Of a DNA stretch of 64,000 nucleotides, positions 1 to 64,000 are shown one piece after another. Every line of letters starts with the position of its first letter. Position 1 is the first letter of the stretch. Position numbers and translations under genes: made by a program. The stretch covers positions 124,001 to 188,000 of the forward strand of contig NZ_PYAS01000006.1 of the NCBI RefSeq assembly GCF_003014695.1, read 5' to 3'. This stretch comes from Dyadobacter jiangsuensis (GTDB taxonomy: Bacteria; Bacteroidota; Bacteroidia; Cytophagales; Spirosomataceae). A model generated the notes under the pieces. It worked only from the letters and a program-made list of their open reading frames with translations. It was not told where the DNA came from and made no database searches.

Positions 1-567
1 GGAGCGGCCGGAGGTCTGGGCGACATCGGCACACACGCCGAAAACCTGGCCGAATATATCACCGGGCTCAAAATCACCCAGATTTGCGCCGACCTTACAA
101 TATTTGTGGAAGGCCGTTTGCTGGATGATGATGCCAATATTCTACTCCGCTTTAATAACGGCGCCAAAGGTATCCTGCAAAACAGCCAGATCGCCAATGG
201 GGAGGAAAATGACCTCAATATCCGTGTCTACGGCGAAACGGGCGGATTGCAATGGAAGCAGATGGAGCCTAATACGCTGATTCACAAAACCAACCAGGGC
301 ACACGCATTATCCGCACGGGCGTGGGCAACCTGTCCAAAGCCGCACAGGTGCATACCCGCATCCCCGCCGGCCACCCCGAGGGCTATTTCGAAGCCTTCG
401 CCAACCTCTACCGCAACTTCGCCATTCACGTGAGGGCTTACTGGGAAGGTAAAAAGGCCGATCCTGTGTACGATTTCCCTTCGGCTCAGGATGGTTTGAG
501 GGGTATGAAGTTCATCGACGCCGTCATTGCTTCCAACAAGACGGAGACGAAATGGACCGATTTCTGA
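1..567 (+). CDS. Gfo/Idh/MocA family oxidoreductase (C-terminal part, 5' end outside window)
   Basis: The reading frame is open from base 1 to the TGA at 565-567, so the NAD(P)-binding Rossmann half lies upstream of the window. What remains (188 residues) is the C-terminal substrate-binding domain. It shows the GDIGTHAENLAEYITG motif, whose histidine is the usual active-site residue of the family, and the strand motif ANILLRFNNGAKG. These enzymes oxidise or reduce sugars, inositols and sugar acids with NAD(P); the substrate cannot be read from this piece. The next gene belongs to the same superfamily and has the equivalent IGSHLMDILEYITG motif, so the pair probably acts in one sugar pathway. 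Start not visible. Confidence 0.9.
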   Translation, partial: GAAGGLGDIGTHAENLAEYITGLKITQICADLTIFVEGRLLDDDANILLRFNNGAKGILQNSQIANGEENDLNIRVYGETGGLQWKQMEPNTLIHKTNQGTRIIRTGVGNLSKAAQVHTRIPAGHPEGYFEAFANLYRNFAIHVRAYWEGKKADPVYDFPSAQDGLRGMKFIDAVIASNKTETKWTDF

Positions 568-652
568 TCCTGAATACGCAATTCAATTACTGTACATCTC
601 AATTTAACCCGCGAGAGCGGACTGTTTTTCACCAATCATTCCATACCCATTT

Positions 653-1798
<1,146 letters not shown>

Positions 1799-1809
1799 TT
1801 TTGAATGAG

Positions 1810-1960
1810 CGAATGTGTGGACGGTCACTTATTGTCAGGTGTTGTCAAGTATTGTCAGGCATTGTCAGGTATTGTTTTAATTGCATAGTATTCATGACTA
1901 CCCGGCTACACCTGACCACACCTGACTACACTTGACCACACCTGACTATTCACACATTCG
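1810..1960. repeat. Inverted array of decamer repeats (long imperfect hairpin)
   Basis: This 151-base intergenic element has two arms. The left arm (1821-1870) is a run of ten-base units all carrying GTCA at the same place, of the type ATTGTCAGGT. The right arm (1909-1948) is a run of ten-base units of the type CCTGACCACA. The right arm is the reverse complement of the left, unit for unit, including a matching A-for-G change in one unit of each arm (GTCAAG at 1844-1849, CTTGAC at 1931-1936). The arms are closed by a perfect 10-bp outer stem: CGAATGTGTG (1810-1819) with CACACATTCG (1951-1960). The loop is about 35 bases. Function unknown; it lies between two same-strand genes and could act at RNA level. 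Confidence 0.85.
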
Positions 1961-1980
1961 ATCGCTAAAACATAACATTT

Positions 1981-3033
1981 ATGAAAACAATAAAAGGCCC
2001 CGGTATCTTCCTCGCCCAATTCCTTGGCGACGAAGCGCCGTTCAACTCACTGGATACCATCGCCGATTACATGGCAGGCCTTGGTTACAAAGGCTTGCAG
2101 CTCCCTACCTGGGACCCGCGTGTGATCGATGTGAAACAAGCTGCCGAGTCGCAGACTTATGCGGACGAGCTGAAAGGCAGATTGGCCGACAAAGGGCTTG
2201 AAATTACAGAATTGGCTTCGCACATTATCGGCCAGTTGGTGGCTTCCCACCCGGTTTACGACGAGATGTATGACAATTTCGCAGTGCCTGAGGTTCGTAA
2301 GAATCCGAAGGCGCGCGCCGAATGGGCTACCCAGCATTTGAAATATGTGGCGCAGGCAAGCCGTAGACTGGGCCTGAAAGCCAGCGCCTCATTTACCGGA
2401 GCATTGGCATGGCCTTTCCTGTACCCATGGCCTCAGCGTCCCGCTGGCCTGGTTGAAACCGCATTCAAAGAATTGGCTGCCCGCTGGAAGCCTATTCTGG
2501 ATGTCTATGACGAAAACGGCGTGGATGTGGCGTACGAATTGCACCCAGGCGAAGATGTTTTCGATGGTTCTACCTTCGAAATGTTCGTGGACTACCTCGG
2601 TGGTCACACCCGTGCAAATATCAACTACGACCCAAGCCATTTCGTGTTGCAGCAGTTGGATTACCTCCAATTCATCGATCTGTATCATGACCGCATTAAG
2701 GCATTCCATGTAAAAGATGCGGAATTCAACCCTAGCGGTAAGCAGGGCGTTTACAGCGGCTTCGCAGGCTGGGCTGACCGCGCAGGACGTTTCCGCTCAC
2801 TCGGTGATGGCCAGGTGGATTTCGGCGCGATTTTCTCGAAACTGTCTCAATACGACTACGACAGCTGGGCGGTTCTGGAATGGGAATGCTGTATCAAATC
2901 GCCTGTACAAGGTGCGGCCGAAGGTGCACCGTTCATCGAAAGCCACATCATCGAGGTGACTACGAAAGCATTCGATGATTTCGCCGGAACCGGTGCTGAT
3001 GAGGCATTTAACCGCAAGGTGCTGGGTCTATAA
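1981..3033 (+). CDS. Sugar phosphate isomerase/epimerase (AP-endonuclease-2-like TIM barrel)
   Basis: 350 residues with no signal peptide, therefore cytoplasmic. The sequence reads as a xylose-isomerase-like TIM barrel. Metal-ligand type motifs typical of the family are visible: YELHPGEDVFDG in the middle, NINYDPSHFVLQQLDY, AFHVKDAEF and the C-terminal AVLEWECCIKSP. Acidic and histidine residues in these motifs normally bind a divalent metal that assists ketose/aldose isomerisation or epimerisation. It sits downstream of two Gfo/Idh/MocA enzymes, with which this family commonly forms operons, although a 182-base gap holding the decamer hairpin separates it from them. A strong terminator follows. 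Exact substrate not readable. Confidence 0.9.
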   Translation: MKTIKGPGIFLAQFLGDEAPFNSLDTIADYMAGLGYKGLQLPTWDPRVIDVKQAAESQTYADELKGRLADKGLEITELASHIIGQLVASHPVYDEMYDNFAVPEVRKNPKARAEWATQHLKYVAQASRRLGLKASASFTGALAWPFLYPWPQRPAGLVETAFKELAARWKPILDVYDENGVDVAYELHPGEDVFDGSTFEMFVDYLGGHTRANINYDPSHFVLQQLDYLQFIDLYHDRIKAFHVKDAEFNPSGKQGVYSGFAGWADRAGRFRSLGDGQVDFGAIFSKLSQYDYDSWAVLEWECCIKSPVQGAAEGAPFIESHIIEVTTKAFDDFAGTGADEAFNRKVLGL

Positions 3034-3055
3034 TTGTCGATCTTACAAGTATATT

Positions 3056-3090
3056 GAAAACCTATCTTCCTTATGGAAGGTAGGTTTTTT
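3056..3090 (+). terminator. Rho-independent terminator after the isomerase gene
   Basis: AAAACCTATCTTCC and GGAAGGTAGGTTTT form a 14-bp stem with one G-T wobble around a TTAT loop, and a run of six T completes the signal. It lies 23 bases after the stop codon and separates the isomerase from the large exported dehydrogenase. Confidence 0.85.
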
Positions 3091-3117
3091 CTACGTTAAC
3101 CAATACCAACCAATCTA

Positions 3118-6100
3118 ATGAATGAATCCCCTTTTCGAAAAGTTTTGAAACGTTTCAGGATCGCCGGTGTGACGGCCCTGGCATGTTGCAGTCTGATGGC
3201 TACGGCCCAGACAGTGACGCCGGAAAAGCGCGTGCTGGTGTTCTCGAAAACCGCCGGGTTCCGGCACTCTTCTATCCCCGCTGGTAAAACTGCCATCTTG
3301 AAACTAGGTAAAGAAACTGGCTTCGCGGTAGATACTACCGAAAATGCAAGCGTGTTTACCAACAAAAACCTGCAAAAATACAGCGCCGTTATATTCCTAA
3401 ACACCACCGGTAATGTACTGAACGACAAGCAGCAGGATGCATTTGAGCGCTACATCCAGGCGGGCGGCGGTTATGTGGGCATCCACGCCGCAACCGACAC
3501 CGAATATGACTGGCAATGGTACAACAAGCTCGCCGGCGCGCAATTCCTGAGCCACCCGGGTAACCCCAACGTGCAAGAAGGCGAAGCGTTTGTTGTAAGT
3601 GACCAACACCCGTCGATGGATGGCTTTCCAAAAAAATGGAAGATCAAGGACGAATTTTACGACTTCAAAAACTTCAATGAGAAGGTAAATGTCCTGGTAA
3701 AAATCGATGAGAAGACTTACAAGGATGGCAAAATGGGCGATAACCATCCGATGTCGTGGTACCACGAGTTCGACGGAGGCCGCGCATTCTATACCAACTT
3801 CGGGCATGAAGATGCCACTTATATCAATCCCGTTTTTGTAAAACACCTGACCGGGGGCCTCAACTGGGCAATGGCATCGAAACTGGATTATGCCAAATCC
3901 CGTCCCGAAGAAAACCGTTTCACTAAAAAAGTACTCGCTTCCAAACTCGACGAGCCGACAGAACTGGTCGTTCTCGATGACCAGCGTGTGCTTTTCACCG
4001 AAAGAAAGGGAAAAGTGAAGCTTTACAATCCTAAAACCGGCAAGATTAAACTCGTTGGTGAAGTACCCGTTTATACCAAGCAGGAATATGGGTTAATGGG
4101 CCTGAATATCGACCCGAACTTCAAAACCAACAAACTGATTTACATGTACTATTCGCCGCCATCGACGGAGGCGGATACTGCCCAGCATTTGTCGAGGTTT
4201 AAATACGACGATGTGAAAGACACGGTGCTACTTAGCACAGAAGAAGTAATGCTCACTGTGCCCGTGAAGCGCACTGACTGCTGCCATACCGGTGGTTCCA
4301 TTGCCTGGGATGCGAAAGGGAACCTCTACCTCTCCACCGGAGACGATGTAAACCCTTTCCAATCCAGCGGATACGGCCCTATCGATGAGCGTCCGGGACG
4401 TGAGGGCTGGGACGGTCAGCACACCTCGTCCAACACCAATTCACTGAGAGGAAAAGTATTGCGCATTAAGCCTCGTTACGGCGATCGCCGTGCAAATATG
4501 CCAGGTGGTACCAACCTGTACGATATTCCTGAAGGCAACTTGTTCCCTCCCGGAACGGATAAGACCCGCCCTGAGATCTACGTGATGGGTACCCGTAACC
4601 CTTACCGCATTTCAGTGGATCAGCACACAGGCTATTTGTACTGGGGTGATGTAGGTCCGGATGCTTCAAATGACGATCCGAAACGTGGCCCAAGAGGATA
4701 CGACGAGGTCAACCAGGCCAGAAAGGCGGGCTATTTCGGCTATCCGCTCTTTATCGGTAACAACAGGCCATACATCGACTACAACTTTGCCGACAGCACT
4801 TCCGGCAAACCGTTCGATCCGTTGAAACCGATCAATAACTCACCGCACAACACCGGTTTACAGGAGCTACCGCCTGCTCAGCCTGCATTCATTTACTATC
4901 CGTATGCCGATTCGCCCGAATTCGGCGCAATTGTCGGCAAGGGCGGACGGAATGCCATGGCCGGTCCGGTATATTATGCTGCCGATTTCCAGGATAGCAA
5001 GGTTAAATTCCCTTCCTATTACAATGGCAAATTCTTCGCATATGACTGGATCCGCGATTACATCAATATCGTGACGATGAACGAAAAAGGTGATCTGCTA
5101 AGCATCGAGCGCTTCATGCCCAGCACTAAGTTCAGCCACCCGATCGACATGCAATTTGCCAAAGACGGCTCATTGTACACATTGGAATACGGCCCCAACT
5201 GGTTCGCGCAAAACGACGAGGCCAGCCTCTCGCACGTTACCTTTAATGCGGGTAATCGCGTGCCTGTGGCTGTTGCGAGCGCTACCAACACAACAGGCGC
5301 GACTCCTTTGAAAGTCAATTTCTCTTCCAAAGGCTCACTGGATTATGACGGCGACCCGATCAAGTACGAATGGTCATTTGGCAAAGGTCTGCCAAAAAGT
5401 ACAATGGCTAACCCAAGCTTTACGTACGCTAAACCAGGTGAATATACCGCCACTTTGAAAGTGACCGACAATGCCGGCAACTCCAACACCTCGGACGTGA
5501 TCGTACGCGTGGGTAATGCGATTCCGAAAGTGAATGTGGCCATCAAAGGCAACAAGACTTTCTACTGGAACGACAAGCCTGTGAACTACGAAGTTTCCGT
5601 TTCGGATAAGGAAGATGGAAGCCTCGCGGATAAAAAGATCCCCGAAGATGAGGTCACGTTGACCATCAACTACCTCGAAGGTTTTGATAAAACGCAACTC
5701 GCACAAGGTCATCAGGCTAACACCGGCTTCGAAACCGGCAAGCGTATGATCGAGCTGAGCGATTGCAAAGCCTGCCATTCGATTGATAAAAAGTCGATTG
5801 GCCCCGCTTATCGCGAGGTTGCGAAGAAATATGCCAGCGAGCGAAACTCCTTGAAAACGCTGACCGACAAAGTACTCAAAGGCGGAAGCGGTGTTTGGGG
5901 TGAGCAGGCAATGCCCGGCCACCCGCAGCACAAGCCTGAGGAAATCGAGGAAATGGTGAAGTATATCCTGGACCTTAATAACCAAAAAGCTGTCGCCAAA
6001 AAGCCGTTGAAGAGCTCTTATGTAACCGAAGCCAAGAAAAAGCAGGGGTCATATATCTTCACTGCCAGCTACACCGACAAAGGAAACGGCAACATGGGCC

Positions 6101-6525
6101 CATTAACCGGCTCTAAAACCATAGCGCTGCGCCCTTCGACGGTAATGGCCAACATGGCGGACACCACCAAAAATACCTTCAAATACAAGGGTGATAATGG
6201 CAACGAAATGGTGATCGGGATGAAAGATGGCGGCTTCATCGCATTTGACGACATCGACCTCAGCGAGATTTCCAAACTGGCTGTTGCCGTAGGAAGCAAA
6301 TCCGGGCAATCTGCTGGAGGAACCCTGGAAGTCCGCCTTGATGGTGTGGCCGGAGCGAAAATTGGTGAAGGCAAAGTGGAAAAATCTGAAACGATCAATA
6401 TCCCTGTAAAAGCGCCAGCCGATGGCAAGTTGCACAAGGTTTATTTTGTATTTAAAAATGCAGAAGCCGGCAACAAGCCATTGTTCTCGATTGAATCCGT
6501 CCAGTTCGAGAATGCCGCGTTGTAA
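3118..6525 (+). CDS. Exported multidomain protein: ThuA, glucose/sorbosone dehydrogenase, PKD, cytochrome c, carbohydrate-binding-like end
   Basis: 1135 residues. An N-terminal signal peptide (basic start, hydrophobic core, ATAQ cleavage region near residue 31) sends it across the inner membrane. Domains in order: ThuA-like (about 36-255, starting KRVLVFSKTAGFRHSSI), six-bladed propeller of the glucose/sorbosone dehydrogenase type (about 267-710, with FTERKGKVKLYNP and VMGTRNPYRISVD), PKD (about 711-801), mono-haem cytochrome c with CKACH at 883-887 and a C-terminal beta-rich domain (about 966-1135) resembling CBM6-type modules. The propeller family uses PQQ to oxidise sugars, so the haem domain could accept the electrons in cis. 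The downstream terminator and the preceding sugar genes support a role in extracytoplasmic sugar oxidation. Substrate unknown. Confidence 0.9.
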   Translation: MNESPFRKVLKRFRIAGVTALACCSLMATAQTVTPEKRVLVFSKTAGFRHSSIPAGKTAILKLGKETGFAVDTTENASVFTNKNLQKYSAVIFLNTTGNVLNDKQQDAFERYIQAGGGYVGIHAATDTEYDWQWYNKLAGAQFLSHPGNPNVQEGEAFVVSDQHPSMDGFPKKWKIKDEFYDFKNFNEKVNVLVKIDEKTYKDGKMGDNHPMSWYHEFDGGRAFYTNFGHEDATYINPVFVKHLTGGLNWAMASKLDYAKSRPEENRFTKKVLASKLDEPTELVVLDDQRVLFTERKGKVKLYNPKTGKIKLVGEVPVYTKQEYGLMGLNIDPNFKTNKLIYMYYSPPSTEADTAQHLSRFKYDDVKDTVLLSTEEVMLTVPVKRTDCCHTGGSIAWDAKGNLYLSTGDDVNPFQSSGYGPIDERPGREGWDGQHTSSNTNSLRGKVLRIKPRYGDRRANMPGGTNLYDIPEGNLFPPGTDKTRPEIYVMGTRNPYRISVDQHTGYLYWGDVGPDASNDDPKRGPRGYDEVNQARKAGYFGYPLFIGNNRPYIDYNFADSTSGKPFDPLKPINNSPHNTGLQELPPAQPAFIYYPYADSPEFGAIVGKGGRNAMAGPVYYAADFQDSKVKFPSYYNGKFFAYDWIRDYINIVTMNEKGDLLSIERFMPSTKFSHPIDMQFAKDGSLYTLEYGPNWFAQNDEASLSHVTFNAGNRVPVAVASATNTTGATPLKVNFSSKGSLDYDGDPIKYEWSFGKGLPKSTMANPSFTYAKPGEYTATLKVTDNAGNSNTSDVIVRVGNAIPKVNVAIKGNKTFYWNDKPVNYEVSVSDKEDGSLADKKIPEDEVTLTINYLEGFDKTQLAQGHQANTGFETGKRMIELSDCKACHSIDKKSIGPAYREVAKKYASERNSLKTLTDKVLKGGSGVWGEQAMPGHPQHKPEEIEEMVKYILDLNNQKAVAKKPLKSSYVTEAKKKQGSYIFTASYTDKGNGNMGPLTGSKTIALRPSTVMANMADTTKNTFKYKGDNGNEMVIGMKDGGFIAFDDIDLSEISKLAVAVGSKSGQSAGGTLEVRLDGVAGAKIGEGKVEKSETINIPVKAPADGKLHKVYFVFKNAEAGNKPLFSIESVQFENAAL

Positions 6526-6548
6526 AATTGCTTTCCGGTAATAATGTC

Positions 6549-6584
6549 AAAAGCGGGCTTCTTTGCAGAGGCCCGCTTTTGCTT
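6549..6584. terminator. Bidirectional terminator between convergent genes
   Basis: AAAAGCGGGC (6549-6558) and GCCCGCTTTT (6571-6580) form a perfect 10-bp stem with a 12-base loop. The flanking A and T runs let it work in both directions, for the dehydrogenase fusion on the plus strand and the fibre gene array on the minus strand. Confidence 0.85.
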
Positions 6585-6603
6585 TCTAGCAACTAAGGAT
6601 ACC

Positions 6604-8310
6604 TTACTTCTGAACCACCATTTTCTTCACACCGTTGCTCTTTCCATCCGTAACCAAATCATACAAAAAAACGCCGTTTTGAAAGTCTCCTGCCGAAATC
6701 GTCAGCTGTCCTTCTCCCCGCTCCTTCACCGGATAAGAATTTACCTTCGCACCATTTACAGCATACACATCGACTCTCGCCTCCTTAACCGATTGAGGAA
6801 CGAAGTATTTGATCGCCGAACTTTCGGAAAACCCGTTCGGTACATTTTGCTCAAGAACCACCCCATTCGCATTCGGCTCAATCCGTGCAGCGCTCCCATT
6901 CAAAGGTTTCGCGGTATTCGAAGCCACGATCCGCTCCAATAGTTCGAGCCGCTTTGATAATTCGACTACCTGCGCATTCGTTTCTTTCAATTCCGCGTCC
7001 TTTTGCTCAATGACTCGCTGCTGTTCTTTTACGGAATTGATCAGAATGTAAGTGACCGCATTCGCATCGTAATCCAGGTACTCGGTTTTTTTGCCCAACG
7101 AATCCTGATGCGTAAATGTACCAATCGTATAAGGCGCTATTTTCTGCATTTCCTGCGCGATGATACCTACGAACTTTTTATCGCCGGTTTCGATGCCCGC
7201 TTGGCCATTGTACTGAAACCAGACCGGTTTGATTTGTTTGAGCAGGTGAAGGCCGTCGGTAAAGTCGGTGATGTTCTTTTTGAGGCGACTGTCCGAGGCT
7301 ACGATCCAATCCGGCGATCCGGCCTTGGCTGCGGCATCGGTGCTGAGGTGGAGTTGGAAGGATGGAGCCGATACACCAATGCCGACATTGGCATTTTTAC
7401 CGAGGACGATGCTATTATTGGCTGTGACCTTTGCTTCTGAACCTATTGCGGTTGCATTTTCCAATGTCGCGTTTCCGGTAGCGCCATATCCGAGGTAGGT
7501 ATTCCGTTGCCCCGTCGTGTTATGATAACCGGCACCATAGCCGAGAAAAACATTCTGGTGGCCATTTGTATTGGAATAGCCTGATTTATTTCCCAGAAAG
7601 ACATTCCCCACACCGGTTTGGCTCGAATAGCCGGATTGGGAACCTAAAAACGTATTAAAAAAACCTTCCTTATTCGAGTAGCCGGCTTCATTGCCCAAAA
7701 AAGAGTTTTCGTTTCCTTTGTTAAGTCGTCCACTCATTGCTCCCAAAAATACATTCAAATTGCCATCACTATCGTAACCCGACATACGTCCTATGATGCA
7801 GTTGTCATTACCTGACCCCTCTTTGAACGACGTATTCCCCATAACGACATTATTCGATGCGTCAAAAGAATACTGTCCAGCCCAGTTACCAATATAGACA
7901 TTCCCTTGCCCAACGCCGTTTGAGGTACCGGCATATGCCCCGATGTAGGTATTATATGACATGCCAGCTGAGCCACCCGCAGCGACACCCAGATACGTAT
8001 TGTTGACACCAGTGAGATGATTAACACCCGCCTGAGAACCTACAAAAGTATTTCCGGCCCCTGTACTAAATTGACCCGATCTGGAACCAACAAACGTGTT
8101 GTCATTGCCCCCAGTATTAGAGGTACCAGCCTCGTGCCCCAGCATCGTATTGTCGGCCCCAGTATTAATCTTTCCTGCATCAGTACCAAAGAATGCGTGT
8201 CTTGTTCCTACTGTTCCCGCCCCCATTCCATAATGTGTCTGCGCATTCACTTGCATTGTCACACACGCGCCCATCATCAGCGCTCCTGCCATTCTGTACC
8301 ATTCCTTCAT
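6604..8310 (-). CDS. Surface fibre protein 1: head repeats, S74 chaperone, coiled coil, T9SS sorting domain
   Basis: 568 residues from the ATG at 8310; a TTG two codons upstream is less likely. A signal peptide ends near VNAQTHYG. About 14 repeats of roughly 23 residues follow, of the type NTFLGSQSGYSS, a pattern seen in trimeric adhesin (YadA-like) heads. The linker NVGIGVSAPSFQLHLSTDAA leads into a peptidase S74 / intramolecular chaperone domain beginning at Ser339-Asp340-x-Arg-Leu-Lys344. A predicted coiled coil follows, then a C-terminal type A T9SS sorting domain starting LEQNVPNGFSE. It should be exported by Sec, carried by T9SS and displayed or released as a trimeric fibre. It is the last gene of four tandem paralogues and closest to the second copy. 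Confidence 0.88.
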   Translation of the reverse strand: MKEWYRMAGALMMGACVTMQVNAQTHYGMGAGTVGTRHAFFGTDAGKINTGADNTMLGHEAGTSNTGGNDNTFVGSRSGQFSTGAGNTFVGSQAGVNHLTGVNNTYLGVAAGGSAGMSYNTYIGAYAGTSNGVGQGNVYIGNWAGQYSFDASNNVVMGNTSFKEGSGNDNCIIGRMSGYDSDGNLNVFLGAMSGRLNKGNENSFLGNEAGYSNKEGFFNTFLGSQSGYSSQTGVGNVFLGNKSGYSNTNGHQNVFLGYGAGYHNTTGQRNTYLGYGATGNATLENATAIGSEAKVTANNSIVLGKNANVGIGVSAPSFQLHLSTDAAAKAGSPDWIVASDSRLKKNITDFTDGLHLLKQIKPVWFQYNGQAGIETGDKKFVGIIAQEMQKIAPYTIGTFTHQDSLGKKTEYLDYDANAVTYILINSVKEQQRVIEQKDAELKETNAQVVELSKRLELLERIVASNTAKPLNGSAARIEPNANGVVLEQNVPNGFSESSAIKYFVPQSVKEARVDVYAVNGAKVNSYPVKERGEGQLTISAGDFQNGVFLYDLVTDGKSNGVKKMVVQK

Positions 8311-8469
8311 AATCAATACCTTGTTTAGATGAGTGAGGATTTACCTCGATTGATTCTGCAACAGGTACAAAACTGATATGCAGGAATCGAAATTTGCGAA
8401 TCGAATGAAGCAGTGGGAGATCGAGGTTATTTGTCGGACAGGCATTTTTTTCAACCGCTTGCAAAAGCA

Positions 8470-8500
8470 AATGCGGGCACTCTTTGGGAACACCCGCATT
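8470..8500 (-). terminator. Probable terminator downstream of fibre gene 2
   Basis: AATGCGGG (8470-8477) pairs with CCCGCATT (8493-8500). Read on the minus strand the stem is followed by TGCTTTTGC. It lies 35 bases after the stop codon of the second fibre gene. The T tract is short, so termination may be partial. Confidence 0.5.
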
Positions 8501-8534
8501 ACTAAGTCGCCTGCCTTGGAACACATTTCCAGTT

Positions 8535-10235
8535 CTACTTCTCAACCACCATTTTCCTAACACCATTGCTTTTCCCATCAGTCACGAGGTCGTAAAGAAA
8601 AACACCGTTCTCAAAGTCGGAAGCAGAGATCGTCAACTTTCCTTCCCCTCTCTCATTCACAGAATAGGAATTCACCTTGGTACCATTCGCTGAATACACA
8701 TTGACAGTTGCCTCCTTCACAGATTTTGGAATAAAGTATTTGATGGCCGAACTTCCAGAAAAGCCATTCGGAGCATTTTGTTCGAGAACCACTCCGTCCT
8801 CCTTTTGTTCCATACAGGCCGTGCTACCGGTCAAGGATTTTACGGCGTTATCTGCAATGATTCGTTCCAACTGTTCCAACCGTTTTGACAGTTCCGAGAC
8901 CTGCTCATTCACCACTTTTAGCTCTGCATCCTTTTGCTCGACAACTTCCTTCACAGCATTGATAAGAATATAAGTAACCGCGTTCGCATCATAACCCAGG
9001 TATTCTGTCTTATTGCCTAATGAATCCTGATGCGTGAATGCGCCAATCGTGTAAGGCGCTATTTTCTGCATTTCCTGCGCGATGATACCTACGAACTTTT
9101 TATCGCCGGTTTCGATGCCCGCTTTGCCGTTGTACTGAAACCAAACGGGATGGATTTGTTTGAGCAGATTGAGGCCGTCGGTAAAGTTGGTGACGTTCTT
9201 TTTGAGGCGGTGGTCGGAGGCCACTATCCAGTTGGGCGAGCCGGCCTTGGCTGCGGCGTCGGTGCTGAGATGGAGTTGAAAGGATGGTGCGGAGGTGCCG
9301 ATGCCGACATTGGCTTTATGACCCAGTACAATGCTGTTGCTCGCAGTGACTTTTGCTTCTGAACCGATTGCCGTCGCATTCTCCACCACCGGGTTGCCAG
9401 TGGCACCGTAGCCCAAATAGGTATTCCGCTGGCCGATTGTGTTATGAAATCCCGCACCATATCCGAGGAAAACATTCTGGTGGCCGTTTGTGTTGGAATA
9501 GCCGGATTTGTTTCCCAAAAAAACATTTCCGACACCAGTTTGGCTCGAATAGCCCGACTCAGATCCTACAAAAGTATTGGAGAAACCCTCCTTATTGTTA
9601 TACCCGGAGTTTTCTCCCAAAAAAGCGTTGTGATGGCCGGTTGTGTTGTTTACGCCCGTTTCTGAACCCACAAATGTGTTTAGCTCGCCGATACCGGCTA
9701 AGTAGCCTGCCCGGTACCCCAAGAAAGTGTTACTGGATCCCGCATTACTATGGCCTGCTTCCGAGCCCAGTAACACATTATGGTCGCCAATTGCCATCCG
9801 ACCTGCGTGATATCCAATGGAGCAATTGCCGAGGCCCGTCTTGCCGAAGTATTGGGCTTGATGACCAATGGCAACGTTTCCTCCTCCGTCCTTATTTAGT
9901 AATCCGGCGTCCGCCCCGATATACGTGTTCATATTTCCGGAAACATTTTCCAAACCAGCTCCGTCGCCGATAAAAACATTGGAATTCCCGTCAATGGTTT
10001 TGTATCCCGCGAAACTGCCGACGAAGGTATTGGCTGCGCCATCTACATTGCTGAAACCAGACTCGTGTCCCAGGAATGAATTGTTACTGCCTAAGTTTAC
10101 CATTCCTGCGTTTGTCCCAAAAAACGCATGTGCAGCACCTTGCGTGCCGGCGCCCATTCCGTAGTGCGTTTGTGCATCTACCTGCGTAGCGCTGAGAATT
10201 CCTATCGCCAACGCTAGTTTGTAACATTTGTCCAT
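8535..10235 (-). CDS. Surface fibre protein 2: head repeats, S74 chaperone, coiled coil, T9SS sorting domain
   Basis: 566 residues. The signal peptide ends near VDAQTHYG and is followed by about 14 head repeats of the NTFVGSESGYSS kind. The S74 domain starts at Ser340-Asp341-His-Arg-Leu-Lys345. The coiled coil after it is a few residues shorter than in copy 1 (AVKEVVEQKDAEL, lacking the QQR segment). The C-terminus has the T9SS type A domain starting LEQNAPNGFSG. It shares long near-identical stretches with copy 1, including a 73-base identical run in the S74 region, so the two are a recent duplication or are being homogenised. Only 28 bases separate it from the upstream third copy, so these two are probably co-transcribed. 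Confidence 0.88.
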   Translation of the reverse strand: MDKCYKLALAIGILSATQVDAQTHYGMGAGTQGAAHAFFGTNAGMVNLGSNNSFLGHESGFSNVDGAANTFVGSFAGYKTIDGNSNVFIGDGAGLENVSGNMNTYIGADAGLLNKDGGGNVAIGHQAQYFGKTGLGNCSIGYHAGRMAIGDHNVLLGSEAGHSNAGSSNTFLGYRAGYLAGIGELNTFVGSETGVNNTTGHHNAFLGENSGYNNKEGFSNTFVGSESGYSSQTGVGNVFLGNKSGYSNTNGHQNVFLGYGAGFHNTIGQRNTYLGYGATGNPVVENATAIGSEAKVTASNSIVLGHKANVGIGTSAPSFQLHLSTDAAAKAGSPNWIVASDHRLKKNVTNFTDGLNLLKQIHPVWFQYNGKAGIETGDKKFVGIIAQEMQKIAPYTIGAFTHQDSLGNKTEYLGYDANAVTYILINAVKEVVEQKDAELKVVNEQVSELSKRLEQLERIIADNAVKSLTGSTACMEQKEDGVVLEQNAPNGFSGSSAIKYFIPKSVKEATVNVYSANGTKVNSYSVNERGEGKLTISASDFENGVFLYDLVTDGKSNGVRKMVVEK

Positions 10236-10263
10236 AATAGTGTTGTGTTTAAGTTGAGTGGGG

Positions 10264-11958
10264 TCATTCGATTAGCATCTTCTTCCCCCCAGTGCTCTTG
10301 CCATCGACCACCAGTTCATATACTAAAACACCGCATTCCAAATCACTTGCAGAAAGGACCACTTCCCCGTTTCCGCGCCCTGCAATAACCCGCGCATGGA
10401 TTTTTGCGCCCCCGGCATTATACACATTAAGCACCGCCATCTTTGCGGATTCAGGAATATGGTACTTAATGGATGTGTTCCGGGAAAAGCCGTTAGGTGC
10501 ATTCTGTTCGAGGTAAGGGGTGTCGGCGTTTTGTTCTGTTTTTTGAAAATCTGCCGCTGATGCAGAACGGCTGTGTTCCAGCGCCTCTAAGCGTTCCAAA
10601 AGGCCCCGCTGGCTCTTTTCCAGTGCTGCAATTCTCGCTTCCTTCCCCTCAATCACTCGTTGCTGCTCTTTTACCGCATTGATCAGAATATAAGTCACAG
10701 CATTAGCGTCATAATCCAGGTATTCGGTTTCATTGCCTAACGAATCCTGATGTATAAAAGAACCGATGGTATAAGGTACTATCTTCTGCATCTCCTGCGC
10801 GATAACTCCCACAAACTTCCTATCACCGGTTTCAATACCCGCCTGACCGTTGTATTGAAACCAGACGGGGCGGATCTTTTTGAGCACGTCGAGACCATCG
10901 GTGAAGTTGGTGACGTTCTTTTTGAGGCGACAGTCGGAAGCGACGATCCAGTCGGGCGAGCCGGCTTTTGCCGCGGCATCTGTACTGAGGTGGAGTTGGA
11001 ATGTTGGAGCTGAAACGCCGATACCCACATTGGCTTTACGGCCCAGTACCAGGCTGTTGCTGGCAGTAACTTTTGCGGAGGCTCCAAGGGCTGTTGCATT
11101 AACCAGATTCATGCTTCCGCCTGCTTCATGGCCTAGGTAGGTATTCATTTGCCCGCCTACATTCCATTCCCCGGCATGGTAGCCTACGAAAACATTCTGT
11201 CCAGAAGCATTGTTATAACCGGCTTTGGCACCTATGAAGACATTCTCGATTCCATTCAAATTAAAAAAACCGGACTTCGATCCGACATACGTGTTCGACT
11301 GCGCGATTGAACCATGATATCCCGCATTGTCGCCCAAATAGGTATTCTCATTACCCACCGTGTTGCTGAACCCCGCATAATTGCCAGCGAACACGTTGAA
11401 ATTCCCGGCATTTTGATAACCGGACGAAAACCCGATTGCTACATTGTCGCTGCCCGTGTTACTCTCCCCAGCATTGCCTCCTAGGAAGGAATTATAATTT
11501 CCACCCGTGCCTTGAAAATATGCCTGAAATCCGACCGCACAGTTACCATTACCTGTCATATTCCCTGCTCCTGATTGAAAACCCAGATATGTATTGTTAA
11601 AACCGCCCACATTACTCAGGCCCGCATCCTTACCTATAAATGTATTTTGAGACCCGGTACTATTGGCGTAACCCGCCTGGGAACCGAAAAACGCATTGTC
11701 GATTCCGGTAAGATTGCCTGTCCCGGACTTGAAACCCACAAAGCTGTTTCCATTTCCTGTTGTATTACCGGCTCCACTCTCCTGCCCGACAAATGTATTG
11801 AACGGCCCTGTACTCACCTTCCCCGCATTCGCACCGAAATGCGAATGGAATTGCCCCTGCATTCCAGCGCCTACCCCGAAATGCGTCTGCGCCAGAGCGC
11901 ACTGCGACACGCAACAGCCCACAACCGCCAGAGCGGTTCTCTTGTAATTTTTGAACAT
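10264..11958 (-). CDS. Surface fibre protein 3: head repeats, S74 chaperone, coiled coil, T9SS sorting domain
   Basis: 564 residues. The signal peptide ends near CALAQTHFG. The head repeats (about 14) follow the same plan but differ in sequence from copies 1 and 2. The S74 domain begins at Ser341-Asp342-Cys-Arg-Leu-Lys346, so the residue after Ser-Asp is Cys here, His in copy 2 and Ser in copies 1 and 4. The coiled coil is more hydrophilic (KEARIAALEKSQRGLLERLEAL). The T9SS sorting domain starts LEQNAPNGFSRNTS and ends in KKMLIE. A near-perfect 42-base palindrome lies just upstream of the start codon and may influence expression. Confidence 0.88.
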   Translation of the reverse strand: MFKNYKRTALAVVGCCVSQCALAQTHFGVGAGMQGQFHSHFGANAGKVSTGPFNTFVGQESGAGNTTGNGNSFVGFKSGTGNLTGIDNAFFGSQAGYANSTGSQNTFIGKDAGLSNVGGFNNTYLGFQSGAGNMTGNGNCAVGFQAYFQGTGGNYNSFLGGNAGESNTGSDNVAIGFSSGYQNAGNFNVFAGNYAGFSNTVGNENTYLGDNAGYHGSIAQSNTYVGSKSGFFNLNGIENVFIGAKAGYNNASGQNVFVGYHAGEWNVGGQMNTYLGHEAGGSMNLVNATALGASAKVTASNSLVLGRKANVGIGVSAPTFQLHLSTDAAAKAGSPDWIVASDCRLKKNVTNFTDGLDVLKKIRPVWFQYNGQAGIETGDRKFVGVIAQEMQKIVPYTIGSFIHQDSLGNETEYLDYDANAVTYILINAVKEQQRVIEGKEARIAALEKSQRGLLERLEALEHSRSASAADFQKTEQNADTPYLEQNAPNGFSRNTSIKYHIPESAKMAVLNVYNAGGAKIHARVIAGRGNGEVVLSASDLECGVLVYELVVDGKSTGGKKMLIE

Positions 11959-11980
11959 AACACGATTATTTAGAGTGGAA

Positions 11981-12022
11981 ATTTGTACCCATCACAAGCG
12001 CTCGCTTGTAATGGGTACAAAT
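11981..12022. repeat. Near-perfect 42-base palindrome upstream of fibre gene 3
   Basis: ATTTGTACCCATCACAAGCG (11981-12000) and CGCTTGTAATGGGTACAAAT (12003-12022) are inverted copies with one mismatch and only a CT between them. The element starts 22 bases before the ATG of fibre gene 3 and about 75 bases after the stop of fibre gene 4. No T run follows on either side, so a simple terminator is not the best explanation. An operator, a cruciform or an RNA leader hairpin is possible. Confidence 0.8.
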
Positions 12023-12095
12023 GTGAGCCGCAATGGACATGTTCATCCAAAGCATTGTGCTAACGACCAGACCGCCTTTTTTACCGGCCAATTGG

Positions 12096-13514
12096 CTACT
12101 CTATTACCATCTTCTTCGCCCCAAAGCTCTTGCCATCCATGATCAGATCATAGACATGCACTCCGCTCCGATATTTATCTGCCGAAAGGACCAATTCACC
12201 GGCTCCTCGCTCCGATATCGGATGCGAACTAACCTTTAACCCCGCAATAGTATAGACGTCGATCACCGCCGTTTTTACGGATTGTGGAATAAAATATTTA
12301 ATGGAGGTCTTATTGGAGAATCCATTGGGCACGTTTTGCTCCAAAACTCCCCCATCCGGTTGCTTGTTAAAAGTTCCCGGAGAAGCGCTCATTAACCGCT
12401 CCAATTTTTCCAGCCGACTTTCCAAGGCCTGGATCTTTGCCTCTTTATCTTCGATAATGCGTTGCTGCTCCTTCACGGAATTGATCAGTATATAGGTAAC
12501 CGCATTCGCGTCGTAATCCAGATAGTCGGTTTTGTTGCCTAATGAATCCTGGTGCGTGAAGGTACCCACCGTATAAGGCGCGATCTTCTGCATTTCCTGC
12601 GCGATGATGCCGACGAACTTCTTGTCGCCTGTTTCAATACCAGCTTTGCCATTGTACTGGAACCAGACGGGTTTGATTTGTTTTAAAACGTCAAGTCCTT
12701 CTTTGAATTCGGATATATTTCTCTTCAGTCTAGAATCCGACAATACCGCCCAAGTCGAAGATCCTGCCTTCCCCGCGTTGTGTTTGCTTAGCTGTAATTG
12801 GTAAAACGGAGCAGAATAGCCGATACCGACATTGGCATTATTTCCTAAAACCAGGTAATGACTGCCCGTAACCAGTGCGGCTGCCCCGACGGCGGTTGCA
12901 TTAATCAAACCGGCATTACCTCCCGAAGCGTAACCCAAATAGGTATTCTTTTCCCCGTTGGTATTACTTAGGCCAGCCCCGTGACCAAGGAAGGTATTAA
13001 AGTTTCCTGTTTCATTACTGGTTCCGGTCTTAGCTCCCATAAAGACGTTGTAGCTTCCGGCTTCATTCTTCAATCCGCTTTCATTTCCCAAAAAACAATT
13101 TTGCGTGCCTTTTGTTTTCTGACCGACCCAACGCCCAATTCCCACATTAAGACTACCAGAAGTGAACATTCCTGCCTGATAGCCCATATAAACGTTACCT
13201 TCTCCGTTGACATGATTCTGTCCAGCTGATCCTCCAATAAAGGTATTCGCAATACTATTCTCAGCCTTTTCTCCGCTAAAACTCCCCAAATAAACATTCC
13301 CAAAACCATCAATACTTTTTGTTCCCGATCCATAGCCGATATAAGTATTATACAACCCATTAACTCCATTGGATTTACCGGCATATGTACCAATGAATAC
13401 GTGACCTCCCCCAACTGTACCCACTCCCTCTCCATAATGTGTCTGAGCATTTGCATAAGGCAAGTGAAAGGCTCCTGCGAACAACGCAATTACCATTTTG
13501 TAACTGTTTTTCAT
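12096..13514 (-). CDS. Surface fibre protein 4 (shorter head): head repeats, S74 chaperone, coiled coil, T9SS sorting domain
   Basis: 472 residues, about 95 fewer than the other three, all lost from the head, which has about 10 repeats. The signal peptide ends near ANAQTHYG. The S74 domain starts at Ser259-Asp260-Ser-Arg-Leu-Lys264. The coiled coil (KEAKIQALESRLEKLERLM) is short, and the T9SS domain starts LEQNVPNGFSNKTS. It is the first gene of the minus-strand array and the most divergent copy (the S74 entry reads STWAVLSD instead of SPDWIVASD). The 226-base AT-rich gap upstream must hold the array's promoter, but I see no exact TAnnTTTG box there. Confidence 0.87.
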   Translation of the reverse strand: MKNSYKMVIALFAGAFHLPYANAQTHYGEGVGTVGGGHVFIGTYAGKSNGVNGLYNTYIGYGSGTKSIDGFGNVYLGSFSGEKAENSIANTFIGGSAGQNHVNGEGNVYMGYQAGMFTSGSLNVGIGRWVGQKTKGTQNCFLGNESGLKNEAGSYNVFMGAKTGTSNETGNFNTFLGHGAGLSNTNGEKNTYLGYASGGNAGLINATAVGAAALVTGSHYLVLGNNANVGIGYSAPFYQLQLSKHNAGKAGSSTWAVLSDSRLKRNISEFKEGLDVLKQIKPVWFQYNGKAGIETGDKKFVGIIAQEMQKIAPYTVGTFTHQDSLGNKTDYLDYDANAVTYILINSVKEQQRIIEDKEAKIQALESRLEKLERLMSASPGTFNKQPDGGVLEQNVPNGFSNKTSIKYFIPQSVKTAVIDVYTIAGLKVSSHPISERGAGELVLSADKYRSGVHVYDLIMDGKSFGAKKMVIE

Positions 13515-13740
13515 AAGCGTGCATGTTTAAATTGAATGGAAATGATTTTCAAATCGTTTTCGACAGCACAAGTTTGAAAGGAAAGCTTTGAATTTAGAAT
13601 TGGTTGTGCAAGCGGAAGAAGGGCGTTACTTGGCGGATTTAGCGCTTTTTTTGCTTTGAATTAATTACAAAGCACCCACGATAAATTGACAAAATACTTT
13701 GGTTTGAGTAATAATTATATGGAAGCCAACAAAATCCTTT
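13515..13740. other. AT-rich intergenic gap upstream of the fibre array
   Basis: No ORF or RNA gene is recognisable. The gap lies between the start of fibre gene 4 and the stop of the DUF2400 gene, both on the minus strand, and probably contains the array promoter and leader. No exact -7 box, terminator hairpin or repeat was found by eye. Confidence 0.4.
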
Positions 13741-14541
13741 TCAACTCGCAAACCCCTCAATCCCCAACCCAAACAAAGCAAAATCATACTTCACAGGATC
13801 ATTCGGGTCGAGCAGTCGCAGCGATGCAGTAAGCTCGGTAGCAGTCTGCCAGTCGGTAACAGGTCGTTTGATCAGGCCCAGGATACGCGCTACGCGGTCG
13901 ACGTGAACGTCGCACGGGCACACGAGTTGGGAAGGACGGATGGTGTTCCAGATGCCAAAGTCGACGCCATGGTCGTCCTTGCGGACCATCCAGCGCAGAA
14001 ACATATTCAAGCGCTTGCACGAGGACTTGCGTGCAGGCGTAGCAATGTGCTTACGCGTCCGTGCAGGGAAATTTTCTGATTTGGTGAAGAAGTCGTGGAA
14101 GCCTGTGAGTGCACTTTCGATGGTAATATCGCCCGGCGTCATATGGCTGCTGAATGCAAATTCCAGCGAGTCGTGGACTTTGTAGTATTCCTGAAAGAAA
14201 TGCAGGAAATACAGCGTATCAGTAGCGTTGAAAGTACGGTGTTTGAAATGCAGGAATGGTTTCAGATCGCTATCGTGATGGTTACGCACAAAGTCGTAGG
14301 GCGCATTATCCATTAACGCAGCCAGTTCCAGGCATTTATTGATAATGGTTTTGCGCTGCCCCCAGGCAAGTACCGCGGCCCAGAAGCCCATTATTTCAAT
14401 ATCCTGCTTCACCGAAAACCGGTGCGGAATACTGATCGGGTCAAAAGGGATGAAATCCGGCTGATTATATTGCGCCACCTTCGCATCGAGCAACTCGGCC
14501 ACAAAGGATGGCGGGTAGGCAGTTTGGCTAACGTCGGGCAT
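13741..14541 (-). CDS. TIGR02757 / DUF2400 family protein
   Basis: 266 residues from the ATG at 14541. A longer start at 14571 would add ten residues that do not look native. The sequence (FDPISIPHRF near the N-terminus, then IMGFWAAVLAWGQRKTI, LNMFLRWMVRKDDHGVDFGIW and LVCPCDVHVDRVAR) matches the conserved DUF2400 family of Bacteroidota and other phyla. The biochemical role is not established. The helical pattern and the PCDVHVDRVAR segment resemble helix-hairpin-helix DNA glycosylases, which is inference only. The start overlaps the end of the upstream small membrane protein gene by 14 bases, so the two are translationally coupled in an operon with the LysM and DUF4905 genes. Confidence 0.85.
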   Translation of the reverse strand: MPDVSQTAYPPSFVAELLDAKVAQYNQPDFIPFDPISIPHRFSVKQDIEIMGFWAAVLAWGQRKTIINKCLELAALMDNAPYDFVRNHHDSDLKPFLHFKHRTFNATDTLYFLHFFQEYYKVHDSLEFAFSSHMTPGDITIESALTGFHDFFTKSENFPARTRKHIATPARKSSCKRLNMFLRWMVRKDDHGVDFGIWNTIRPSQLVCPCDVHVDRVARILGLIKRPVTDWQTATELTASLRLLDPNDPVKYDFALFGLGIEGFAS

Positions 14542-14740
14542 GGCTACCTCCGAACAGGTAAGCCAGCACACGGGAGATACCTGAGAAAATCATCACAATC
14601 CCCGAAAAAAGGAATGTAAAAATGGCGATAAACGGATACAAAAGCGTGAACATCACACTCCATACCTTGTATCCCGTAGTATGTTTAAGCGCTTCCCGCT
14701 CTTCCTCTCTTTTGGAACGAAACTGTGGTGCGTGTTTCAT
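14528..14740 (-). CDS. Small membrane protein, unknown function
   Basis: 70 residues: a charged N-terminus (KREEEREALKHTTGYK), then a long hydrophobic stretch (VWSVMFTLLYPFIAIFTFLF and onward to VLAYLF) that could form two membrane helices, then a basic tail. It is not recognised. It sits 15 bases after the LysM protein gene and overlaps the DUF2400 gene by 14 bases, which supports it as a real, co-expressed gene. No catalytic motif is visible. Confidence 0.65.
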   Translation of the reverse strand: MKHAPQFRSKREEEREALKHTTGYKVWSVMFTLLYPFIAIFTFLFSGIVMIFSGISRVLAYLFGGSHARR

Positions 14741-14755
14741 AAATGTCTTCCGTAA

Positions 14756-15748
14756 TTATTCCAGGTAACTCACAACGGCCCTGAATCGTTTGCTATTAGG
14801 AGAAACTTTTTCAAATGCGCGTGACGACAGCTTGATCACAATGTCGTCGTTTACGCTGGTGTCGGGAATGCGGCCAATAATGCGTACGATGATTTTCTCC
14901 TGATTGTATTCATTCAGAACCTCCACCAGCGAGCCTATCGGCGCGGTACGGTGCAAGCCCAGGAATTTGCTCGTGCTTTCGTCGGTTTCAATCACCTCCG
15001 CCAGGCCCGACTCCGACTTTTTCTTGCTTTTCACCACTTTCGGCGGAGCTACCTCTTCCACAGGCTTCACCACTTTCTCCGGAACCGCCGTTTTGGCTTT
15101 CACCGAGTCTTTTACTACTGTCGTAGCAACCTTGGCCGGAGGTGGTGTTGCGGCAGGTGCAGCTGCTTTTTCAGCGCCTTTTTCGCTGACGATCAGTTCC
15201 TGGCCATCTTTGAGGTTATCGTCTGTCAGATTGTTCCATTTACGCAAATCAGCCATCAGCACGCCGTATTTCACAGCCACGCGGTACAATGTCTGGCCGG
15301 GCTCTACTTTATGAATGCCATTTGCGGGAAGAGCGGCGGCCGAAGATGCCGACGGTGCGGAAGTGCTGGTAGCTACTGAGGGAGTATCTGCAACGGGTTT
15401 GGTTTCCTTCACCTCGGCTTTCACCAATTCCTTTTTCTCTTCTTTTTTATCGTCCTTTTTGGCGTCTTTCTTAGTGACCTTAGGCGTGTAAGGAACCCGG
15501 ATGGTCTGCCCCGACTGGATTTGGTCGCTCATCCCAGGGTTTGCTTCGCGAAGAGCATGGATGGTCGTTCCGTACTGCCTTACGACGGCGAACATCGTCT
15601 GGCCCTGGTTAACCTTATGTATAATGAAGATCTTCCCTCCTACCTTTTCAACCCCCACAGAGTCAACAGCATTCAATCCCTTAGCCCGGGCACTCGTCAA
15701 ACCTGTCATCAATCCCGCCAAAAGGGCCAGGCAAAAAATGTATTTCAT
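14756..15748 (-). CDS. Exported LysM protein with RlpA-like C-terminal domain
   Basis: 330 residues. An N-terminal signal peptide (cleavage near TSARA) is followed by two LysM peptidoglycan-binding modules, at about 40-90 (HKVNQGQTMFAVVRQYG) and 143-190 (HKVEPGQTLYRVAVKYG). A Lys/Glu-rich linker lies between them and a Pro/Ala/Lys/Val-rich linker after them. The last 70 residues (TAPIGSLVEVLNEYNQEKIIVRI, then SSRAFEKVSP) resemble the double-psi barrel of RlpA. The protein should act in the periplasm or at the outer face of the cell wall, binding or trimming peptidoglycan. It lies 3 bases after the DUF4905 gene and 15 before the small membrane protein gene. Lytic activity is not certain because the barrel is short. 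Confidence 0.85.
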   Translation of the reverse strand: MKYIFCLALLAGLMTGLTSARAKGLNAVDSVGVEKVGGKIFIIHKVNQGQTMFAVVRQYGTTIHALREANPGMSDQIQSGQTIRVPYTPKVTKKDAKKDDKKEEKKELVKAEVKETKPVADTPSVATSTSAPSASSAAALPANGIHKVEPGQTLYRVAVKYGVLMADLRKWNNLTDDNLKDGQELIVSEKGAEKAAAPAATPPPAKVATTVVKDSVKAKTAVPEKVVKPVEEVAPPKVVKSKKKSESGLAEVIETDESTSKFLGLHRTAPIGSLVEVLNEYNQEKIIVRIIGRIPDTSVNDDIVIKLSSRAFEKVSPNSKRFRAVVSYLE

Positions 15749-15751
15749 TTA

Positions 15752-16540
15752 TTATGAAAGCGTTAAACTCGAAAACTCGTTGCTATTTTTCAGATAAACC
15801 AGTGTGGACGCTTTCAGCATCATTGTCGAGCGGCCTGTTCCTTCCCGCTCTTCCGATAGTTTCTCGTGTAAAACCTGTTGCTTATTATCGGTCACTATGA
15901 GGAGGTATTGCACTGTTTTATCCTGCTCGTAAATATAATAAGAAAAGATTATATAGGGTCTTTTCTCCAAATAATCAATGGCTGTCGGGTTGTGACCGCC
16001 CGTTGCGTTGCTAATAAATTGCGCAAGCTGTCCGAAGTACATATTCCCTTCGATGTAACGAACGGGCTCGGCTAAAATTATTTCGTGGTAGGATTCGGAA
16101 ATTTCTATATTCAACGGCAACAGCTCACCGGTCAGTGCATCACAATGCAGATGTTTGAATGAATCGCCTTGCTTGGTAGCCACTTCGAGCAAACCACCTC
16201 CTGCATTTTTCACAAGTAAATGGTTAGGCAAAATCCAAGACAGAAATCCTGTATCCCCATTCATTGCAAGGAGGTCTGTCGGTTCCGGAACCTCCGGATA
16301 ACGGTAATTGTGTAAAAAAATGCGATTATCCGAAAAAGCAGTCAGAGATGTCCACCAATCGGTACCTTCCACCTGTCTCTGCCATTTCACGGCCAAATTT
16401 TCGGAGTCGATCACGGCAAACGACACTTCCCGGCTCTCCGGATTACGTAACTCTATGGCCCACAGCGAACTGTCCGCATCAGCATCGGGCATTACCCGCC
16501 AGATGTTTTCCGAAAACCGGAACGAAAAAAGATTTTGCAA
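15752..16540 (-). CDS. DUF4905 domain-containing protein
   Basis: 262 residues from a TTG codon, with no ATG before residue 17. The N-terminal LFSFRFSENIWRV and the repeated W/D-rich strands (SLWAIELRNPESREVSF, KWQRQVEGTDWWTSL) fit the Bacteroidota-specific DUF4905 family and suggest a beta-propeller-like fold. No signal peptide is seen and the function is unknown. It is the first gene of a four-gene minus-strand operon and is divergent from kdsB, with the two starts about 45 bases apart and the promoters packed between them. Confidence 0.78.
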   Translation of the reverse strand: MQNLFSFRFSENIWRVMPDADADSSLWAIELRNPESREVSFAVIDSENLAVKWQRQVEGTDWWTSLTAFSDNRIFLHNYRYPEVPEPTDLLAMNGDTGFLSWILPNHLLVKNAGGGLLEVATKQGDSFKHLHCDALTGELLPLNIEISESYHEIILAEPVRYIEGNMYFGQLAQFISNATGGHNPTAIDYLEKRPYIIFSYYIYEQDKTVQYLLIVTDNKQQVLHEKLSEEREGTGRSTMMLKASTLVYLKNSNEFSSLTLS

Positions 16541-16585
16541 TTTTTTACCTTTATTTTGAATTCCAATTTAACTGACAACGACCTC

Positions 16586-17329
16586 GTGCGCATTCTAGGA
16601 ATAATACCGGCCCGCTACGCTTCTACCCGCTTCCCTGCCAAAGCTTTGGTGGATATTGGCGGAAAAAGCATGATCCAGCGGGTCTACGAACAGGCATCCA
16701 AAGCTACTGAACTCGATCAGGTTATTGTAGCGACGGACGATGAAAGAATACTGAATCACGTCCGCGGATTCGGTGGAACCGCAGTAATGACCTCGCCAGA
16801 TCACCAGAGCGGTACCGACCGCTGCTTCGAAGCATTGGGCAAAACCGACGGCCGATACGACTATGTCATCAACATTCAGGGCGACGAGCCGTTTATCAGC
16901 CCCGAGCCGATAGATCACCTCGCCTCTGTGCTGAATGGGGAAACCGAGCTGGCGACATTAGTCAAAGTGATCGACAACGACGACATTCTATTCAACGTGA
17001 ATGTACCCAAGGCGGTTCTGAACAAGCGAAATGAAGTCATGTATTTCAGCCGGCAAACGATCCCATACCTGCGTAATGCCCAGAGCCAGGAAGATTTTCT
17101 GAAATCGCATGTTTTTTACAAACACATCGGCATTTACGCATACCGCACCGACGTTTTGGCCGAAATAACGAAGCTTCCCGTGTCCTCTCTGGAAAAAGCC
17201 GAGGCGCTGGAACAATTGCGCTGGCTCGAAAACGGCTATGCGATCAAGGCGGTAGTAACTTCCGATGATTCGCATGGCGTGGATACGCCCGACGACCTCG
17301 ACAGGGTCACCCGAAAATTTTTGCAATAA
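16586..17329 (+). CDS. kdsB: 3-deoxy-manno-octulosonate cytidylyltransferase (CMP-KDO synthetase)
   Basis: 247 residues when started at the GTG at 16586, giving the classic N-terminus (V/M)RILGIIPARYASTRFP. The frame is open further upstream to 16535, but that would run into the divergent gene and add residues the family lacks. Conserved motifs: SGTDRCFEA, NIQGDEPFI and a late DDSHGVDTPDDL. The enzyme joins CTP and KDO to make CMP-KDO for lipopolysaccharide inner-core synthesis in the cytoplasm, so the organism has a Gram-negative envelope. PorX follows after 163 bases. Confidence 0.95.
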   Translation: MRILGIIPARYASTRFPAKALVDIGGKSMIQRVYEQASKATELDQVIVATDDERILNHVRGFGGTAVMTSPDHQSGTDRCFEALGKTDGRYDYVINIQGDEPFISPEPIDHLASVLNGETELATLVKVIDNDDILFNVNVPKAVLNKRNEVMYFSRQTIPYLRNAQSQEDFLKSHVFYKHIGIYAYRTDVLAEITKLPVSSLEKAEALEQLRWLENGYAIKAVVTSDDSHGVDTPDDLDRVTRKFLQ

Positions 17330-17492
17330 CCGGCCTTTGTGGAATACATTTTTTACAAGGAAGGTTAACGTATAAGGATTAGCCGTATATTTCTTAAAAA
17401 ACGTTAAAACCGTTTTACGTATACGACCAGCTTCTTCCGATGCGTTAGCCTTTTATTGTTTTAAACTAATTACCACTTGAAAAAAGAGCCTT

Positions 17493-19058
17493 ATGCAATA
17501 TAACATCCTTTGGGCCGATGACGAAATAGATCTTCTCAAACCGCATATCATGTTCCTCACCAATAAAGGTTACAACGTGACCCCCGTGAACAGCGGTGCG
17601 GATGCGCTGGACCGGATTGAGAACGATCGGTTTGATATTGTTTTCCTCGACGAAATGATGCCGGGTATGACCGGCCTTGAAACCCTTGCGCAGATCAAAC
17701 AACAGCAGCCTAACCTGCCGGTGGTGATGATTACGAAAAGTGAGGAGGAGCATATTATGGAGGATGCCATCGGCTCCAAAATTGACGATTATCTCATCAA
17801 ACCACTGAATCCCAATCAGATACTACTTTCGGTTAAAAAGATACTCGATAACAAACGCCTCGTAACAGAAAAGACGACGCTCAGCTATCAGCAGGAGTTC
17901 CGCAGCCTCGCCATGCAATACCAGGACCGCATCGGCCACGAGGAATGGGCGGATATTTACAAAAAACTCATTTACTGGGAGCTGGAACTCGAAAGCTCCG
18001 ACGACCAGGGAATGGCCGAAGTTTTCAGTATGCAGAAAAGCGAGGCGAATGCCAATTTCTGCAAATTCATTGAAGATGAGTATGAAGAGTGGCTCAACGA
18101 TCCGCGTTCCGATAAGCCGATCCTGTCGCACCAGTTGATGAAACAGAAGGTATTCCCGCATTTGAAAGGATCGAGTGACCCTGTGTTTTTCCTTTTAATC
18201 GACAACTTCCGCTATGACCAGTGGAAAATGATCCAGCCCATTTTGCAGGAGTTTTTCAATATCGAAGAAGAGTCGTCGTACTACTCCATTCTGCCAACCA
18301 CAACGGGGTACGCGCGTAATGCGATCTTCTCAGGGCTTATGCCGAGCGAAATGGAACGCAAACATCCGCAATGGTGGGTAAGCGATGAAAATACCCCGGA
18401 AGGTGAAGAAGGCTTGAACAACCACGAGCAGGACTTCCTTCAAAAGCAACTGGAAATGAACCACTTGAATATCAAGTTTTCTTATAACAAGATATTGAAT
18501 ACCAACCAGGGGAAAGCGCTTGTAGATACGTTCAACAACCTGCTGACCAACCAGCTGAATGTGATTGTCTACAACTTTGTGGATATGCTTTCCCACGCCC
18601 GTACGGATGTGCAGATGATCAAGGAGCTCGCGCCGGACGAGGCGGCTTACCGCTCCATTACCCGCTCGTGGTTCCAGCATTCACCGCTGCTCGATTTCAT
18701 TCGTAAAGTGGCCGAGAAAAAGGGCCGCCTGATCCTCACCACCGACCACGGTATGATCCGTGTGCAGAAACCGGTGAAAATCATCGGCTACCGCGAAACG
18801 AATACAAACCTCCGTTACAAACACGGTAAAAATTTGGGCTTCGACGACAACCATTTGATGGTATGCCGCAAACCGGAACGCATTTTCCTGCCAAAGCCAC
18901 ACGTTTCGACGTCTTATGTGTTCACAAAAGAGGATTACTTCTTCGCTTATCCGAACAATTACAACCAATATGTGAACCTCTACCGCGACACTTTCCAGCA
19001 CGGCGGCGTGTCGCTCGAAGAGATGATTATCCCGGTAATAGATATGAAAGCGAAATAA
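17493..19058 (+). CDS. porX: PorX: bifunctional response regulator / PglZ phosphatase-like T9SS regulator
   Basis: 521 residues. The N-terminal receiver domain (1-125) has the acidic pocket DDE (9-11), phospho-acceptor Asp53 in VFLDEMMPG and the Lys of YLIKPL. The rest is a PglZ/alkaline-phosphatase-like domain with FLLIDNFRYDQWK, VIYNFVDMLSHAR and LTTDHGMIRVQKP, carrying the metal-binding Asp and His residues. In Porphyromonas and Flavobacterium this architecture is PorX, partner of the PorY kinase, which controls type IX secretion; the PglZ domain has phosphodiesterase activity in published work. Here it shares the window with five T9SS cargo genes and a SprE/PorW-like lipoprotein. It stands alone, with kdsB upstream and a bidirectional terminator downstream. 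Confidence 0.93.
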   Translation: MQYNILWADDEIDLLKPHIMFLTNKGYNVTPVNSGADALDRIENDRFDIVFLDEMMPGMTGLETLAQIKQQQPNLPVVMITKSEEEHIMEDAIGSKIDDYLIKPLNPNQILLSVKKILDNKRLVTEKTTLSYQQEFRSLAMQYQDRIGHEEWADIYKKLIYWELELESSDDQGMAEVFSMQKSEANANFCKFIEDEYEEWLNDPRSDKPILSHQLMKQKVFPHLKGSSDPVFFLLIDNFRYDQWKMIQPILQEFFNIEEESSYYSILPTTTGYARNAIFSGLMPSEMERKHPQWWVSDENTPEGEEGLNNHEQDFLQKQLEMNHLNIKFSYNKILNTNQGKALVDTFNNLLTNQLNVIVYNFVDMLSHARTDVQMIKELAPDEAAYRSITRSWFQHSPLLDFIRKVAEKKGRLILTTDHGMIRVQKPVKIIGYRETNTNLRYKHGKNLGFDDNHLMVCRKPERIFLPKPHVSTSYVFTKEDYFFAYPNNYNQYVNLYRDTFQHGGVSLEEMIIPVIDMKAK

Positions 19059-19073
19059 TAAGCATAGAAATAC

Positions 19074-19109
19074 AAAAAGGGCGCCTGAGTTATTCAGACG
19101 CCCTTTTTG
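19074..19109. terminator. Bidirectional terminator between porX and ftsE
   Basis: AAAAAGGGCG-C-CTGA and TCAG-A-CGCCCTTTTT form a long stem around a short GTTAT loop, broken only by one C/A mismatch. A and T runs lie on the two sides. It sits between convergent stop codons. Confidence 0.85.
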
Positions 19110-19124
19110 TTTGGCTTAATAGCT

Positions 19125-19808
19125 CTATTCGCTTACCGTAATGCCGCCATTCTCACATTTGATCACGCGGGCTGGGAAGCGTCTCAGGAATTCGTGGTTG
19201 TGGGTCGCCATTAATATCGCGGTACCGGCGTTGTTGATCGTGCGGAAAACCTGCATGATTTGGTCGCCTACCTCGGGGTCGAGGTTACCGGTTGGCTCAT
19301 CGGCGATCAGGATTTGGGGTTCGTTGAGCATGGCGCGGGCAATTACCACGCGCTGCTGCTCACCGCCCGAAAGCTGGTGCGGCATTCTTTTCTGGGCGGT
19401 TCCAAGGCCTACCTGCATGAGTACTTCGGCAATGCGTTTCGAGATTTTGCCTTTGTCTTCCCAGCCCGTCGCGCGTAGCACGAACGCGAGGTTGTCCTCG
19501 ACGGAACGGTCGGAAAGCAATTGAAAATCCTGAAAAACAATGCCTATCCGGCGGCGAAGGAAAGGAATATCGGCCCTTTTGATATTGTGCAGCTCGTAAC
19601 CGGCCACCTTGGCAGAACCGGTATGCAGCCATAAATCGGCGTATAGTGTTTTCAAAAGCGAACTTTTACCGCTACCGGTACGACCGATGAGGTAAACAAA
19701 CTCGCCCTTATTGATCTCAAAATGAACGTCGTTCAAAACAGGCCTCTCACCCTGATAAATATCTGCCCTTTCCAGTCTGATTATTGGCTCCGTCGAATCG
19801 GTGGTCAT
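19125..19808 (-). CDS. ftsE: ABC transporter ATP-binding protein, FtsE type
   Basis: 227 residues. Walker A GRTGSGKS (42-49), Q-loop VFQDFQLL, ABC signature LSGGEQQR, Walker B ILIADEPTGNLDP and H-loop MATHNHEF are all intact. The short length and the PFLRRRIGIVFQDFQLLSDRSV region match FtsE, the cytoplasmic ATPase that with membrane partner FtsX controls septal peptidoglycan hydrolysis during division. FtsX is not adjacent, as is common in Bacteroidota. A LolD-type lipoprotein exporter ATPase is the main alternative. A dispersed REP-like repeat lies directly upstream. Confidence 0.85.
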   Translation of the reverse strand: MTTDSTEPIIRLERADIYQGERPVLNDVHFEINKGEFVYLIGRTGSGKSSLLKTLYADLWLHTGSAKVAGYELHNIKRADIPFLRRRIGIVFQDFQLLSDRSVEDNLAFVLRATGWEDKGKISKRIAEVLMQVGLGTAQKRMPHQLSGGEQQRVVIARAMLNEPQILIADEPTGNLDPEVGDQIMQVFRTINNAGTAILMATHNHEFLRRFPARVIKCENGGITVSE

Positions 19809-19876
19809 GGTTGTGCTAAAAGTAATGATTGGATTGAGCAGAGAACGCTCAAAATGGATAGTGTGGTATTGTCAAT

Positions 19877-19956
19877 GTCATCCTGAGCGGAGTCGAAGGA
19901 TGAATGTACGACGCATTTGAACATCGCACAAGCACTTCGACTCCGCTCAGTGTGAC
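19877..19956. repeat. Dispersed REP-like palindrome, copy 1
   Basis: Arm GTCATCCTGAGCGGAGTCGAAG (split here as GTCATCCTGAG + CGGAGTCGAAG, 19877-19898) is inverted at 19935-19956 with 20 of 22 positions matching. The arms are separated by 36 bases. A second, modified copy is at 63083-63158. The CTGAGCGGAGTCGAAG core recurs between genes in many Bacteroidota genomes, as far as I recall. It lies between the start of ftsE and the stop of the transaldolase gene. Confidence 0.8.
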
Positions 19957-19963
19957 ACGTCAA

Positions 19964-20620
19964 TTAAGCGTTTCCTTTTTTGTAGTCAGAAAGGAATTTC
20001 TCAAGACCGATATCAGTCAATGGGTGTTTCAGCAATGCTTCGATAGCGCTCAATGGGCCTGTCATAACATCGGAACCTACCTCTGCGCATTGGATAATGT
20101 GCATTGGGTGACGAACTGACGCTGCAAGTACTTGCGTATCGAAACCGTAGTTTCTGTAAATAGTCAGGATTTGCTCGATGAGGCCGATACCGTCAGTGGA
20201 GATATCGTCCAGGCGGCCTACGAAAGGAGAAACGTAGGTAGCACCTGCTTTCGCCGCTACCAGCGCCTGTCCTGCCGAGAAAATCAGCGTACAGTTGGTA
20301 CGAATACCTTTTGAAGAGAAATATTTCAGCGCTTTGATACCTTCTTTGATCATCGGGATTTTCACCACGATTTTCTCGTCGATTTCAACAAGTTCCTCGC
20401 CTTCGCGAACCATTCCTTCGAAATCAACCGAGATTACTTCCGCACTTACATCACCATCCACGATATCGCAGATAGCCTTGTAGTGACGCATTATATTATC
20501 CTTACCTGTAATTCCTTCTTTCGCCATCAAAGATGGGTTGGTGGTCACACCGTCCAAAACACCAAGTGCCTGCGCTTCCCGAATTTCGTTCAGGTTCGCA
20601 GTATCAATGAAAAATTTCAT
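19964..20620 (-). CDS. fsa: Small transaldolase / fructose-6-phosphate aldolase (MipB/TalC family)
   Basis: 218 residues, the size of the compact TalC/FSA family rather than classical TalB. Motifs: [21 protein letters not shown], the Schiff-base lysine Lys87 in VVKIPM, and [13 protein letters not shown]. The motif SPFVGRLDD has Phe133 where E. coli FSA has Tyr131; Phe at this site is the state found in true transaldolases. I therefore favour transaldolase (exchange of dihydroxyacetone units between sugar phosphates in the pentose phosphate pathway), although automated annotation usually says fructose-6-phosphate aldolase. Monocistronic, with its own -7/-33 boxes at 20650-20679. Confidence 0.9.
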
Positions 20621-20649
20621 ATTGAAAATTTATTGGTTAGAATATTCCA

Positions 20650-20679
20650 CAAAAGTAGAAAACCCTGAACAAAAGCAAA
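20650..20679 (-). promoter_or_regulatory. Promoter of the transaldolase gene (Bacteroidota type)
   Basis: On the minus strand TACTTTTG (20657-20650) matches the -7 consensus TAnnTTTG exactly, and a TTTG (20679-20676) lies 18 bases upstream as the -33 element. The start codon is 30 bases below the -7 box. Confidence 0.65.
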
Positions 20680-20713
20680 AAGAAAGAAAGACGGAAAAAC
20701 CTGAGGCGAAGAA

Positions 20714-20813
20714 ATAAAAAAAGGCAAACCGAGAATCTCACCGCATCGACCACCTACCCTTGCTTCCGTCAGGACCTGGGGGATTCGGAAGGAGCTGGTA
20801 GTTCCGATTTGCC
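20714..20813 (-). ncRNA. ffs: Bacterial small signal recognition particle RNA (4.5S type)
   Basis: The minus strand from 20813 carries GGCAAATCGG, pairing at its ends with the CGGTTTGCC near 20723, so it closes as one rod. The apex has the SRP domain IV signature CAGGUCC-UGAC-GGAAGCA, with the asymmetric bulge that binds Ffh. The tetraloop is UGAC (URRC class) instead of the common GGAA. The folded part is about 91 bases and is followed by a U run at 20722-20714. An exact -7 box ends six bases before the predicted 5' end. The RNA with Ffh targets nascent membrane proteins to the translocon. Confidence 0.88.
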
Positions 20814-20818
20814 GGGTG

Positions 20819-20845
20819 CAAAGATAAGGACATTTTATTCACAAA
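20819..20845 (-). promoter_or_regulatory. Promoter of the SRP RNA gene
   Basis: TATCTTTG on the minus strand (20826-20819) is an exact TAnnTTTG -7 box, with TTTG (20845-20842) 15 bases upstream. Transcription starting 5-7 bases downstream would begin at the GGC that opens the SRP RNA stem at 20813. Confidence 0.65.
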
Positions 20846-20873
20846 AAGAAAACATTCGTGTAACGTTTCCGCT

Positions 20874-20881
20874 TACTTTTG
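20874..20881 (+). promoter_or_regulatory. -7 box of the TPR lipoprotein gene
   Basis: TACTTTTG fits TAnnTTTG exactly and lies 27 bases before the ATG at 20908. No clear -33 TTTG is visible at the right distance. Confidence 0.5.
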
Positions 20882-20907
20882 TGCGAATCAACTAGAAATG
20901 AACCAGT

Positions 20908-21609
20908 ATGCCTCGATTATTTTTTTTATTTTTTCTGATTTTCCTCTACTCCTGCTCTCAATCTTCCGACGCATTTCTCCAAAAAGGCAAAGAGCTCATG
21001 CAACAGGGCAAGACGCGCGAAGCCATTGAATTCATCAACAAAGCGATCGAAAAAAACACTTCCAGTGCCGACGCGTTCAACCTCCGCGGCGTGGCTTATT
21101 ATGAGCTGAAAGAATATCCCAACGCATTGCTTGACTTCGGTCAGGCCATTAAGCTCCAACCCGCCTCCTATCGTCCTTACTTCAACCGCGCGTTGCTCTA
21201 TACGGATGAAAACAAGCTGGATTCAGCATTTGCCGACTACAACAAATCCGCCGAACTCGCTCCTGATACTGCCGACGTTTTCCTGAACCGCGGACAGCTG
21301 CTCGTGCTGATGGACAAGACACCGGAGGCTATTAAAGACTTCGAAAAAGCAACCCAGCTCGATGACAACAACAAGCAAGCCTGGTACAATCTCGGTAATA
21401 CATACTACCGCACAAAAGATTTCAAAAAAGCGACATTGGCTTTCCGGCAAACGGTGAAACTCGACGGACAATACGGAAAGGCCTTTTACGGCCTGGGCCT
21501 TGCACAGTACAACGACGGCGAAAAAGATCTCGGATGCACCAGCCTGAAACAGGCTCTGAACCTGGGATATAGCGATGCTGCGAACGCATTAGCGCAATTT
21601 TGTCAGTAA
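20908..21609 (+). CDS. TPR-repeat lipoprotein
   Basis: 233 residues. A short hydrophobic signal ends in a lipobox LYSC (Cys16), so it should be lipidated and anchored in the envelope. About six tetratricopeptide repeats fill the rest, for example ADAFNLRGVAYYELKEYPNAL and KQAWYNLGNTYYRTKDFKKA. TPR arrays are protein-binding scaffolds; the partner is unknown. It is divergent from the SRP RNA, and a TMEM220 gene follows after 97 bases on the same strand. Confidence 0.85.
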   Translation: MPRLFFLFFLIFLYSCSQSSDAFLQKGKELMQQGKTREAIEFINKAIEKNTSSADAFNLRGVAYYELKEYPNALLDFGQAIKLQPASYRPYFNRALLYTDENKLDSAFADYNKSAELAPDTADVFLNRGQLLVLMDKTPEAIKDFEKATQLDDNNKQAWYNLGNTYYRTKDFKKATLAFRQTVKLDGQYGKAFYGLGLAQYNDGEKDLGCTSLKQALNLGYSDAANALAQFCQ

Positions 21610-21706
21610 AAGATATGTTAAAAGGGTAGCACCGACGGTTAATAAGTGAGCGGTGACGCCTTTTTAAAGCAGTCTTTAATTATCGTATTTCTTAACCCAC
21701 TTTGTC

Positions 21707-22036
21707 ATGAGACTTTTAAAGATATTTTTCGGGATCCTTTTCGTGATCTTTGCCTATTTGCAGCTCAACGACCCCGATTCGGGCGTTTGGATCGCCATTT
21801 ACAGCTTCGCCGCCCTCGGCTGCTTCATGAGCATCCGGGAGCTTTGGCCTTCATGGGTATTTTACGTGCTTGCGGCTGGCTACCTGATCGGTGCAATCCT
21901 GCAATGGCCGCCGGAGTTCGAGGGTATTTTCTTCGGTGAAACTGCCATGCGGAGCCTCAACATCGAGCTGGCCCGTGAATCCCTCGGATTGGGCATTTGT
22001 GCAGTGGTAATGGCTGTAATCGGCAAATGGGGTTGA
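21707..22036 (+). CDS. TMEM220-family small membrane protein
   Basis: 109 residues with three or four hydrophobic helices. The family hallmark FAYLQLNDPDSGVWIAIY occurs near the N-terminus (from about residue 15), together with a later ILQWPPEFEGIFFGE. Function of the family is unknown. The stop codon abuts the stop of convergent birA with no gap (22036/22037). Confidence 0.82.
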   Translation: MRLLKIFFGILFVIFAYLQLNDPDSGVWIAIYSFAALGCFMSIRELWPSWVFYVLAAGYLIGAILQWPPEFEGIFFGETAMRSLNIELARESLGLGICAVVMAVIGKWG

Positions 22037-22804
22037 TCAATCCCTGACCCATTCGATTTCCTTCAAACCGAATTCCAGTTCTTCCGGCTCGGTAGCTAAT
22101 TTGACCCGCAACTTCCCCAGTTCGGTCACATTGGTTACCGAGCCGCTTGTTATATTTCCTTTGTACAAAAATTTCACATCTTGCTGATAGCCATACAAAT
22201 GACTCAGATATTCGGCACGGATCAGCTCGTTCTGTGAGCCTGAACGCAGCCTGACATACCAGGCATCGAGGAATTTCAGCACCTTGTGAAACTCTTCCGC
22301 TAGCGAGTAAGCGTGCCCGGTTTCACGACCAAGTGAAGTCACGTGGTCATTCGCAAACGACAACTGATTGATGTTCACACCAATACCGACAATTGAGGTT
22401 GCAAACCGATTTCCCTGCAGCGAATTCTCGATCAGTACACCTACCGCCTTACGGTTGTTCACATAAATGTCATTCGGCCATTTCACCTTCGTGTCAGGCA
22501 CGTAGCTGCCCAGGTATGCGCGTATCCCGAGCGCTGTGATCTGGCTGACCAGAAATTGGTCCTGAATGCGCAGGAACGTGGGTTTGAGTATGACAGAAAA
22601 TGTAAGATTTTCGCCTGCATTGGCATTCCAGACCGTCCCGCGCTGGCCTCTTCCTTTCACCTGATTATCGGTAATGACAACCGTTCCTTCCTCAAACAGC
22701 CCCGCATGTACTATTTCAGCCGCTATGTCGTTGGTGGAATGACAAGTTGGCAGGTATATAACTTTTTTACCAATTATTAGCGTGTCCTGTGTAGAGTTGT
22801 ACAA
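22037..22804 (-). CDS. birA: Biotin--[acetyl-CoA-carboxylase] ligase
   Basis: 255 residues starting at TTG; no ATG is available near the N-terminus. Biotin-AMP binding motif GRGQRG (51-56) and KWPNDI (108-113) are present, with GVLIENSLQG and VGIGVNIN downstream. The enzyme activates biotin with ATP and attaches it to the biotin carboxyl carrier protein for fatty acid synthesis. There is no N-terminal helix-turn-helix, so it is a monofunctional ligase and not a repressor. It is divergent from rsfS with only 45 bases between the starts. Confidence 0.93.
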   Translation of the reverse strand: MYNSTQDTLIIGKKVIYLPTCHSTNDIAAEIVHAGLFEEGTVVITDNQVKGRGQRGTVWNANAGENLTFSVILKPTFLRIQDQFLVSQITALGIRAYLGSYVPDTKVKWPNDIYVNNRKAVGVLIENSLQGNRFATSIVGIGVNINQLSFANDHVTSLGRETGHAYSLAEEFHKVLKFLDAWYVRLRSGSQNELIRAEYLSHLYGYQQDVKFLYKGNITSGSVTNVTELGKLRVKLATEPEELEFGLKEIEWVRD

Positions 22805-22849
22805 TTTTTTTGTTTTACTTTAGGGTTTTAGAAAAGGAAATAACAACGC

Positions 22850-23233
22850 ATGAAAGAACGCAAAAATAAAGAACTATCCTCAAAAGATCTCACCGAACTG
22901 GTTGTGAAGGGCATGACAGAAAAGAAGGGTTTGGACATTGCCATATTAGACCTCAGAAAAGTAAAAAATTCAATCACTGACTTTTTCGTGATTTGCTCGG
23001 GGAACTCCGACACTCAAATAGATGCTTTGGCCAGCTCGGTCGAAGATGAAGTTTATAAAATATCCAAAACAGAACCCTGGCAAAAAGAAGGAAAGGCGAA
23101 TGGAGAATGGATTTTGATTGACTATGTCGACGTGGTCGCACATATTTTCAACAAAGAACGCCGCAAACATTACGATCTGGAAGAACTTTGGGGAGATGCA
23201 GAGGTGACATACCTGGAAGACTCCATGGTATAA
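22850..23233 (+). CDS. rsfS: Ribosome silencing factor RsfS
   Basis: 127 residues, normal for the family. Signature segments: KKGLDIAILDLRKVKNSITDFFV, ICSGNSDTQIDALA and WILIDYVDVVAHIFNKERR, followed by YDLEELWGDAE. RsfS binds ribosomal protein L14 on the large subunit and blocks joining with the small subunit when nutrients are low. It is followed after 72 bases by ftsH, a linkage common in Bacteroidota. Confidence 0.95.
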   Translation: MKERKNKELSSKDLTELVVKGMTEKKGLDIAILDLRKVKNSITDFFVICSGNSDTQIDALASSVEDEVYKISKTEPWQKEGKANGEWILIDYVDVVAHIFNKERRKHYDLEELWGDAEVTYLEDSMV

Positions 23234-23305
23234 AGGCCCGCCGGGCGAACATTAGCCCCGCCGGGATTGTTGTTTAATATATTTCCTCTTAATTAAAACG
23301 AACGA

Positions 23306-25363
23306 ATGTCTGAAAACGATAACAAAAGGGGGCCACTCAACCCTAAAAGTCCTCAGAAGGGATATCAAGGTTGGATAATAGCCGCTCTGATCGCTACTAT
23401 ACTCGGAATCACGTACCTTAACCGCACATCGACAATCCGCGAAACCACTCAGAAGCGTTTCGAAAAAATGATGGCTGACAAGGAAGTGGAGCGCGTTACC
23501 ATTGTGAATGACAAATCGGTGGAAGTAACGCTCAAACCCGAGGCGCTCAAACTCGACAAATACCGGGTTGTTGCGAAGGAAAATAACTATTTCGGCGGGG
23601 AAAGTGCTTCCCACTACCAATTCCAGGTAACATCTGCTGAGACCTTTAAAAAGGATTTCGATAAAATGCAGGAGGGTACTCCCGACGACGACAAGGTGCC
23701 TTTTGTGGTGGATACCCGCAACGACTGGACCAGCTTCCTAGGAACCTGGGGCTTTTTCATTGTTATGATCCTGGTAATGTACTTCATCCTCGGCAGAATG
23801 TCAGGTGGTGTAGGTCCAGGTGGCCAGATTTTTAATATCGGCCGCTCTCGTGCAACGCTTTTCGATGCAGAGAACAAGGTTAAGATCACATTTAACGATG
23901 TGGCGGGCCTTGATGAAGCAAAAGAAGAGATTAAGGAGATTGTAGAATACCTCCAAAGCCCTGACAAATTCAAGAAACTGGGTGCTAAAATCCCGAAAGG
24001 TGCATTGCTTGTAGGCCCTCCGGGAACGGGTAAAACCTTGCTTGCGAAAGCCGTAGCAGGGGAAGCCGGCGTGCCGTTCTTCTCACTTTCAGGTTCCGAT
24101 TTCGTGGAAATGTTCGTGGGTGTGGGTGCAGCGCGTGTGCGTGACCTTTTCAAACAAGCGAAAGAAAAAGCGCCGTGTATCATCTTTATCGATGAGATCG
24201 ACGCAGTAGGTCGTTCACGCGGCCGTGGTGCAATGCCCGGTTCCAACGACGAGCGTGAGAATACATTGAACTCCCTGCTCGTAGAAATGGACGGTTTCGC
24301 GACCGACTCCGGTATCATCATCGTAGCAGCAACGAACCGCCCGGATGTCCTCGACCCCGCATTGCTGCGTCCTGGACGTTTCGACCGCCAGATTTCTGTT
24401 GACAAACCCGACGTAATCGGCCGTGAAGCGATTTTCAAAGTGCATTTGAAGCCATTGAAACTGGCTACCGACGTTAATATCCAGAAACTTTCGTCTCAAA
24501 CCCCTGGCTTTGCCGGTGCTGAAATCGCGAACGTGTGTAACGAAGCTGCGTTGATCGCCGCCCGCCGCAACCGCGAGGAAGTAACCATGCAGGACTTCCA
24601 GGATGCAATGGACCGTGTAATCGGTGGTTTGGAAAAGAAAAACAAACTGATTTCACCGGAAGAGAAACAAATCGTGGCCTACCACGAGGCGGGTCACGCG
24701 GTGGCAGGTTGGTTCCTCGAACACGCCGATCCTTTGGTGAAAGTGTCGATCGTACCACGTGGTGTGGCGGCATTGGGTTACGCACAATATCTCCCGCGTG
24801 AGCAGTATCTGTACCGTACCGAGCAGCTGTTCGATGAAATGTGTATGACATTGGGCGGCCGCGCTGCGGAAGATGTAGTGTTCGGAAAGATCTCTACCGG
24901 CGCATTGAGTGACCTTGAACGCGTAACGAAAGTGGCGTATAGCATGGTAACCATGTACGGTATGAACGAGCGCATCGGTAACATTTCGTTCTACGATTCG
25001 AAACAGACCGACTACGCATTCACCAAACCTTACTCCGAATCGACGTCGCAAGCGATTGACGAAGAAGTAAGAAAACTGGTGGATCAGGCATACCAGTTCG
25101 TGAAGAACTTGCTGATTGAAAAACGCGACGCATTGGAAGTACTGGCGAAAGAGCTTCTTGAAAAAGAAATCCTGTTCCAGGCCGACCTCGAAAAGTTGAT
25201 CGGCAAACGTCCTTACGAAAAGGAAACAAGCTACCAGGCTTATATCAACCGTCGTTCGAACGAAGAAGCTGCGATCCACGAAGAAGTGGTGAAACAGACG
25301 CTCGAAAAAGACCGTAAAGAAGAAGAAATGGCGGAAGCCGAAAAAAGCGCCGACAACGAATAG
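23306..25363 (+). CDS. ftsH: ATP-dependent zinc metalloprotease FtsH
   Basis: 685 residues. Two membrane helices, near residues 28-46 and 137-158, flank a periplasmic domain. The AAA+ module has Walker A GPPGTGKT (237-244), Walker [12 protein letters not shown] and the second region of homology [21 protein letters not shown]. The M41 protease domain has the zinc site HEAGH (460-464). The C-terminal tail is rich in Glu and Lys. It degrades membrane and some soluble regulatory proteins as a hexamer in the inner membrane. A clear terminator follows. Confidence 0.97.
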
Positions 25364-25389
25364 GCACTTTTGAGTGAATAAAAACACAG

Positions 25390-25426
25390 ATAGCCGGACA
25401 ATTCAACCTGTCCGGCTATTATTTTT
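25390..25426 (+). terminator. Terminator after ftsH
   Basis: ATAGCCGGAC (25390-25399) and GTCCGGCTAT (25410-25419) form a perfect 10-bp stem with a 10-base loop, followed by TATTTTT. Confidence 0.85.
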
Positions 25427-25468
25427 ACAACATATACTAAATCGTTTGACCCTAAACCTTCAAAGCAT

Positions 25469-26416
25469 ATGCCCTTTGAAATTTTCAAACAACAGTTCGG
25501 CGACCTTACCGAATATGTGATACACGAAACAACCACTGAAAACCGCTGTGTAGTCATTCCCGAGCTGGGTGGAATCGTTCGGCAGCTCTCCTTACGCAAA
25601 GGCCTGACGCTGTTCTCCGTTCTGAAAACACCTCCTACCCCAGCGGCCCTTGTAGCTGACACCAAAAGTGCCAGCGAACTCCTGTTCCCGTTCGCGAGCC
25701 GCATTCCGGATGGCAAATACAAATTTTTGGGTAAAGAATACCAGCTGCGCAAGAACGAAGACGGCGGGGTGAATGCCATCCACGGATTGGTACGCAAAAA
25801 CCACTTTCACCTCGACGAGCAGGTCATTCACGAGGACAATGCATCGATTCAGCTTTCCTACACCATCGATAACGCGGAAGGCTACCCGTTCCAGGTACAT
25901 TTCTCGGTTCGATACACTTTGCATGCGGATGGCCGTTTCGAGCTGAAATACGAAGCCAGAAACAATGGGCAATCGCCTTGCCCTGCGATGTTCGGTTGGC
26001 ACCCTTACTGGATGCTGGGGAATGAAGATGTAGAAGCATGGAAAATCAATATTCCATCAAAACGCCTGGTCACTTTTAATGAGAACCTGATCCCGATCGG
26101 TACTGAGCCGTTTGACATGGCAATGCCTGCATTGCTGCATCGGAAAGAGTTTGACAATGCTTTTATTGTAGAAGCCAGCGGTTCACATGCCGTTACGGAG
26201 CTGATCTCGAAAAACCAAAACGTGACTCTGCGGATTGAGCAGGAAGCCGGTGAAGGGAAATTTAACTACCTCGTCGTGTATACGCCGCCGGCGCGCGACT
26301 GCGTTGCTATCGAAGCATTGACAGCCAATGTGGATGCATTCAATACAGGCGAAGGCTTAAATATCCTGGCGCCCGGACACAGCATTGACGGCACGATCAC
26401 GGTTAGTCTCACCTGA
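25469..26416 (+). CDS. Aldose 1-epimerase (mutarotase) family protein
   Basis: 315 residues with no signal peptide. The galactose-mutarotase fold is recognisable from ELLFPFASRIPDGKYKF, the His of NAIHGLVRK, MFGWHPYWML and a late VVYTPPARDCVAIEALT with the catalytic Glu region. The enzyme interconverts alpha and beta anomers of hexoses. Its 3' end overlaps the convergent nucleotidyltransferase gene by 60 bases. Confidence 0.88.
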   Translation: MPFEIFKQQFGDLTEYVIHETTTENRCVVIPELGGIVRQLSLRKGLTLFSVLKTPPTPAALVADTKSASELLFPFASRIPDGKYKFLGKEYQLRKNEDGGVNAIHGLVRKNHFHLDEQVIHEDNASIQLSYTIDNAEGYPFQVHFSVRYTLHADGRFELKYEARNNGQSPCPAMFGWHPYWMLGNEDVEAWKINIPSKRLVTFNENLIPIGTEPFDMAMPALLHRKEFDNAFIVEASGSHAVTELISKNQNVTLRIEQEAGEGKFNYLVVYTPPARDCVAIEALTANVDAFNTGEGLNILAPGHSIDGTITVSLT

Positions 26417-27538
26417 GGGGCCATTTCTGTACCAGCTGATCTTATGCCATAACAGCTTCCAATACGTAAGATATTTAATATGTGCCGCGACAATGGAAAG
26501 TTTATCCGACCATTTGTCGCGGTATTTTATATTGTAGAGAAAAATACGCCAGGTTTTAGTCTTCAACGATGGCCGTTCATTCTCCCAATGAGTCAGTATA
26601 TCCTTTAAAAAGCCTTCCGAAGGATAGCTGCTTCCAGCGCCTGCATATTTGGCATAATCTCTGCCGCAGAGGTAACCGGCCGCGCCCAGTGACTCTGCAA
26701 ATAGCTTATGAAAGCCCTTCTCCCTGGCGACTTTGTTAATATAAGTCCAATCCATTGAATCCGCCGACTTGTCCAGCAATCTCAACAGATCTGCCATGTA
26801 TTTAAGCTTGTCCCATTGCTCGACACCGCCGTGGTGAATCACCATCATGATCAGTTGGATCTCCATTCCCGGCACCAGCACGGGTTTTCCCATCATATTA
26901 AACTCGACGAGGTTTCCGGCAAGCTCGTCCCAGGTGAAATTGTAGCAATAGCGTGGGTAGGTGCAGTTCCATTGTATTTCCAATGACTGCAATACATGCT
27001 CCTGCACAGGTGTGAGCGGGAGCTGATAATCGGTATCCAGGTAATCTTCCACAACCGCCTTCTCTTTCAACAGGTAATGGCGGTAGTTATCAGCAGCGAA
27101 ACCCTCACCAAGCAGGATATTAAGGCTTTTGGAAACGTCTTCCTTACCAATAAAATAATCGATGTCTCCGAATTCCCGCAATACGGGCTTGTCATAAAGC
27201 ATCCAGGCCCACAACGCACCTTTCATGGGAAAAGCGCGCACCTCATTGTCGATCAGCCGGTTGTACAACCGGACGCAAATCCCGAGGAAAGCCATGTTTG
27301 TGACAGCTTGTCCGAGCGTAAATTCCCGCAGCATTTTGAGCACATTATCGGGCAACGTCAATGACTTCGCCTGCACATATTCAAAGGCGAGCGGTCTGAT
27401 CTGATGCCAGCTAACCAACGCCGAAAATCTTTGTGGATCAAATGGCTTGTCCTCAATTTCGAACGACTGATGCCCCGACGGCAAAACCGCCGCCTCGATC
27501 AGATATGCCAGTTCTCGGGAAACTTTGGGCCGTTGCAT
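26357..27538 (-). CDS. Nucleotidyltransferase family protein (lasso-cassette type, PF14907-like)
   Basis: 393 residues from the ATG at 27538, one base after the stop of the upstream kinase-like gene; a TTG four codons earlier is possible. The active-site region FPMKGALWAWMLYDKPVLREFGDIDYFI contains the GDID metal-binding pair of this nucleotidyltransferase group. The remainder is helical (LIMMVIHHGGVEQWDKLKYMADLLRLL). In some lasso peptide clusters a related enzyme modifies the peptide together with an HPr-kinase-like protein. It is the last gene of a four-gene minus-strand operon, and its 3' end overlaps the convergent aldose epimerase gene by 60 bases. The target is unknown. Confidence 0.82.
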   Translation of the reverse strand: MQRPKVSRELAYLIEAAVLPSGHQSFEIEDKPFDPQRFSALVSWHQIRPLAFEYVQAKSLTLPDNVLKMLREFTLGQAVTNMAFLGICVRLYNRLIDNEVRAFPMKGALWAWMLYDKPVLREFGDIDYFIGKEDVSKSLNILLGEGFAADNYRHYLLKEKAVVEDYLDTDYQLPLTPVQEHVLQSLEIQWNCTYPRYCYNFTWDELAGNLVEFNMMGKPVLVPGMEIQLIMMVIHHGGVEQWDKLKYMADLLRLLDKSADSMDWTYINKVAREKGFHKLFAESLGAAGYLCGRDYAKYAGAGSSYPSEGFLKDILTHWENERPSLKTKTWRIFLYNIKYRDKWSDKLSIVAAHIKYLTYWKLLWHKISWYRNGPSGETNRDRAVNAVSGRQDI

Positions 27539-27539
27539 C

Positions 27540-28454
27540 CTATTCCGCAATTAGTTGTTCACGGATACTCGCTTCTACCCATTTTTCCAGGTTATCGAAA
27601 CCTTCGGGTCTCCTTTTTCGAAGCAACCCGGCCGATTTGGCACATTGAATGCTTTGAAAAAAGTGCCTTTTAAGATTATCACCACTCATCAGCTCTGTTG
27701 CCAGGGGAAAGTTGCGCAGCATTTCACCGGGAATTTCGGCCAAGCTCATCTGTTGAACAGCCGGCTTATTCCTGGCCTTATGCAGAAAAAATACCCTTTT
27801 TAAAGGAACAGGCCTGGTCGGGAACTGCTCGCGAGGATGGTAAGCAAATTTTCTGACGCCCTCGCTGACCGGTTCGAGGTCAGATTCGGCATATTGTAAA
27901 CCATTGACTGTCTTTTCCCAAATTTTGAGCTGTGGATAGGCCGGAATAATCGCCGGTTTTCCGCCTTCATCAAATGTAATCGCTGTAAGATCGTCGCTCA
28001 GCAACCTGCAACCCGCTTTGATAAACGCCGCAGCCGTACTTGACTTGCCGGCCCCGGGCATACCCATAAAGCACCAGGCCTCATCGCCTATCTCTACTGC
28101 ACTGGCGTGAAGCAGGAAATATTCTCGTTGAAACAAAATAAGGCCTAATGCTTCACTGACCGTGAAAAGACTGATAATACTAGCCTCCGAAGCCACAGGG
28201 GAAACAATCAGCTCATTACCGCCGGAAGCCTTGAAAGACGCTACACCAGCCCAATCCAGAAACATCGCATTCTCATTCCGGCCAAAAAACGCCCTGATTC
28301 CCCGTCTGTAAATGGTAGTCGGGCGCATGGAAGGCAACTCTACGGCACCCTGCCGGATATAAACATCAGGTGTAGAGTGCTGATTACCTTCGGCCAGTTC
28401 GGGCAGGGAAATTTCTGAATGGATATGGAGCCCGAAGGCTGTGTAATGGTGCAT
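27540..28454 (-). CDS. HPr-kinase-like P-loop protein of the lasso-type cassette
   Basis: 304 residues. The Walker A motif GMPGAGKSS (131-139) is preceded by LLHASAV (114-120) and followed by LLSDDLTAI (from 151), the arrangement of the HPr kinase C-terminal domain. The N-terminal HPr(Ser) kinase regulatory domain is absent. Homologues in paeninodin-type lasso peptide clusters phosphorylate the precursor peptide. Here it follows the PqqD and B2 genes and is coupled to the nucleotidyltransferase. True HPr kinase is unlikely given the context. Confidence 0.82.
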   Translation of the reverse strand: MHHYTAFGLHIHSEISLPELAEGNQHSTPDVYIRQGAVELPSMRPTTIYRRGIRAFFGRNENAMFLDWAGVASFKASGGNELIVSPVASEASIISLFTVSEALGLILFQREYFLLHASAVEIGDEAWCFMGMPGAGKSSTAAAFIKAGCRLLSDDLTAITFDEGGKPAIIPAYPQLKIWEKTVNGLQYAESDLEPVSEGVRKFAYHPREQFPTRPVPLKRVFFLHKARNKPAVQQMSLAEIPGEMLRNFPLATELMSGDNLKRHFFQSIQCAKSAGLLRKRRPEGFDNLEKWVEASIREQLIAE

Positions 28455-28475
28455 GTGTGTAAAGTACTAATTAAA

Positions 28476-28916
28476 TCATTCCCAAACCCAGAGCCGCTTG
28501 TAGGAAACAGTATCAGGCCAGCGCCCGATGATGATATTGCCGTTTTGCTCTACCCAGGCATGCGCCTCAAATTGCTTAGCAGGGTTGATCTCTATCCCTA
28601 TTTCCAGGGTCAATGCGGGTGAATTGCGAAGCAGGTATTTGGTAGCCAGGGCGCGCGGCAGACACAAAAGCTCGAATGGCAGCAAATTGGCGGCCGTATC
28701 TACCGCCCAAACAGTCCGCTCCATGGTTTCGCGAGCGGTCTCGCGGACACGGCTCGGGCGGCTGAGCCAATGGTACCACTTTCTGAACAATGAAAAAGAA
28801 AGCAAAAGAAGCCCGGCCTTGATCCACAGCAGGCACCATGCGGCCCGCAGGAATATCCATTTCTCCGACCCGGACAAGCTCCGCCATTTCCCTATCAGCT
28901 TACCGATTTTGCCCAA
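28476..28916 (-). CDS. Lasso peptide biosynthesis B2-type protease
   Basis: 146 residues, starting at a TTG three bases after the PqqD stop. A hydrophobic stretch (about 21-43) is followed by a transglutaminase-like cysteine protease core. The catalytic Cys85 in FELLCLPRALA and His119 in EAHAWVE match the B2 leader peptidase family. In lasso peptide systems B2 removes the leader with the help of a PqqD-like B1 protein. Both are adjacent here, but no precursor or asparagine-synthetase-like cyclase is in the window. Confidence 0.88.
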   Translation of the reverse strand: MGKIGKLIGKWRSLSGSEKWIFLRAAWCLLWIKAGLLLLSFSLFRKWYHWLSRPSRVRETARETMERTVWAVDTAANLLPFELLCLPRALATKYLLRNSPALTLEIGIEINPAKQFEAHAWVEQNGNIIIGRWPDTVSYKRLWVWE

Positions 28917-28919
28917 AAT

Positions 28920-29186
28920 CTATTTGATTATTTCAACCAGTCTCTCAGAAATCAAATCCTTCAACAACCCGTCGATATCACGTTTGCAAGTGTCGGCGTC
29001 GACGTCATACTCGCTGACCACCGCGTCGCATAATGCTTCGATCGTTTGCGGTCCTTTTTCCAATGTATCCCAGATCAGCACACCTACTTCATCCAGACCG
29101 TAATAAGCACCTTTGTTGTGGTTAAGAATGACTGTTTCCCCTGCAACTTTGGATGATATCTGTTCTGATGTAAGCTGGTATTTCAT
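28920..29186 (-). CDS. PqqD family protein (RiPP recognition element, lasso B1 type)
   Basis: 88 residues, the usual size. The winged-helix RiPP recognition pattern is clear: ETVILNHNKGAYYGLDEVGVLIWDTLEKG followed by a helical C-terminus (split motifs, roughly residues 17-45 and 46-88). Such proteins bind the leader of a ribosomal peptide and present it to the processing enzyme. First gene of the operon, with a good Bacteroidota promoter directly upstream. Confidence 0.9.
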   Translation of the reverse strand: MKYQLTSEQISSKVAGETVILNHNKGAYYGLDEVGVLIWDTLEKGPQTIEALCDAVVSEYDVDADTCKRDIDGLLKDLISERLVEIIK

Positions 29187-29230
29187 TCTTGAAAATTAAA
29201 TCTGAAAGTATAATGTGCAACCGAATTGTA

Positions 29231-29263
29231 CAAAGTTAGGCATTTTGTTCACTCAATCTCAAA
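29231..29263 (-). promoter_or_regulatory. Promoter of the lasso-type operon
   Basis: TAACTTTG (29238-29231, minus strand) is an exact TAnnTTTG -7 box. A TTTG -33 element (29263-29260) lies 21 bases upstream, inside the last codons of the aldehyde dehydrogenase gene. It gives a leader of about 35-40 bases before the pqqD-like start. Confidence 0.7.
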
Positions 29264-30787
29264 CTTTATTCCCTGTGCGAGGGGCAACGCGGTGCCGTAA
29301 TTAATCGTATTAGTTTGACGTCGCATATATGCTTTCCAGGCATCCGAACCCGATTCACGCCCTCCACCGGTCTCTTTTTCACCACCAAACGCTCCTCCTA
29401 TCTCTGCGCCTGAGGTGCCGATGTTCACGTTGGCAATGCCGCAATCGGAGCCCCCGAAGGACAGGAACTGTTCGGCATCACGCAAATCGTTCGTAAAAAT
29501 GGCAGAAGAAAGGCCTTGCGGCACATCATTCTGCAACGCGATGGCCTCCTCGGCATCATGATAACGGATCAGGTACAGGATCGGCGCGAATGTCTCGTGC
29601 TGGACGATCGCCCAATGGTTTTCCACCTCCGCAATGCACGGCGTAACGTAACAGCCCGAAGTATACGGATCTCCTTCCGGGATGCCCGGCGCTACCACAA
29701 ATGAGCCTCCGGCTTGTTTGATCTGTTCTGCGGCATTCTGGTATTGCCTCACGGCCTGTTGATCGATCAAAGGCCCTACATGAATACCTGGATCCAGCGG
29801 ATTCCCGATTTTCAATTGGCCATATGCCTTTGCCAAACGGCTCTTTACCTCCTCAAATATCGAGTCGTGCACGATCAGGCGACGTGTTGATGTGCACCGC
29901 TGGCCCGCTGTGCCAACTGCCCCGAAAACAATGGCAGGGATAGCTACTTTCAAATCGGCTGTGGGCGTTACGATGATCGCATTGTTGCCGCCCAGTTCGA
30001 GCAGGCTTTTGCCTAACCTGCGCGCGACCGCCTCTCCTACCGAGCGCCCCATCGGAATGCTGCCCGTAGCAGATACCAACGCAACCCGCGGATCCTGCGC
30101 AAGCCACTCGCCCACATCGCGCCCGCCGGAGACAATACAGGAAACGCCCTCCGGCACATGATTGTCTTTTAAAACATCCTGAATAATATGCTGGCAGGCA
30201 ATAGCCGTCAGAGGTGTCTTTTCCGAAGGCTTCCACACGCACACATTTCCGCACACCCACGCGATCATCGAGTTCCACGACCATACGGCCACCGGGAAAT
30301 TGAATGCTGAAATAATGCCTACGACGCCCAACGGATGCCACTGCTCGTACATACGGTGCTGCGGGCGCTCGCTATGCATGGTAAGGCCATACAACTGGCG
30401 GGAGAGCCCCGTCGCGAAGTCACAGATATCGATCATCTCCTGGACCTCTCCTAGCCCTTCCTGCAAACTCTTACCCGTTTCATAGCTGACGAGCGTGCCC
30501 AGTTCCTGCTTGTATTCACGGAGTTTCACACCCATCTGCCTCACAATTTCGCCGCGCTTGGGTGCTGGTATGCTCCGCCAGGTTTTGAATGCAAGCGAAG
30601 CGGTTTCCACTACACGGCCATAATCTGCATGCGCGGCTTGCCTTACCGCCCCTATTCTCCGGCCATCTACCGGAGAAAACGATTCCAGCAACGCACCGCC
30701 GCTTTCCCAGCTCGCTTGCCCGGTAGTTACGCCGTGATTGACATCCGCAATGCCCAGTTTTTCAAGAATTACATCGATTCCTTTCAT
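29249..30787 (-). CDS. ALDH7-type aldehyde dehydrogenase (probable alpha-aminoadipate semialdehyde dehydrogenase)
   Basis: 512 residues. Catalytic Cys298 in GTAGQRCTST and general base Glu264 in LLELGGNNA are present, with NAD-site motifs ISAFNFPVAVWSWN and WKPSEKTPL. Overall the sequence resembles ALDH7A1/antiquitin, which oxidises alpha-aminoadipate semialdehyde to aminoadipate. It lies 6 bases downstream of a saccharopine dehydrogenase family gene, the enzyme that produces this semialdehyde, so lysine degradation is the best reading. Cytoplasmic. Confidence 0.88.
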   Translation of the reverse strand: MKGIDVILEKLGIADVNHGVTTGQASWESGGALLESFSPVDGRRIGAVRQAAHADYGRVVETASLAFKTWRSIPAPKRGEIVRQMGVKLREYKQELGTLVSYETGKSLQEGLGEVQEMIDICDFATGLSRQLYGLTMHSERPQHRMYEQWHPLGVVGIISAFNFPVAVWSWNSMIAWVCGNVCVWKPSEKTPLTAIACQHIIQDVLKDNHVPEGVSCIVSGGRDVGEWLAQDPRVALVSATGSIPMGRSVGEAVARRLGKSLLELGGNNAIIVTPTADLKVAIPAIVFGAVGTAGQRCTSTRRLIVHDSIFEEVKSRLAKAYGQLKIGNPLDPGIHVGPLIDQQAVRQYQNAAEQIKQAGGSFVVAPGIPEGDPYTSGCYVTPCIAEVENHWAIVQHETFAPILYLIRYHDAEEAIALQNDVPQGLSSAIFTNDLRDAEQFLSFGGSDCGIANVNIGTSGAEIGGAFGGEKETGGGRESGSDAWKAYMRRQTNTINYGTALPLAQGIKFEIE

Positions 30788-30793
30788 ACTTCC

Positions 30794-31855
30794 TCAGCCT
30801 ACATTCTTAAAAAACTGTCCATTCATTGTCTTGAAAAACGCGTCCAGGGCAATGTCTTCCTGCCGGATAAACCCTGTTCCCGGGAGCACGCCATCGGCCA
30901 CCATTTCCACTACCGAAGCAATGGATGCTGCCGTAGTCCACGAAATGGCCCGCCAATGCTGCCCGTCTATCTGAATGGGGTGATAGGCTTGATAAAATTC
31001 TTCTCTTTCGAGATGGCTGCCCTTCCAACCTTCCACTACGGCATACACATACACCACGTCCTGCTGCACGGGCGGCTTTGCCTCCGTCAGGATTTCCTCA
31101 ACCAGGGCGCGTTTGTCTTTCAGGCACAGCTCGTACAGCACGAACCGCATCAGGTTGCAATGCCCAGGGTAACGAATGGTTTTGTAATTCAATGTATCCA
31201 CTTTTCCTTCCAGGGTTTCGCACATGGTAGCGAGCCCGCCGGAAGTACTGAAAGCCTCGAATTCCTGCCCTTCAATATTGATCATTTCAATGCCTTCGAG
31301 CGAGGGTACCATCTTACGGACACCGTTGTGGATTACTTCGGCGTCGTTCAGGTACTCGTTCACCACCCCTGCGGGCGACCATGTGAAGGAGTAACCCATC
31401 TGCCCGTTCGGGTAGCGTGGCAATGCGCCTACCCGCAGTTCTATATCCCGGATTTTGGTAAAACGCTTGGCCAGGTCCATTCCTACAATGCCAATGAAAC
31501 CGGGTGCAAGACCGCATTGCGGCGCAAGTACGCTCCGGCTATCTTTCGCCATTTCACGGATCGCCGATGTCGTGGGCACATCCTCCGTGAGGTCGAAATA
31601 ATGGATACCTGCCTTATGCGCTCGTTGGGCGATGGGAAGGTTGAGGTTGTAGGGCATGCAGGATACCACGGCGTCGAAGCCTGCCAATGCCTTGTCCAGG
31701 AATGCGCCGTCAGTAACGTCGCCGGTCACTATTTCAAAGGGTAGTTGCACGGGCGGCAGCGCTTTGTCACCCCCGGTAACCTGGAAGCGTTTGCTCAGCA
31801 AAGTGGCGACGAGTGAGCCTACTTTTCCCAATCCGATCACAAGTACTTTTTGCAT
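30794..31855 (-). CDS. Saccharopine dehydrogenase family protein
   Basis: 353 residues. The N-terminal Rossmann motif is GLGKVGSLVATLLS, and APQCGLAPGFIGIVGMDLA and GYSFTWSPAGVVNEYL mark the saccharopine dehydrogenase C-terminal domain. Depending on the subfamily it cleaves saccharopine to glutamate and alpha-aminoadipate semialdehyde or oxidises lysine directly. The aldehyde dehydrogenase 6 bases downstream would take the semialdehyde. The gene starts the two-gene operon. It is divergent from the flavoprotein gene at 31968 across 112 AT-rich bases. Confidence 0.88.
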   Translation of the reverse strand: MQKVLVIGLGKVGSLVATLLSKRFQVTGGDKALPPVQLPFEIVTGDVTDGAFLDKALAGFDAVVSCMPYNLNLPIAQRAHKAGIHYFDLTEDVPTTSAIREMAKDSRSVLAPQCGLAPGFIGIVGMDLAKRFTKIRDIELRVGALPRYPNGQMGYSFTWSPAGVVNEYLNDAEVIHNGVRKMVPSLEGIEMINIEGQEFEAFSTSGGLATMCETLEGKVDTLNYKTIRYPGHCNLMRFVLYELCLKDKRALVEEILTEAKPPVQQDVVYVYAVVEGWKGSHLEREEFYQAYHPIQIDGQHWRAISWTTAASIASVVEMVADGVLPGTGFIRQEDIALDAFFKTMNGQFFKNVG

Positions 31856-31967
31856 GTATAGTTTAAAATGGTTTTAGTTGAAATTTTTGAAGCTATTTTG
31901 AAAGATAGAAAAAGAAATTGCAGTTTTTAAAACTTGCATGTCATTTTTGTAGGACAAATCAGGCATT

Positions 31968-33182
31968 ATGACGATTACCATTGTGGGCGGCGGCGCTTCG
32001 GGTTTTATGGCGGCGATTACCGCGGCAGAGACGTTTCCGGACGCTCGCATTACCATTCTTGAAAAGAGCAGAACGGTCCTCAACAAGGTCCGCATTTCGG
32101 GCGGCGGCAGGTGCAATGTCACGCACCGGCCTCACGAACTGCGCCATTTCATCAAAAATTATCCGCGAGGCGAAAAGCTACTTCGCAAACTCTTGCCGCA
32201 TTTCGATGCAGATGCAACCGTGGCGTGGTTTGAGAAACGGGGCGTCAAACTCAAAACCGAAGCCGACGGGCGCATGTTTCCCATCTCGGATTCGTCCCAT
32301 ACCATTATTGAATGCCTCATTAAAACGGCCCGGAACCTGAATATTGAAATCAGGACGAGCGTGCATGTAGATTCCTTTGCAAAAACGGGGGATGCATTCC
32401 ATTTGAAGATCATCAATGGAGAACCCATTCTAACCGATCGGTTATTAATTGCAACCGGAGGCTATCCAAGAGCGGAAAGTTTCGACTGGTTGGAGGAGCA
32501 CCAGCACGGGATCGTACCGCCTCTACCTTCGCTTTTTACATTCAATACGCCCGATAATTACCTGCTGCCGCTGGCCGGGGTTGCCGTGAAGGATGCATTG
32601 GTCAAAATAGCGGGGACCAAACATGAGTGGCGCGGGCCGCTGCTGATTACGCATTGGGGGTTCAGTGGGCCAGCGGTGCTAAAACTTTCGGCCTGGGGCG
32701 CACGTGACCTCGCCGAAAAGGATTATCATTTTACATTCCGGATCAACTGGCTGCCGGATTTGAAGGAGCAAGAAGTCCGCGACTTTCTATTGGCCGAAAA
32801 AACAAATACCGCCAAGCAGCAAATCGCCTCACACGCCAAGTTCAGCTTACCCTCGCGGCTTTGGAAAGCATTCACCGAAAAGGCCGAAATCCCCGACACA
32901 CTGCGCTGGGGCGATGCCAGCCATAAGGTACTGAACCGCATGACTGAGCTCCTCACCAACAGCCAGTATGAAGTGAAAGGCAAAACCACTTTTAAAGAAG
33001 AGTTTGTGACCTGCGGCGGCATTGCATTAGCCGATATCGATCCCGAAACATTGCAAAGCCGCTCCCTGCCTGGCCTTTTCTTTGCTGGCGAAGTGATGGA
33101 CGTCGACGGCATTACCGGCGGTTTCAACTTCCAGAATGCCTGGACGACCGGCTATATTGTGGGTAAAAATATCGGGCTTTAA
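31968..33182 (+). CDS. NAD(P)/FAD-dependent oxidoreductase, HI0933/YhiN family
   Basis: 404 residues. Dinucleotide-binding motif GGGASGFMAA at the N-terminus and the family hallmark RISGGGRCNVTH near residue 44; a late TCGGIALADIDPETLQS and GEVMDVDGITGGFNFQNAW close the FAD site. These cytoplasmic flavoproteins are widespread; BaiN reduces bile acid intermediates, but most have no known substrate. The stop overlaps the convergent uvrC stop by four bases. Confidence 0.9.
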   Translation: MTITIVGGGASGFMAAITAAETFPDARITILEKSRTVLNKVRISGGGRCNVTHRPHELRHFIKNYPRGEKLLRKLLPHFDADATVAWFEKRGVKLKTEADGRMFPISDSSHTIIECLIKTARNLNIEIRTSVHVDSFAKTGDAFHLKIINGEPILTDRLLIATGGYPRAESFDWLEEHQHGIVPPLPSLFTFNTPDNYLLPLAGVAVKDALVKIAGTKHEWRGPLLITHWGFSGPAVLKLSAWGARDLAEKDYHFTFRINWLPDLKEQEVRDFLLAEKTNTAKQQIASHAKFSLPSRLWKAFTEKAEIPDTLRWGDASHKVLNRMTELLTNSQYEVKGKTTFKEEFVTCGGIALADIDPETLQSRSLPGLFFAGEVMDVDGITGGFNFQNAWTTGYIVGKNIGL

Positions 33183-34990
33183 TCCCCGGCCATGGTGTCG
33201 AAGTAGGCCCTGACCTTTTTTGCCCGATCGAGGCCGATGAGGTCCGTCAGCGTTTCGACAGAGCTCTCGCGTATCGCGCGCACGGAGCCGAAATGCTTCA
33301 AAAGCTTCGTTGCAGTTACTTTTCCGACGCCCACAACACCTTCCAGCTCGCTCACCAGGCTGGCCTTACTGCGTTTGTCGCGGTGGAAAGTGATCGCGAA
33401 CCGGTGCGCTTCGTCGCGGATTTGCTGGATCAGTTTCAGCGATTCGGATCGCTTATCAATGTATAGTGGAAGCGGATCTTCCGGGAAATAGATTTCTTCC
33501 AACCTTTTGGCAATACCGATAATAGGTACCTGCCCGTAAATACCCAGGCTTTTCAAGGCATCGCAAGCCGCACCCAGCTGCCCCTTGCCGCCGTCAATCA
33601 CGATCAGATCAGGCAATGGCTGCTCTTCGGCTATCAGGCGCAGGTACCGGCGGGAAACAATCTCGTTCATGGAAGCGAAGTCGTTCGGGCCTATTACTGT
33701 TTTGATATTGAAATGACGGTAATCCTTTTTCGATGCCTTACCATCCTTGAAACACACCATCGATGCCACCGGATTGGTACCCTGGATGTTGGAGTTATCG
33801 AAGCATTCGATATGTCTTGGCAGCGTTTTGATCTGCAAATCGGCTTTCAAACGGATCAATACCCGGTCCTTTTTAGAGGTTGTAGCAGATGCTTCCACCT
33901 CGCGGCGCTCGGTTCTCTCCCTTCTGAAATACATCACATTTTTCATCGACATATCCAGCAGCTTCTTCTTGTCGCCGATTTGGGGAACCGTCACTTCAAG
34001 CCGCATATCCAGGTCCGGTTTCAGGTTTGAAACCAGTTCTTTCGCCTCCGAACCGTAGGTAGACCGCATTTCCACGATCATCATCGCGAGGATCTCCATA
34101 TCGCTTTCGTCAAGCTTTTTCTTCACTTCCAGCGTCTGCGTCGCCACCATGTAGCCTTCTTTTATTTTCATAAAATTCAGGTAGGCAGCTTCCTCGTCGG
34201 ACACGATTGTGAGCACATCGATATTGCCAATGCGGGGATTAATGACGGTTGCTTTACTCTGGAAATTAGACAAATGCTCGATCTTGGTCTTCCACGCATG
34301 CGCTTTTTCAAACGCCATTTGCTCGGCTGCTTCCAGCATTTTTTCCTTGAAATACTGCTGCGGCAACGATAGGTTACCTTTTAATATGTTATGTACCTGC
34401 TCGATCTCCGCATTGTATTCGTCTTCTGCCTGCAATCCCTCACAAGGCCCTTTGCAGTTACCAATGTGGTATTCCAGACAAACTTTGAATTTTTTGGCTT
34501 CAATATTCGGCTTCGTCAGTGGCAGCTGGCATGAGCGGATCTGGTACAATGCTTTGAACATGTCGAGCAGCGTGTGCATTGAGCGCAAATTGGCGAACGG
34601 ACCGTAAAAAGTACCTTTGGTACGGTCCATATTCCGAGTCGGGAACACGCGTGGAAATGGCTCGTCGGTAACGCAAATGAACGGGTAGGTTTTATCGTCT
34701 TTCAGCAGGATGTTGAACTTAGGCTGCAACTGCTTGATCAGCTGGTTTTCCAGCAACAATGCATCCCATTCGCTCAAAACGATGGTAAATTCGATCCGAC
34801 GGATCTGGCTCACGAGCCGTTTGGTTTTACGGTCGTGTTGGTTATTCTTCAAAAAATAGCTCGAAACCCGGTTTCGCAGGCTTTTTGCTTTTCCTACATA
34901 TATTACCTCACCGGTTTCGTCGAAATACCGGTACACACCGGGATCGAGAGGAATTTTGGCGAGTTCTTCTTTATAATTGAATTCAGACAT
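33179..34990 (-). CDS. uvrC: Excinuclease ABC subunit UvrC
   Basis: 603 residues. N-terminal GIY-YIG nuclease (GVYRYFDETGEVIYVGKAKS), a UvrB-binding segment, the RNase H-like second nuclease (ECFDNSNIQGTNPVASMV, LIVIDGGKGQL) and a C-terminal helix-hairpin-helix pair (VVGVGKVTATKLLKHFGS). It makes the two incisions around lesions in nucleotide excision repair with UvrA and UvrB. It follows the glycerate kinase gene after 16 bases. Confidence 0.97.
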   Translation of the reverse strand: MSEFNYKEELAKIPLDPGVYRYFDETGEVIYVGKAKSLRNRVSSYFLKNNQHDRKTKRLVSQIRRIEFTIVLSEWDALLLENQLIKQLQPKFNILLKDDKTYPFICVTDEPFPRVFPTRNMDRTKGTFYGPFANLRSMHTLLDMFKALYQIRSCQLPLTKPNIEAKKFKVCLEYHIGNCKGPCEGLQAEDEYNAEIEQVHNILKGNLSLPQQYFKEKMLEAAEQMAFEKAHAWKTKIEHLSNFQSKATVINPRIGNIDVLTIVSDEEAAYLNFMKIKEGYMVATQTLEVKKKLDESDMEILAMMIVEMRSTYGSEAKELVSNLKPDLDMRLEVTVPQIGDKKKLLDMSMKNVMYFRRERTERREVEASATTSKKDRVLIRLKADLQIKTLPRHIECFDNSNIQGTNPVASMVCFKDGKASKKDYRHFNIKTVIGPNDFASMNEIVSRRYLRLIAEEQPLPDLIVIDGGKGQLGAACDALKSLGIYGQVPIIGIAKRLEEIYFPEDPLPLYIDKRSESLKLIQQIRDEAHRFAITFHRDKRSKASLVSELEGVVGVGKVTATKLLKHFGSVRAIRESSVETLTDLIGLDRAKKVRAYFDTMAGD

Positions 34991-35006
34991 TGATTGAGAT
35001 TTAGGA

Positions 35007-36149
35007 CTAAACGGCGCCCCTGTTGAAGAAAAACAACCGCATCAATTGAAAAGTTGCGTTGCTCACGAGCTGGAATGCCTCACTTTGGGCGGCATTCAGG
35101 TCCATAGGCCGGTTCAAGACCGACGCCGCGTAGGTGATACCCACTGCACGGGCCTGTTCCGGGGTAATCTGCAAAGTGCCGCAAACGACCGCGAGCGGCA
35201 CATGATGACTTTTACATAATCCAGCCAACCCTTTTACCACTTTCCCGGCAAGTGTCTGCTCATCGACTTTCCCCTCTCCCGTGATTACCAAATCCGCATG
35301 GGCCACCAGCGAAGCGATGTTGCATTGCTCCATTACTATACTGATACCGTCTTTCAGTTCGGCGTTCAAAAACCACATGCAACCCGCACCGAGACCGCCC
35401 GCAGCGCCCGCGCCCGGCACCTGGCTCACGTCCCGCCTGAATGCGCGCGTGGCTACCTGTGCGAGGTTTTCCAGTCCATGATCGAGCTGCACAACCATTT
35501 CGGGATCGGCTCCTTTTTGCGGACCGTAAACAAATGCAGCGCCTTCTTTCCCAAACAAAGGGTTCGTCACATCGCAAGCGACTATTACTGACACCAACGC
35601 AAGCCGGGGATCAGCATTATGCGTGTCGATCGACGCGATTTTCGACAGCGATTCGCCGTTGGGCAGCAATGTATGCCCCTCGGAGTCTTTGAAAGCATAC
35701 CCGAGCGCTTCGGCCATCCCGATGCCGCCATCGGTAGTTGCGCTCCCACCAATGCCGAGGATAATTTTTTTTACACCTCGGTCCAATGCATCTACAACAA
35801 GCTGGCCTGTGCCAAATGTGCTTGTCCGTAGCGGATTACGCTCCTCCGTTTTCAGAAGTCCGAGACCCGAAGCAGCAGCCATTTCGATAAATGCAACCTG
35901 ATGATCTTCTGAAAGTCCGTAGGTGGCTTTGATCAGCCGGTTCAACGGATCCATCACGGTTACCGTCACGTCGGAGCCTTTCGCCTGCCGGGTTAGTATT
36001 TTCGAAGTCCCTTCACCGCCATCAGCCAGCGGTATCGCCGTTACTTTTGCATTGGGATATGCCTTTTGAATGCCGTTAGTAACGGCATCGCATACTTCCG
36101 CAGCTTCCAGCGAACCGCGAAACTTGTCAGGGGCAACGAGGATATTCAC
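35007..36149 (-). CDS. Glycerate kinase (GarK/GlxK family)
   Basis: 380 residues from the GTG at 36149, giving MNILVAPDKFRGSLEA as in the family; a TTG two codons earlier is possible. Conserved stretches are AIPLADGGEGT, LGIGGSATTDGGIGMAEALG, PGAGAAGGLGAG and DLVITGEGKVDEQTLAGKV (split motifs). The enzyme phosphorylates glycerate with ATP, giving 2-phosphoglycerate in the PF02595 family. The 13- to 16-base gaps to PBP1A and uvrC suggest one transcript. Confidence 0.93.
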   Translation of the reverse strand: MNILVAPDKFRGSLEAAEVCDAVTNGIQKAYPNAKVTAIPLADGGEGTSKILTRQAKGSDVTVTVMDPLNRLIKATYGLSEDHQVAFIEMAAASGLGLLKTEERNPLRTSTFGTGQLVVDALDRGVKKIILGIGGSATTDGGIGMAEALGYAFKDSEGHTLLPNGESLSKIASIDTHNADPRLALVSVIVACDVTNPLFGKEGAAFVYGPQKGADPEMVVQLDHGLENLAQVATRAFRRDVSQVPGAGAAGGLGAGCMWFLNAELKDGISIVMEQCNIASLVAHADLVITGEGKVDEQTLAGKVVKGLAGLCKSHHVPLAVVCGTLQITPEQARAVGITYAASVLNRPMDLNAAQSEAFQLVSNATFQLMRLFFFNRGAV

Positions 36150-36168
36150 GGGCAAAAGATTAAGTGGG

Positions 36169-38466
36169 TCAGAACAGAACGCCTTCGTCGTCGGATCGTG
36201 ACGGCGGAATGTAAGTATCGGTACTGTCGGTTGCTACGCCGCCGCATTCGCGCACGTAGTTTTCAGGTTTGGTAAATGGTATTTTACGGTACTGAACCAG
36301 GGTAGGATCAGCATACACCTTTTGCATAAACAATCCCCAGGCCGGCATCGCGATGCGGCCGCCTTGTCCGTAAGCAATGGTACGGAAGTGAATGCTGCGA
36401 TCTTCGCCACCCACCCAGATACCCGACACCAGGTTTTGCGTCATGCCCATAAACCAACCGTCCGAGTAGTTCGAAGTAGTACCGGTTTTGGCCGCGATCT
36501 CATTCCCTTCGGTGACGCCGTACTGCCGCAACCGGCCCGCGGTTCCTCCCGGATCTTCGACTGCACCTCGCATCAAATACAGCATATTATAAGCCATGTT
36601 TGCACTAATCTCCTGGTTCTGTTTCTGGAAAAACTCTTGCAACACGTTGCCATAGCGGTCTTCAATGCGCAGGATCGTCATCGGCTCCGTCCTGTGCCCG
36701 CCGTTCGCGAATGCGCAATAGGCGCCCACCATTTCATACACCGAAACATCACTGATACCCAAGCAGAGCGAAGGTACCTCCTGCAATTTGGAAGTGATAC
36801 CCAGTTTATGCGCATATTCTACCACCGCTTTGGGGCGTACCATTTTCATCAGGTACGCGCTCACCGTATTCACCGATTTTCCCAATGCCTGCCGCAGCGA
36901 CAGCGACTGGTAAGAATATTTGTTATTAGAGTTTTTCGGCGACCATCCACCTGGCACGCCATCGGAAAGTCCGAAGTAAATCGGCTGATCGGTCACATGG
37001 TCGCAAGGCGTAAGGAAGTTCTTATCCAATGCCGAAACATACACGAACGGCTTGAAAGTAGAACCCGGCTGCCGCGACCCCTGCTTGACGTGGTCATATT
37101 TGAAATACTTGAAATTAATACCTCCTACCCAAGCCTTCACGTGCCCGTTACGCGGGTCCATGGACATCATACCCGCACGCAGGAAGCGCTTGTAATAGGC
37201 AATGGAATCCAGGGGGCTCATCGTCACTTCCTTCTCGCCATTCCAGGTAAAAACCTTCATTTTGTAAGGTTTCTTCATGATCTTCCACGCTTCCTCCTCG
37301 CCCAGGTCCCTTTTGAGGGAAATGAAATGCGGAGAACGCTTTGCGGCGGTAGTGATGAAGCCGGGAATTTCCTTGCCATTGTCGAAAGTCCATGGATTGC
37401 GGCCTTTCCAGTGCTCGTCGAACAGCTTTTGCTGCGCTTTCATGTGCTCGGTCAATGCCGCCTCCTGATAACGCTGCATGCGCGAATCGATGGTCGTGTA
37501 AATGCGCAACCCACTTGTATACAAGTCCAGGTCGGTATCGTTCTCTTCATTATAGAGCTTCACCCAACTTTTGAGATACCCGCGCATCGACTCCCTGAAA
37601 TAGGGCGCCAAGCCGGTGTTATGGCTGTCAACGGTAAAATTCAGTCCCAGCGACTTGTCTTTGAATTTCTCAAAATCCTCTTCACGGATGTAATCATATT
37701 TATACATCTGCGCCAGAACCGTGTTTCTCCGGTTCAACGCATTCGTAGGAAAACGCAGTGGGTTAAACAACGTCGGGTTTTGCAGCATCCCCACCAGCAA
37801 TGCGGCTTCGGTCACGTTCAGGTCCCATGGCTCCTTATCGAAATAAGTTTTGGAAGCGACTTTGATGCCATAGGTGTTATTACCAAACGAAACCGTGTTG
37901 AGGTACATTTGCATGATCTCCTGCTTGGTATACTTCCGCTCCAATACCACAGCGAGCACCCACTCCTTTGTTTTGGCTATCACAATGCGGACTACCGGTA
38001 TTTTACCGAGCAGCCCCTCATATTCTTCCGAGCGGGTATTGAAAAGGTTCTTGGCTACCTGCTGCGTGAGCGTACTACCACCCCCGGAGCTGGAACTTCC
38101 CGAAACGACCCCTTTGAATACCCTTAACAAGCTGCGCGGGTCAATGCCGGAGTGATTTACGAAACGCGCATCCTCCGTTGCTACAAGCGCATCGATAAGG
38201 TTAGGGGAAATCTGCGCGATATCAATCGGCGTCCGGTTTTCGAAGAAGTATTTACCGAGCGACTTGCCGTCTTCGCTGATGAGTTCTGATGCGAGCTCGC
38301 TCTTCGGGTTTTCGAGCGTTTTGAGGTCCGGCATACCGCCGAACAACCACAAAAAATTAAAACTGACGGCAACGATGTAGAATATGATCAGACCCAGTCC
38401 CAGGCCAACGAACCGCCAAAGGCGGACAATGGTGCGCCGATACTTTCCGGGTTGCAATTCAATCAT
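36169..38466 (-). CDS. Penicillin-binding protein 1A (bifunctional transglycosylase/transpeptidase)
   Basis: 765 residues. One N-terminal membrane helix (about 21-45) anchors it in the inner membrane. The GT51 transglycosylase domain has EDARFVNHSGID and GSTLTQQVAKNLF. The transpeptidase domain has the active-site STFK in PGSTFKPFVY, the SVN motif in GKSVNTVSAYL and KTGTTSNYSDGW. It polymerises and crosslinks peptidoglycan. It lies 50 bases after the SprE-like lipoprotein gene. Confidence 0.95.
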   Translation of the reverse strand: MIELQPGKYRRTIVRLWRFVGLGLGLIIFYIVAVSFNFLWLFGGMPDLKTLENPKSELASELISEDGKSLGKYFFENRTPIDIAQISPNLIDALVATEDARFVNHSGIDPRSLLRVFKGVVSGSSSSGGGSTLTQQVAKNLFNTRSEEYEGLLGKIPVVRIVIAKTKEWVLAVVLERKYTKQEIMQMYLNTVSFGNNTYGIKVASKTYFDKEPWDLNVTEAALLVGMLQNPTLFNPLRFPTNALNRRNTVLAQMYKYDYIREEDFEKFKDKSLGLNFTVDSHNTGLAPYFRESMRGYLKSWVKLYNEENDTDLDLYTSGLRIYTTIDSRMQRYQEAALTEHMKAQQKLFDEHWKGRNPWTFDNGKEIPGFITTAAKRSPHFISLKRDLGEEEAWKIMKKPYKMKVFTWNGEKEVTMSPLDSIAYYKRFLRAGMMSMDPRNGHVKAWVGGINFKYFKYDHVKQGSRQPGSTFKPFVYVSALDKNFLTPCDHVTDQPIYFGLSDGVPGGWSPKNSNNKYSYQSLSLRQALGKSVNTVSAYLMKMVRPKAVVEYAHKLGITSKLQEVPSLCLGISDVSVYEMVGAYCAFANGGHRTEPMTILRIEDRYGNVLQEFFQKQNQEISANMAYNMLYLMRGAVEDPGGTAGRLRQYGVTEGNEIAAKTGTTSNYSDGWFMGMTQNLVSGIWVGGEDRSIHFRTIAYGQGGRIAMPAWGLFMQKVYADPTLVQYRKIPFTKPENYVRECGGVATDSTDTYIPPSRSDDEGVLF

Positions 38467-38516
38467 AGATGTGGGGTGATAGGTTACTGGAAAGGCAAAT
38501 ATACGATTTCAGCCTA

Positions 38517-40721
38517 TTATCTCTTGCCCATGGACAGGGAATTGAATTCCTGCATTTCTTTCAGACGGGGCAGATAAATGCTGGTGGGATACAACCGCAT
38601 GAACTCGGTAATAGCCTGCCCATAGGCTTCCTTCCCTCTTACTTTCCCGATCAGAAATACGCGCAGCAACGCGAATTTGTCCTCCAAGGAACTTCCTTTG
38701 TAGGACGGCAGGTTTTTCTCGATATCTTCCAGCGCTTTGGTGTAGTTGCCATCCGCGTAGAGCTTGTACATGGCTTCGTACTCCTTCGTCGCATTCCCGG
38801 ATGTGCCTCCCGTGTCGGTCGTTTTGTTGACCAGGCGGGCATACGTGGACGTTGGGTATTCACTTAACAACTTGGATTTCCAGGATTCCTTCTGAGCCGC
38901 ATTCTCTTCATTACTCAGGAAAAGCAGGTAATAGATTTCGTCCTTGTATTGCGTTTTGGGATACTCGGACAACACACGTTCAAATGCGGCGATCGCGCGG
39001 TTGGATTCTTTAAGATCAAACCGATAGATCTTGCCCAGGTTATACAGCGCATCTTCTTTCTTCTTCTGAGATACCGCGAATGCCGTATCCGAAAGCGGAA
39101 CGTCCTTTTTCAGTAATGCATGCACCTGGTCCCATTCAGGCGTACCTTTTTTCAAACCGGTGTTTTCCTGCGATGCCTGCGCTACATTAGCACTGTCGGC
39201 ACCGGCCGCAGCATTATTTCCTGTGAGCGTACGCAACGGGCGGCTGCTCCGGCGCCAGTCGTCTTCGAGCGGACGGTTCCCCCAGGCCCTTTTAAAGTCT
39301 ATTTTGCCCTTGTTCACCAATGCAGGGTCGAACAGCTCAAAGCGGCGTTCTCCGCCTGTGACCAGCGGATTGCCTCCGCCTTGCTGCATACTTGCGTTCT
39401 GTGCGGCGATTTGCGCTTTTCGTGCCTTCTCCTCCTCTTCGATGCGCTTCTTTTCTTTCGCTTCGATGATCTGGTCGATCTTATTATCCAGTTGAGCCGG
39501 GTTCATTTTGGCCAGTCTTTGAAGGCTATCCTCAGTCGAAACAATGGTGTATTGTGTCACAAAATTGTCGAGTGCACGTTTCCTGTCGGCTACGAGGCGG
39601 TATTCAGGCGCTTCCTGCGGCAGAATGGTCAATGCACTGTCGTAATAGGCTTTGGACATTTCAAAATTTTCAAGCGCTTCATATTCTATCCTCGCCAGTT
39701 GCAGATAGGTATAAGCCTTTTGCTGCATATTCCCTTTGGATGCCGCTGCCGCCATTTGCAAGTACTTCACCGCTTCCGGGATTTGCTTTTTATGTTCGGC
39801 CAGCAAGCCCATCGTGAAATACACGTGGTCTTTCAGGTCGTCGTTTTTACGATCGCGGAGCATTTTATCAAAGCCTACGTTGGTAACATCACGTTTCGGA
39901 TCCAATACCACCTCATTTTGCAGCGAATTCATATTGGAATAAAAGCCCAGGTCGTAGTTGGGCTTGTTCCTATTCACACTTCTATAATGCTTGTTGGCTA
40001 ATGCATACTGCCCGAGGCGGTCGTACATCTGGGCCGCTGCAAAATGGATACGTGCAGTTTCAGTTGATTTTTTTAAAAGCGGAAATGTCTCTTCCAGAAT
40101 CGCTACGGAAGTGAGGTATTCTCCGTTTTGCTGGTGCAGATAAGCCTTGGTGAGGTAAAAATCACGTTGCGAAGCTTTGCTCAACGGCTGCTGGCTGAGG
40201 TATTCGGCCACGCCCAATGCGTTGGAATAGTCCTTATGCTCGATATACGCCCGCATGAGCAGGATCAGGGCGTTGTTTTTATCGCTCTCGTCGCGCCCGT
40301 TGGCATATACGTAACGCAAAGCTTCCAGGCCATCGGCCCATTGTCCGAGGTACAACCTCGATTTACCCAAAAGGATGTAGCTATTATCGATCCACTTACT
40401 GTTCTGGTGCTTTTCGGCGACGATCGACGCCTTTTTGATCGCATCCTGTAACTTGGGCTTCACCGGCTGAGCGAGGATCGAATCCATCGGAAGCAATATC
40501 GGGAGCAATTGGTTATAGTTTTCCTTATATGCTTTCTGCATTTCGAACTCCGCTTCCGCCATATCCTGCTCGGCCATGAAATAGGCATTATACCGCGCTG
40601 CTACGTTGTGAAAAGTGATTGCACCCGGCCGTGAGCTGTACTGCGAACAGGCAGCCGCGACGATAATCATGACAAGTAGCGGTAATGTGCGTCGGATATG
40701 GGAGGTAAAACGGTCGATCAC
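38517..40721 (-). CDS. sprE: SprE/PorW-like TPR lipoprotein (T9SS component)
   Basis: 734 residues from a GTG start. The signal peptide ends in a lipobox VAAAC (Cys25). The N-terminal region FHNVAARYNAYFMAEQDM fits the SprE/PorW family pattern and is followed by many TPR repeats (YILLGKSRLYLGQWADGLEAL, YNLGKIYRFDLKESNRAIAAF). A Glu/Lys-rich segment near 440-465 and a disordered Asn/Ala stretch separate TPR blocks. In Flavobacterium SprE and Porphyromonas PorW this lipoprotein is needed for type IX secretion and gliding. The family call is from pattern memory, not an alignment. It heads a likely operon with PBP1A, glycerate kinase and uvrC. Confidence 0.78.
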   Translation of the reverse strand: MIDRFTSHIRRTLPLLVMIIVAAACSQYSSRPGAITFHNVAARYNAYFMAEQDMAEAEFEMQKAYKENYNQLLPILLPMDSILAQPVKPKLQDAIKKASIVAEKHQNSKWIDNSYILLGKSRLYLGQWADGLEALRYVYANGRDESDKNNALILLMRAYIEHKDYSNALGVAEYLSQQPLSKASQRDFYLTKAYLHQQNGEYLTSVAILEETFPLLKKSTETARIHFAAAQMYDRLGQYALANKHYRSVNRNKPNYDLGFYSNMNSLQNEVVLDPKRDVTNVGFDKMLRDRKNDDLKDHVYFTMGLLAEHKKQIPEAVKYLQMAAAASKGNMQQKAYTYLQLARIEYEALENFEMSKAYYDSALTILPQEAPEYRLVADRKRALDNFVTQYTIVSTEDSLQRLAKMNPAQLDNKIDQIIEAKEKKRIEEEEKARKAQIAAQNASMQQGGGNPLVTGGERRFELFDPALVNKGKIDFKRAWGNRPLEDDWRRSSRPLRTLTGNNAAAGADSANVAQASQENTGLKKGTPEWDQVHALLKKDVPLSDTAFAVSQKKKEDALYNLGKIYRFDLKESNRAIAAFERVLSEYPKTQYKDEIYYLLFLSNEENAAQKESWKSKLLSEYPTSTYARLVNKTTDTGGTSGNATKEYEAMYKLYADGNYTKALEDIEKNLPSYKGSSLEDKFALLRVFLIGKVRGKEAYGQAITEFMRLYPTSIYLPRLKEMQEFNSLSMGKR

Positions 40722-40761
40722 GAAATTGACTTTATGGGGTGTTCGTCTTTGTGTCAGGTTG

Positions 40762-40769
40762 CAAACCTA
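40762..40769 (-). promoter_or_regulatory. -7 box of the sprE-PBP1A-glycerate kinase-uvrC operon
   Basis: TAGGTTTG on the minus strand is an exact TAnnTTTG match 41 bases upstream of the GTG start. No good -33 TTTG is seen at the standard spacing. The atpZ promoter points the other way 40 bases further. Confidence 0.5.
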
Positions 40770-40809
40770 AAACGGTATTTTCAATAAAACCGTATCGAAG
40801 ATAATGCCA

Positions 40810-40839
40810 TTTGCAAAATTTGAAGCAATTTTACCTTTA
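40810..40839 (+). promoter_or_regulatory. Promoter of the ATP synthase operon
   Basis: TTTG (40810-40813) and TACCTTTA (40832-40839) are spaced by 18 bases; the -7 box differs from TAnnTTTG only in its last base. Transcription from it would start just before the ATG at 40849, giving an almost leaderless message. Confidence 0.5.
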
Positions 40840-40848
40840 TATTCTACC

Positions 40849-41076
40849 ATGATGGAAGATCCGAAAAAGCCCGTGGACAAAAGCACGTCGACACGCTTCC
40901 TGAAATACTCGGGAATGGCGACGCAGATGCTGGGTACTATCCTGGCGTTCACCTGGGGCGGCTACAAGCTCGACGAGTGGCAGCAAAATAAGGTCCCGGT
41001 GTGGACACTCGTGCTCTCGCTGGTGTCCATTGCGGCATCGCTCTACCTTTTAATAAGAAGTTTTACCAAACAATAA
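40849..41076 (+). CDS. AtpZ/AtpI family protein
   Basis: 75 residues from the first of two consecutive ATG codons at 40849; a further start at 40804 would place the promoter box inside the gene. A polar N-terminus is followed by two membrane helices: FLKYSGMATQMLGTILAFTWGGYKLDEW, including the family's WGGYKLDEW end, and VPVWTLVLSLVSIAASLYLLI (segments split). AtpZ/AtpI proteins help assemble the c-ring or move ions beside F-type ATP synthase. It leads the ATP synthase operon. Confidence 0.85.
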   Translation: MMEDPKKPVDKSTSTRFLKYSGMATQMLGTILAFTWGGYKLDEWQQNKVPVWTLVLSLVSIAASLYLLIRSFTKQ

Positions 41077-41099
41077 TTGCTCCTCGCCGACGCACGCGC

Positions 41100-41459
41100 A
41101 TGCTACGTACCCTGATCGCAACCATTTTGCTGGGAATTGTATTTTTCCTGGCTCAAAGATTCCACGCCGATTCTTTCCTGCATCCTTATATCTGGTACAT
41201 TCTCGTATTCTTTTTCGGGCTCGCATTTCTCGTTCATAGGCTGATGGAATTCGGAATGCGGAACAAGCGTGAGAAATTTGTCACATTTTACATTTCAAGC
41301 ATCGTTGCGCGGATCATTCTGAGCATCATTTTCATTGGCCTTTTTTTATACAGAGGGCTAACTGATTCATTCCTATTCGTTATCAACTTTTTTGCACTCT
41401 ATTTATTTTACACATGCTTTGAAATATATGGTTTGTATCGTAACTTGCGCCGCGATTGA
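41100..41459 (+). CDS. Small four-helix membrane protein in the ATP synthase operon
   Basis: 119 residues from the ATG at 41100; the frame is open upstream but the extra residues are polar and would overlap atpZ. Four hydrophobic segments are visible (LIATILLGIVFFLA, YIWYILVFFFGLAFLV, TFYISSIVARIILSIIFIGLF, FLFVINFFALYLFY). The sequence is not clearly related to known subunits, but its place between atpZ and atpB suggests an AtpI-like assembly role. The atpB start follows after 24 bases. Confidence 0.7.
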   Translation: MLRTLIATILLGIVFFLAQRFHADSFLHPYIWYILVFFFGLAFLVHRLMEFGMRNKREKFVTFYISSIVARIILSIIFIGLFLYRGLTDSFLFVINFFALYLFYTCFEIYGLYRNLRRD

Positions 41460-41483
41460 CAAAGCATAGTATTTCAAGCATTT

Positions 41484-42578
41484 ATGTATACCCATCTGAG
41501 ACGGTTTTTTACTATCGCCCTTATAGCGGCAACATGCGTTTTTAACCTCCCGGCCCGCGCCGACGAACCAACTCAGCACGAGGCTGACAAGGTCGCTCAG
41601 GCTGTGAATGAGGAAGAGCATAAAATTGAACATAAGCTTGAAGAGCACGAAGCGAAGTTCAATATCGGTGAGATGATCATGCACCACATTGCAGATTCTC
41701 ACGAATGGGAGTTCTCCCACGGTGTTTCTCTGCCGCTCCCTGTAATTCTTTATTCGGAAGACCGCGGTTTGGAGGTTTTTCTTTCTTCCAACTTCCACAA
41801 CGAGCACCACGAATACAACGGTTACCACCTGGTACACGGCGAATCGGAGCAAATCGTACCGGTTGATGAGGCTCGTAAAATCTACGACTTCTCGATCACC
41901 AAAAACGTAGCTTCGATGCTCATCAGCGCCGTGATCCTGATCCTCGTTTTCACAAGCGTTGCAGGCTGGTACAAAAACAGCAAAGGCAAAGCGCCAAAAG
42001 GCTTCGCATCGGCGATGGAGGTGATTATCCTCTTTATCCGCGACGAAGTGGTGAAACCGAACGTAGGACCGAAATACGAAAAATACCTTCCTTATCTGCT
42101 CACGTTGTTCTTCTTCATTCTGATCAACAACATCATGGGTCTGCTTCCGGGCTCGGCTAACCTTACCGGTAACATCGCCGTAACCATGACATTGGCAGTG
42201 CTTACATTCATCATCGTTCACCTGAACGCGAATGGTAACTACTACAAACACCTTTTGAGCCCTCCGGGTGTACCTGCTCCGCTGTTGCTGATCATGATCC
42301 CGGTTGAGATTGTAGGTGTATTTATGAAGCCATTCTCTCTGATGGTGCGGTTGTTCGCTAACATCACAGCAGGTCACATTATCCTTCTGAGCTTGTTCGG
42401 TCTGATCTTTATTTTCCAAAGCTTCGTGATCGCGCCGGTAATCTCCCTGTTCGCATTGTTCCTGAACTTCATCGAGATCATGGTAGCATTCATCCAGGCA
42501 TTCATCTTCACACTATTGTCGTCCATGTACATTGGTACCGCTATCGAAGAGCATAGCCACGATCACGGACACCACTGA
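41484..42578 (+). CDS. atpB: ATP synthase F0 subunit a
   Basis: 364 residues, about 90 more than the E. coli protein. The extra N-terminus has a signal-peptide-like start (cleavage near LPARADE) and then a His/Glu/Lys-rich segment (HKIEHKLEEHEAKF). The membrane core has the essential arginine in MVRLFANITAGHIIL and LPYLLTLFFFILINNIMGLLPG (split). Subunit a forms the proton half-channels next to the c-ring. Long N-terminal extensions are common in Bacteroidota AtpB. Confidence 0.95.
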   Translation: MYTHLRRFFTIALIAATCVFNLPARADEPTQHEADKVAQAVNEEEHKIEHKLEEHEAKFNIGEMIMHHIADSHEWEFSHGVSLPLPVILYSEDRGLEVFLSSNFHNEHHEYNGYHLVHGESEQIVPVDEARKIYDFSITKNVASMLISAVILILVFTSVAGWYKNSKGKAPKGFASAMEVIILFIRDEVVKPNVGPKYEKYLPYLLTLFFFILINNIMGLLPGSANLTGNIAVTMTLAVLTFIIVHLNANGNYYKHLLSPPGVPAPLLLIMIPVEIVGVFMKPFSLMVRLFANITAGHIILLSLFGLIFIFQSFVIAPVISLFALFLNFIEIMVAFIQAFIFTLLSSMYIGTAIEEHSHDHGHH

Positions 42579-42584
42579 TTCTGA

Positions 42585-42887
<303 letters not shown>

Positions 42888-43037
42888 TAGAGCTTCCCGA
42901 AAGGGGAACGCTGCCCCGGCGCGCTAGGCCCGGATGCGGTGCAAAAACATTCTCGTGGGAGCATTAGGCTTCCACGAAATTTTAATAAGAAGAGAGAAGA
43001 TTTCAGATCGTTCTTACACTCAAAAACTCATTTAACT
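42888..43037 (+). promoter_or_regulatory. Structured gap between atpE and atpF
   Basis: This 150-base gap is long for this operon. It contains a small hairpin TTCCC-GAAAG-GGGAA (42894-42908), a GC-rich stretch and a second hairpin TCGTGG (42953-42958) with CCACGA (42972-42977). There is no T run. Such structures could protect the atpE message or reduce downstream expression, to fit the high copy number of subunit c; that is inference. Confidence 0.45.
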
Positions 43038-43532
43038 ATGTCATTGCTTACTCCAAACCCAGGCCTTATTTTCTGGATGCTGGTAGTATTTTTGCTGGTA
43101 GTGTTCATCCTGTCGAAATTCGCATGGAAACCTATCCTCAAAGGACTGAAAGACCGCGAAAATGAAATCCAGGGCGCGCTGGACCTCGCAGAAAAAACCC
43201 GTGCTGAAATGGCACAATTGAAGTCGGACAACGAAAAACTGATCGCAGAAGCGAATGCAATCCGCGACCAGATCCTTCGTGACGCGAAAGACGCTGCCGA
43301 CAGAACGATTGCCGAGTCGAAAGACAAAGCCGCTGCGGAAGGTCTGAAAATCATCGAAAGCGCACGCGAGACTATCCGCAACGAACAAGCGGTAGCCGTG
43401 AGCAAAATCAAGAAAGAAGTTGCTACGCTTTCATTGGAAATCGCTGAAAAAGTATTGCACCGTGAATTGGAAGACAAAGGAGCTCAGGAAAAACTGATCG
43501 CTGACCTTGCTTCATCTGCACGTCTTAACTAA
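43038..43532 (+). CDS. atpF: ATP synthase F0 subunit b
   Basis: 164 residues from the ATG at 43038; the frame is open further upstream but the added residues are not like the family. One N-terminal membrane helix (LIFWMLVVFLLVVFILS) is followed by KFAWKPILKGLKDRENEI and a long charged coiled coil. As a dimer it forms the peripheral stalk that holds F1 to subunit a. atpH follows after 23 bases. Confidence 0.95.
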   Translation: MSLLTPNPGLIFWMLVVFLLVVFILSKFAWKPILKGLKDRENEIQGALDLAEKTRAEMAQLKSDNEKLIAEANAIRDQILRDAKDAADRTIAESKDKAAAEGLKIIESARETIRNEQAVAVSKIKKEVATLSLEIAEKVLHRELEDKGAQEKLIADLASSARLN

Positions 43533-43555
43533 TCAGCATTTAAAATCTAATTCCG

Positions 43556-44092
43556 ATGTCAGTAAGTATTGTAGCATCCAGATATGCAAAATCGCTGATC
43601 GAGCTCGCCAAAGAACAGAACGTTCTGGACACGGTTTATCAGGATATGCTGCTGTTCAAAGAAACAGCGGACGAGAACCGCGGCCTGATGCTTGCATTGA
43701 AAAGCCCGGTGGTGCGTCACGAGAAGAAATCAGGGATTCTGAAAGGCCTTTTCAAAGAGCGCGTAAGCCCCGTTTCATTCGCGATATTCGATATTATCAC
43801 CAAGAAGAACCGGGAGGCTATCCTCGACGAAATCGCGGTGGAATTCATTAAAGCTTATAATGTTTACAAGGGAATCGAAAAAGCGACGGTGGTAACCCCT
43901 ACCCCGCTGACCGACGAGCTTCGTAAACAATTTACCGATATTGTTGCCAAAGCAACCGGAAAAACGGTTCAGCTTGCCGAGAAAGTAGACAATGCTCTGA
44001 TCGGCGGATATGTGTTGACAGTGGGCGACCGCCAGATCGACGCTTCGTTGCGCAGCCGTTTGAACGAACTTAAATTACAGTTAGTAAACTGA
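43556..44092 (+). CDS. atpH: ATP synthase F1 subunit delta
   Basis: 178 residues. The N-terminal helical domain SIVASRYAKSLIELAKEQN and the C-terminal VDNALIGGYVLTVGDRQIDASLRSRLNEL (split) are typical. Delta links the b-subunit stalk to the top of F1. In most Bacteroidota atpA and atpG follow directly; here the operon ends with a terminator and a convergent gene. Confidence 0.95.
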   Translation: MSVSIVASRYAKSLIELAKEQNVLDTVYQDMLLFKETADENRGLMLALKSPVVRHEKKSGILKGLFKERVSPVSFAIFDIITKKNREAILDEIAVEFIKAYNVYKGIEKATVVTPTPLTDELRKQFTDIVAKATGKTVQLAEKVDNALIGGYVLTVGDRQIDASLRSRLNELKLQLVN

Positions 44093-44116
44093 AATTTTTA
44101 TCTGCATAATTTGGAA

Positions 44117-44148
44117 GACCCGGCTGCTATGCGGCCGGGTCTTTTTTT
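44117..44148. terminator. Terminator after atpH
   Basis: GACCCGGC (44117-44124) pairs with GCCGGGTC (44134-44141), with a 9-base loop and seven T following. It marks a real end of the ATP synthase transcript after atpH. Confidence 0.85.
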
Positions 44149-44151
44149 ATG

Positions 44152-45039
<888 letters not shown>

Positions 45040-45070
45040 TGGGTTAATGATCAAAAAAGTAAAAAATAAA

Positions 45071-46762
45071 CTACGGGGTAATATCAACGGCGCCGGACGC
45101 CGAAAGCTTGCGCTTCGCATCGTCGTCCAGTTTCCACTCCTGTGTGAAATAATTATCGATCAGCAGGTTGGCAGACGAATCTTTGAAAAAAATAATGTCT
45201 TTGAATTCAGGAAGCTTACGATGCATCACCGATACGAATGGGAATCCCTCGTCTTTCACGCCGGTCCACCATGGCAAACCTGAGCTGACAGCCACATAAT
45301 GTCCGTCCATTGGCAGAACATAGAATAAGCCGTGTGTAGTGTCCCCTTTCTTCAAATGCACGGGAAGCATATCTGCATGTTTCGCGATCAATGCATTGGT
45401 CTCCTTTGTACCAAACAATATGAGGTTAGAACTTTCGATATCGCTCGGGCGCACTTCCTTATCGGCCAGGACCCGCGGGAAGAACATGATCCGCCCCAGA
45501 AACTCGCCCCGGTACTGCGACCAGCTCGCCGCCTGCGTTGCCATATCGACGCGCTTTTTCAGTTCTTCGGGTGAAGGATTATCGGCCGTCCCGTACACAT
45601 ACACGTGACGCGAAGCAAATGCCGCATATATCGGTCCTTCGGCACCTTTTTTCTTGCCTGTGTAAATGGACATAATCGTCGCGCCTTCCACAGCCCATTT
45701 GCCATTAGGAGAATCGCGGAAAAGGGTTACCACGCTATCGGTCTTCGCATTCACATTCGCACCGTCGATTTTCAATGCTAATGCAGCGCCCAACTTGAAT
45801 TTCGGATGATCTTTCAGGTTTAGCGTAAACTTTTCAAGGTTTTGCGTTTTGATCTCCAACGCATTCTCTTTGGTAAACTTCGCATCGATCTCAGCTAGTT
45901 TACCATAGGCAAACCTATTGATCTGCACCCAGAATGCCTTATCGTATTGGTACTGCTTGCTCACAAACCGAACATGATCGGGATGCGGGTTGCGCTTGTA
46001 ATCGTCGAACCACTGGAAAATGTATTCGTTGTCATAGGCATTCACCCAACTATCGTGCTTCACATCGACGAACTCCTTATAACTCACTTCTGCCCCCAAA
46101 TCCTGCAAATGACTCACCCATTTCTGGGTGCCGGCCACCGGTACCACGGGGTCGGCGTCGCCGTGAAAGAAATGGACCGGAAAGTTAGTCGCATTAGGTG
46201 CAAGATCGAACGTACCCGCAGGCGGCGCGGGGCACACGGGCGCAATGGCCGCCCATATGTCCGGGCGCGTAAGGCCGATCCACAACGTTCCGCCGCCACC
46301 CATTGATAGGCCAGTGAGGTAAGTACGGTCTTCATCGATTTTAAAGCGCTTTTTCACATCCGCCAGCACGTCGTACACATCCTGCTCGGGGATACCCTGG
46401 TAACCGGCCGTCCCGCGTGCATACGGCGAGGCTACGATGTAGTCGACATTCTCCCATTTCGGAAAGTAGCGTGTGGCTTCCACGTCCGTTTCTCCTTCGG
46501 CATTGCTTTTGCCGAAAACACGGCGTAATGCAAGGCGGTGATTGGAGCCTGCGCCGTGCAGCATAATCACGAGCGGATACTTTTTGTTTTCGTCGAAATT
46601 AGCGGGAAGATAAAGCCCGTACGGCTGCTCTGTATCGTCGGCGTCTGAGAAAAAAGTGAGGACCTGAGGGCCCGAAGGCAATTTTTGTGCAAACACGCAG
46701 GTATTAGTAGCTGCAAGACTGAGTGTTAGGCTCAGCACAGCGCTTTTCCAGTTAGGTCCCAT
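45071..46762 (-). CDS. Exported alpha/beta hydrolase (esterase/peptidase S9-like)
   Basis: 563 residues. A signal peptide is cleaved near CVFAQ. The hydrolase core has the oxyanion segment VIMLHGAGSNH, nucleophile Ser in GLSMGGGG, Asp in FFHGDADPVVP and His in FVDVKHDSW, so the triad is complete. The C-terminal half (after about residue 270) is beta-rich with RFVSKQYQYDKAFWVQI and could bind substrate. Family resemblance is to PHB depolymerase/prolyl oligopeptidase-type esterases. Because it precedes an exported sugar isomerase, carbohydrate esterase is a possible role. Its own promoter must lie between its start and the clpC terminator. Confidence 0.85.
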   Translation of the reverse strand: MGPNWKSAVLSLTLSLAATNTCVFAQKLPSGPQVLTFFSDADDTEQPYGLYLPANFDENKKYPLVIMLHGAGSNHRLALRRVFGKSNAEGETDVEATRYFPKWENVDYIVASPYARGTAGYQGIPEQDVYDVLADVKKRFKIDEDRTYLTGLSMGGGGTLWIGLTRPDIWAAIAPVCPAPPAGTFDLAPNATNFPVHFFHGDADPVVPVAGTQKWVSHLQDLGAEVSYKEFVDVKHDSWVNAYDNEYIFQWFDDYKRNPHPDHVRFVSKQYQYDKAFWVQINRFAYGKLAEIDAKFTKENALEIKTQNLEKFTLNLKDHPKFKLGAALALKIDGANVNAKTDSVVTLFRDSPNGKWAVEGATIMSIYTGKKKGAEGPIYAAFASRHVYVYGTADNPSPEELKKRVDMATQAASWSQYRGEFLGRIMFFPRVLADKEVRPSDIESSNLILFGTKETNALIAKHADMLPVHLKKGDTTHGLFYVLPMDGHYVAVSSGLPWWTGVKDEGFPFVSVMHRKLPEFKDIIFFKDSSANLLIDNYFTQEWKLDDDAKRKLSASGAVDITP

Positions 46763-46796
46763 TAGTTATACGAATTTTCGATGGCTAAATATAAAT

Positions 46797-46826
46797 AAAA
46801 AAGGCAGGTCTTCCGACCTGCCTTTT
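46797..46826 (-). terminator. Terminator after clpC
   Basis: AAAAAAGGCAGGTC and GACCTGCCTTTT form a stem of 12 bp with a TTCC loop. On the minus strand it ends in six T. It lies 32 bases after the clpC stop and before the hydrolase gene. Confidence 0.85.
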
Positions 46827-46857
46827 AAGCTACTTGTGCTTTCCGAGCATTGCAAAT

Positions 46858-49398
46858 CTAGTTTGCGAGCTCTTCTTCCTTCTTGCGAACACTAATAACG
46901 AGTTGTTCACTCTTCTCTTCATGATCGGCCACCAGTACATCGCCTTCGCGAAGGTCGCCTTTCAGTATTTCTTCCGCTACGGGATCTTCCAGGTATTTCT
47001 GGATCGCACGGTTCAAAGGACGCGCTCCGTATTGCGGATCGTAACCTTTGTCGGACAGGAAGTCTTTCGCAGCGATGGTCAATTCAATTTCGTAACCCAG
47101 ACCTTTCACACGGCTGAACAATTTGCCCAGTGAAATGTCGATGATGCGGTGCAAATCTTCACGTTGCAGTGAGTTGAACACGATCACATCGTCGAGACGG
47201 TTCAGGAACTCCGGAGAGAATGCTTTACGCAATGCGCTCTGAATAGTACCCTTCATAATGTCGTCCTGGTTTTCCGCTCTTGCTTTGGTCGAGAAACCGA
47301 TTCCTGTTCCAAAATCTTTCAAATCACGTGCTCCGATGTTAGAAGTCATGATAATGATCGTATTACGGAAATCGACTCTTCTTCCCAAACCGTCCGTCAG
47401 AATACCGTCGTCGAGCACTTGCAACAGGATATTAAATACATCCGGATGCGCTTTTTCGATCTCGTCGAGCAATACAACGCTGTACGGTTTGCGGCGGATC
47501 TTCTCGGTCAGCTGGCCACCTTCTTCGTAGCCTACATATCCCGGAGGCGCTCCCACCAAGCGCGATACGCTGAATTTCTCCATGTATTCGCTCATATCGA
47601 TGCGTACCAGCGAGTCGTCCTTATCGAACAGGTAAGTCGACAATACTTTCGCTAGCTCAGTTTTACCTACACCGGTTGGTCCAAGGAAAATGAATGAACC
47701 GATTGGTTTCTTAGGATCTTTCAAGCCCACACGTGTGCGCTGGATCGCTTTCACCAGCTTCTCGATCGGCGGGTCCTGACCGATTACTTTTGCTTTCAGC
47801 TCATCCGCCATGTTCAGCAATTTCTTGCCTTCGTCCATCGATACGTTCGTGACAGGGATACCCGTCATCATCGCAACCACCTCAGCTACATTGTGTTCTG
47901 TAACGGTGTAGCGTTTCTGCTTGGTTTCCTCTTCCCACGCCAGTTTAGCTCTTTCCAACTGATCGATCAGTTTTTTCTCACGATCTCTCAATTGGGCAGC
48001 CTCTTCGTATTTCTGGCTTTTTACCACCCGGTTTTTTTCCTGTTTGATGTTCTCGATTTGTTCTTCGAGCATCAGAATATCCTCAGGAACCGTGATGTTG
48101 CTGATATGCACGCGAGCACCTACTTCATCGAGTACGTCGATGGCCTTATCCGGCAGGAAGCGGTCGGTAATATATCTTTCCGACAGTTTCACCGCTGTGC
48201 TGATCGCCTCAGGCGTATAATTCACGTGGTGGTGATCTTCGTATTTGTCCTTGATGTTGGTCAGGATCTGGATCGTTTCTTCGATCGAAGTCGCATCCAC
48301 CATTACCATCTGGAAACGACGGGCCAATGCGCCGTCTTTCTCGATGTACTGGCGGTACTCGTCCAGCGTGGTAGCTCCGATACATTGGATTTCCCCACGT
48401 GACAACGCCGGCTTGAACATATTCGAAGCGTCCAGCGAGCCTGATGCACCACCTGCGCCCACGATCGTGTGCAGCTCATCGATAAACAGGATCACATCCG
48501 GTGATTTTTCCAGCTCGTTCATAACCGCCTTCATTCTTTCTTCAAACTGGCCGCGGTATTTGGTACCGGCCACGAGCGAAGCAAGGTCGAGCGTTACAAC
48601 GCGCTTGCCGAACAGCACACGGGATACTTTTTTCTGAACGATCCGCAATGCAAGACCTTCCGCGATGGCTGTTTTACCAACGCCTGGCTCACCGATCAGG
48701 ATCGGGTTATTCTTTTTACGGCGGCTCAGGATCTGGGCCACGCGCTCGATCTCTTTCTCACGTCCGACGATCGGGTCGAGCTTGCCTACTTCCGCCATTT
48801 TGGTCAAATCCCTTCCAAAGTTATCCAGGACAGGTGTACGGGATTTTTCAGCACCTTTAGATTCTTTACCGGAAGAAGAGCCACTACCGCCTCCAAACAT
48901 TCCGCCTCTGGCTTCATCATCCCCGTCTTCGGTCTCCGGCCCCATATGAGGTCTGGATCCGGATGATTGATATTCTAACATTTCCTTGATGACTTCGTAG
49001 TTAACATTGAATTTATGCAATATCTGGGTACCTACATTGTCTTCGTCACGCAATATCGAAAGAAGCAAATGCTCAGTTCCGATGAGCGTGCTTTTGAAAA
49101 TCTTGGCTTCCAGATATGTAATCTTCAATACCTTCTCCGACTGCCTCGTCAGAGGGATATTTTGTAAATTTTTAACGTTGTTTGTGGCCGCACCTTTTGT
49201 CGCCTGCTCGATCGTCTGGCGGACATCGTCCAGCGACACGCCGAGTTTTTTAAGCAACCCTATGGCTACACCATCACCCTCGCGTATCATTCCTAATAAC
49301 AAGTGTTCTGCTCCAATGTAATCGTGACCCAGGCGGAGGGCTTCTTCCCGGCTCATTGAGATTACCTCTTTCACTCTATTCGAAAATTTTGCTTCCAT
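46858..49398 (-). CDS. clpC: ATP-dependent Clp protease ATP-binding subunit ClpC
   Basis: 846 residues. Two N-terminal Clp repeats ([21 protein letters not shown]) are followed by AAA module 1 with [13 protein letters not shown], a middle domain with a UvrB/C-like segment ([20 protein letters not shown]) and AAA module 2 with [12 protein letters not shown]. The middle domain size is that of ClpC, not the longer one of ClpB. It unfolds substrates for ClpP in the cytoplasm. The ClpP-contact loop near [11 protein letters not shown] supports protease coupling. Confidence 0.95.
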
Positions 49399-49464
49399 TG
49401 TGTAGCAATAAAAAGTGTTTATGTATTCTAAACGCTACTTGATCCCCGTTTGTTCAAAATAGCT

Positions 49465-50130
49465 TTATTGAGACTTACAGGATCTTAACAAGACACTTTT
49501 TGCTTCCGGCCCCATATTAAACAGTAAATCAACAATACTTAAATTCCCCACAAAATCATTCCCGAAGGTCTGATAGTACGGTGTCGGGTTGTAATATTTA
49601 TGCAAATCCGGCTGTTTTCGGTTGTTTATGAGTGAAATATCATTTACAACGTCTTTTTCGGCTATTATTTCACCTGACAAATTGTACTTAATGTCCTTTT
49701 TTATACCAGTCAATCTAAGACAAATTGTCAACAATTCATAGTTAAGATCGACGAGGTATGCCAACTTCTTTTCGTAAACACGCACAAATTCATGGACGTA
49801 ATACTCGTAAAAAGGAGACTTTCCGTAGGCTGACTGCAGGCAACCCAGATGGCGCCGCGTCCAATCCTGGTTATAGTCGATCAAAATATCTTTCGTGGAG
49901 CTCGCTGCCTCATACCCTTTCACAGGGATCGTCAGCGTATCTATTTTATTGGTAGTGAGTACATTGCAGCGATTTCTATAAGTCTGCTTCACATACCTCT
50001 CCTCAACGTCAATGTAGACCCGGTCGTACTGTAAAATACAAGTAAAATACTCTAAACAAGGCAGATACTGCAATTCAATCCGTACTTCCGTGGACTGATC
50101 CTCTTTAACTAAAAAATCCGACACTATCAA
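49465..50130 (-). CDS. WbqC-like family protein
   Basis: 221 residues. No ATG is available near the N-terminus; TTG at 50130 or GTG at 50124 are candidate starts, and the conserved part begins at VRIELQYLPCLEYF, about residue 16. The C-terminal YNPTPYYQTFGNDFVGNLSIVDLLFNMGPEA (split motif) is the hallmark of the WbqC family. WbqC proteins occur in O-antigen loci, but their chemistry is not known. The flanking AT-rich bases give no promoter. Confidence 0.75.
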   Translation of the reverse strand: MIVSDFLVKEDQSTEVRIELQYLPCLEYFTCILQYDRVYIDVEERYVKQTYRNRCNVLTTNKIDTLTIPVKGYEAASSTKDILIDYNQDWTRRHLGCLQSAYGKSPFYEYYVHEFVRVYEKKLAYLVDLNYELLTICLRLTGIKKDIKYNLSGEIIAEKDVVNDISLINNRKQPDLHKYYNPTPYYQTFGNDFVGNLSIVDLLFNMGPEAKSVLLRSCKSQ

Positions 50131-50229
50131 ATATGGTAAAGGCTTATGATATTATCAAAAAATTTATAATAATTATTTTGCACAGTCAACAATGTTCAAC
50201 AGCAACTTAAATCATTACAATTTTTGACC

Positions 50230-50856
50230 TCAAAGGAAGATACTAACATCGCCCAAGCCTTCCCGAATGATCTCAAAATCGTCGCCATCCGCCTTCACAA
50301 TGGTGGATGCGACGTTACCTCCGTAACCTCCGTCCACGACCATATCCACCTGGTGCTGGAACTTCTCGAAAATCAGTTCGGGATCGGTTGAATACTCGAT
50401 AATCTCGTCGTCGTCGCGAATGGAGGTCGTCACAATCGGGTTCCCTAACTCCTTTACGATCAAACGGGGAATAAGGTTGTCCGGCACCCTGATTCCCACC
50501 GTTTTTTTATTGGTGTTCAACAGCTTGGGAACATTGCTCGTCGCTTCCAGAATGAATGTGTACGGACCGGGAAGCACCCTTTTCATGGTTTTGAAAGCCG
50601 TATTGCCCACTTTCGCAAAATCGGAAATGTGGCTCAGGTCGTAGCAGATAAATGAAAAGTCGTTTTTCTGGGGCTTGATGCCTTTAATACGAGCTATTTT
50701 CTCGACTGCCCGGGTGTTGTAAATATCGCAGCCGAGACCATACACCGTATCGGTCGGGTAAATCACCAAACCTCCGTCGCGGAGGCAGTCCACTACCTGA
50801 CGGATTCGACGCTCGTCAGGGTTTTGAGGATAAATTTTAACAAACTCAGCAGGCAT
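50230..50856 (-). CDS. L-threonylcarbamoyladenylate synthase family protein (TsaC/Sua5/YciO)
   Basis: 208 residues. The YrdC fold is clear: [53 protein letters not shown] and [12 protein letters not shown]. If it is the true TsaC it makes threonylcarbamoyl-AMP for the t6A37 modification of ANN-decoding tRNAs. The short form without the Sua5 domain, with KNDFSFIC instead of the KxxxKPL pattern, also fits YciO-type relatives, so the exact role is uncertain. Confidence 0.85.
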
Positions 50857-50887
50857 AAGGGAAATTTAACTTTTTGACCTAACAAAA

Positions 50888-51880
50888 TCAAAATGCAAAT
50901 CCTTCCTGCGGCGTCAATTTTTTTAAGTTTTCGATGTAGAACCTGTAAGCGAAATTCACCGGCAAATGCAGCCTGCACATCAATACGATCAGCTCTGTCT
51001 GCAAGCCCGGATTCTCGATATAGTTCAATAACCGGCGGAATCGCACGGCCAGTTCGAACTCCTGCGCGTACAGACATTTACGAATGAATGTACGTATACG
51101 CGCGGCCAAAAGATCGAACTCTTTCTGATCGCGGTTGAGGTCATAGGCTTTGTTGCAAACAGCATAATAGGACTGCAACATCCCGCTGCCTTTTTTGTAA
51201 ACACCAGTGGAGAGAGAAGTTTTCAGAACCCGCTTTTTCGTCAGGATCTCGTCAAGGTAGAAGTATTTAAAACGGACCGACGACCGCACCCAGAAATCAA
51301 AATCCTCGAACGCCAGCGTCTCGTCGTAGCCGCCGAGGAGCTGCAATGCGGCCGTTCGCATCATCATAGTAGGTGTGCAAATGAAATACCGTTCGAGGAT
51401 GTTCTTGTAAACATCGCCCGACGGCACCTGACAGGCAGCCTTCCCTTTATTATCGGTTTCATAGTGGTAATGCAGTTGCTGGCCGGCCTTTCCAATATAC
51501 CGCGCATTGGTGAACACCACGGCGTAATCCTCTGAAAGAGCTTCGAAAGCCTCTACCTGCTTTTCGATCCGGTCGGCGATCATTACGTCGTCGCCGGAAA
51601 GGTCAATCACGTATTTGCCTTGCGCGATAGTTAAGCCCTGGTTAAATGCCCGGCACAAGCCTACATTATGGCGGTTGCGGATTACCTGAAAGGCGGGCGC
51701 CTTTCCTTTGAAACTCTCAATCACACCCAGCGTATTGTCTTTGCTCGCATTATCGATGACGATCAGCTGGATGTATGGATAAGTCTGGTAAAAAACGGAA
51801 GTCAAAGCTTCCTCAGTGTACTTCTCCTGATTGTATGCCGTCAGGATAACTGTAACGAGTGGTTTTTCCAAGTTTGTCAT
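50888..51880 (-). CDS. Family 2 glycosyltransferase
   Basis: 330 residues from the ATG at 51880; an ATG nine codons upstream (51907) is possible. GT-A fold motifs: LVTVILTAYNQEKYTEEAL, QLIVIDNASKDNT and the DxD-type site VIDLSGDDVMIADRIEKQ (split). It transfers a sugar to a cell-surface glycan in the cytoplasm. The C-terminal part is helical and carries no membrane segment. Adjacent WbqC-like protein points to a surface polysaccharide role. Confidence 0.9.
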   Translation of the reverse strand: MTNLEKPLVTVILTAYNQEKYTEEALTSVFYQTYPYIQLIVIDNASKDNTLGVIESFKGKAPAFQVIRNRHNVGLCRAFNQGLTIAQGKYVIDLSGDDVMIADRIEKQVEAFEALSEDYAVVFTNARYIGKAGQQLHYHYETDNKGKAACQVPSGDVYKNILERYFICTPTMMMRTAALQLLGGYDETLAFEDFDFWVRSSVRFKYFYLDEILTKKRVLKTSLSTGVYKKGSGMLQSYYAVCNKAYDLNRDQKEFDLLAARIRTFIRKCLYAQEFELAVRFRRLLNYIENPGLQTELIVLMCRLHLPVNFAYRFYIENLKKLTPQEGFAF

Positions 51881-51998
51881 GTCGTGCGCTCCATGCGGTC
51901 CCTTCATTTACGGTGTGTATTCGGAGGGGATAAGGGCACCGCACCACAAAATTACCAACAACAAACCGGAGATGCCGATAATGTTATTATCCGGCAAA

Positions 51999-52931
51999 TC
52001 ACCGATTTACCTCGCGCTTGGAAGTCAGCCGACCGCGTGCCCGGTTAATACTCGCATTGATTTCAAAACCCAGAATAATCACAAATGCAAGCAGGTAAAT
52101 CCAGATCATCAGCGCGATCATCGTACCGATGGAACCGTAAAGCTTGTTGTAGGAGCTGAAACGGGAAAGGTAGAACGAGAATCCGTAAGTAGCGGCGAGA
52201 ATCAAAAAAGAGGCGATTATGGAGCCCGCATTCACGAACGTAAACTGGTGCCCGTGCGAGGGCGCGAACCGGTAGATAATCGAGATCGTCAGCATGAGCG
52301 AGCCAAAGCTGATCACATACCGCAGGATATTAAGCAAGGCAATGAGCCAATTGTCGCGGATAATGTGCCAGTCTCCAATGATATTCATCACCGCATCCCC
52401 GACAATCAGCAAAACCACAGAAAGGAAGAGTACGACTATCAGAAGCAGCGTAAGCATCATGGCTATGCCCCGGATAGCCAGGAAGCCACGCGTTTCAGTG
52501 TCGTCATACACCATGTCGAATGCACGCATGAGCGACATCATTCCATTGGTGGAAGCAATCATCGCGAAGATAAAACCGAGCGAAAGCACACCGGAACGTG
52601 GCCGGCTGACAATGTCCAGGATCGTCTGGTCGGCCGCCTCGAACGTACCGCGCGGCATATTGTCGCGAAGTAATGCGAAGATCATTTGATCGAGGTTCTC
52701 GATCGGAATGTAGGGAATGAGTGTAAAGAGAAATATTATTCCCGGAAATGCAGCCAATGTGAGGCTATAAGCCACCGCCGAGGCACGCTGGTCGATCTCG
52801 TGTTTCTTATTGCTGTTGACCAGGTTCAGGAGAATATCATATAACGACACCGTCCCCCGGAAGAGCATCGTTTGCTGCAACCAGATAATAATGCGCTTGA
52901 TGTGGCGGTTTATCAGCAGTTTTTCAAGCAT
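51999..52931 (-). CDS. YihY/BrkB family inner membrane protein
   Basis: 310 residues from the ATG at 52931; an upstream TTG would overlap the thioesterase gene. Six or so membrane helices are visible, with the family motifs RASAVAYSLTLAAFPGIIFLFTLIP (split) near residue 50 and GSIGTMIALMIWIYLLAFVIILG near the end. The family was once called RNase BN, which is incorrect; a transporter or envelope role is assumed. It starts 13 bases after the thioesterase stop. Confidence 0.9.
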   Translation of the reverse strand: MLEKLLINRHIKRIIIWLQQTMLFRGTVSLYDILLNLVNSNKKHEIDQRASAVAYSLTLAAFPGIIFLFTLIPYIPIENLDQMIFALLRDNMPRGTFEAADQTILDIVSRPRSGVLSLGFIFAMIASTNGMMSLMRAFDMVYDDTETRGFLAIRGIAMMLTLLLIVVLFLSVVLLIVGDAVMNIIGDWHIIRDNWLIALLNILRYVISFGSLMLTISIIYRFAPSHGHQFTFVNAGSIIASFLILAATYGFSFYLSRFSSYNKLYGSIGTMIALMIWIYLLAFVIILGFEINASINRARGRLTSKREVNR

Positions 52932-52944
52932 AACCGGCCGCGTG

Positions 52945-53364
52945 TTATCCCTTTGGTTCAAAATAGGGTTTCAGTTTTTCCAGCAGTTTATCGGGCGCCG
53001 GGCATAATTTGCCGGTATCCATTCGCTGGAAAACCAATGTGGTATCCCCGGTATTGAGCAAAACACGTTCCTGATTACGGATTTCATAGGCAAAACGGAT
53101 CCGCACACCAGGCAATTCTTCAATTTTGACCAGAATATTCAGCTCGTCGTCGTACCGGGCTGGTTTCAGGTATTTGTAATGGCACTCATAAACCGGCATC
53201 ATCACACCCGAATCTTCCATCGCTTTGTAATGAAAATCCAGGCTGCGCAATGCCTCTACCCTGCCGATCTCATAGTACCGGGCATAATTTCCGTAATACA
53301 CATATCCCATCTGGTCGGTATCGGCATACCGCACCCTGATGCCCTTAACTTCGTGAACAAACAT
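52945..53364 (-). CDS. Acyl-CoA thioesterase, YbgC/4HBT family
   Basis: 139 residues. The hotdog-fold active site VRYADTDQMGYVYYGNYARYYE contains the catalytic Asp of YADTDQMG (motif split here). The length and spacing match YbgC-type thioesterases, which hydrolyse short or medium acyl-CoA. It begins two bases after the mltG stop and precedes yihY by 13 bases. Confidence 0.9.
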   Translation of the reverse strand: MFVHEVKGIRVRYADTDQMGYVYYGNYARYYEIGRVEALRSLDFHYKAMEDSGVMMPVYECHYKYLKPARYDDELNILVKIEELPGVRIRFAYEIRNQERVLLNTGDTTLVFQRMDTGKLCPAPDKLLEKLKPYFEPKG

Positions 53365-53366
53365 CC

Positions 53367-54404
53367 TTACTTCATGATTTTCAACCGGTTCAACTCAGCC
53401 TGATAGAGGCGCGCATTGTTGAGGTGGTCGGTATAGTTGGTGGCAAAAGCATGATAACCCGAAAGGTCAGCTTTGGCACACATATAGGTATAATCGTGCT
53501 TTTCGTAATTCAAAACCGCGTCCAGGGAGTTGAAATCCGCCACGCGGATCGGGCCCGGAGGCAAACCGGTGTTAATGTAGGTATTGTAAGGCGATTTGAT
53601 CATCAGTTGCTGGTTGAGAATGCGTTTGATCGCGAAATCCTGCAATGCAAATTTGATGGTCGGGTCCGCTTGCAGCGGCATATTAGCATGCAGGCGATTG
53701 ATGTACAAGCCAGCCACGCGCGGGCGCTCGTCCACTTTGCGCGCCTGCTCTTCTTCCACAATCGAAGCCAGAATCGAGACTTGAACGGGTGTCAGCCCGA
53801 TTTCCTTAGCCTTTGCCACTTTCTCGTCGGACCAATACTTCTTATACTCACTATGCATCCGGTCGAGGAACTTCTCGGTGCCGGTAGTCCAATAGATTTC
53901 GTAGGTATTGGGCAGGAACATCGAGACGATTGTCAATGTATCAAGACCATATTTATTGCAAACCGCCGGGTCGTTCAGTGCCTTGCGGAAGTTATCCTCC
54001 CCAAATTCAAAACGCGCACCGATGCGCTTGATCAGGTCTTCTTTCAGGCGGATATTGTTGAATGTCAGCTTCACCGCATCCTGATTACCCGACGAAAGCT
54101 TTTTCAACACTTCATAGTTGTTGCTCTCCGGCTTGATCACGTACCGGCCCGGCTTCACTTTTTCAGTGTATTTCAAAAATTTGGCCAGAAACTGAAACGA
54201 AATATGGTCGTTGATCACCTCATAACGGTTCAATGAGTCCAATACCGTTTTGTAAGTAGCGTTTTCAGGCACGAGCAACACGAAGCTCGATTTTTTATCA
54301 ACCTGCAAATTCGGCGTCCGGAAGATCTGCCAGAAATAGAAGGAGAAGGTAGTGACGAGGATCGCAATGGTGATAAACAATCCTATTCTAAAATTGCGCG
54401 ACAT
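53367..54404 (-). CDS. mltG: Endolytic transglycosylase MltG
   Basis: 345 residues. One N-terminal membrane helix (IGLFITIAILVTTFSFYFW) anchors it. A LysM-like segment follows. The YceG domain has LASIVEEEQARKVDERPRVAGLYINRL (split) with the catalytic Glu, and ADPTIKFAL and PYNTYINTGLPPGPI near the end. MltG cuts nascent glycan strands and sets their length. Confidence 0.95.
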   Translation of the reverse strand: MSRNFRIGLFITIAILVTTFSFYFWQIFRTPNLQVDKKSSFVLLVPENATYKTVLDSLNRYEVINDHISFQFLAKFLKYTEKVKPGRYVIKPESNNYEVLKKLSSGNQDAVKLTFNNIRLKEDLIKRIGARFEFGEDNFRKALNDPAVCNKYGLDTLTIVSMFLPNTYEIYWTTGTEKFLDRMHSEYKKYWSDEKVAKAKEIGLTPVQVSILASIVEEEQARKVDERPRVAGLYINRLHANMPLQADPTIKFALQDFAIKRILNQQLMIKSPYNTYINTGLPPGPIRVADFNSLDAVLNYEKHDYTYMCAKADLSGYHAFATNYTDHLNNARLYQAELNRLKIMK

Positions 54405-54412
54405 ATGTTTCA

Positions 54413-54443
54413 GCAGTCGGCTGTCGGCTGTCGGCCGTCAGCT
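54413..54443. repeat. Short tandem heptamer repeat
   Basis: GCAGTCG, GCTGTCG, GCTGTCG and GCCGTCA follow one another (54413-54440) and GCT ends the run. The repeat begins nine bases upstream of the mltG start and fills most of the gap to the Ldh-family gene. Confidence 0.7.
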
Positions 54444-54452
54444 TTGTTTTAT

Positions 54453-55532
54453 TTATAAATTAATTTCAAATGGTATGCCGAAACGCTTCGCCAGCTCATC
54501 GAGTGACAAAACTACCGGTTCGAGCAGTTTGATACCGTTCACGCTGCGTTCAGCTTCCATTTCTCTTTCAGGATCGCCGGGAATAAGCACCTTTTCGCCA
54601 TCCACAGCCCGCGCATTACGAAATGCACCGATCCATTTGTCCATATCTGCCTTAAACTCATCGGCCGGTCGGAAGCCGTCGACGCGCATTGCGCCCACAA
54701 AATGCCCGGTACCAAGTCCTACGCTCTGCTGCACGCCCATGAAACCAGCGGTAGCGAACGGCGGCACCCACGGCCCAAAGTTAGCACCTGAAAGCACTCC
54801 GGAAAAAATATCGACAATCGCACCTAAGCCATAACCTTTGTGGCTGCCATGCTCGCGGTCGGAGCCCAGCGGCAGCAAACCGCCTCCGCTTTTTACGGCA
54901 TTGGAATCCGTCGTCGGGTTACCATCCGCGTCCTGTGCCCATCCCAGCGGTGCAGGAAGGCCTTTTCTTTGTAATATTTCAAATTTACCGTAAGCTACTG
55001 CCGTCGACGCGAAGTCTGCCACAAAGGCAGGTTCCGTCAATGCCGGCACCGCAACGGCAATGGGATTTGTACCTAATAATTTATCCAATGAAAAAGTTGG
55101 AGTAACAAGCGGGGCCGCATTCGTCATCGTCCAACCGATCATATCTTTTTGCAATGCCAGCATCGCATGATAACCCGCAATACCAAAATGATTCGAGTTT
55201 CTCACCGATACCCAGCCCGAGCCCACTTTCTCGGCCTTTTCCATCGCAATTTCCATCGCTTTCGGTGCCACCACCAATCCTAATCCGCGATCTCCGTCCA
55301 CCACAGCCGTACTCGGCGTTTCATAGGCGACGGTCACATTCGGTTTCGGGTTCAAACGACCGTGGTCGTAAAGTCTTACATAACCCGCCAAACGGGCGAT
55401 CCCGTGGGAATCCACACCCCGCAAGTCCGCGCTGACCAACACTTCGGAGGCCAGCCGGGCCTCTTCCTGAGAACATCCAATCGCCAGAAAAACTTGCTCA
55501 GTAAAATGTTTTAAATAACTGGCCTGATACAT
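54453..55532 (-). CDS. Ldh-family oxidoreductase (malate/L-lactate dehydrogenase type 2)
   Basis: 359 residues from the ATG at 55532; a TTG three codons upstream is possible. Motifs of the family: ADLRGVDSHGIARLAGYV, VRNSNHFGIAGYHAM with the catalytic His, TNAAPLVTPTF and GSHKGYGLGAIVDIFSGVLSGA (split). These NAD(P)-dependent enzymes oxidise 2-hydroxy acids such as malate, lactate or ureidoglycolate; the substrate here is not readable. Cytoplasmic. Confidence 0.9.
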   Translation of the reverse strand: MYQASYLKHFTEQVFLAIGCSQEEARLASEVLVSADLRGVDSHGIARLAGYVRLYDHGRLNPKPNVTVAYETPSTAVVDGDRGLGLVVAPKAMEIAMEKAEKVGSGWVSVRNSNHFGIAGYHAMLALQKDMIGWTMTNAAPLVTPTFSLDKLLGTNPIAVAVPALTEPAFVADFASTAVAYGKFEILQRKGLPAPLGWAQDADGNPTTDSNAVKSGGGLLPLGSDREHGSHKGYGLGAIVDIFSGVLSGANFGPWVPPFATAGFMGVQQSVGLGTGHFVGAMRVDGFRPADEFKADMDKWIGAFRNARAVDGEKVLIPGDPEREMEAERSVNGIKLLEPVVLSLDELAKRFGIPFEINL

Positions 55533-55613
55533 ATACGTCAAATAATGAACTTCTTGCTAATTTTGCCCTACCGCCAACCAGCGTGCACCGCGTGCCGCGC
55601 CCGGCGTGCAAAT

Positions 55614-56237
55614 ATGGAAATTAAAAACTCATTCCTCAAACGCATCATCAGCTACTTCATCCGGGGGCTCGTGCTGGTGGCGCCGTTGTATGCGACCGTC
55701 CTGATTATCTGGTCGGGCGTCGAGTACCTCGACAATATCCTCCCCATTGAAGTAAATATTTCCAACCAGCAGACACTTTACCTGCCCGGCCTGGGCGTGC
55801 TGATCATCATTTTCGGCATTATCCTGCTCGGTTTCCTGTTCTCGACGATCGTCCCGCAATCGTTTTTCAAGTTCACCGAAAGCATCATGCGCCGCATTCC
55901 GCTGGTGAGCTTGATCTACTATTCCATCAAGGACCTTATTCTTGCATTTGTAGGGGACAAAAAGAAGTTTAACCAACCTGTACTGGTGACGATGTATAAA
56001 GAAACCAATATCAAAAAAATCGGTTTCATCACCCAGACAGACCTCAGTCACCTCAAAATCGCCGACCATGTGGCGGTGTATATGCCGCTCTCCTACTCGC
56101 TTTCGGGTGAGCTTTTCATAGTTCCGGCTGAGAATGTAACGCCGGTTGATGCCAAAGCCACGGATGTGATGAAGATGCTTGTGTCCGGTGGTGTATCTGT
56201 GAAGGTTTCGAAGGAAGAAACGGCTGAGGACGACTAG
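55614..56237 (+). CDS. DUF502 family membrane protein
   Basis: 207 residues from the ATG at 55614; the longer frame from 55545 adds an unlikely Cys/Arg-rich N-terminus. Two membrane helices (YFIRGLVLVAPLYATVLIIW and LGVLIIIFGIILLGFLFSTIV, split) are followed by RIPLVSLIYYSIKDL and a soluble C-terminus with VYMPLSYSLSGELFIVPAENV (split). DUF502 function is unknown. Divergent from the Ldh-family gene. Confidence 0.88.
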   Translation: MEIKNSFLKRIISYFIRGLVLVAPLYATVLIIWSGVEYLDNILPIEVNISNQQTLYLPGLGVLIIIFGIILLGFLFSTIVPQSFFKFTESIMRRIPLVSLIYYSIKDLILAFVGDKKKFNQPVLVTMYKETNIKKIGFITQTDLSHLKIADHVAVYMPLSYSLSGELFIVPAENVTPVDAKATDVMKMLVSGGVSVKVSKEETAEDD

Positions 56238-56298
56238 TTTAACCCGTTTTTAATGGGCAACAATGCAACAGTTGTGCCCGTTTAAGAGAATGATTCCC

Positions 56299-56306
56299 TA
56301 TATTTG
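56299..56306 (+). promoter_or_regulatory. -7 box upstream of the small exported protein gene
   Basis: TATATTTG is an exact TAnnTTTG match 19 bases before the ATG at 56325. The -33 region is weak. The leader would be about 12 bases. Confidence 0.5.
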
Positions 56307-56324
56307 AACCATTCTTTTAGTACT

Positions 56325-56939
56325 ATGAGACAACTCCTTCCCATTGTCGTTTTGCTGTTCCTGGGGAATATCAAAGCATGGTCGCAAGACCATTATGACC
56401 CTAAGAAAACCCTTTCCAGTGAAGAACTCTTTCTGAAACAGGGCAGCAGCAGCCGGGTAATCGCCACGCCGGGACAAAAATATCTGGTACTCGACGCCTC
56501 CCCTTTCATCGGCGGTTTCCACCGGTACCGCTTCTTTCCGGGAGATAATATCAGGTTCAGGATGAAGAACGAAACGATCCGCTTCAACGAAACGATCGCT
56601 TCCGTAGACGACTCCGCATTTACCATCGGGGTAGTGAATGAGGCCGTCGGCCGGATGGATTACCAGCGCATATTGCTCGAAGATATCCGCCTGATGAAAG
56701 TTTCCAGGAGGATACCCTTCGTTTCCCAGGCTGCTCCGTTGCTTCCGTTGGCCGGTCTGATCTTCATCGGAGCCGATTTCTTCAATAAGGGCGTCGATAA
56801 CAAACGTTACACAACCGATACCTCCACGCTCGTTATTGGCGGCTCGCTCATGGCTGCGGGGTATATTTGTTATAAATTCACATTCGCTTCCCTGAAAATC
56901 AATTCCAGGAATAAGCTGAAAGTGCTTGAAACCTATTAA
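56325..56939 (+). CDS. Exported protein of unknown function
   Basis: 204 residues from the ATG at 56325. A signal peptide ends near KAWSQ. The mature N-terminal half is soluble and beta-rich (YRFFPGDNIRFRMKNETIRF), and two hydrophobic segments near the end (SQAAPLLPLAGLIFIGADFF and LVIGGSLMAAGYICYKF) could be membrane helices or a buried hairpin. The ending LKINSRNKLKVLETY is polar. Not recognised; similar proteins seem to occur beside aroA in related genomes, but I cannot confirm that. aroA follows after 23 bases. Confidence 0.72.
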   Translation: MRQLLPIVVLLFLGNIKAWSQDHYDPKKTLSSEELFLKQGSSSRVIATPGQKYLVLDASPFIGGFHRYRFFPGDNIRFRMKNETIRFNETIASVDDSAFTIGVVNEAVGRMDYQRILLEDIRLMKVSRRIPFVSQAAPLLPLAGLIFIGADFFNKGVDNKRYTTDTSTLVIGGSLMAAGYICYKFTFASLKINSRNKLKVLETY

Positions 56940-56962
56940 TTGCGAAACACCATATCTGAAAA

Positions 56963-58198
56963 GTGAAATCCATTCTCGTTCATCCCCCCCAACAACCCAT
57001 ACGTGCTGAAATACAGCTTGCCGCATCCAAAAGTGAATGTAACCGTGCGCTGATCATCAATGCGCTTACCGGCTTCCAGTCCGAGTTGACCAACATTTCC
57101 GAAGCCCGCGACTCGCAAACCATGCTCCGCCTGCTCAATTCCGACGACGCCGTGGCGGACGTAATCGATGCAGGAACGACAATGCGCTTTCTGACGGCCT
57201 ATTTCGCGGTGACTAACCAGAAGAAAACCATGACGGGCACGCCACGCATGTGCGAACGCCCGATCGGGATCCTGGTGGATGCGCTGCGCAAGCTCGGGGC
57301 GGATATCACCTACGAAAAAGTGGAAGGCTACCCGCCGCTCCAGCTGAATGGTTTCAATTACTCGGGAAACAATGAACTGACTATGCGCGGCGACGTGAGC
57401 AGCCAGTACATTTCAGCATTGCTGATGATCGCGCCGCAGTTACCCGCTGGTCTGAAAATCAAACTCGAAGGCGAAGTTGGTTCAAGGCCCTATATTGAAA
57501 TGACTTTGAACCAGATGGCGCATTTCGGAATCGAATACATCGCCGACTGGGAACACAATGTATTGACTATCCCGCCATTCAAATACCAGCCAAAACCCTA
57601 TGCGATCGAGTCAGACTGGTCGGGTGCGAGCTACTGGTACAGCATTGTGGCTTTGGCCGAAGATGCGGAAGTCGAATTGCTGGGATTGAAGAAAAACTCA
57701 CTGCAAGGCGATAGCGCAATCGTCGACATTATGCGCCACCTGGGCGTGGAAAGTGTATTCACTGACCGCGGCGTGCTTCTGACCAAAATTCCTGCAAAAG
57801 CATCACTCGGCTGGGATTTCACCAACTGCCCTGATTTGGCGCAAACCGTCGCAGTTATTGCTGCCATTAAAAAGATCCGCTTGTCGCTTACCGGCATCGA
57901 AAGCCTCAAAATCAAGGAAACCGACCGCGTGTTTGCATTGCAGCAGGAGCTCAAAAAGCTCGGCGCTGAATTGAATGAAATTGAAAAAGACCATTTATAC
58001 GAAGTAACGACCCTTACCGACATCCCGACTGATCCGGTACCCTCTATTCACACCTACGACGACCACCGTATGGCGATGGCGTTCGCGCCCGTAGGCATGG
58101 TGAGCGACATCCTGATCGAAGAACCGGGCGTGGTCGTAAAATCCTACCCCGGCTACTGGAAAGACCTCGCGAAGGTTACCACCTGGGAAGAAGTTTAG
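56963..58198 (+). CDS. aroA: 3-phosphoshikimate 1-carboxyvinyltransferase (EPSP synthase)
   Basis: 411 residues from a GTG start. Substrate-binding motifs: AASKSECNRALII, VIDAGTTMRFLTAY, MRGDVSSQYISALLM and TYDDHRMAMAFAPVG. The enzyme adds enolpyruvate to shikimate-3-phosphate in aromatic amino acid synthesis. The usual glycine-rich N-terminal glyphosate-site loop GTAGTAMR reads DAGTTMR here, as in other Bacteroidota enzymes. Cytoplasmic. Confidence 0.95.
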   Translation: MKSILVHPPQQPIRAEIQLAASKSECNRALIINALTGFQSELTNISEARDSQTMLRLLNSDDAVADVIDAGTTMRFLTAYFAVTNQKKTMTGTPRMCERPIGILVDALRKLGADITYEKVEGYPPLQLNGFNYSGNNELTMRGDVSSQYISALLMIAPQLPAGLKIKLEGEVGSRPYIEMTLNQMAHFGIEYIADWEHNVLTIPPFKYQPKPYAIESDWSGASYWYSIVALAEDAEVELLGLKKNSLQGDSAIVDIMRHLGVESVFTDRGVLLTKIPAKASLGWDFTNCPDLAQTVAVIAAIKKIRLSLTGIESLKIKETDRVFALQQELKKLGAELNEIEKDHLYEVTTLTDIPTDPVPSIHTYDDHRMAMAFAPVGMVSDILIEEPGVVVKSYPGYWKDLAKVTTWEEV

Positions 58199-58222
58199 AA
58201 TATTCACCATTTGGAATTGTTT

Positions 58223-59818
58223 ATGGAAACTGTCTGGTCCTTCCTGGCATCAGTGCCTGTTTGGCTCTATATTATCCTGGCTATCGCTGCCATTATCGCG
58301 CTCAGGGATGTTTTACAGAAGCGGCACACCATTCAGCATAACTTTCCATTGGTAGGGCATTTCCGGTATATGATCGAGACGATCGGGCCGGAGCTGCGCC
58401 AGTACATTGTAGCCAACAACCGGGAGGAGCTGCCGTTTAACCGCCGGCAGCGCTCCTGGATTTATGCTTCTTCCAAGAAGGAGAACAACTACCAGGGCTT
58501 CGGCACCGACCAGAATATGCAGGAAGCGGGTTATGTGCTGATTAAGCCTTCCATGCTGCCTTACCGCGTGGATTCCACTCACAGCCACCACGTCAAAAAC
58601 GGCAACGATCCCCACCATTATACCATTCCGAGCGCCAAAGTCATTGGCGCGTACCACCAACGCAAGCGGCCTTACCGCCCGCGCTCGGTCGTGAACGTGA
58701 GCGCGATGAGCTACGGATCGCTTTCTGCCCGTGCAATTGAGTCACTAAACAAAGGCTCTTTCAAATTCGGCAACTACCATAATACCGGCGAGGGCGGGCT
58801 TTCGCCTTACCACAAATATGGTGCGGACGTGGTTTTCAATATGGGTACGTCCTATTTCGGCGTGCGGGATGATGAAGGGAATTTTGTCATGGAAAAGCTC
58901 GTGAAGCTGATGCAGAACAACCCTACCGTTCGGATGATTGAGCTGAAACTGTCTCAAGGCGCCAAACCCGGCAAAGGAGGCGTGCTGCCGGCCAGCAAGA
59001 TTACAGCCGAAATCGCCGAAATCCGCGGGGTACCGATCGGGAAGGATGTTGTTTCGCCTCCGTATCACAGTGCTTTCTCGAATGTGCGTGAAATGATTGA
59101 CTTCATTGAAGCCATGGCTGCCGAAACCGGCTTGCCGGTAGGCATCAAATCGGCGGTAGGTAAAACGGAAATGTGGGAAGAGCTGGCCGACCTCATGGTC
59201 GAAACCGGCAAAGGCCCCGACTTTATTACCATCGACGGCGGCGAAGGCGGTACCGGCGCTGCCCCTCCGTCATTTGCAGATCACGTGTCGCTGCCGCTCG
59301 TTTTTGCATTCAGCACAGTTTATAAAATATTCCAGAAACATAACCTCAACGACAAGATCACATTTATTGCTTCGGGCAAACTTGGCTTGCCTGCGCAGGC
59401 GGTGATGGCCTTCGCTATGGGCGCCGACATCATTAACGTGGCCCGCGAGGCAATGCTCTCAATCGGCTGCATTCAGGCGCAGAGCTGCCACACCAACCGC
59501 TGTCCTACCGGTATTGCCACGAACAACAAATGGCTGGAATCCGGTATCGACCCGACATTGAAAAGTGAGCGGTTCAATAACTACATGAAGACGCTCGCGA
59601 AGGAGATTATCGAAATCACGCATGCTTCGGGCTACGAGCATCCCTGCCAGTTTGGAATGAAAGACATCGATATTTCAATGGGAGATAACAACCGGACCAT
59701 TACTCTGGCCGATAATTATGGTTATCTCAAAACTGTCGTGCCCTTCCCCGGCATCAAAGCATTGCTCGAATGCGACCACCTCGGCGGCCGCGATATACCG
59801 GGCGAAAAAGTAGCCTAG
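58223..59818 (+). CDS. FMN-binding glutamate synthase family protein
   Basis: 531 residues from the ATG at 58223; a TTG four codons upstream is possible. An N-terminal membrane helix (VPVWLYIILAIAAIIALRDV) anchors it, which classical glutamate synthase lacks. The rest is the FMN/Fe-S domain of GltB: VVNVSAMSYGSLSARAIESL (split), FITIDGGEGGTGAAP and a cysteine cluster CIQAQSCHTNRCPTG for the 3Fe-4S centre. The glutaminase and GltD parts are missing. This stand-alone family has no clearly proven reaction; it may be a membrane-bound oxidoreductase using FMN. Confidence 0.88.
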   Translation: METVWSFLASVPVWLYIILAIAAIIALRDVLQKRHTIQHNFPLVGHFRYMIETIGPELRQYIVANNREELPFNRRQRSWIYASSKKENNYQGFGTDQNMQEAGYVLIKPSMLPYRVDSTHSHHVKNGNDPHHYTIPSAKVIGAYHQRKRPYRPRSVVNVSAMSYGSLSARAIESLNKGSFKFGNYHNTGEGGLSPYHKYGADVVFNMGTSYFGVRDDEGNFVMEKLVKLMQNNPTVRMIELKLSQGAKPGKGGVLPASKITAEIAEIRGVPIGKDVVSPPYHSAFSNVREMIDFIEAMAAETGLPVGIKSAVGKTEMWEELADLMVETGKGPDFITIDGGEGGTGAAPPSFADHVSLPLVFAFSTVYKIFQKHNLNDKITFIASGKLGLPAQAVMAFAMGADIINVAREAMLSIGCIQAQSCHTNRCPTGIATNNKWLESGIDPTLKSERFNNYMKTLAKEIIEITHASGYEHPCQFGMKDIDISMGDNNRTITLADNYGYLKTVVPFPGIKALLECDHLGGRDIPGEKVA

Positions 59819-59902
59819 CCACAGGATAACCGCCACAATTTTGCCTTTGGAGAAGTATATGGAAAAAGAAGCAATGAACGTTGCTTTCAAAAAACCGTGT
59901 CC

Positions 59903-61567
59903 ATGAAAAAAACTTTACTGCTTACCGTATTTACATTCGTTTTAGCCCAGGCTACCGCTTTCGCACAGAGTTATCCGAGATATCTGGTCCTGTTTAAGCA
60001 AAAATCCGAGGGAACTTATTCGCTTGATAAGCCTACCGAATTCCTGTCGCAGCGTGCTGTCGAGCGTCGTAAAAAACAAAATATCGCCATCACCGAAAAC
60101 GACTTGCCGGTAGAGCAAATTTATCTTTCCCTGATACGCCAGACTGGCGGAAAAATCATCTACCCGACCCGCTGGTTCAATGGGGCATTGATTGAAGCCT
60201 CCGACGCTCAGCTGGCGCAAATCAAGGCCATGCCATTTTACAAGGGCATCGAGCTAAACCTGCCGGTGGCCAATATTACTTCTAAATCACCCGGCATTGC
60301 GCGCACCGCAGCTACGCATCAAAAATTAGGCACAACCGCCGATATCGATTACGGCAAAATGAATACGCAGCTCGCGCTCATGGAAGTGGCCGATATGCAC
60401 AAAAAAGGCTTCCAGGGCGAAGGTATGCTCATTGCCATTCTCGATAATGGTTTTGCCAAAGGCGATGAAGTCCCCTATTTCAAACAGGTGCGCGATGAAA
60501 AACGCATTATCGACACCCACGATTTCGTGGCCCGCGACGGCAATATTTACAACGATGGCTTTCATGGTCTGAATGTGATGTCGACGATCGCCGGTTATCT
60601 GCCCGGCACATTGGTAGGTACCGCATTCAAAGCCTCATTTGCATTATATGTAACAGAAAACAATGCCGGTGAATCACCCTATGAGGAAATAACCTGGCTC
60701 ATGGCCGCCGAACGTGCCGATAGCCTCGGCGCGGACGTGATCAACTCTTCTCTTGGCTACACCACGTTCGACGACGAATTCGACTCGCCCGCCTACAACC
60801 ATACCTACAAGGACATGGACGGCAAAACGACAATCGTGAGCCGCGCAGCGCGTTACGCCACGCGTAAGGGCATTCTGGTGGTAAATTCGGCGGGTAATGA
60901 CGGAAACAACAGCTGGCACTATATCGGCGCGCCGGCCGATGTGGATTCGGTACTGACCGTCGGGGCGACGAACACCGATCGTAGTTACGCGTCGTTGAGT
61001 TCGGTGGGGCCTAACTCCGCCGGGGTGCAGAAACCCGATGTATCAGCGGTAGGCGCGGGAGCCGTCATAGGTGACCTCACCGGCGGCGCTTCCAGCGGTT
61101 ACGGCACTTCATTTTCAGCTCCGCAAATCGCCGGTGTTGCCGCTATTCTCTGGCAGGCATTTCCGAATCTGACAGCGCAGCAGATTATTTATGTACTAAA
61201 AAAATCAGGGCACCTGGCGGCGACACCCGACAATATGCTAGGCTATGGCGTACCTAATCTGATTAAAGCACAGGAAATCGCTCAAAATGAATTTTCCCCA
61301 CTGGGTACCGAGGGAGAGCTCCTGAGCTCCGTCATTCTTTCGCCCAATCCGGCGCAGGATGAAGTGACGCTCACCATTCCGCAAACCCTGATTGGTAAAA
61401 CAGCGCATGTAAGCGTATATGCAGCAAGCGGGGCAACCATGCATACGGCCTCAACCCGCCTTACGGGAAAGCACACCATCGCCACAGGCTATCTGGGATC
61501 CGGCCTCTACCTCGTCCGGCTCAAAGTGGACAACCAGGAAAGAACGTTGAAGTTTATAAAGCGCTAG
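59903..61567 (+). CDS. S8 family serine peptidase with T9SS sorting domain
   Basis: 554 residues from the ATG at 59903; a GTG two codons upstream is possible. Signal peptide ending near ATAFAQ, a propeptide region, then the subtilisin domain with the triad Asp181 (AILDNGF), His221 (DGFHGLNV) and Ser403 (GYGTSFSAP). The oxyanion Asn is in VVNSAGNDGNN. The C-terminal 85 residues (VILSPNPAQDEVTLTI, ending GLYLVRLKVDNQERTLKFIKR, split) are a type A T9SS sorting domain. It should be secreted and either released or bound at the surface. Its 3' end overlaps the convergent NUDIX gene by 14 bases. Confidence 0.92.
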   Translation: MKKTLLLTVFTFVLAQATAFAQSYPRYLVLFKQKSEGTYSLDKPTEFLSQRAVERRKKQNIAITENDLPVEQIYLSLIRQTGGKIIYPTRWFNGALIEASDAQLAQIKAMPFYKGIELNLPVANITSKSPGIARTAATHQKLGTTADIDYGKMNTQLALMEVADMHKKGFQGEGMLIAILDNGFAKGDEVPYFKQVRDEKRIIDTHDFVARDGNIYNDGFHGLNVMSTIAGYLPGTLVGTAFKASFALYVTENNAGESPYEEITWLMAAERADSLGADVINSSLGYTTFDDEFDSPAYNHTYKDMDGKTTIVSRAARYATRKGILVVNSAGNDGNNSWHYIGAPADVDSVLTVGATNTDRSYASLSSVGPNSAGVQKPDVSAVGAGAVIGDLTGGASSGYGTSFSAPQIAGVAAILWQAFPNLTAQQIIYVLKKSGHLAATPDNMLGYGVPNLIKAQEIAQNEFSPLGTEGELLSSVILSPNPAQDEVTLTIPQTLIGKTAHVSVYAASGATMHTASTRLTGKHTIATGYLGSGLYLVRLKVDNQERTLKFIKR

Positions 61568-62093
61568 TTTTCCGGACCATCCGCATAATCGACTCAGAGT
61601 CGTTGGAATGCTGTACCTCGGAAACAGGTACCCATTGTACGTCTTTGGATTCGCTGTTGAGCACAATCTCCTGTCCTTCCACAGCTTTGAATGCGAAGCG
61701 GATATCGTAATGGTAGTGCTCGGGTATTTCTTTGTTGGCGGGAATTACATGCACATCGACGTCGAAAATTCCGTCTTTCAATGCTTGCAGGTCGGAAATA
61801 CCGGTTTCTTCCATTACCTCTTTCATTGCTACTTCGCGCACGTCGGGATCACCATCGCAATGGCCGCCCGGCTGAAACCAGCGGTCGAGCTTACGGTGAT
61901 GCATCAGAAGTACCGCGTCTTTTCCCGGCGAGAGCACCCAGCCGGAAGCCGTAATGTGCCCGATCAGCAGGCTGCGTTCGAAACACTCGGGATGCTGTTT
62001 CACAAAATCGACCGTATCATGATGCATTTCAGCCTCTAAGCCCTGCTCCGGTTCGTATGATGCGAGCAATGCGAGCAAACTGTCCCTTTTCAT
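61554..62093 (-). CDS. NUDIX hydrolase
   Basis: 179 residues. The Nudix box reads GGHCDGDPDVREVAMKEVMEETG, keeping the EExG metal-binding end but with Pro at the first Glu position and Lys in place of the Arg, which is seen in the GGH-D-D subgroup. The substrate (a nucleoside diphosphate linked to another moiety) cannot be deduced. Cytoplasmic. Convergent with the subtilase gene, overlapping by 14 bases. Confidence 0.88.
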   Translation of the reverse strand: MKRDSLLALLASYEPEQGLEAEMHHDTVDFVKQHPECFERSLLIGHITASGWVLSPGKDAVLLMHHRKLDRWFQPGGHCDGDPDVREVAMKEVMEETGISDLQALKDGIFDVDVHVIPANKEIPEHYHYDIRFAFKAVEGQEIVLNSESKDVQWVPVSEVQHSNDSESIMRMVRKTSAL

Positions 62094-62169
62094 TTAGACT
62101 ATCTGGTTTTTTCGTTCTAATTTCACCACAAGTTTAACAACTGAAAGCAATAAACCACCTTATTCGAAA

Positions 62170-63075
62170 ATGAAAAAGTATCTATTATCCATGTCCCTCG
62201 CTGCCCTGCTGGCAACCAGTGCAATGGCACAGCGCGTGCCGGCTCCGAGCCCCGCAGCCACAGTAATGCAAACCGTAGGTGTAACCGATTTCACCGTCAA
62301 ATATTCCCGTCCGTTCCTCAAAGGCCGTAAGGTATTCGCCGATGGCTCGGCGCTCGCTCCGTATGACCAGATCTGGCGCACCGGTGCCAACATGGCAACC
62401 GTTTTCGAAGCAAGTACCGAGTTCACATTCGGCGGCAAAAAGGTACCGGCAGGCAAATACGCATTGTTTTCGATTCCGAATGGTGCAGCCTGGACGGTTA
62501 TTCTGAACAAAGACTACAACCAGGGCGGCAGCGACACCTATAAAGAATCGGAGGATGTTGCGCGTACTATGGTAGTACCTACTTCGAGTGAGTTCAACGA
62601 AGCATTCAAAATCGAAATCGAGCCCGTAACCGACAGCACGGCATTCCTGAACCTGTCGTGGTCGTCCGTAAATATCCCCGTTCCTCTTGCGGTCAATACC
62701 GAGTCGCTCACCATGACAGCGCTGAACAAAGCCGTAGCCGAGAAACCCGAGGATGTAGCCACATTGCAAAGCACGGCCGCTTACATGCTTTCAAAAGGCA
62801 AAGATTTGCAGGTAGCATTGTCATTGGCCGACAAGGCGATCGGCTTGAAAGAATCGTTCGGTGCATTGTGGACCAAAGCGCAGATTTTGAACAAACTGGG
62901 CAAAACCGCCGAAGCAATTCCCGTAGCACAAAGAGCATTGACAGTAGGCGCAGCAGCTCCCGACGGCGCTTACAACTTCTACAAGCCGCAAGTTGAAAAA
63001 GCCATTGCCGAAATGCAAGCCAAAGCCGCACCGGTAAAAGAAGCGGTTTCAACCGTTAAAAAGAAGAAGAAATAA
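62170..63075 (+). CDS. DUF2911 domain-containing exported protein
   Basis: 301 residues. A signal peptide is cleaved near SAMAQ. The DUF2911 domain follows (VTDFTVKYSRPFLKGRKVF, YDQIWRTGANMATVFEAS, PAGKYALFSIPNG, NLSWSSVNIPVPL). The C-terminal third is helical with a TPR-like pattern (ALSLADKAIGLKESFGALWTKAQILNKLGKTAEAI, split). The tail ends in KKKKK. The family is common in Bacteroidota and its function is unknown. Confidence 0.9.
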   Translation: MKKYLLSMSLAALLATSAMAQRVPAPSPAATVMQTVGVTDFTVKYSRPFLKGRKVFADGSALAPYDQIWRTGANMATVFEASTEFTFGGKKVPAGKYALFSIPNGAAWTVILNKDYNQGGSDTYKESEDVARTMVVPTSSEFNEAFKIEIEPVTDSTAFLNLSWSSVNIPVPLAVNTESLTMTALNKAVAEKPEDVATLQSTAAYMLSKGKDLQVALSLADKAIGLKESFGALWTKAQILNKLGKTAEAIPVAQRALTVGAAAPDGAYNFYKPQVEKAIAEMQAKAAPVKEAVSTVKKKKK

Positions 63076-63082
63076 TTAGACT

Positions 63083-63158
63083 GTCAGCCTGAGCGGAGTC
63101 GAAGGCCGGTACGGTACCGCGCTTCGACCGCCGGGCGGCCCCGTCCGCTCAGCGTGAC
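63083..63158. repeat. Dispersed REP-like palindrome, copy 2 (right arm interrupted)
   Basis: The left arm GTCAGCCTGAG + CGGAGTCGAAG (63083-63104) matches copy 1. The right arm is CTTCGACC (63122-63129) plus TCCGCTCAGCGTGAC (63144-63158), interrupted by a GC-rich stretch of about 14 bases. It lies between the DUF2911 gene and the convergent TRIC-type gene. Confidence 0.75.
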
Positions 63159-63190
63159 ATTTTAGCCGCATTTGATACAGCCTTACCTTT

Positions 63191-63799
63191 TTATCTGAAA
63201 AAGCGGGGAACGCTCCATCCATTGCGCACTGCCAGAATGCGGATCACGATGATTACCATCGCCGACAAAATGAATGTGGTATTCCGCTCCACACCGAATC
63301 TGTCGAGGATCAGGTACACGCACGCGCCCGTAAAGCACGCGGTCGCGTACACTTCCTTCCGGTAAATGATCGGGATTTCGTTTGTCATTACATCCCGGAT
63401 CACCCCGCCCATAGTGGCCGTAAAAACGCCCATGATCACCGCAATCTCCGGCCTTACGCCCAAATTCAAGGCCTTTTCGGTCCCTACCAACGTAAAAAGT
63501 GCAATTCCGAAAGTATCGAACAGGAACAGCGTTTTCCGCAGCCTGAGCAGGAATTTGTAAAAAATAAATGTGACAATAATACCCAGGATAATGGCGTGGA
63601 TGATCGTGATATCACTGATCCACACCAGCGGGTAACTGTCCAGCAGCACATCGCGCAGCGTACCGCCACCGATGGAAGAAATAAAGGCTGTGAAGCTCGC
63701 ACCAAACCAATCCTGGTGCTTCTGATCCTTCACAGCCAATGCGCCGGAAATCGCGAATGCGAACGTCCCGACGATCTCTAATATGTATTGAATGCTCAT
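63191..63799 (-). CDS. Trimeric intracellular cation channel (TRIC) / UPF0126 family protein
   Basis: 202 residues with about seven membrane helices in two repeats. Each repeat has the glycine motif: IGGGTLRDVLLDSYPLVWI in the first and MGGVIRDVMTNEIPII in the second. Prokaryotic TRIC homologues form potassium-permeable trimers. The thyA stop is 13 bases upstream, so the two may be co-transcribed. Confidence 0.9.
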   Translation of the reverse strand: MSIQYILEIVGTFAFAISGALAVKDQKHQDWFGASFTAFISSIGGGTLRDVLLDSYPLVWISDITIIHAIILGIIVTFIFYKFLLRLRKTLFLFDTFGIALFTLVGTEKALNLGVRPEIAVIMGVFTATMGGVIRDVMTNEIPIIYRKEVYATACFTGACVYLILDRFGVERNTTFILSAMVIIVIRILAVRNGWSVPRFFR

Positions 63800-63812
63800 C
63801 CCGCGACGAATA

Positions 63813-64000
63813 TTACACCGCTACCGGGGCCTTGATACCCGGCCAAGGGTTGTAGTTCCGAAGTTCGAAATCCTCGAAACGGAAATCCAGCACATTCCTC
63901 ACCTCCGGATTCAAAATCATTTGTGGTAATTCGCGCGGCTCGCGACTGAGTTGCGTTTCTACCTGTTCCAAATGGTTGAGGTAAATATGCGTATCACCGC
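63813..64000 (-). CDS. thyA: Thymidylate synthase (C-terminal part, start outside window)
   Basis: The minus strand from 64000 reads [17 protein letters not shown] to the end [15 protein letters not shown] and stops at 63815-63813. GDTHIYLNH is the dUMP-binding motif near the C-terminus of ThyA and IKAPVAV is its conserved last peptide. Only about 62 residues are in the window. ThyA methylates dUMP to dTMP with methylenetetrahydrofolate. Confidence 0.93.

Follow-up and report, generated by a model that had tools for sequence, protein, structure and literature searches.

We identified an array of four consecutive ORFs, designated W1 to W4 and all on the minus strand, within the window (the whole stretch of 64,000 nt analysed here), each of which encodes a signal peptide followed by a YadA-like head, an S74 chaperone/autoprotease domain, a coiled coil and a type IX secretion system (T9SS) C-terminal domain (CTD) (Table 1). 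We favour the reading that the four proteins are exported, self-releasing trimeric adhesins, and give it a probability of about one half. A preliminary description of this DNA had placed four consecutive minus-strand genes at 6604..13514 with this order of modules, and the array was recovered in the ORF list and the order by domain searches, inspection of the sequences and the W4 model.

The ORF of W1 extends from 6604 to 8316 if a TTG at 8316 is used, but the ATG at 8310 is preferred as the likely true start. A search of positions 6000-14000 against Rfam gave no match, and neither sigma-70-like promoters (7 versus 10.1 in shuffles) nor terminator-like sites (8 versus 7.4) were enriched; we therefore claim no operon map.

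Table 1 Genes and predicted protein features of the array (positions within the window)
Feature	Position	Strand	Basis
W1, fibre gene 1, 568 aa	6604..8310	-	ORF; PF13884 49.7 bits; YadA_head 25.6 bits
W1 signal peptide, residues 1-23	8242..8310	-	by eye; hydrophobic stretch ending NA|QTHYG
W1 YadA-like head, residues 24-310	7381..8241	-	13 units of 16-17 residues plus shorter last units
W1 predicted cleavage serine S339	7294..7296	-	motif SDSRLK; Lys five residues on
W1 S74 domain and coiled coil, residues 339-486	6853..7296	-	Pfam match, alignment, heptad pattern
W1 T9SS CTD, residues 487-568	6607..6852	-	not above Pfam cut-off
W2, fibre gene 2, 566 aa	8535..10235	-	ORF; Pfam matches
W2 signal peptide, residues 1-21	10173..10235	-	by eye
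W2 head, residues 22-311	9303..10172	-	13 units
W2 predicted cleavage serine S340	9216..9218	-	motif SDHRLK
W2 S74 domain and coiled coil, residues 340-484	8784..9218	-	
W2 T9SS CTD, residues 485-566	8538..8783	-	PF18962 21.2 bits vs cut-off 27; 25.2 bits in genome search
W3, fibre gene 3, 564 aa	10264..11958	-	ORF; Pfam matches
W3 signal peptide, residues 1-23	11890..11958	-	by eye
W3 head, residues 24-312	11023..11889	-	13 units
W3 predicted cleavage serine S341	10936..10938	-	motif SDCRLK
W3 S74 domain and coiled coil, residues 341-482	10513..10938	-	
W3 T9SS CTD, residues 483-564	10267..10512	-	not above Pfam cut-off
W4, fibre gene 4, 472 aa	12096..13514	-	ORF; Pfam matches; AlphaFold model
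W4 signal peptide, residues 1-23	13446..13514	-	by eye; helix 5-16 in model
W4 head, residues 24-231	12822..13445	-	8 units of 16-17 residues plus shorter last units
W4 predicted cleavage serine S259	12738..12740	-	motif SDSRLK
W4 S74 domain and coiled coil, residues 259-390	12345..12740	-	
W4 T9SS CTD, residues 391-472	12099..12344	-	

Signal peptides and YadA-like heads

A signal-peptide-like N-terminus, read by eye, is clear in all four proteins, and a signal peptide was found by our own simple rule in 60 of 67 CTD-fused relatives. The head repeats, described previously as about 23 residues long, proved instead to be units of 16-17 residues with the pattern N-x-[FY]-[LIV]-G-x-x-[AS]-G-x-x-N-x-x-G-x-x. 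Units of 16-18 residues, counted from the sequence listing, number 13, 13, 13 and 8 in W1, W2, W3 and W4, and each head ends in about two 14-15-residue units of canonical YadA type, the canonical unit being 14 residues. The genes had been said to differ mainly in repeat number and sequence, which holds for sequence; since 13 units were counted in each of W1 to W3, these three differ in sequence while sharing a repeat number. The Pfam YadA_head profile matched three of the four proteins, only across the last units, and exceeded its cut-off of 25 bits in W1. In fold comparison of the AlphaFold model of W4, residues 27-231 form a single YadA-like head matching those of YadA and CbpF. Such a head is shared with the trimeric autotransporter adhesins (YadA, CbpF; type Vc), from which W1-W4 differ in that a T9SS CTD replaces the barrel anchor, the S74 autoprotease is inserted and most units are of 16-17 residues. 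The YadA barrel anchor was absent from the Pfam matches to W1-W4 at E ≤ 1.

The S74 domain and its Ser-Lys dyad

The proposed S74 chaperone domain was confirmed in all four proteins by PF13884, scoring 46.7-51.3 bits against a cut-off of 22, and the S74 part of W4 matches the S74 (ICA) domain of MyRF in fold comparison, in a monomer model with middling pLDDT for the domain (about 62-79) and poor values (<50) around the cleavage region. A heptad-like helix, the putative coiled coil, is present in each of the four; it spans 336-376 in W4, and in W1 its heptad-like a positions read V-I-L-V-L-V.

A Ser-x4-Lys dyad, with the lysine five residues after the serine, is intact in W1-W4 and lies between the head and the CTD. 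It was also found in every one of the genome's 16 S74 proteins, in 43/43 from chosen regions of six sister genomes (not a random sample), in all 25 S74 genes of 15 syntenic Dyadobacter loci, in 123 of 124 close homologues (W1-W4 and their database copies being counted among these) and, in the wider Bacteroidota, in 62 of 68 ORFs with a fused CTD, where, among the six without it, L069 and L074 are short gene pieces and L042 is possibly misplaced. The serine has been lost from four or five CTD-bearing relatives (L040, L048, L068, P0105 and perhaps L042), suggesting that cleavage is dispensable in some lineages. Catalytic dyads of the same spacing are described for MyRF (S587/K592) and endoNF (S911/K916) (PMC8326128). 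Cleavage in W1-W4 would part the head from the export tag, much as the N-terminal part of MyRF is released while its ICA domain remains on the membrane (PMC8326128); MyRF itself, unlike W1-W4, is described as a transcription factor of eukaryotes that a transmembrane helix anchors in the ER membrane (PMC8326128).

The genes had been taken to encode surface fibres built from adhesin and phage-tail modules. The modules stand, but anchoring at the surface is doubtful, because a cut at the dyad would sever the head from the one domain seen that could export or anchor it. An uncleaved trimeric surface fibre would preserve such anchoring: the head would point outward, S74 would act only as trimer clamp or neck and the coiled coil as stalk, and the C-terminal end would be joined to the surface after PorU processing, which would make the fibre the T9SS counterpart of a trimeric autotransporter adhesin. 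This arrangement matches the order of parts in type Vc adhesins (head, neck, coiled coil, C-terminal outer-membrane part), the YadA- and CbpF-like head fold of W4, the few CTD-bearing relatives lacking the serine and the description of T9SS type A cargo as capable of surface anchoring (PMC10202324), yet the dyad is intact in W1-W4 and nearly all relatives, and we judge it unlikely.

The C-terminal domain and the T9SS

Assignment of the C-terminus to the type A T9SS sorting domains, as previously suggested, is supported by fold and homologues and not by Pfam, since none of the four proteins reached a curated cut-off (best 21.2 versus 27 bits; second profile 18.1 versus 23). The C-terminus of W4 is modelled as an all-beta sandwich that matches the CTDs of PorU and mirolase, as expected of type A cargo, although unrelated Ig-like domains score nearly as high in the same comparison. 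T9SS genes are present above cut-off in the genome (SprA 2312 bits, PorU 1243, GldM 405, PorV 384), as are 134 CTD matches at E ≤ 1e-3, 122 of them over the cut-off (150 of 166 candidates scored). W1-W4 resemble T9SS type A cargo in their predicted signal peptide and CTD, and differ from it in that a putative self-cleaving trimerisation domain precedes the CTD; no T9SS cargo with an S74-like self-cleaving domain was reported in the open-access full text found.

A model for export and release

In the model that we favour, the Sec signal peptide would send the fibre precursor to the periplasm and the type A CTD would carry it across the outer membrane through the T9SS translocon. Three chains would be brought together by S74 and the coiled coil; in the trimer, S74 would cut each chain just before the serine (W1 S339, W2 S340, W3 S341, W4 S259), so that a trimeric YadA-like head, ~235-318 residues in each chain, would come free of the chaperone-coil-CTD piece. 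Cleavage would be completed at or after export; the head trimer would finish outside the cell, either free or loosely attached, where it would be a secreted adhesin or a fibre of the matrix, and the CTD piece would be left to PorU, which is described as freeing or anchoring type IX cargo (PMC10202324), or be shed. If correct, a cargo with a protease of its own, triggered by trimerisation and placed between payload and export tag, would represent a different route of protein release. It would also offer a natural test of the type IX pore's ability to pass assembled trimers.

Cleavage may come too early for this order of export and then cutting, because periplasmic cutting would leave the head stranded and because Bd3182 of Bdellovibrio, which self-cleaves at S782, cuts itself when made in E. 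coli (PMC10769870). The difficulty would disappear if the periplasmic trimer cut itself and the head, clamped noncovalently to the chaperone-coil-CTD piece, were exported with it and stayed attached to the surface. Bd3182 agrees with such early cleavage, as does the description of T9SS substrates as folding in the periplasm before transport (PMC10202324); the ICA domain of endoNF, however, is released after cleavage (PMC8326128) and we saw no sign here of a stable clamp, so that early cleavage with joint export appears rather improbable.

Like the fibres predicted for W1-W4, the mosaic adhesive trimer (MAT) fibres of Bdellovibrio, whose S74 subgroup includes Bd3182, are secreted bacterial fibres with a C-terminal S74 autoprotease and a multigene repertoire (PMC10769870). 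A family profile built from 123 sequences matched the Bd3182 tip chain 8ojn among PDB sequences (E 0.0054) over ~31 columns ending at the cleavage site, while phmmer with W3 alone found nothing there. MATs are described as having a conserved ~130 aa domain after the signal peptide, thought to sit at the cell, and a variable C-terminal tip with S74 at its end, and the accessible part of that account names no secretion system for them (PMC10769870). In W1-W4 it is the N-terminal part that varies, and S74 is followed by a T9SS CTD; judged against that description of the MAT N-terminus, the ~130 aa domain is missing, the head repeats beginning ~10-30 residues past the signal peptide.

Distribution, diversification and relation to phage fibres

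Homologues numbered 1,539 at E ≤ 1e-3 among 7,990 candidates scored, and the same chromosomal position, with the same neighbours and one to six copies, was found in 15 of 17 named Dyadobacter loci (gene calls for synteny, cluster and ORF counts are our own longest-ORF calls with N-rich ORFs dropped, not annotation), which argues that the array is not due to chance. D. fermentans has two of these syntenic copies. Across the syntenic loci the heads are the most divergent part, the C-terminal parts and flanks differing less. One mosaic gene was found, for which the informative alignment columns are those of W1 and W2 only, as those for W3 and W4 come from alignments that overran the end and carry no meaning. 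In the favoured model, tandem duplication and recombination would diversify the heads while the C-terminal module is kept. In a sample of the phylum, a C-terminal fragment of W4 was matched in at least 19 of 392 genomes (E ≤ 1e-12), a lower bound because at most seven candidates were scored per genome, and in at least 14 of those 19, own genome included, the match reached the last seven residues (hand count). A plasmid search returned 10 distant records. The earlier suggestion of an expanded Bacteroidota family, in which the head of an adhesin is combined with the chaperone of phage fibres and a signal for the T9SS, is supported by these data. Its authors knew of no characterised system of this architecture; the individual parts are known, and we found no paper in open-access full text on the combination of head, S74 and T9SS CTD.

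Head repeats and S74 are also features of the S74 tail fibres and spikes of phages, such as endoNF and its relatives: W3 is matched by 78 phage records, which among the 15 matches listed cover query residues 15-450 at most, and PHROG tail-fibre families match as well. That W1-W4 are tail fibres of a phage or contractile system, from a prophage or domesticated tail, would account for this common block, but is very improbable. Unlike W1-W4, viral S74 ORFs have no CTD (0/89, in a contrast with cellular ORFs that is biased, the query alignment having held the CTD) and a signal-peptide-like start was seen in 1 of 76 viral relatives; the S74 ORF counts leave out one Bacteroidota and three viral ORFs without a stop. 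None of nine neighbouring or nearby genes scanned was phage-like. With the position fixed among Dyadobacter loci, we rejected a phage origin of the locus. If the favoured model holds, a large phylum would have turned the assembly logic of phage fibres to protein secretion, here at a locus whose heads would be varied through duplication and recombination.

Clusters of separate S74 and CTD genes

Ten of the 12 other S74 genes of the genome sit in clusters with a separate CTD gene, hinting at a wider link between S74 and the T9SS. We compared 32 sister regions, genes of the W1-W4 type left out, from six of 47 other genomes, these being the S74-rich ones among the matches listed and not a random choice. 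The accompanying Fisher tests assume independence among related genes, and their count of 20/43 includes six partners of 231-232 residues whose CTD was judged by eye, the background not being relaxed likewise. S74 autoproteolysis and type IX secretion could tentatively be seen as one general Bacteroidota fibre-export system, although we think this doubtful. In the fused form, that of W1-W4, S74 would be an inbuilt, PorU-independent release switch for trimeric cargo; in the split form, CTD-less S74 fibres would be carried or docked in trans by the CTD protein of the same cluster, which if true would provide a type IX route for cargo without its own CTD. In the Bacteroidota loci, two of the seven CTD neighbours of CTD-less S74 genes are themselves the next S74-CTD fusion (L019, L041).

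Protein plan of the four fibre genes

Reading of ORFs confirmed four neighbouring minus-strand genes with a shared plan at 6604-13514 (W1-W4). Each protein opens with a stretch that by eye resembles a signal peptide and ends ..A|QTH(Y/F)G. The repeat head follows, then the S74 domain, then a helical stretch and, at the C-terminus, a domain of ~82 residues. The repeat unit is 16-17 residues and not about 23 as in the preliminary description; counted by hand, the heads of W1, W2 and W3 contain 13 units each and that of W4 contains 8, all of 16-18 residues, and about two units of 14-15 residues end each head after the longer ones. The S74 chaperone domain assigned to each protein was borne out, with 4/4 above the Pfam cut-off. 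Of the proposed YadA-like repeats, repeat heads are present in all four, although YadA_head passes its cut-off in one; likewise the proposed T9SS sorting domain (CTD) stands as a C-terminal domain in 4/4, but in profile scans the T9SS tail domain exceeds its cut-off in 0/4. A near-perfect inverted repeat (20-base arms, 2-base gap) lies between W4 and W3 at 11981-12022, with no second copy elsewhere in the 64-kb window.

Fibre genes of the window and clusters of S74 genes with separate CTD genes
Feature	Coordinates	Strand	Basis or genome
W1	6604-8310	minus	ORF
W2	8535-10235	minus	ORF
W3	10264-11958	minus	ORF
W4	12096-13514	minus	ORF
S74 + CTD gene	L096:4398-7218	same strand	own genome
S74 + CTD gene	L097:2881-5576	same strand	own genome
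S74 + CTD gene	L098:2746-5813	same strand	own genome
S74 + CTD gene	L099:2406-5251	same strand	own genome
S74 + CTD gene	L100:2666-5739	same strand	own genome
S74 + CTD gene	L101:2689-6660	same strand	own genome
S74 + CTD gene	L102:3538-6865	same strand	own genome
S74 + CTD gene	L103:1497-3823	same strand	own genome

Every module of W1-W4 is already known, and the S74-CTD fusion is common in sequence databases; the CTD-fused loci sampled come from Dyadobacter, Hymenobacter, Rhodocytophaga, Pollutibacter, Saprospiraceae, Lewinella and a Kapaibacterium genome bin. In agreement with the earlier view that no system of this architecture is characterised, none was found among the open-access full-text papers listed, nor was any paper joining S74 to type IX secretion; a paper on contractile-system fibres, in its accessible portion, refers to S74 and Bacteroidota, not to T9SS (PMC12923769). 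Judged from sequence, W1-W4 would work in part like type Vc adhesins and in part like MAT fibres, but lack the defining barrel anchor of the former and the defining N-terminal domain of the latter.

A conserved, predicted self-cleavage dyad between head and CTD

S74 domains cleave themselves through a Ser-Lys dyad with a spacing of five residues: MyRF uses S587/K592 and endoNF S911/K916 (PMC8326128), and the cleavage serine of the Bdellovibrio fibre Bd3182 is S782 (PMC10769870). The dyad is intact in W1 (SDSRLK), W2 (SDHRLK), W3 (SDCRLK) and W4 (SDSRLK), in all 16 S74 proteins of the own genome, including very divergent ones, in 43/43 from chosen regions of six sister genomes, in 25/25 S74 genes of syntenic Dyadobacter loci and in 123 of 124 close homologues. 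Across wider Bacteroidota it occurs in 62/68 CTD-fused ORFs versus 27/27 without a CTD.

The predicted cut site sits between head and CTD in W1-W4, where cleavage would part the head from the domain that would export or anchor it. MyRF, whose parts follow the same order, frees its N-terminal portion and leaves the ICA domain on the membrane (PMC8326128). Retention of the dyad, the position of the cut and the MyRF parallel together favour export followed by self-release of the head. For the proposed surface fibres, the intact dyad makes surface anchoring doubtful. A cut made already in the periplasm would leave the head stranded if the pieces did not stay together. Anchored versions may exist, since the cleavage serine is absent from the CTD-bearing relatives L040:9860-11230, L048:5689-6810, L068:2004-3125 and P0105, which are natural candidates for uncleaved, anchored fibres.

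Relation to phage fibres

The head and S74 block is common to W proteins and phage fibres. W3 matches 78 phage records, and in the best 15 of these the match ends by residue 450, the W3 CTD starting near 483; among 80 viral-contig loci no best match extends beyond W4 residue 392, the start of its CTD. A CTD was present in 0/89 viral S74 ORFs with a stop, a contrast partly built in by the query. Signal-peptide-like N-termini were seen in 1/76 viral S74 ORFs with known start and in 60/67 among 68 CTD-fused Bacteroidota ORFs.

The array locus in Dyadobacter

Among named homologues, the nearest come from Dyadobacter and carry the annotation 'tail fiber domain-containing protein'. In a genus sample of 48 genomes, S74 of any kind occurs in 40; in 22, the own genome among them, W3 has between 1 and 6 matches at E<=1e-60. 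We sampled 17 loci from named Dyadobacter records (16 genomes, genome bins among them); in 15 the fibre genes adjoin DUF2400/LysM/cytidylyltransferase genes as in the window, L031 and L033 being situated elsewhere. A ThuA-GSDH gene lies on the opposite side in 14 of the 15 syntenic loci, the other, L024, stopping short of its position. In the window this conserved neighbour (3118-6525) encodes 1135 residues with ThuA, glucose/sorbosone dehydrogenase, PKD, cytochrome c and CBM6 domains.

The 15 syntenic loci carry 1 to 6 S74 genes, and each gene has 8-23 repeat motifs. Identity to the window is 68-99% for flank proteins (94-98% in D. fermentans, L020); relative to the best window paralogue it is 62-92% for C-terminal fragments and 45-90% for heads, the heads being the variable part. 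The D. fermentans gene L020:12190-13905 is a mosaic, both ends W1-like and the head W2-like, with ~600 bases of head closer to W2 (82-92% vs 41-65%), a sign of head exchange. The array was probably shaped by recombination and duplication, this being one clear case and not a survey. One of six tandem genes, L019:12092-13546, stops just past the coiled coil, and no CTD was seen in the other two frames. In a sister genome, G043:C1:1527599-1528849 matches the array type but contains a single in-frame TAA and is possibly a decayed copy.

S74 genes without a CTD and their neighbours

SprA, PorU, GldM and PorV score above cut-offs in the own genome (8.27 Mb), which holds at least 134 CTD matches at E<=1e-3, 122 of them above cut-off. 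A subtilisin-like protease (PF00082) at window 59897-61567 bears a T9SS CTD (32.4 bits vs cut-off 27).

Apart from W1-W4, the own genome has 12 S74 genes, all without a CTD; ten of these (nine from the ORF scan plus L103) share a same-strand cluster with a gene for a separate CTD protein. Of eight partners tested, seven exceed the Por_Secre_tail cut-off, one barely; the L103 partner (231 residues) scores weakly (14.8 bits) with a typical YPNP start. In chosen regions of six sister genomes a CTD gene lies directly downstream of 14/43 S74 genes vs 7/184 other genes (Fisher p 5e-7, related genes treated as independent and sampling non-random). At other Bacteroidota loci, CTD-less S74 genes have a CTD gene directly downstream in 7/28 cases vs 23/720, the 7 dropping to 5 once two fused S74 neighbours are left out. 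That S74 and CTD are fused in some families and encoded side by side in others suggests, as a lead from non-random sampling, that S74 fibres and type IX secretion are functionally connected.

Many CTD-less S74 proteins end in short tails (..SVSR, ..TISK, ..SVAK) in the own genome (L096-L100, L103, L104 and others) and in sister genomes, which could be a signal or chance. The S74 protein L101:2689-3945, with YadA-head repeats, ends in a transmembrane-like segment then RRR, replacing the usual coiled-coil end.
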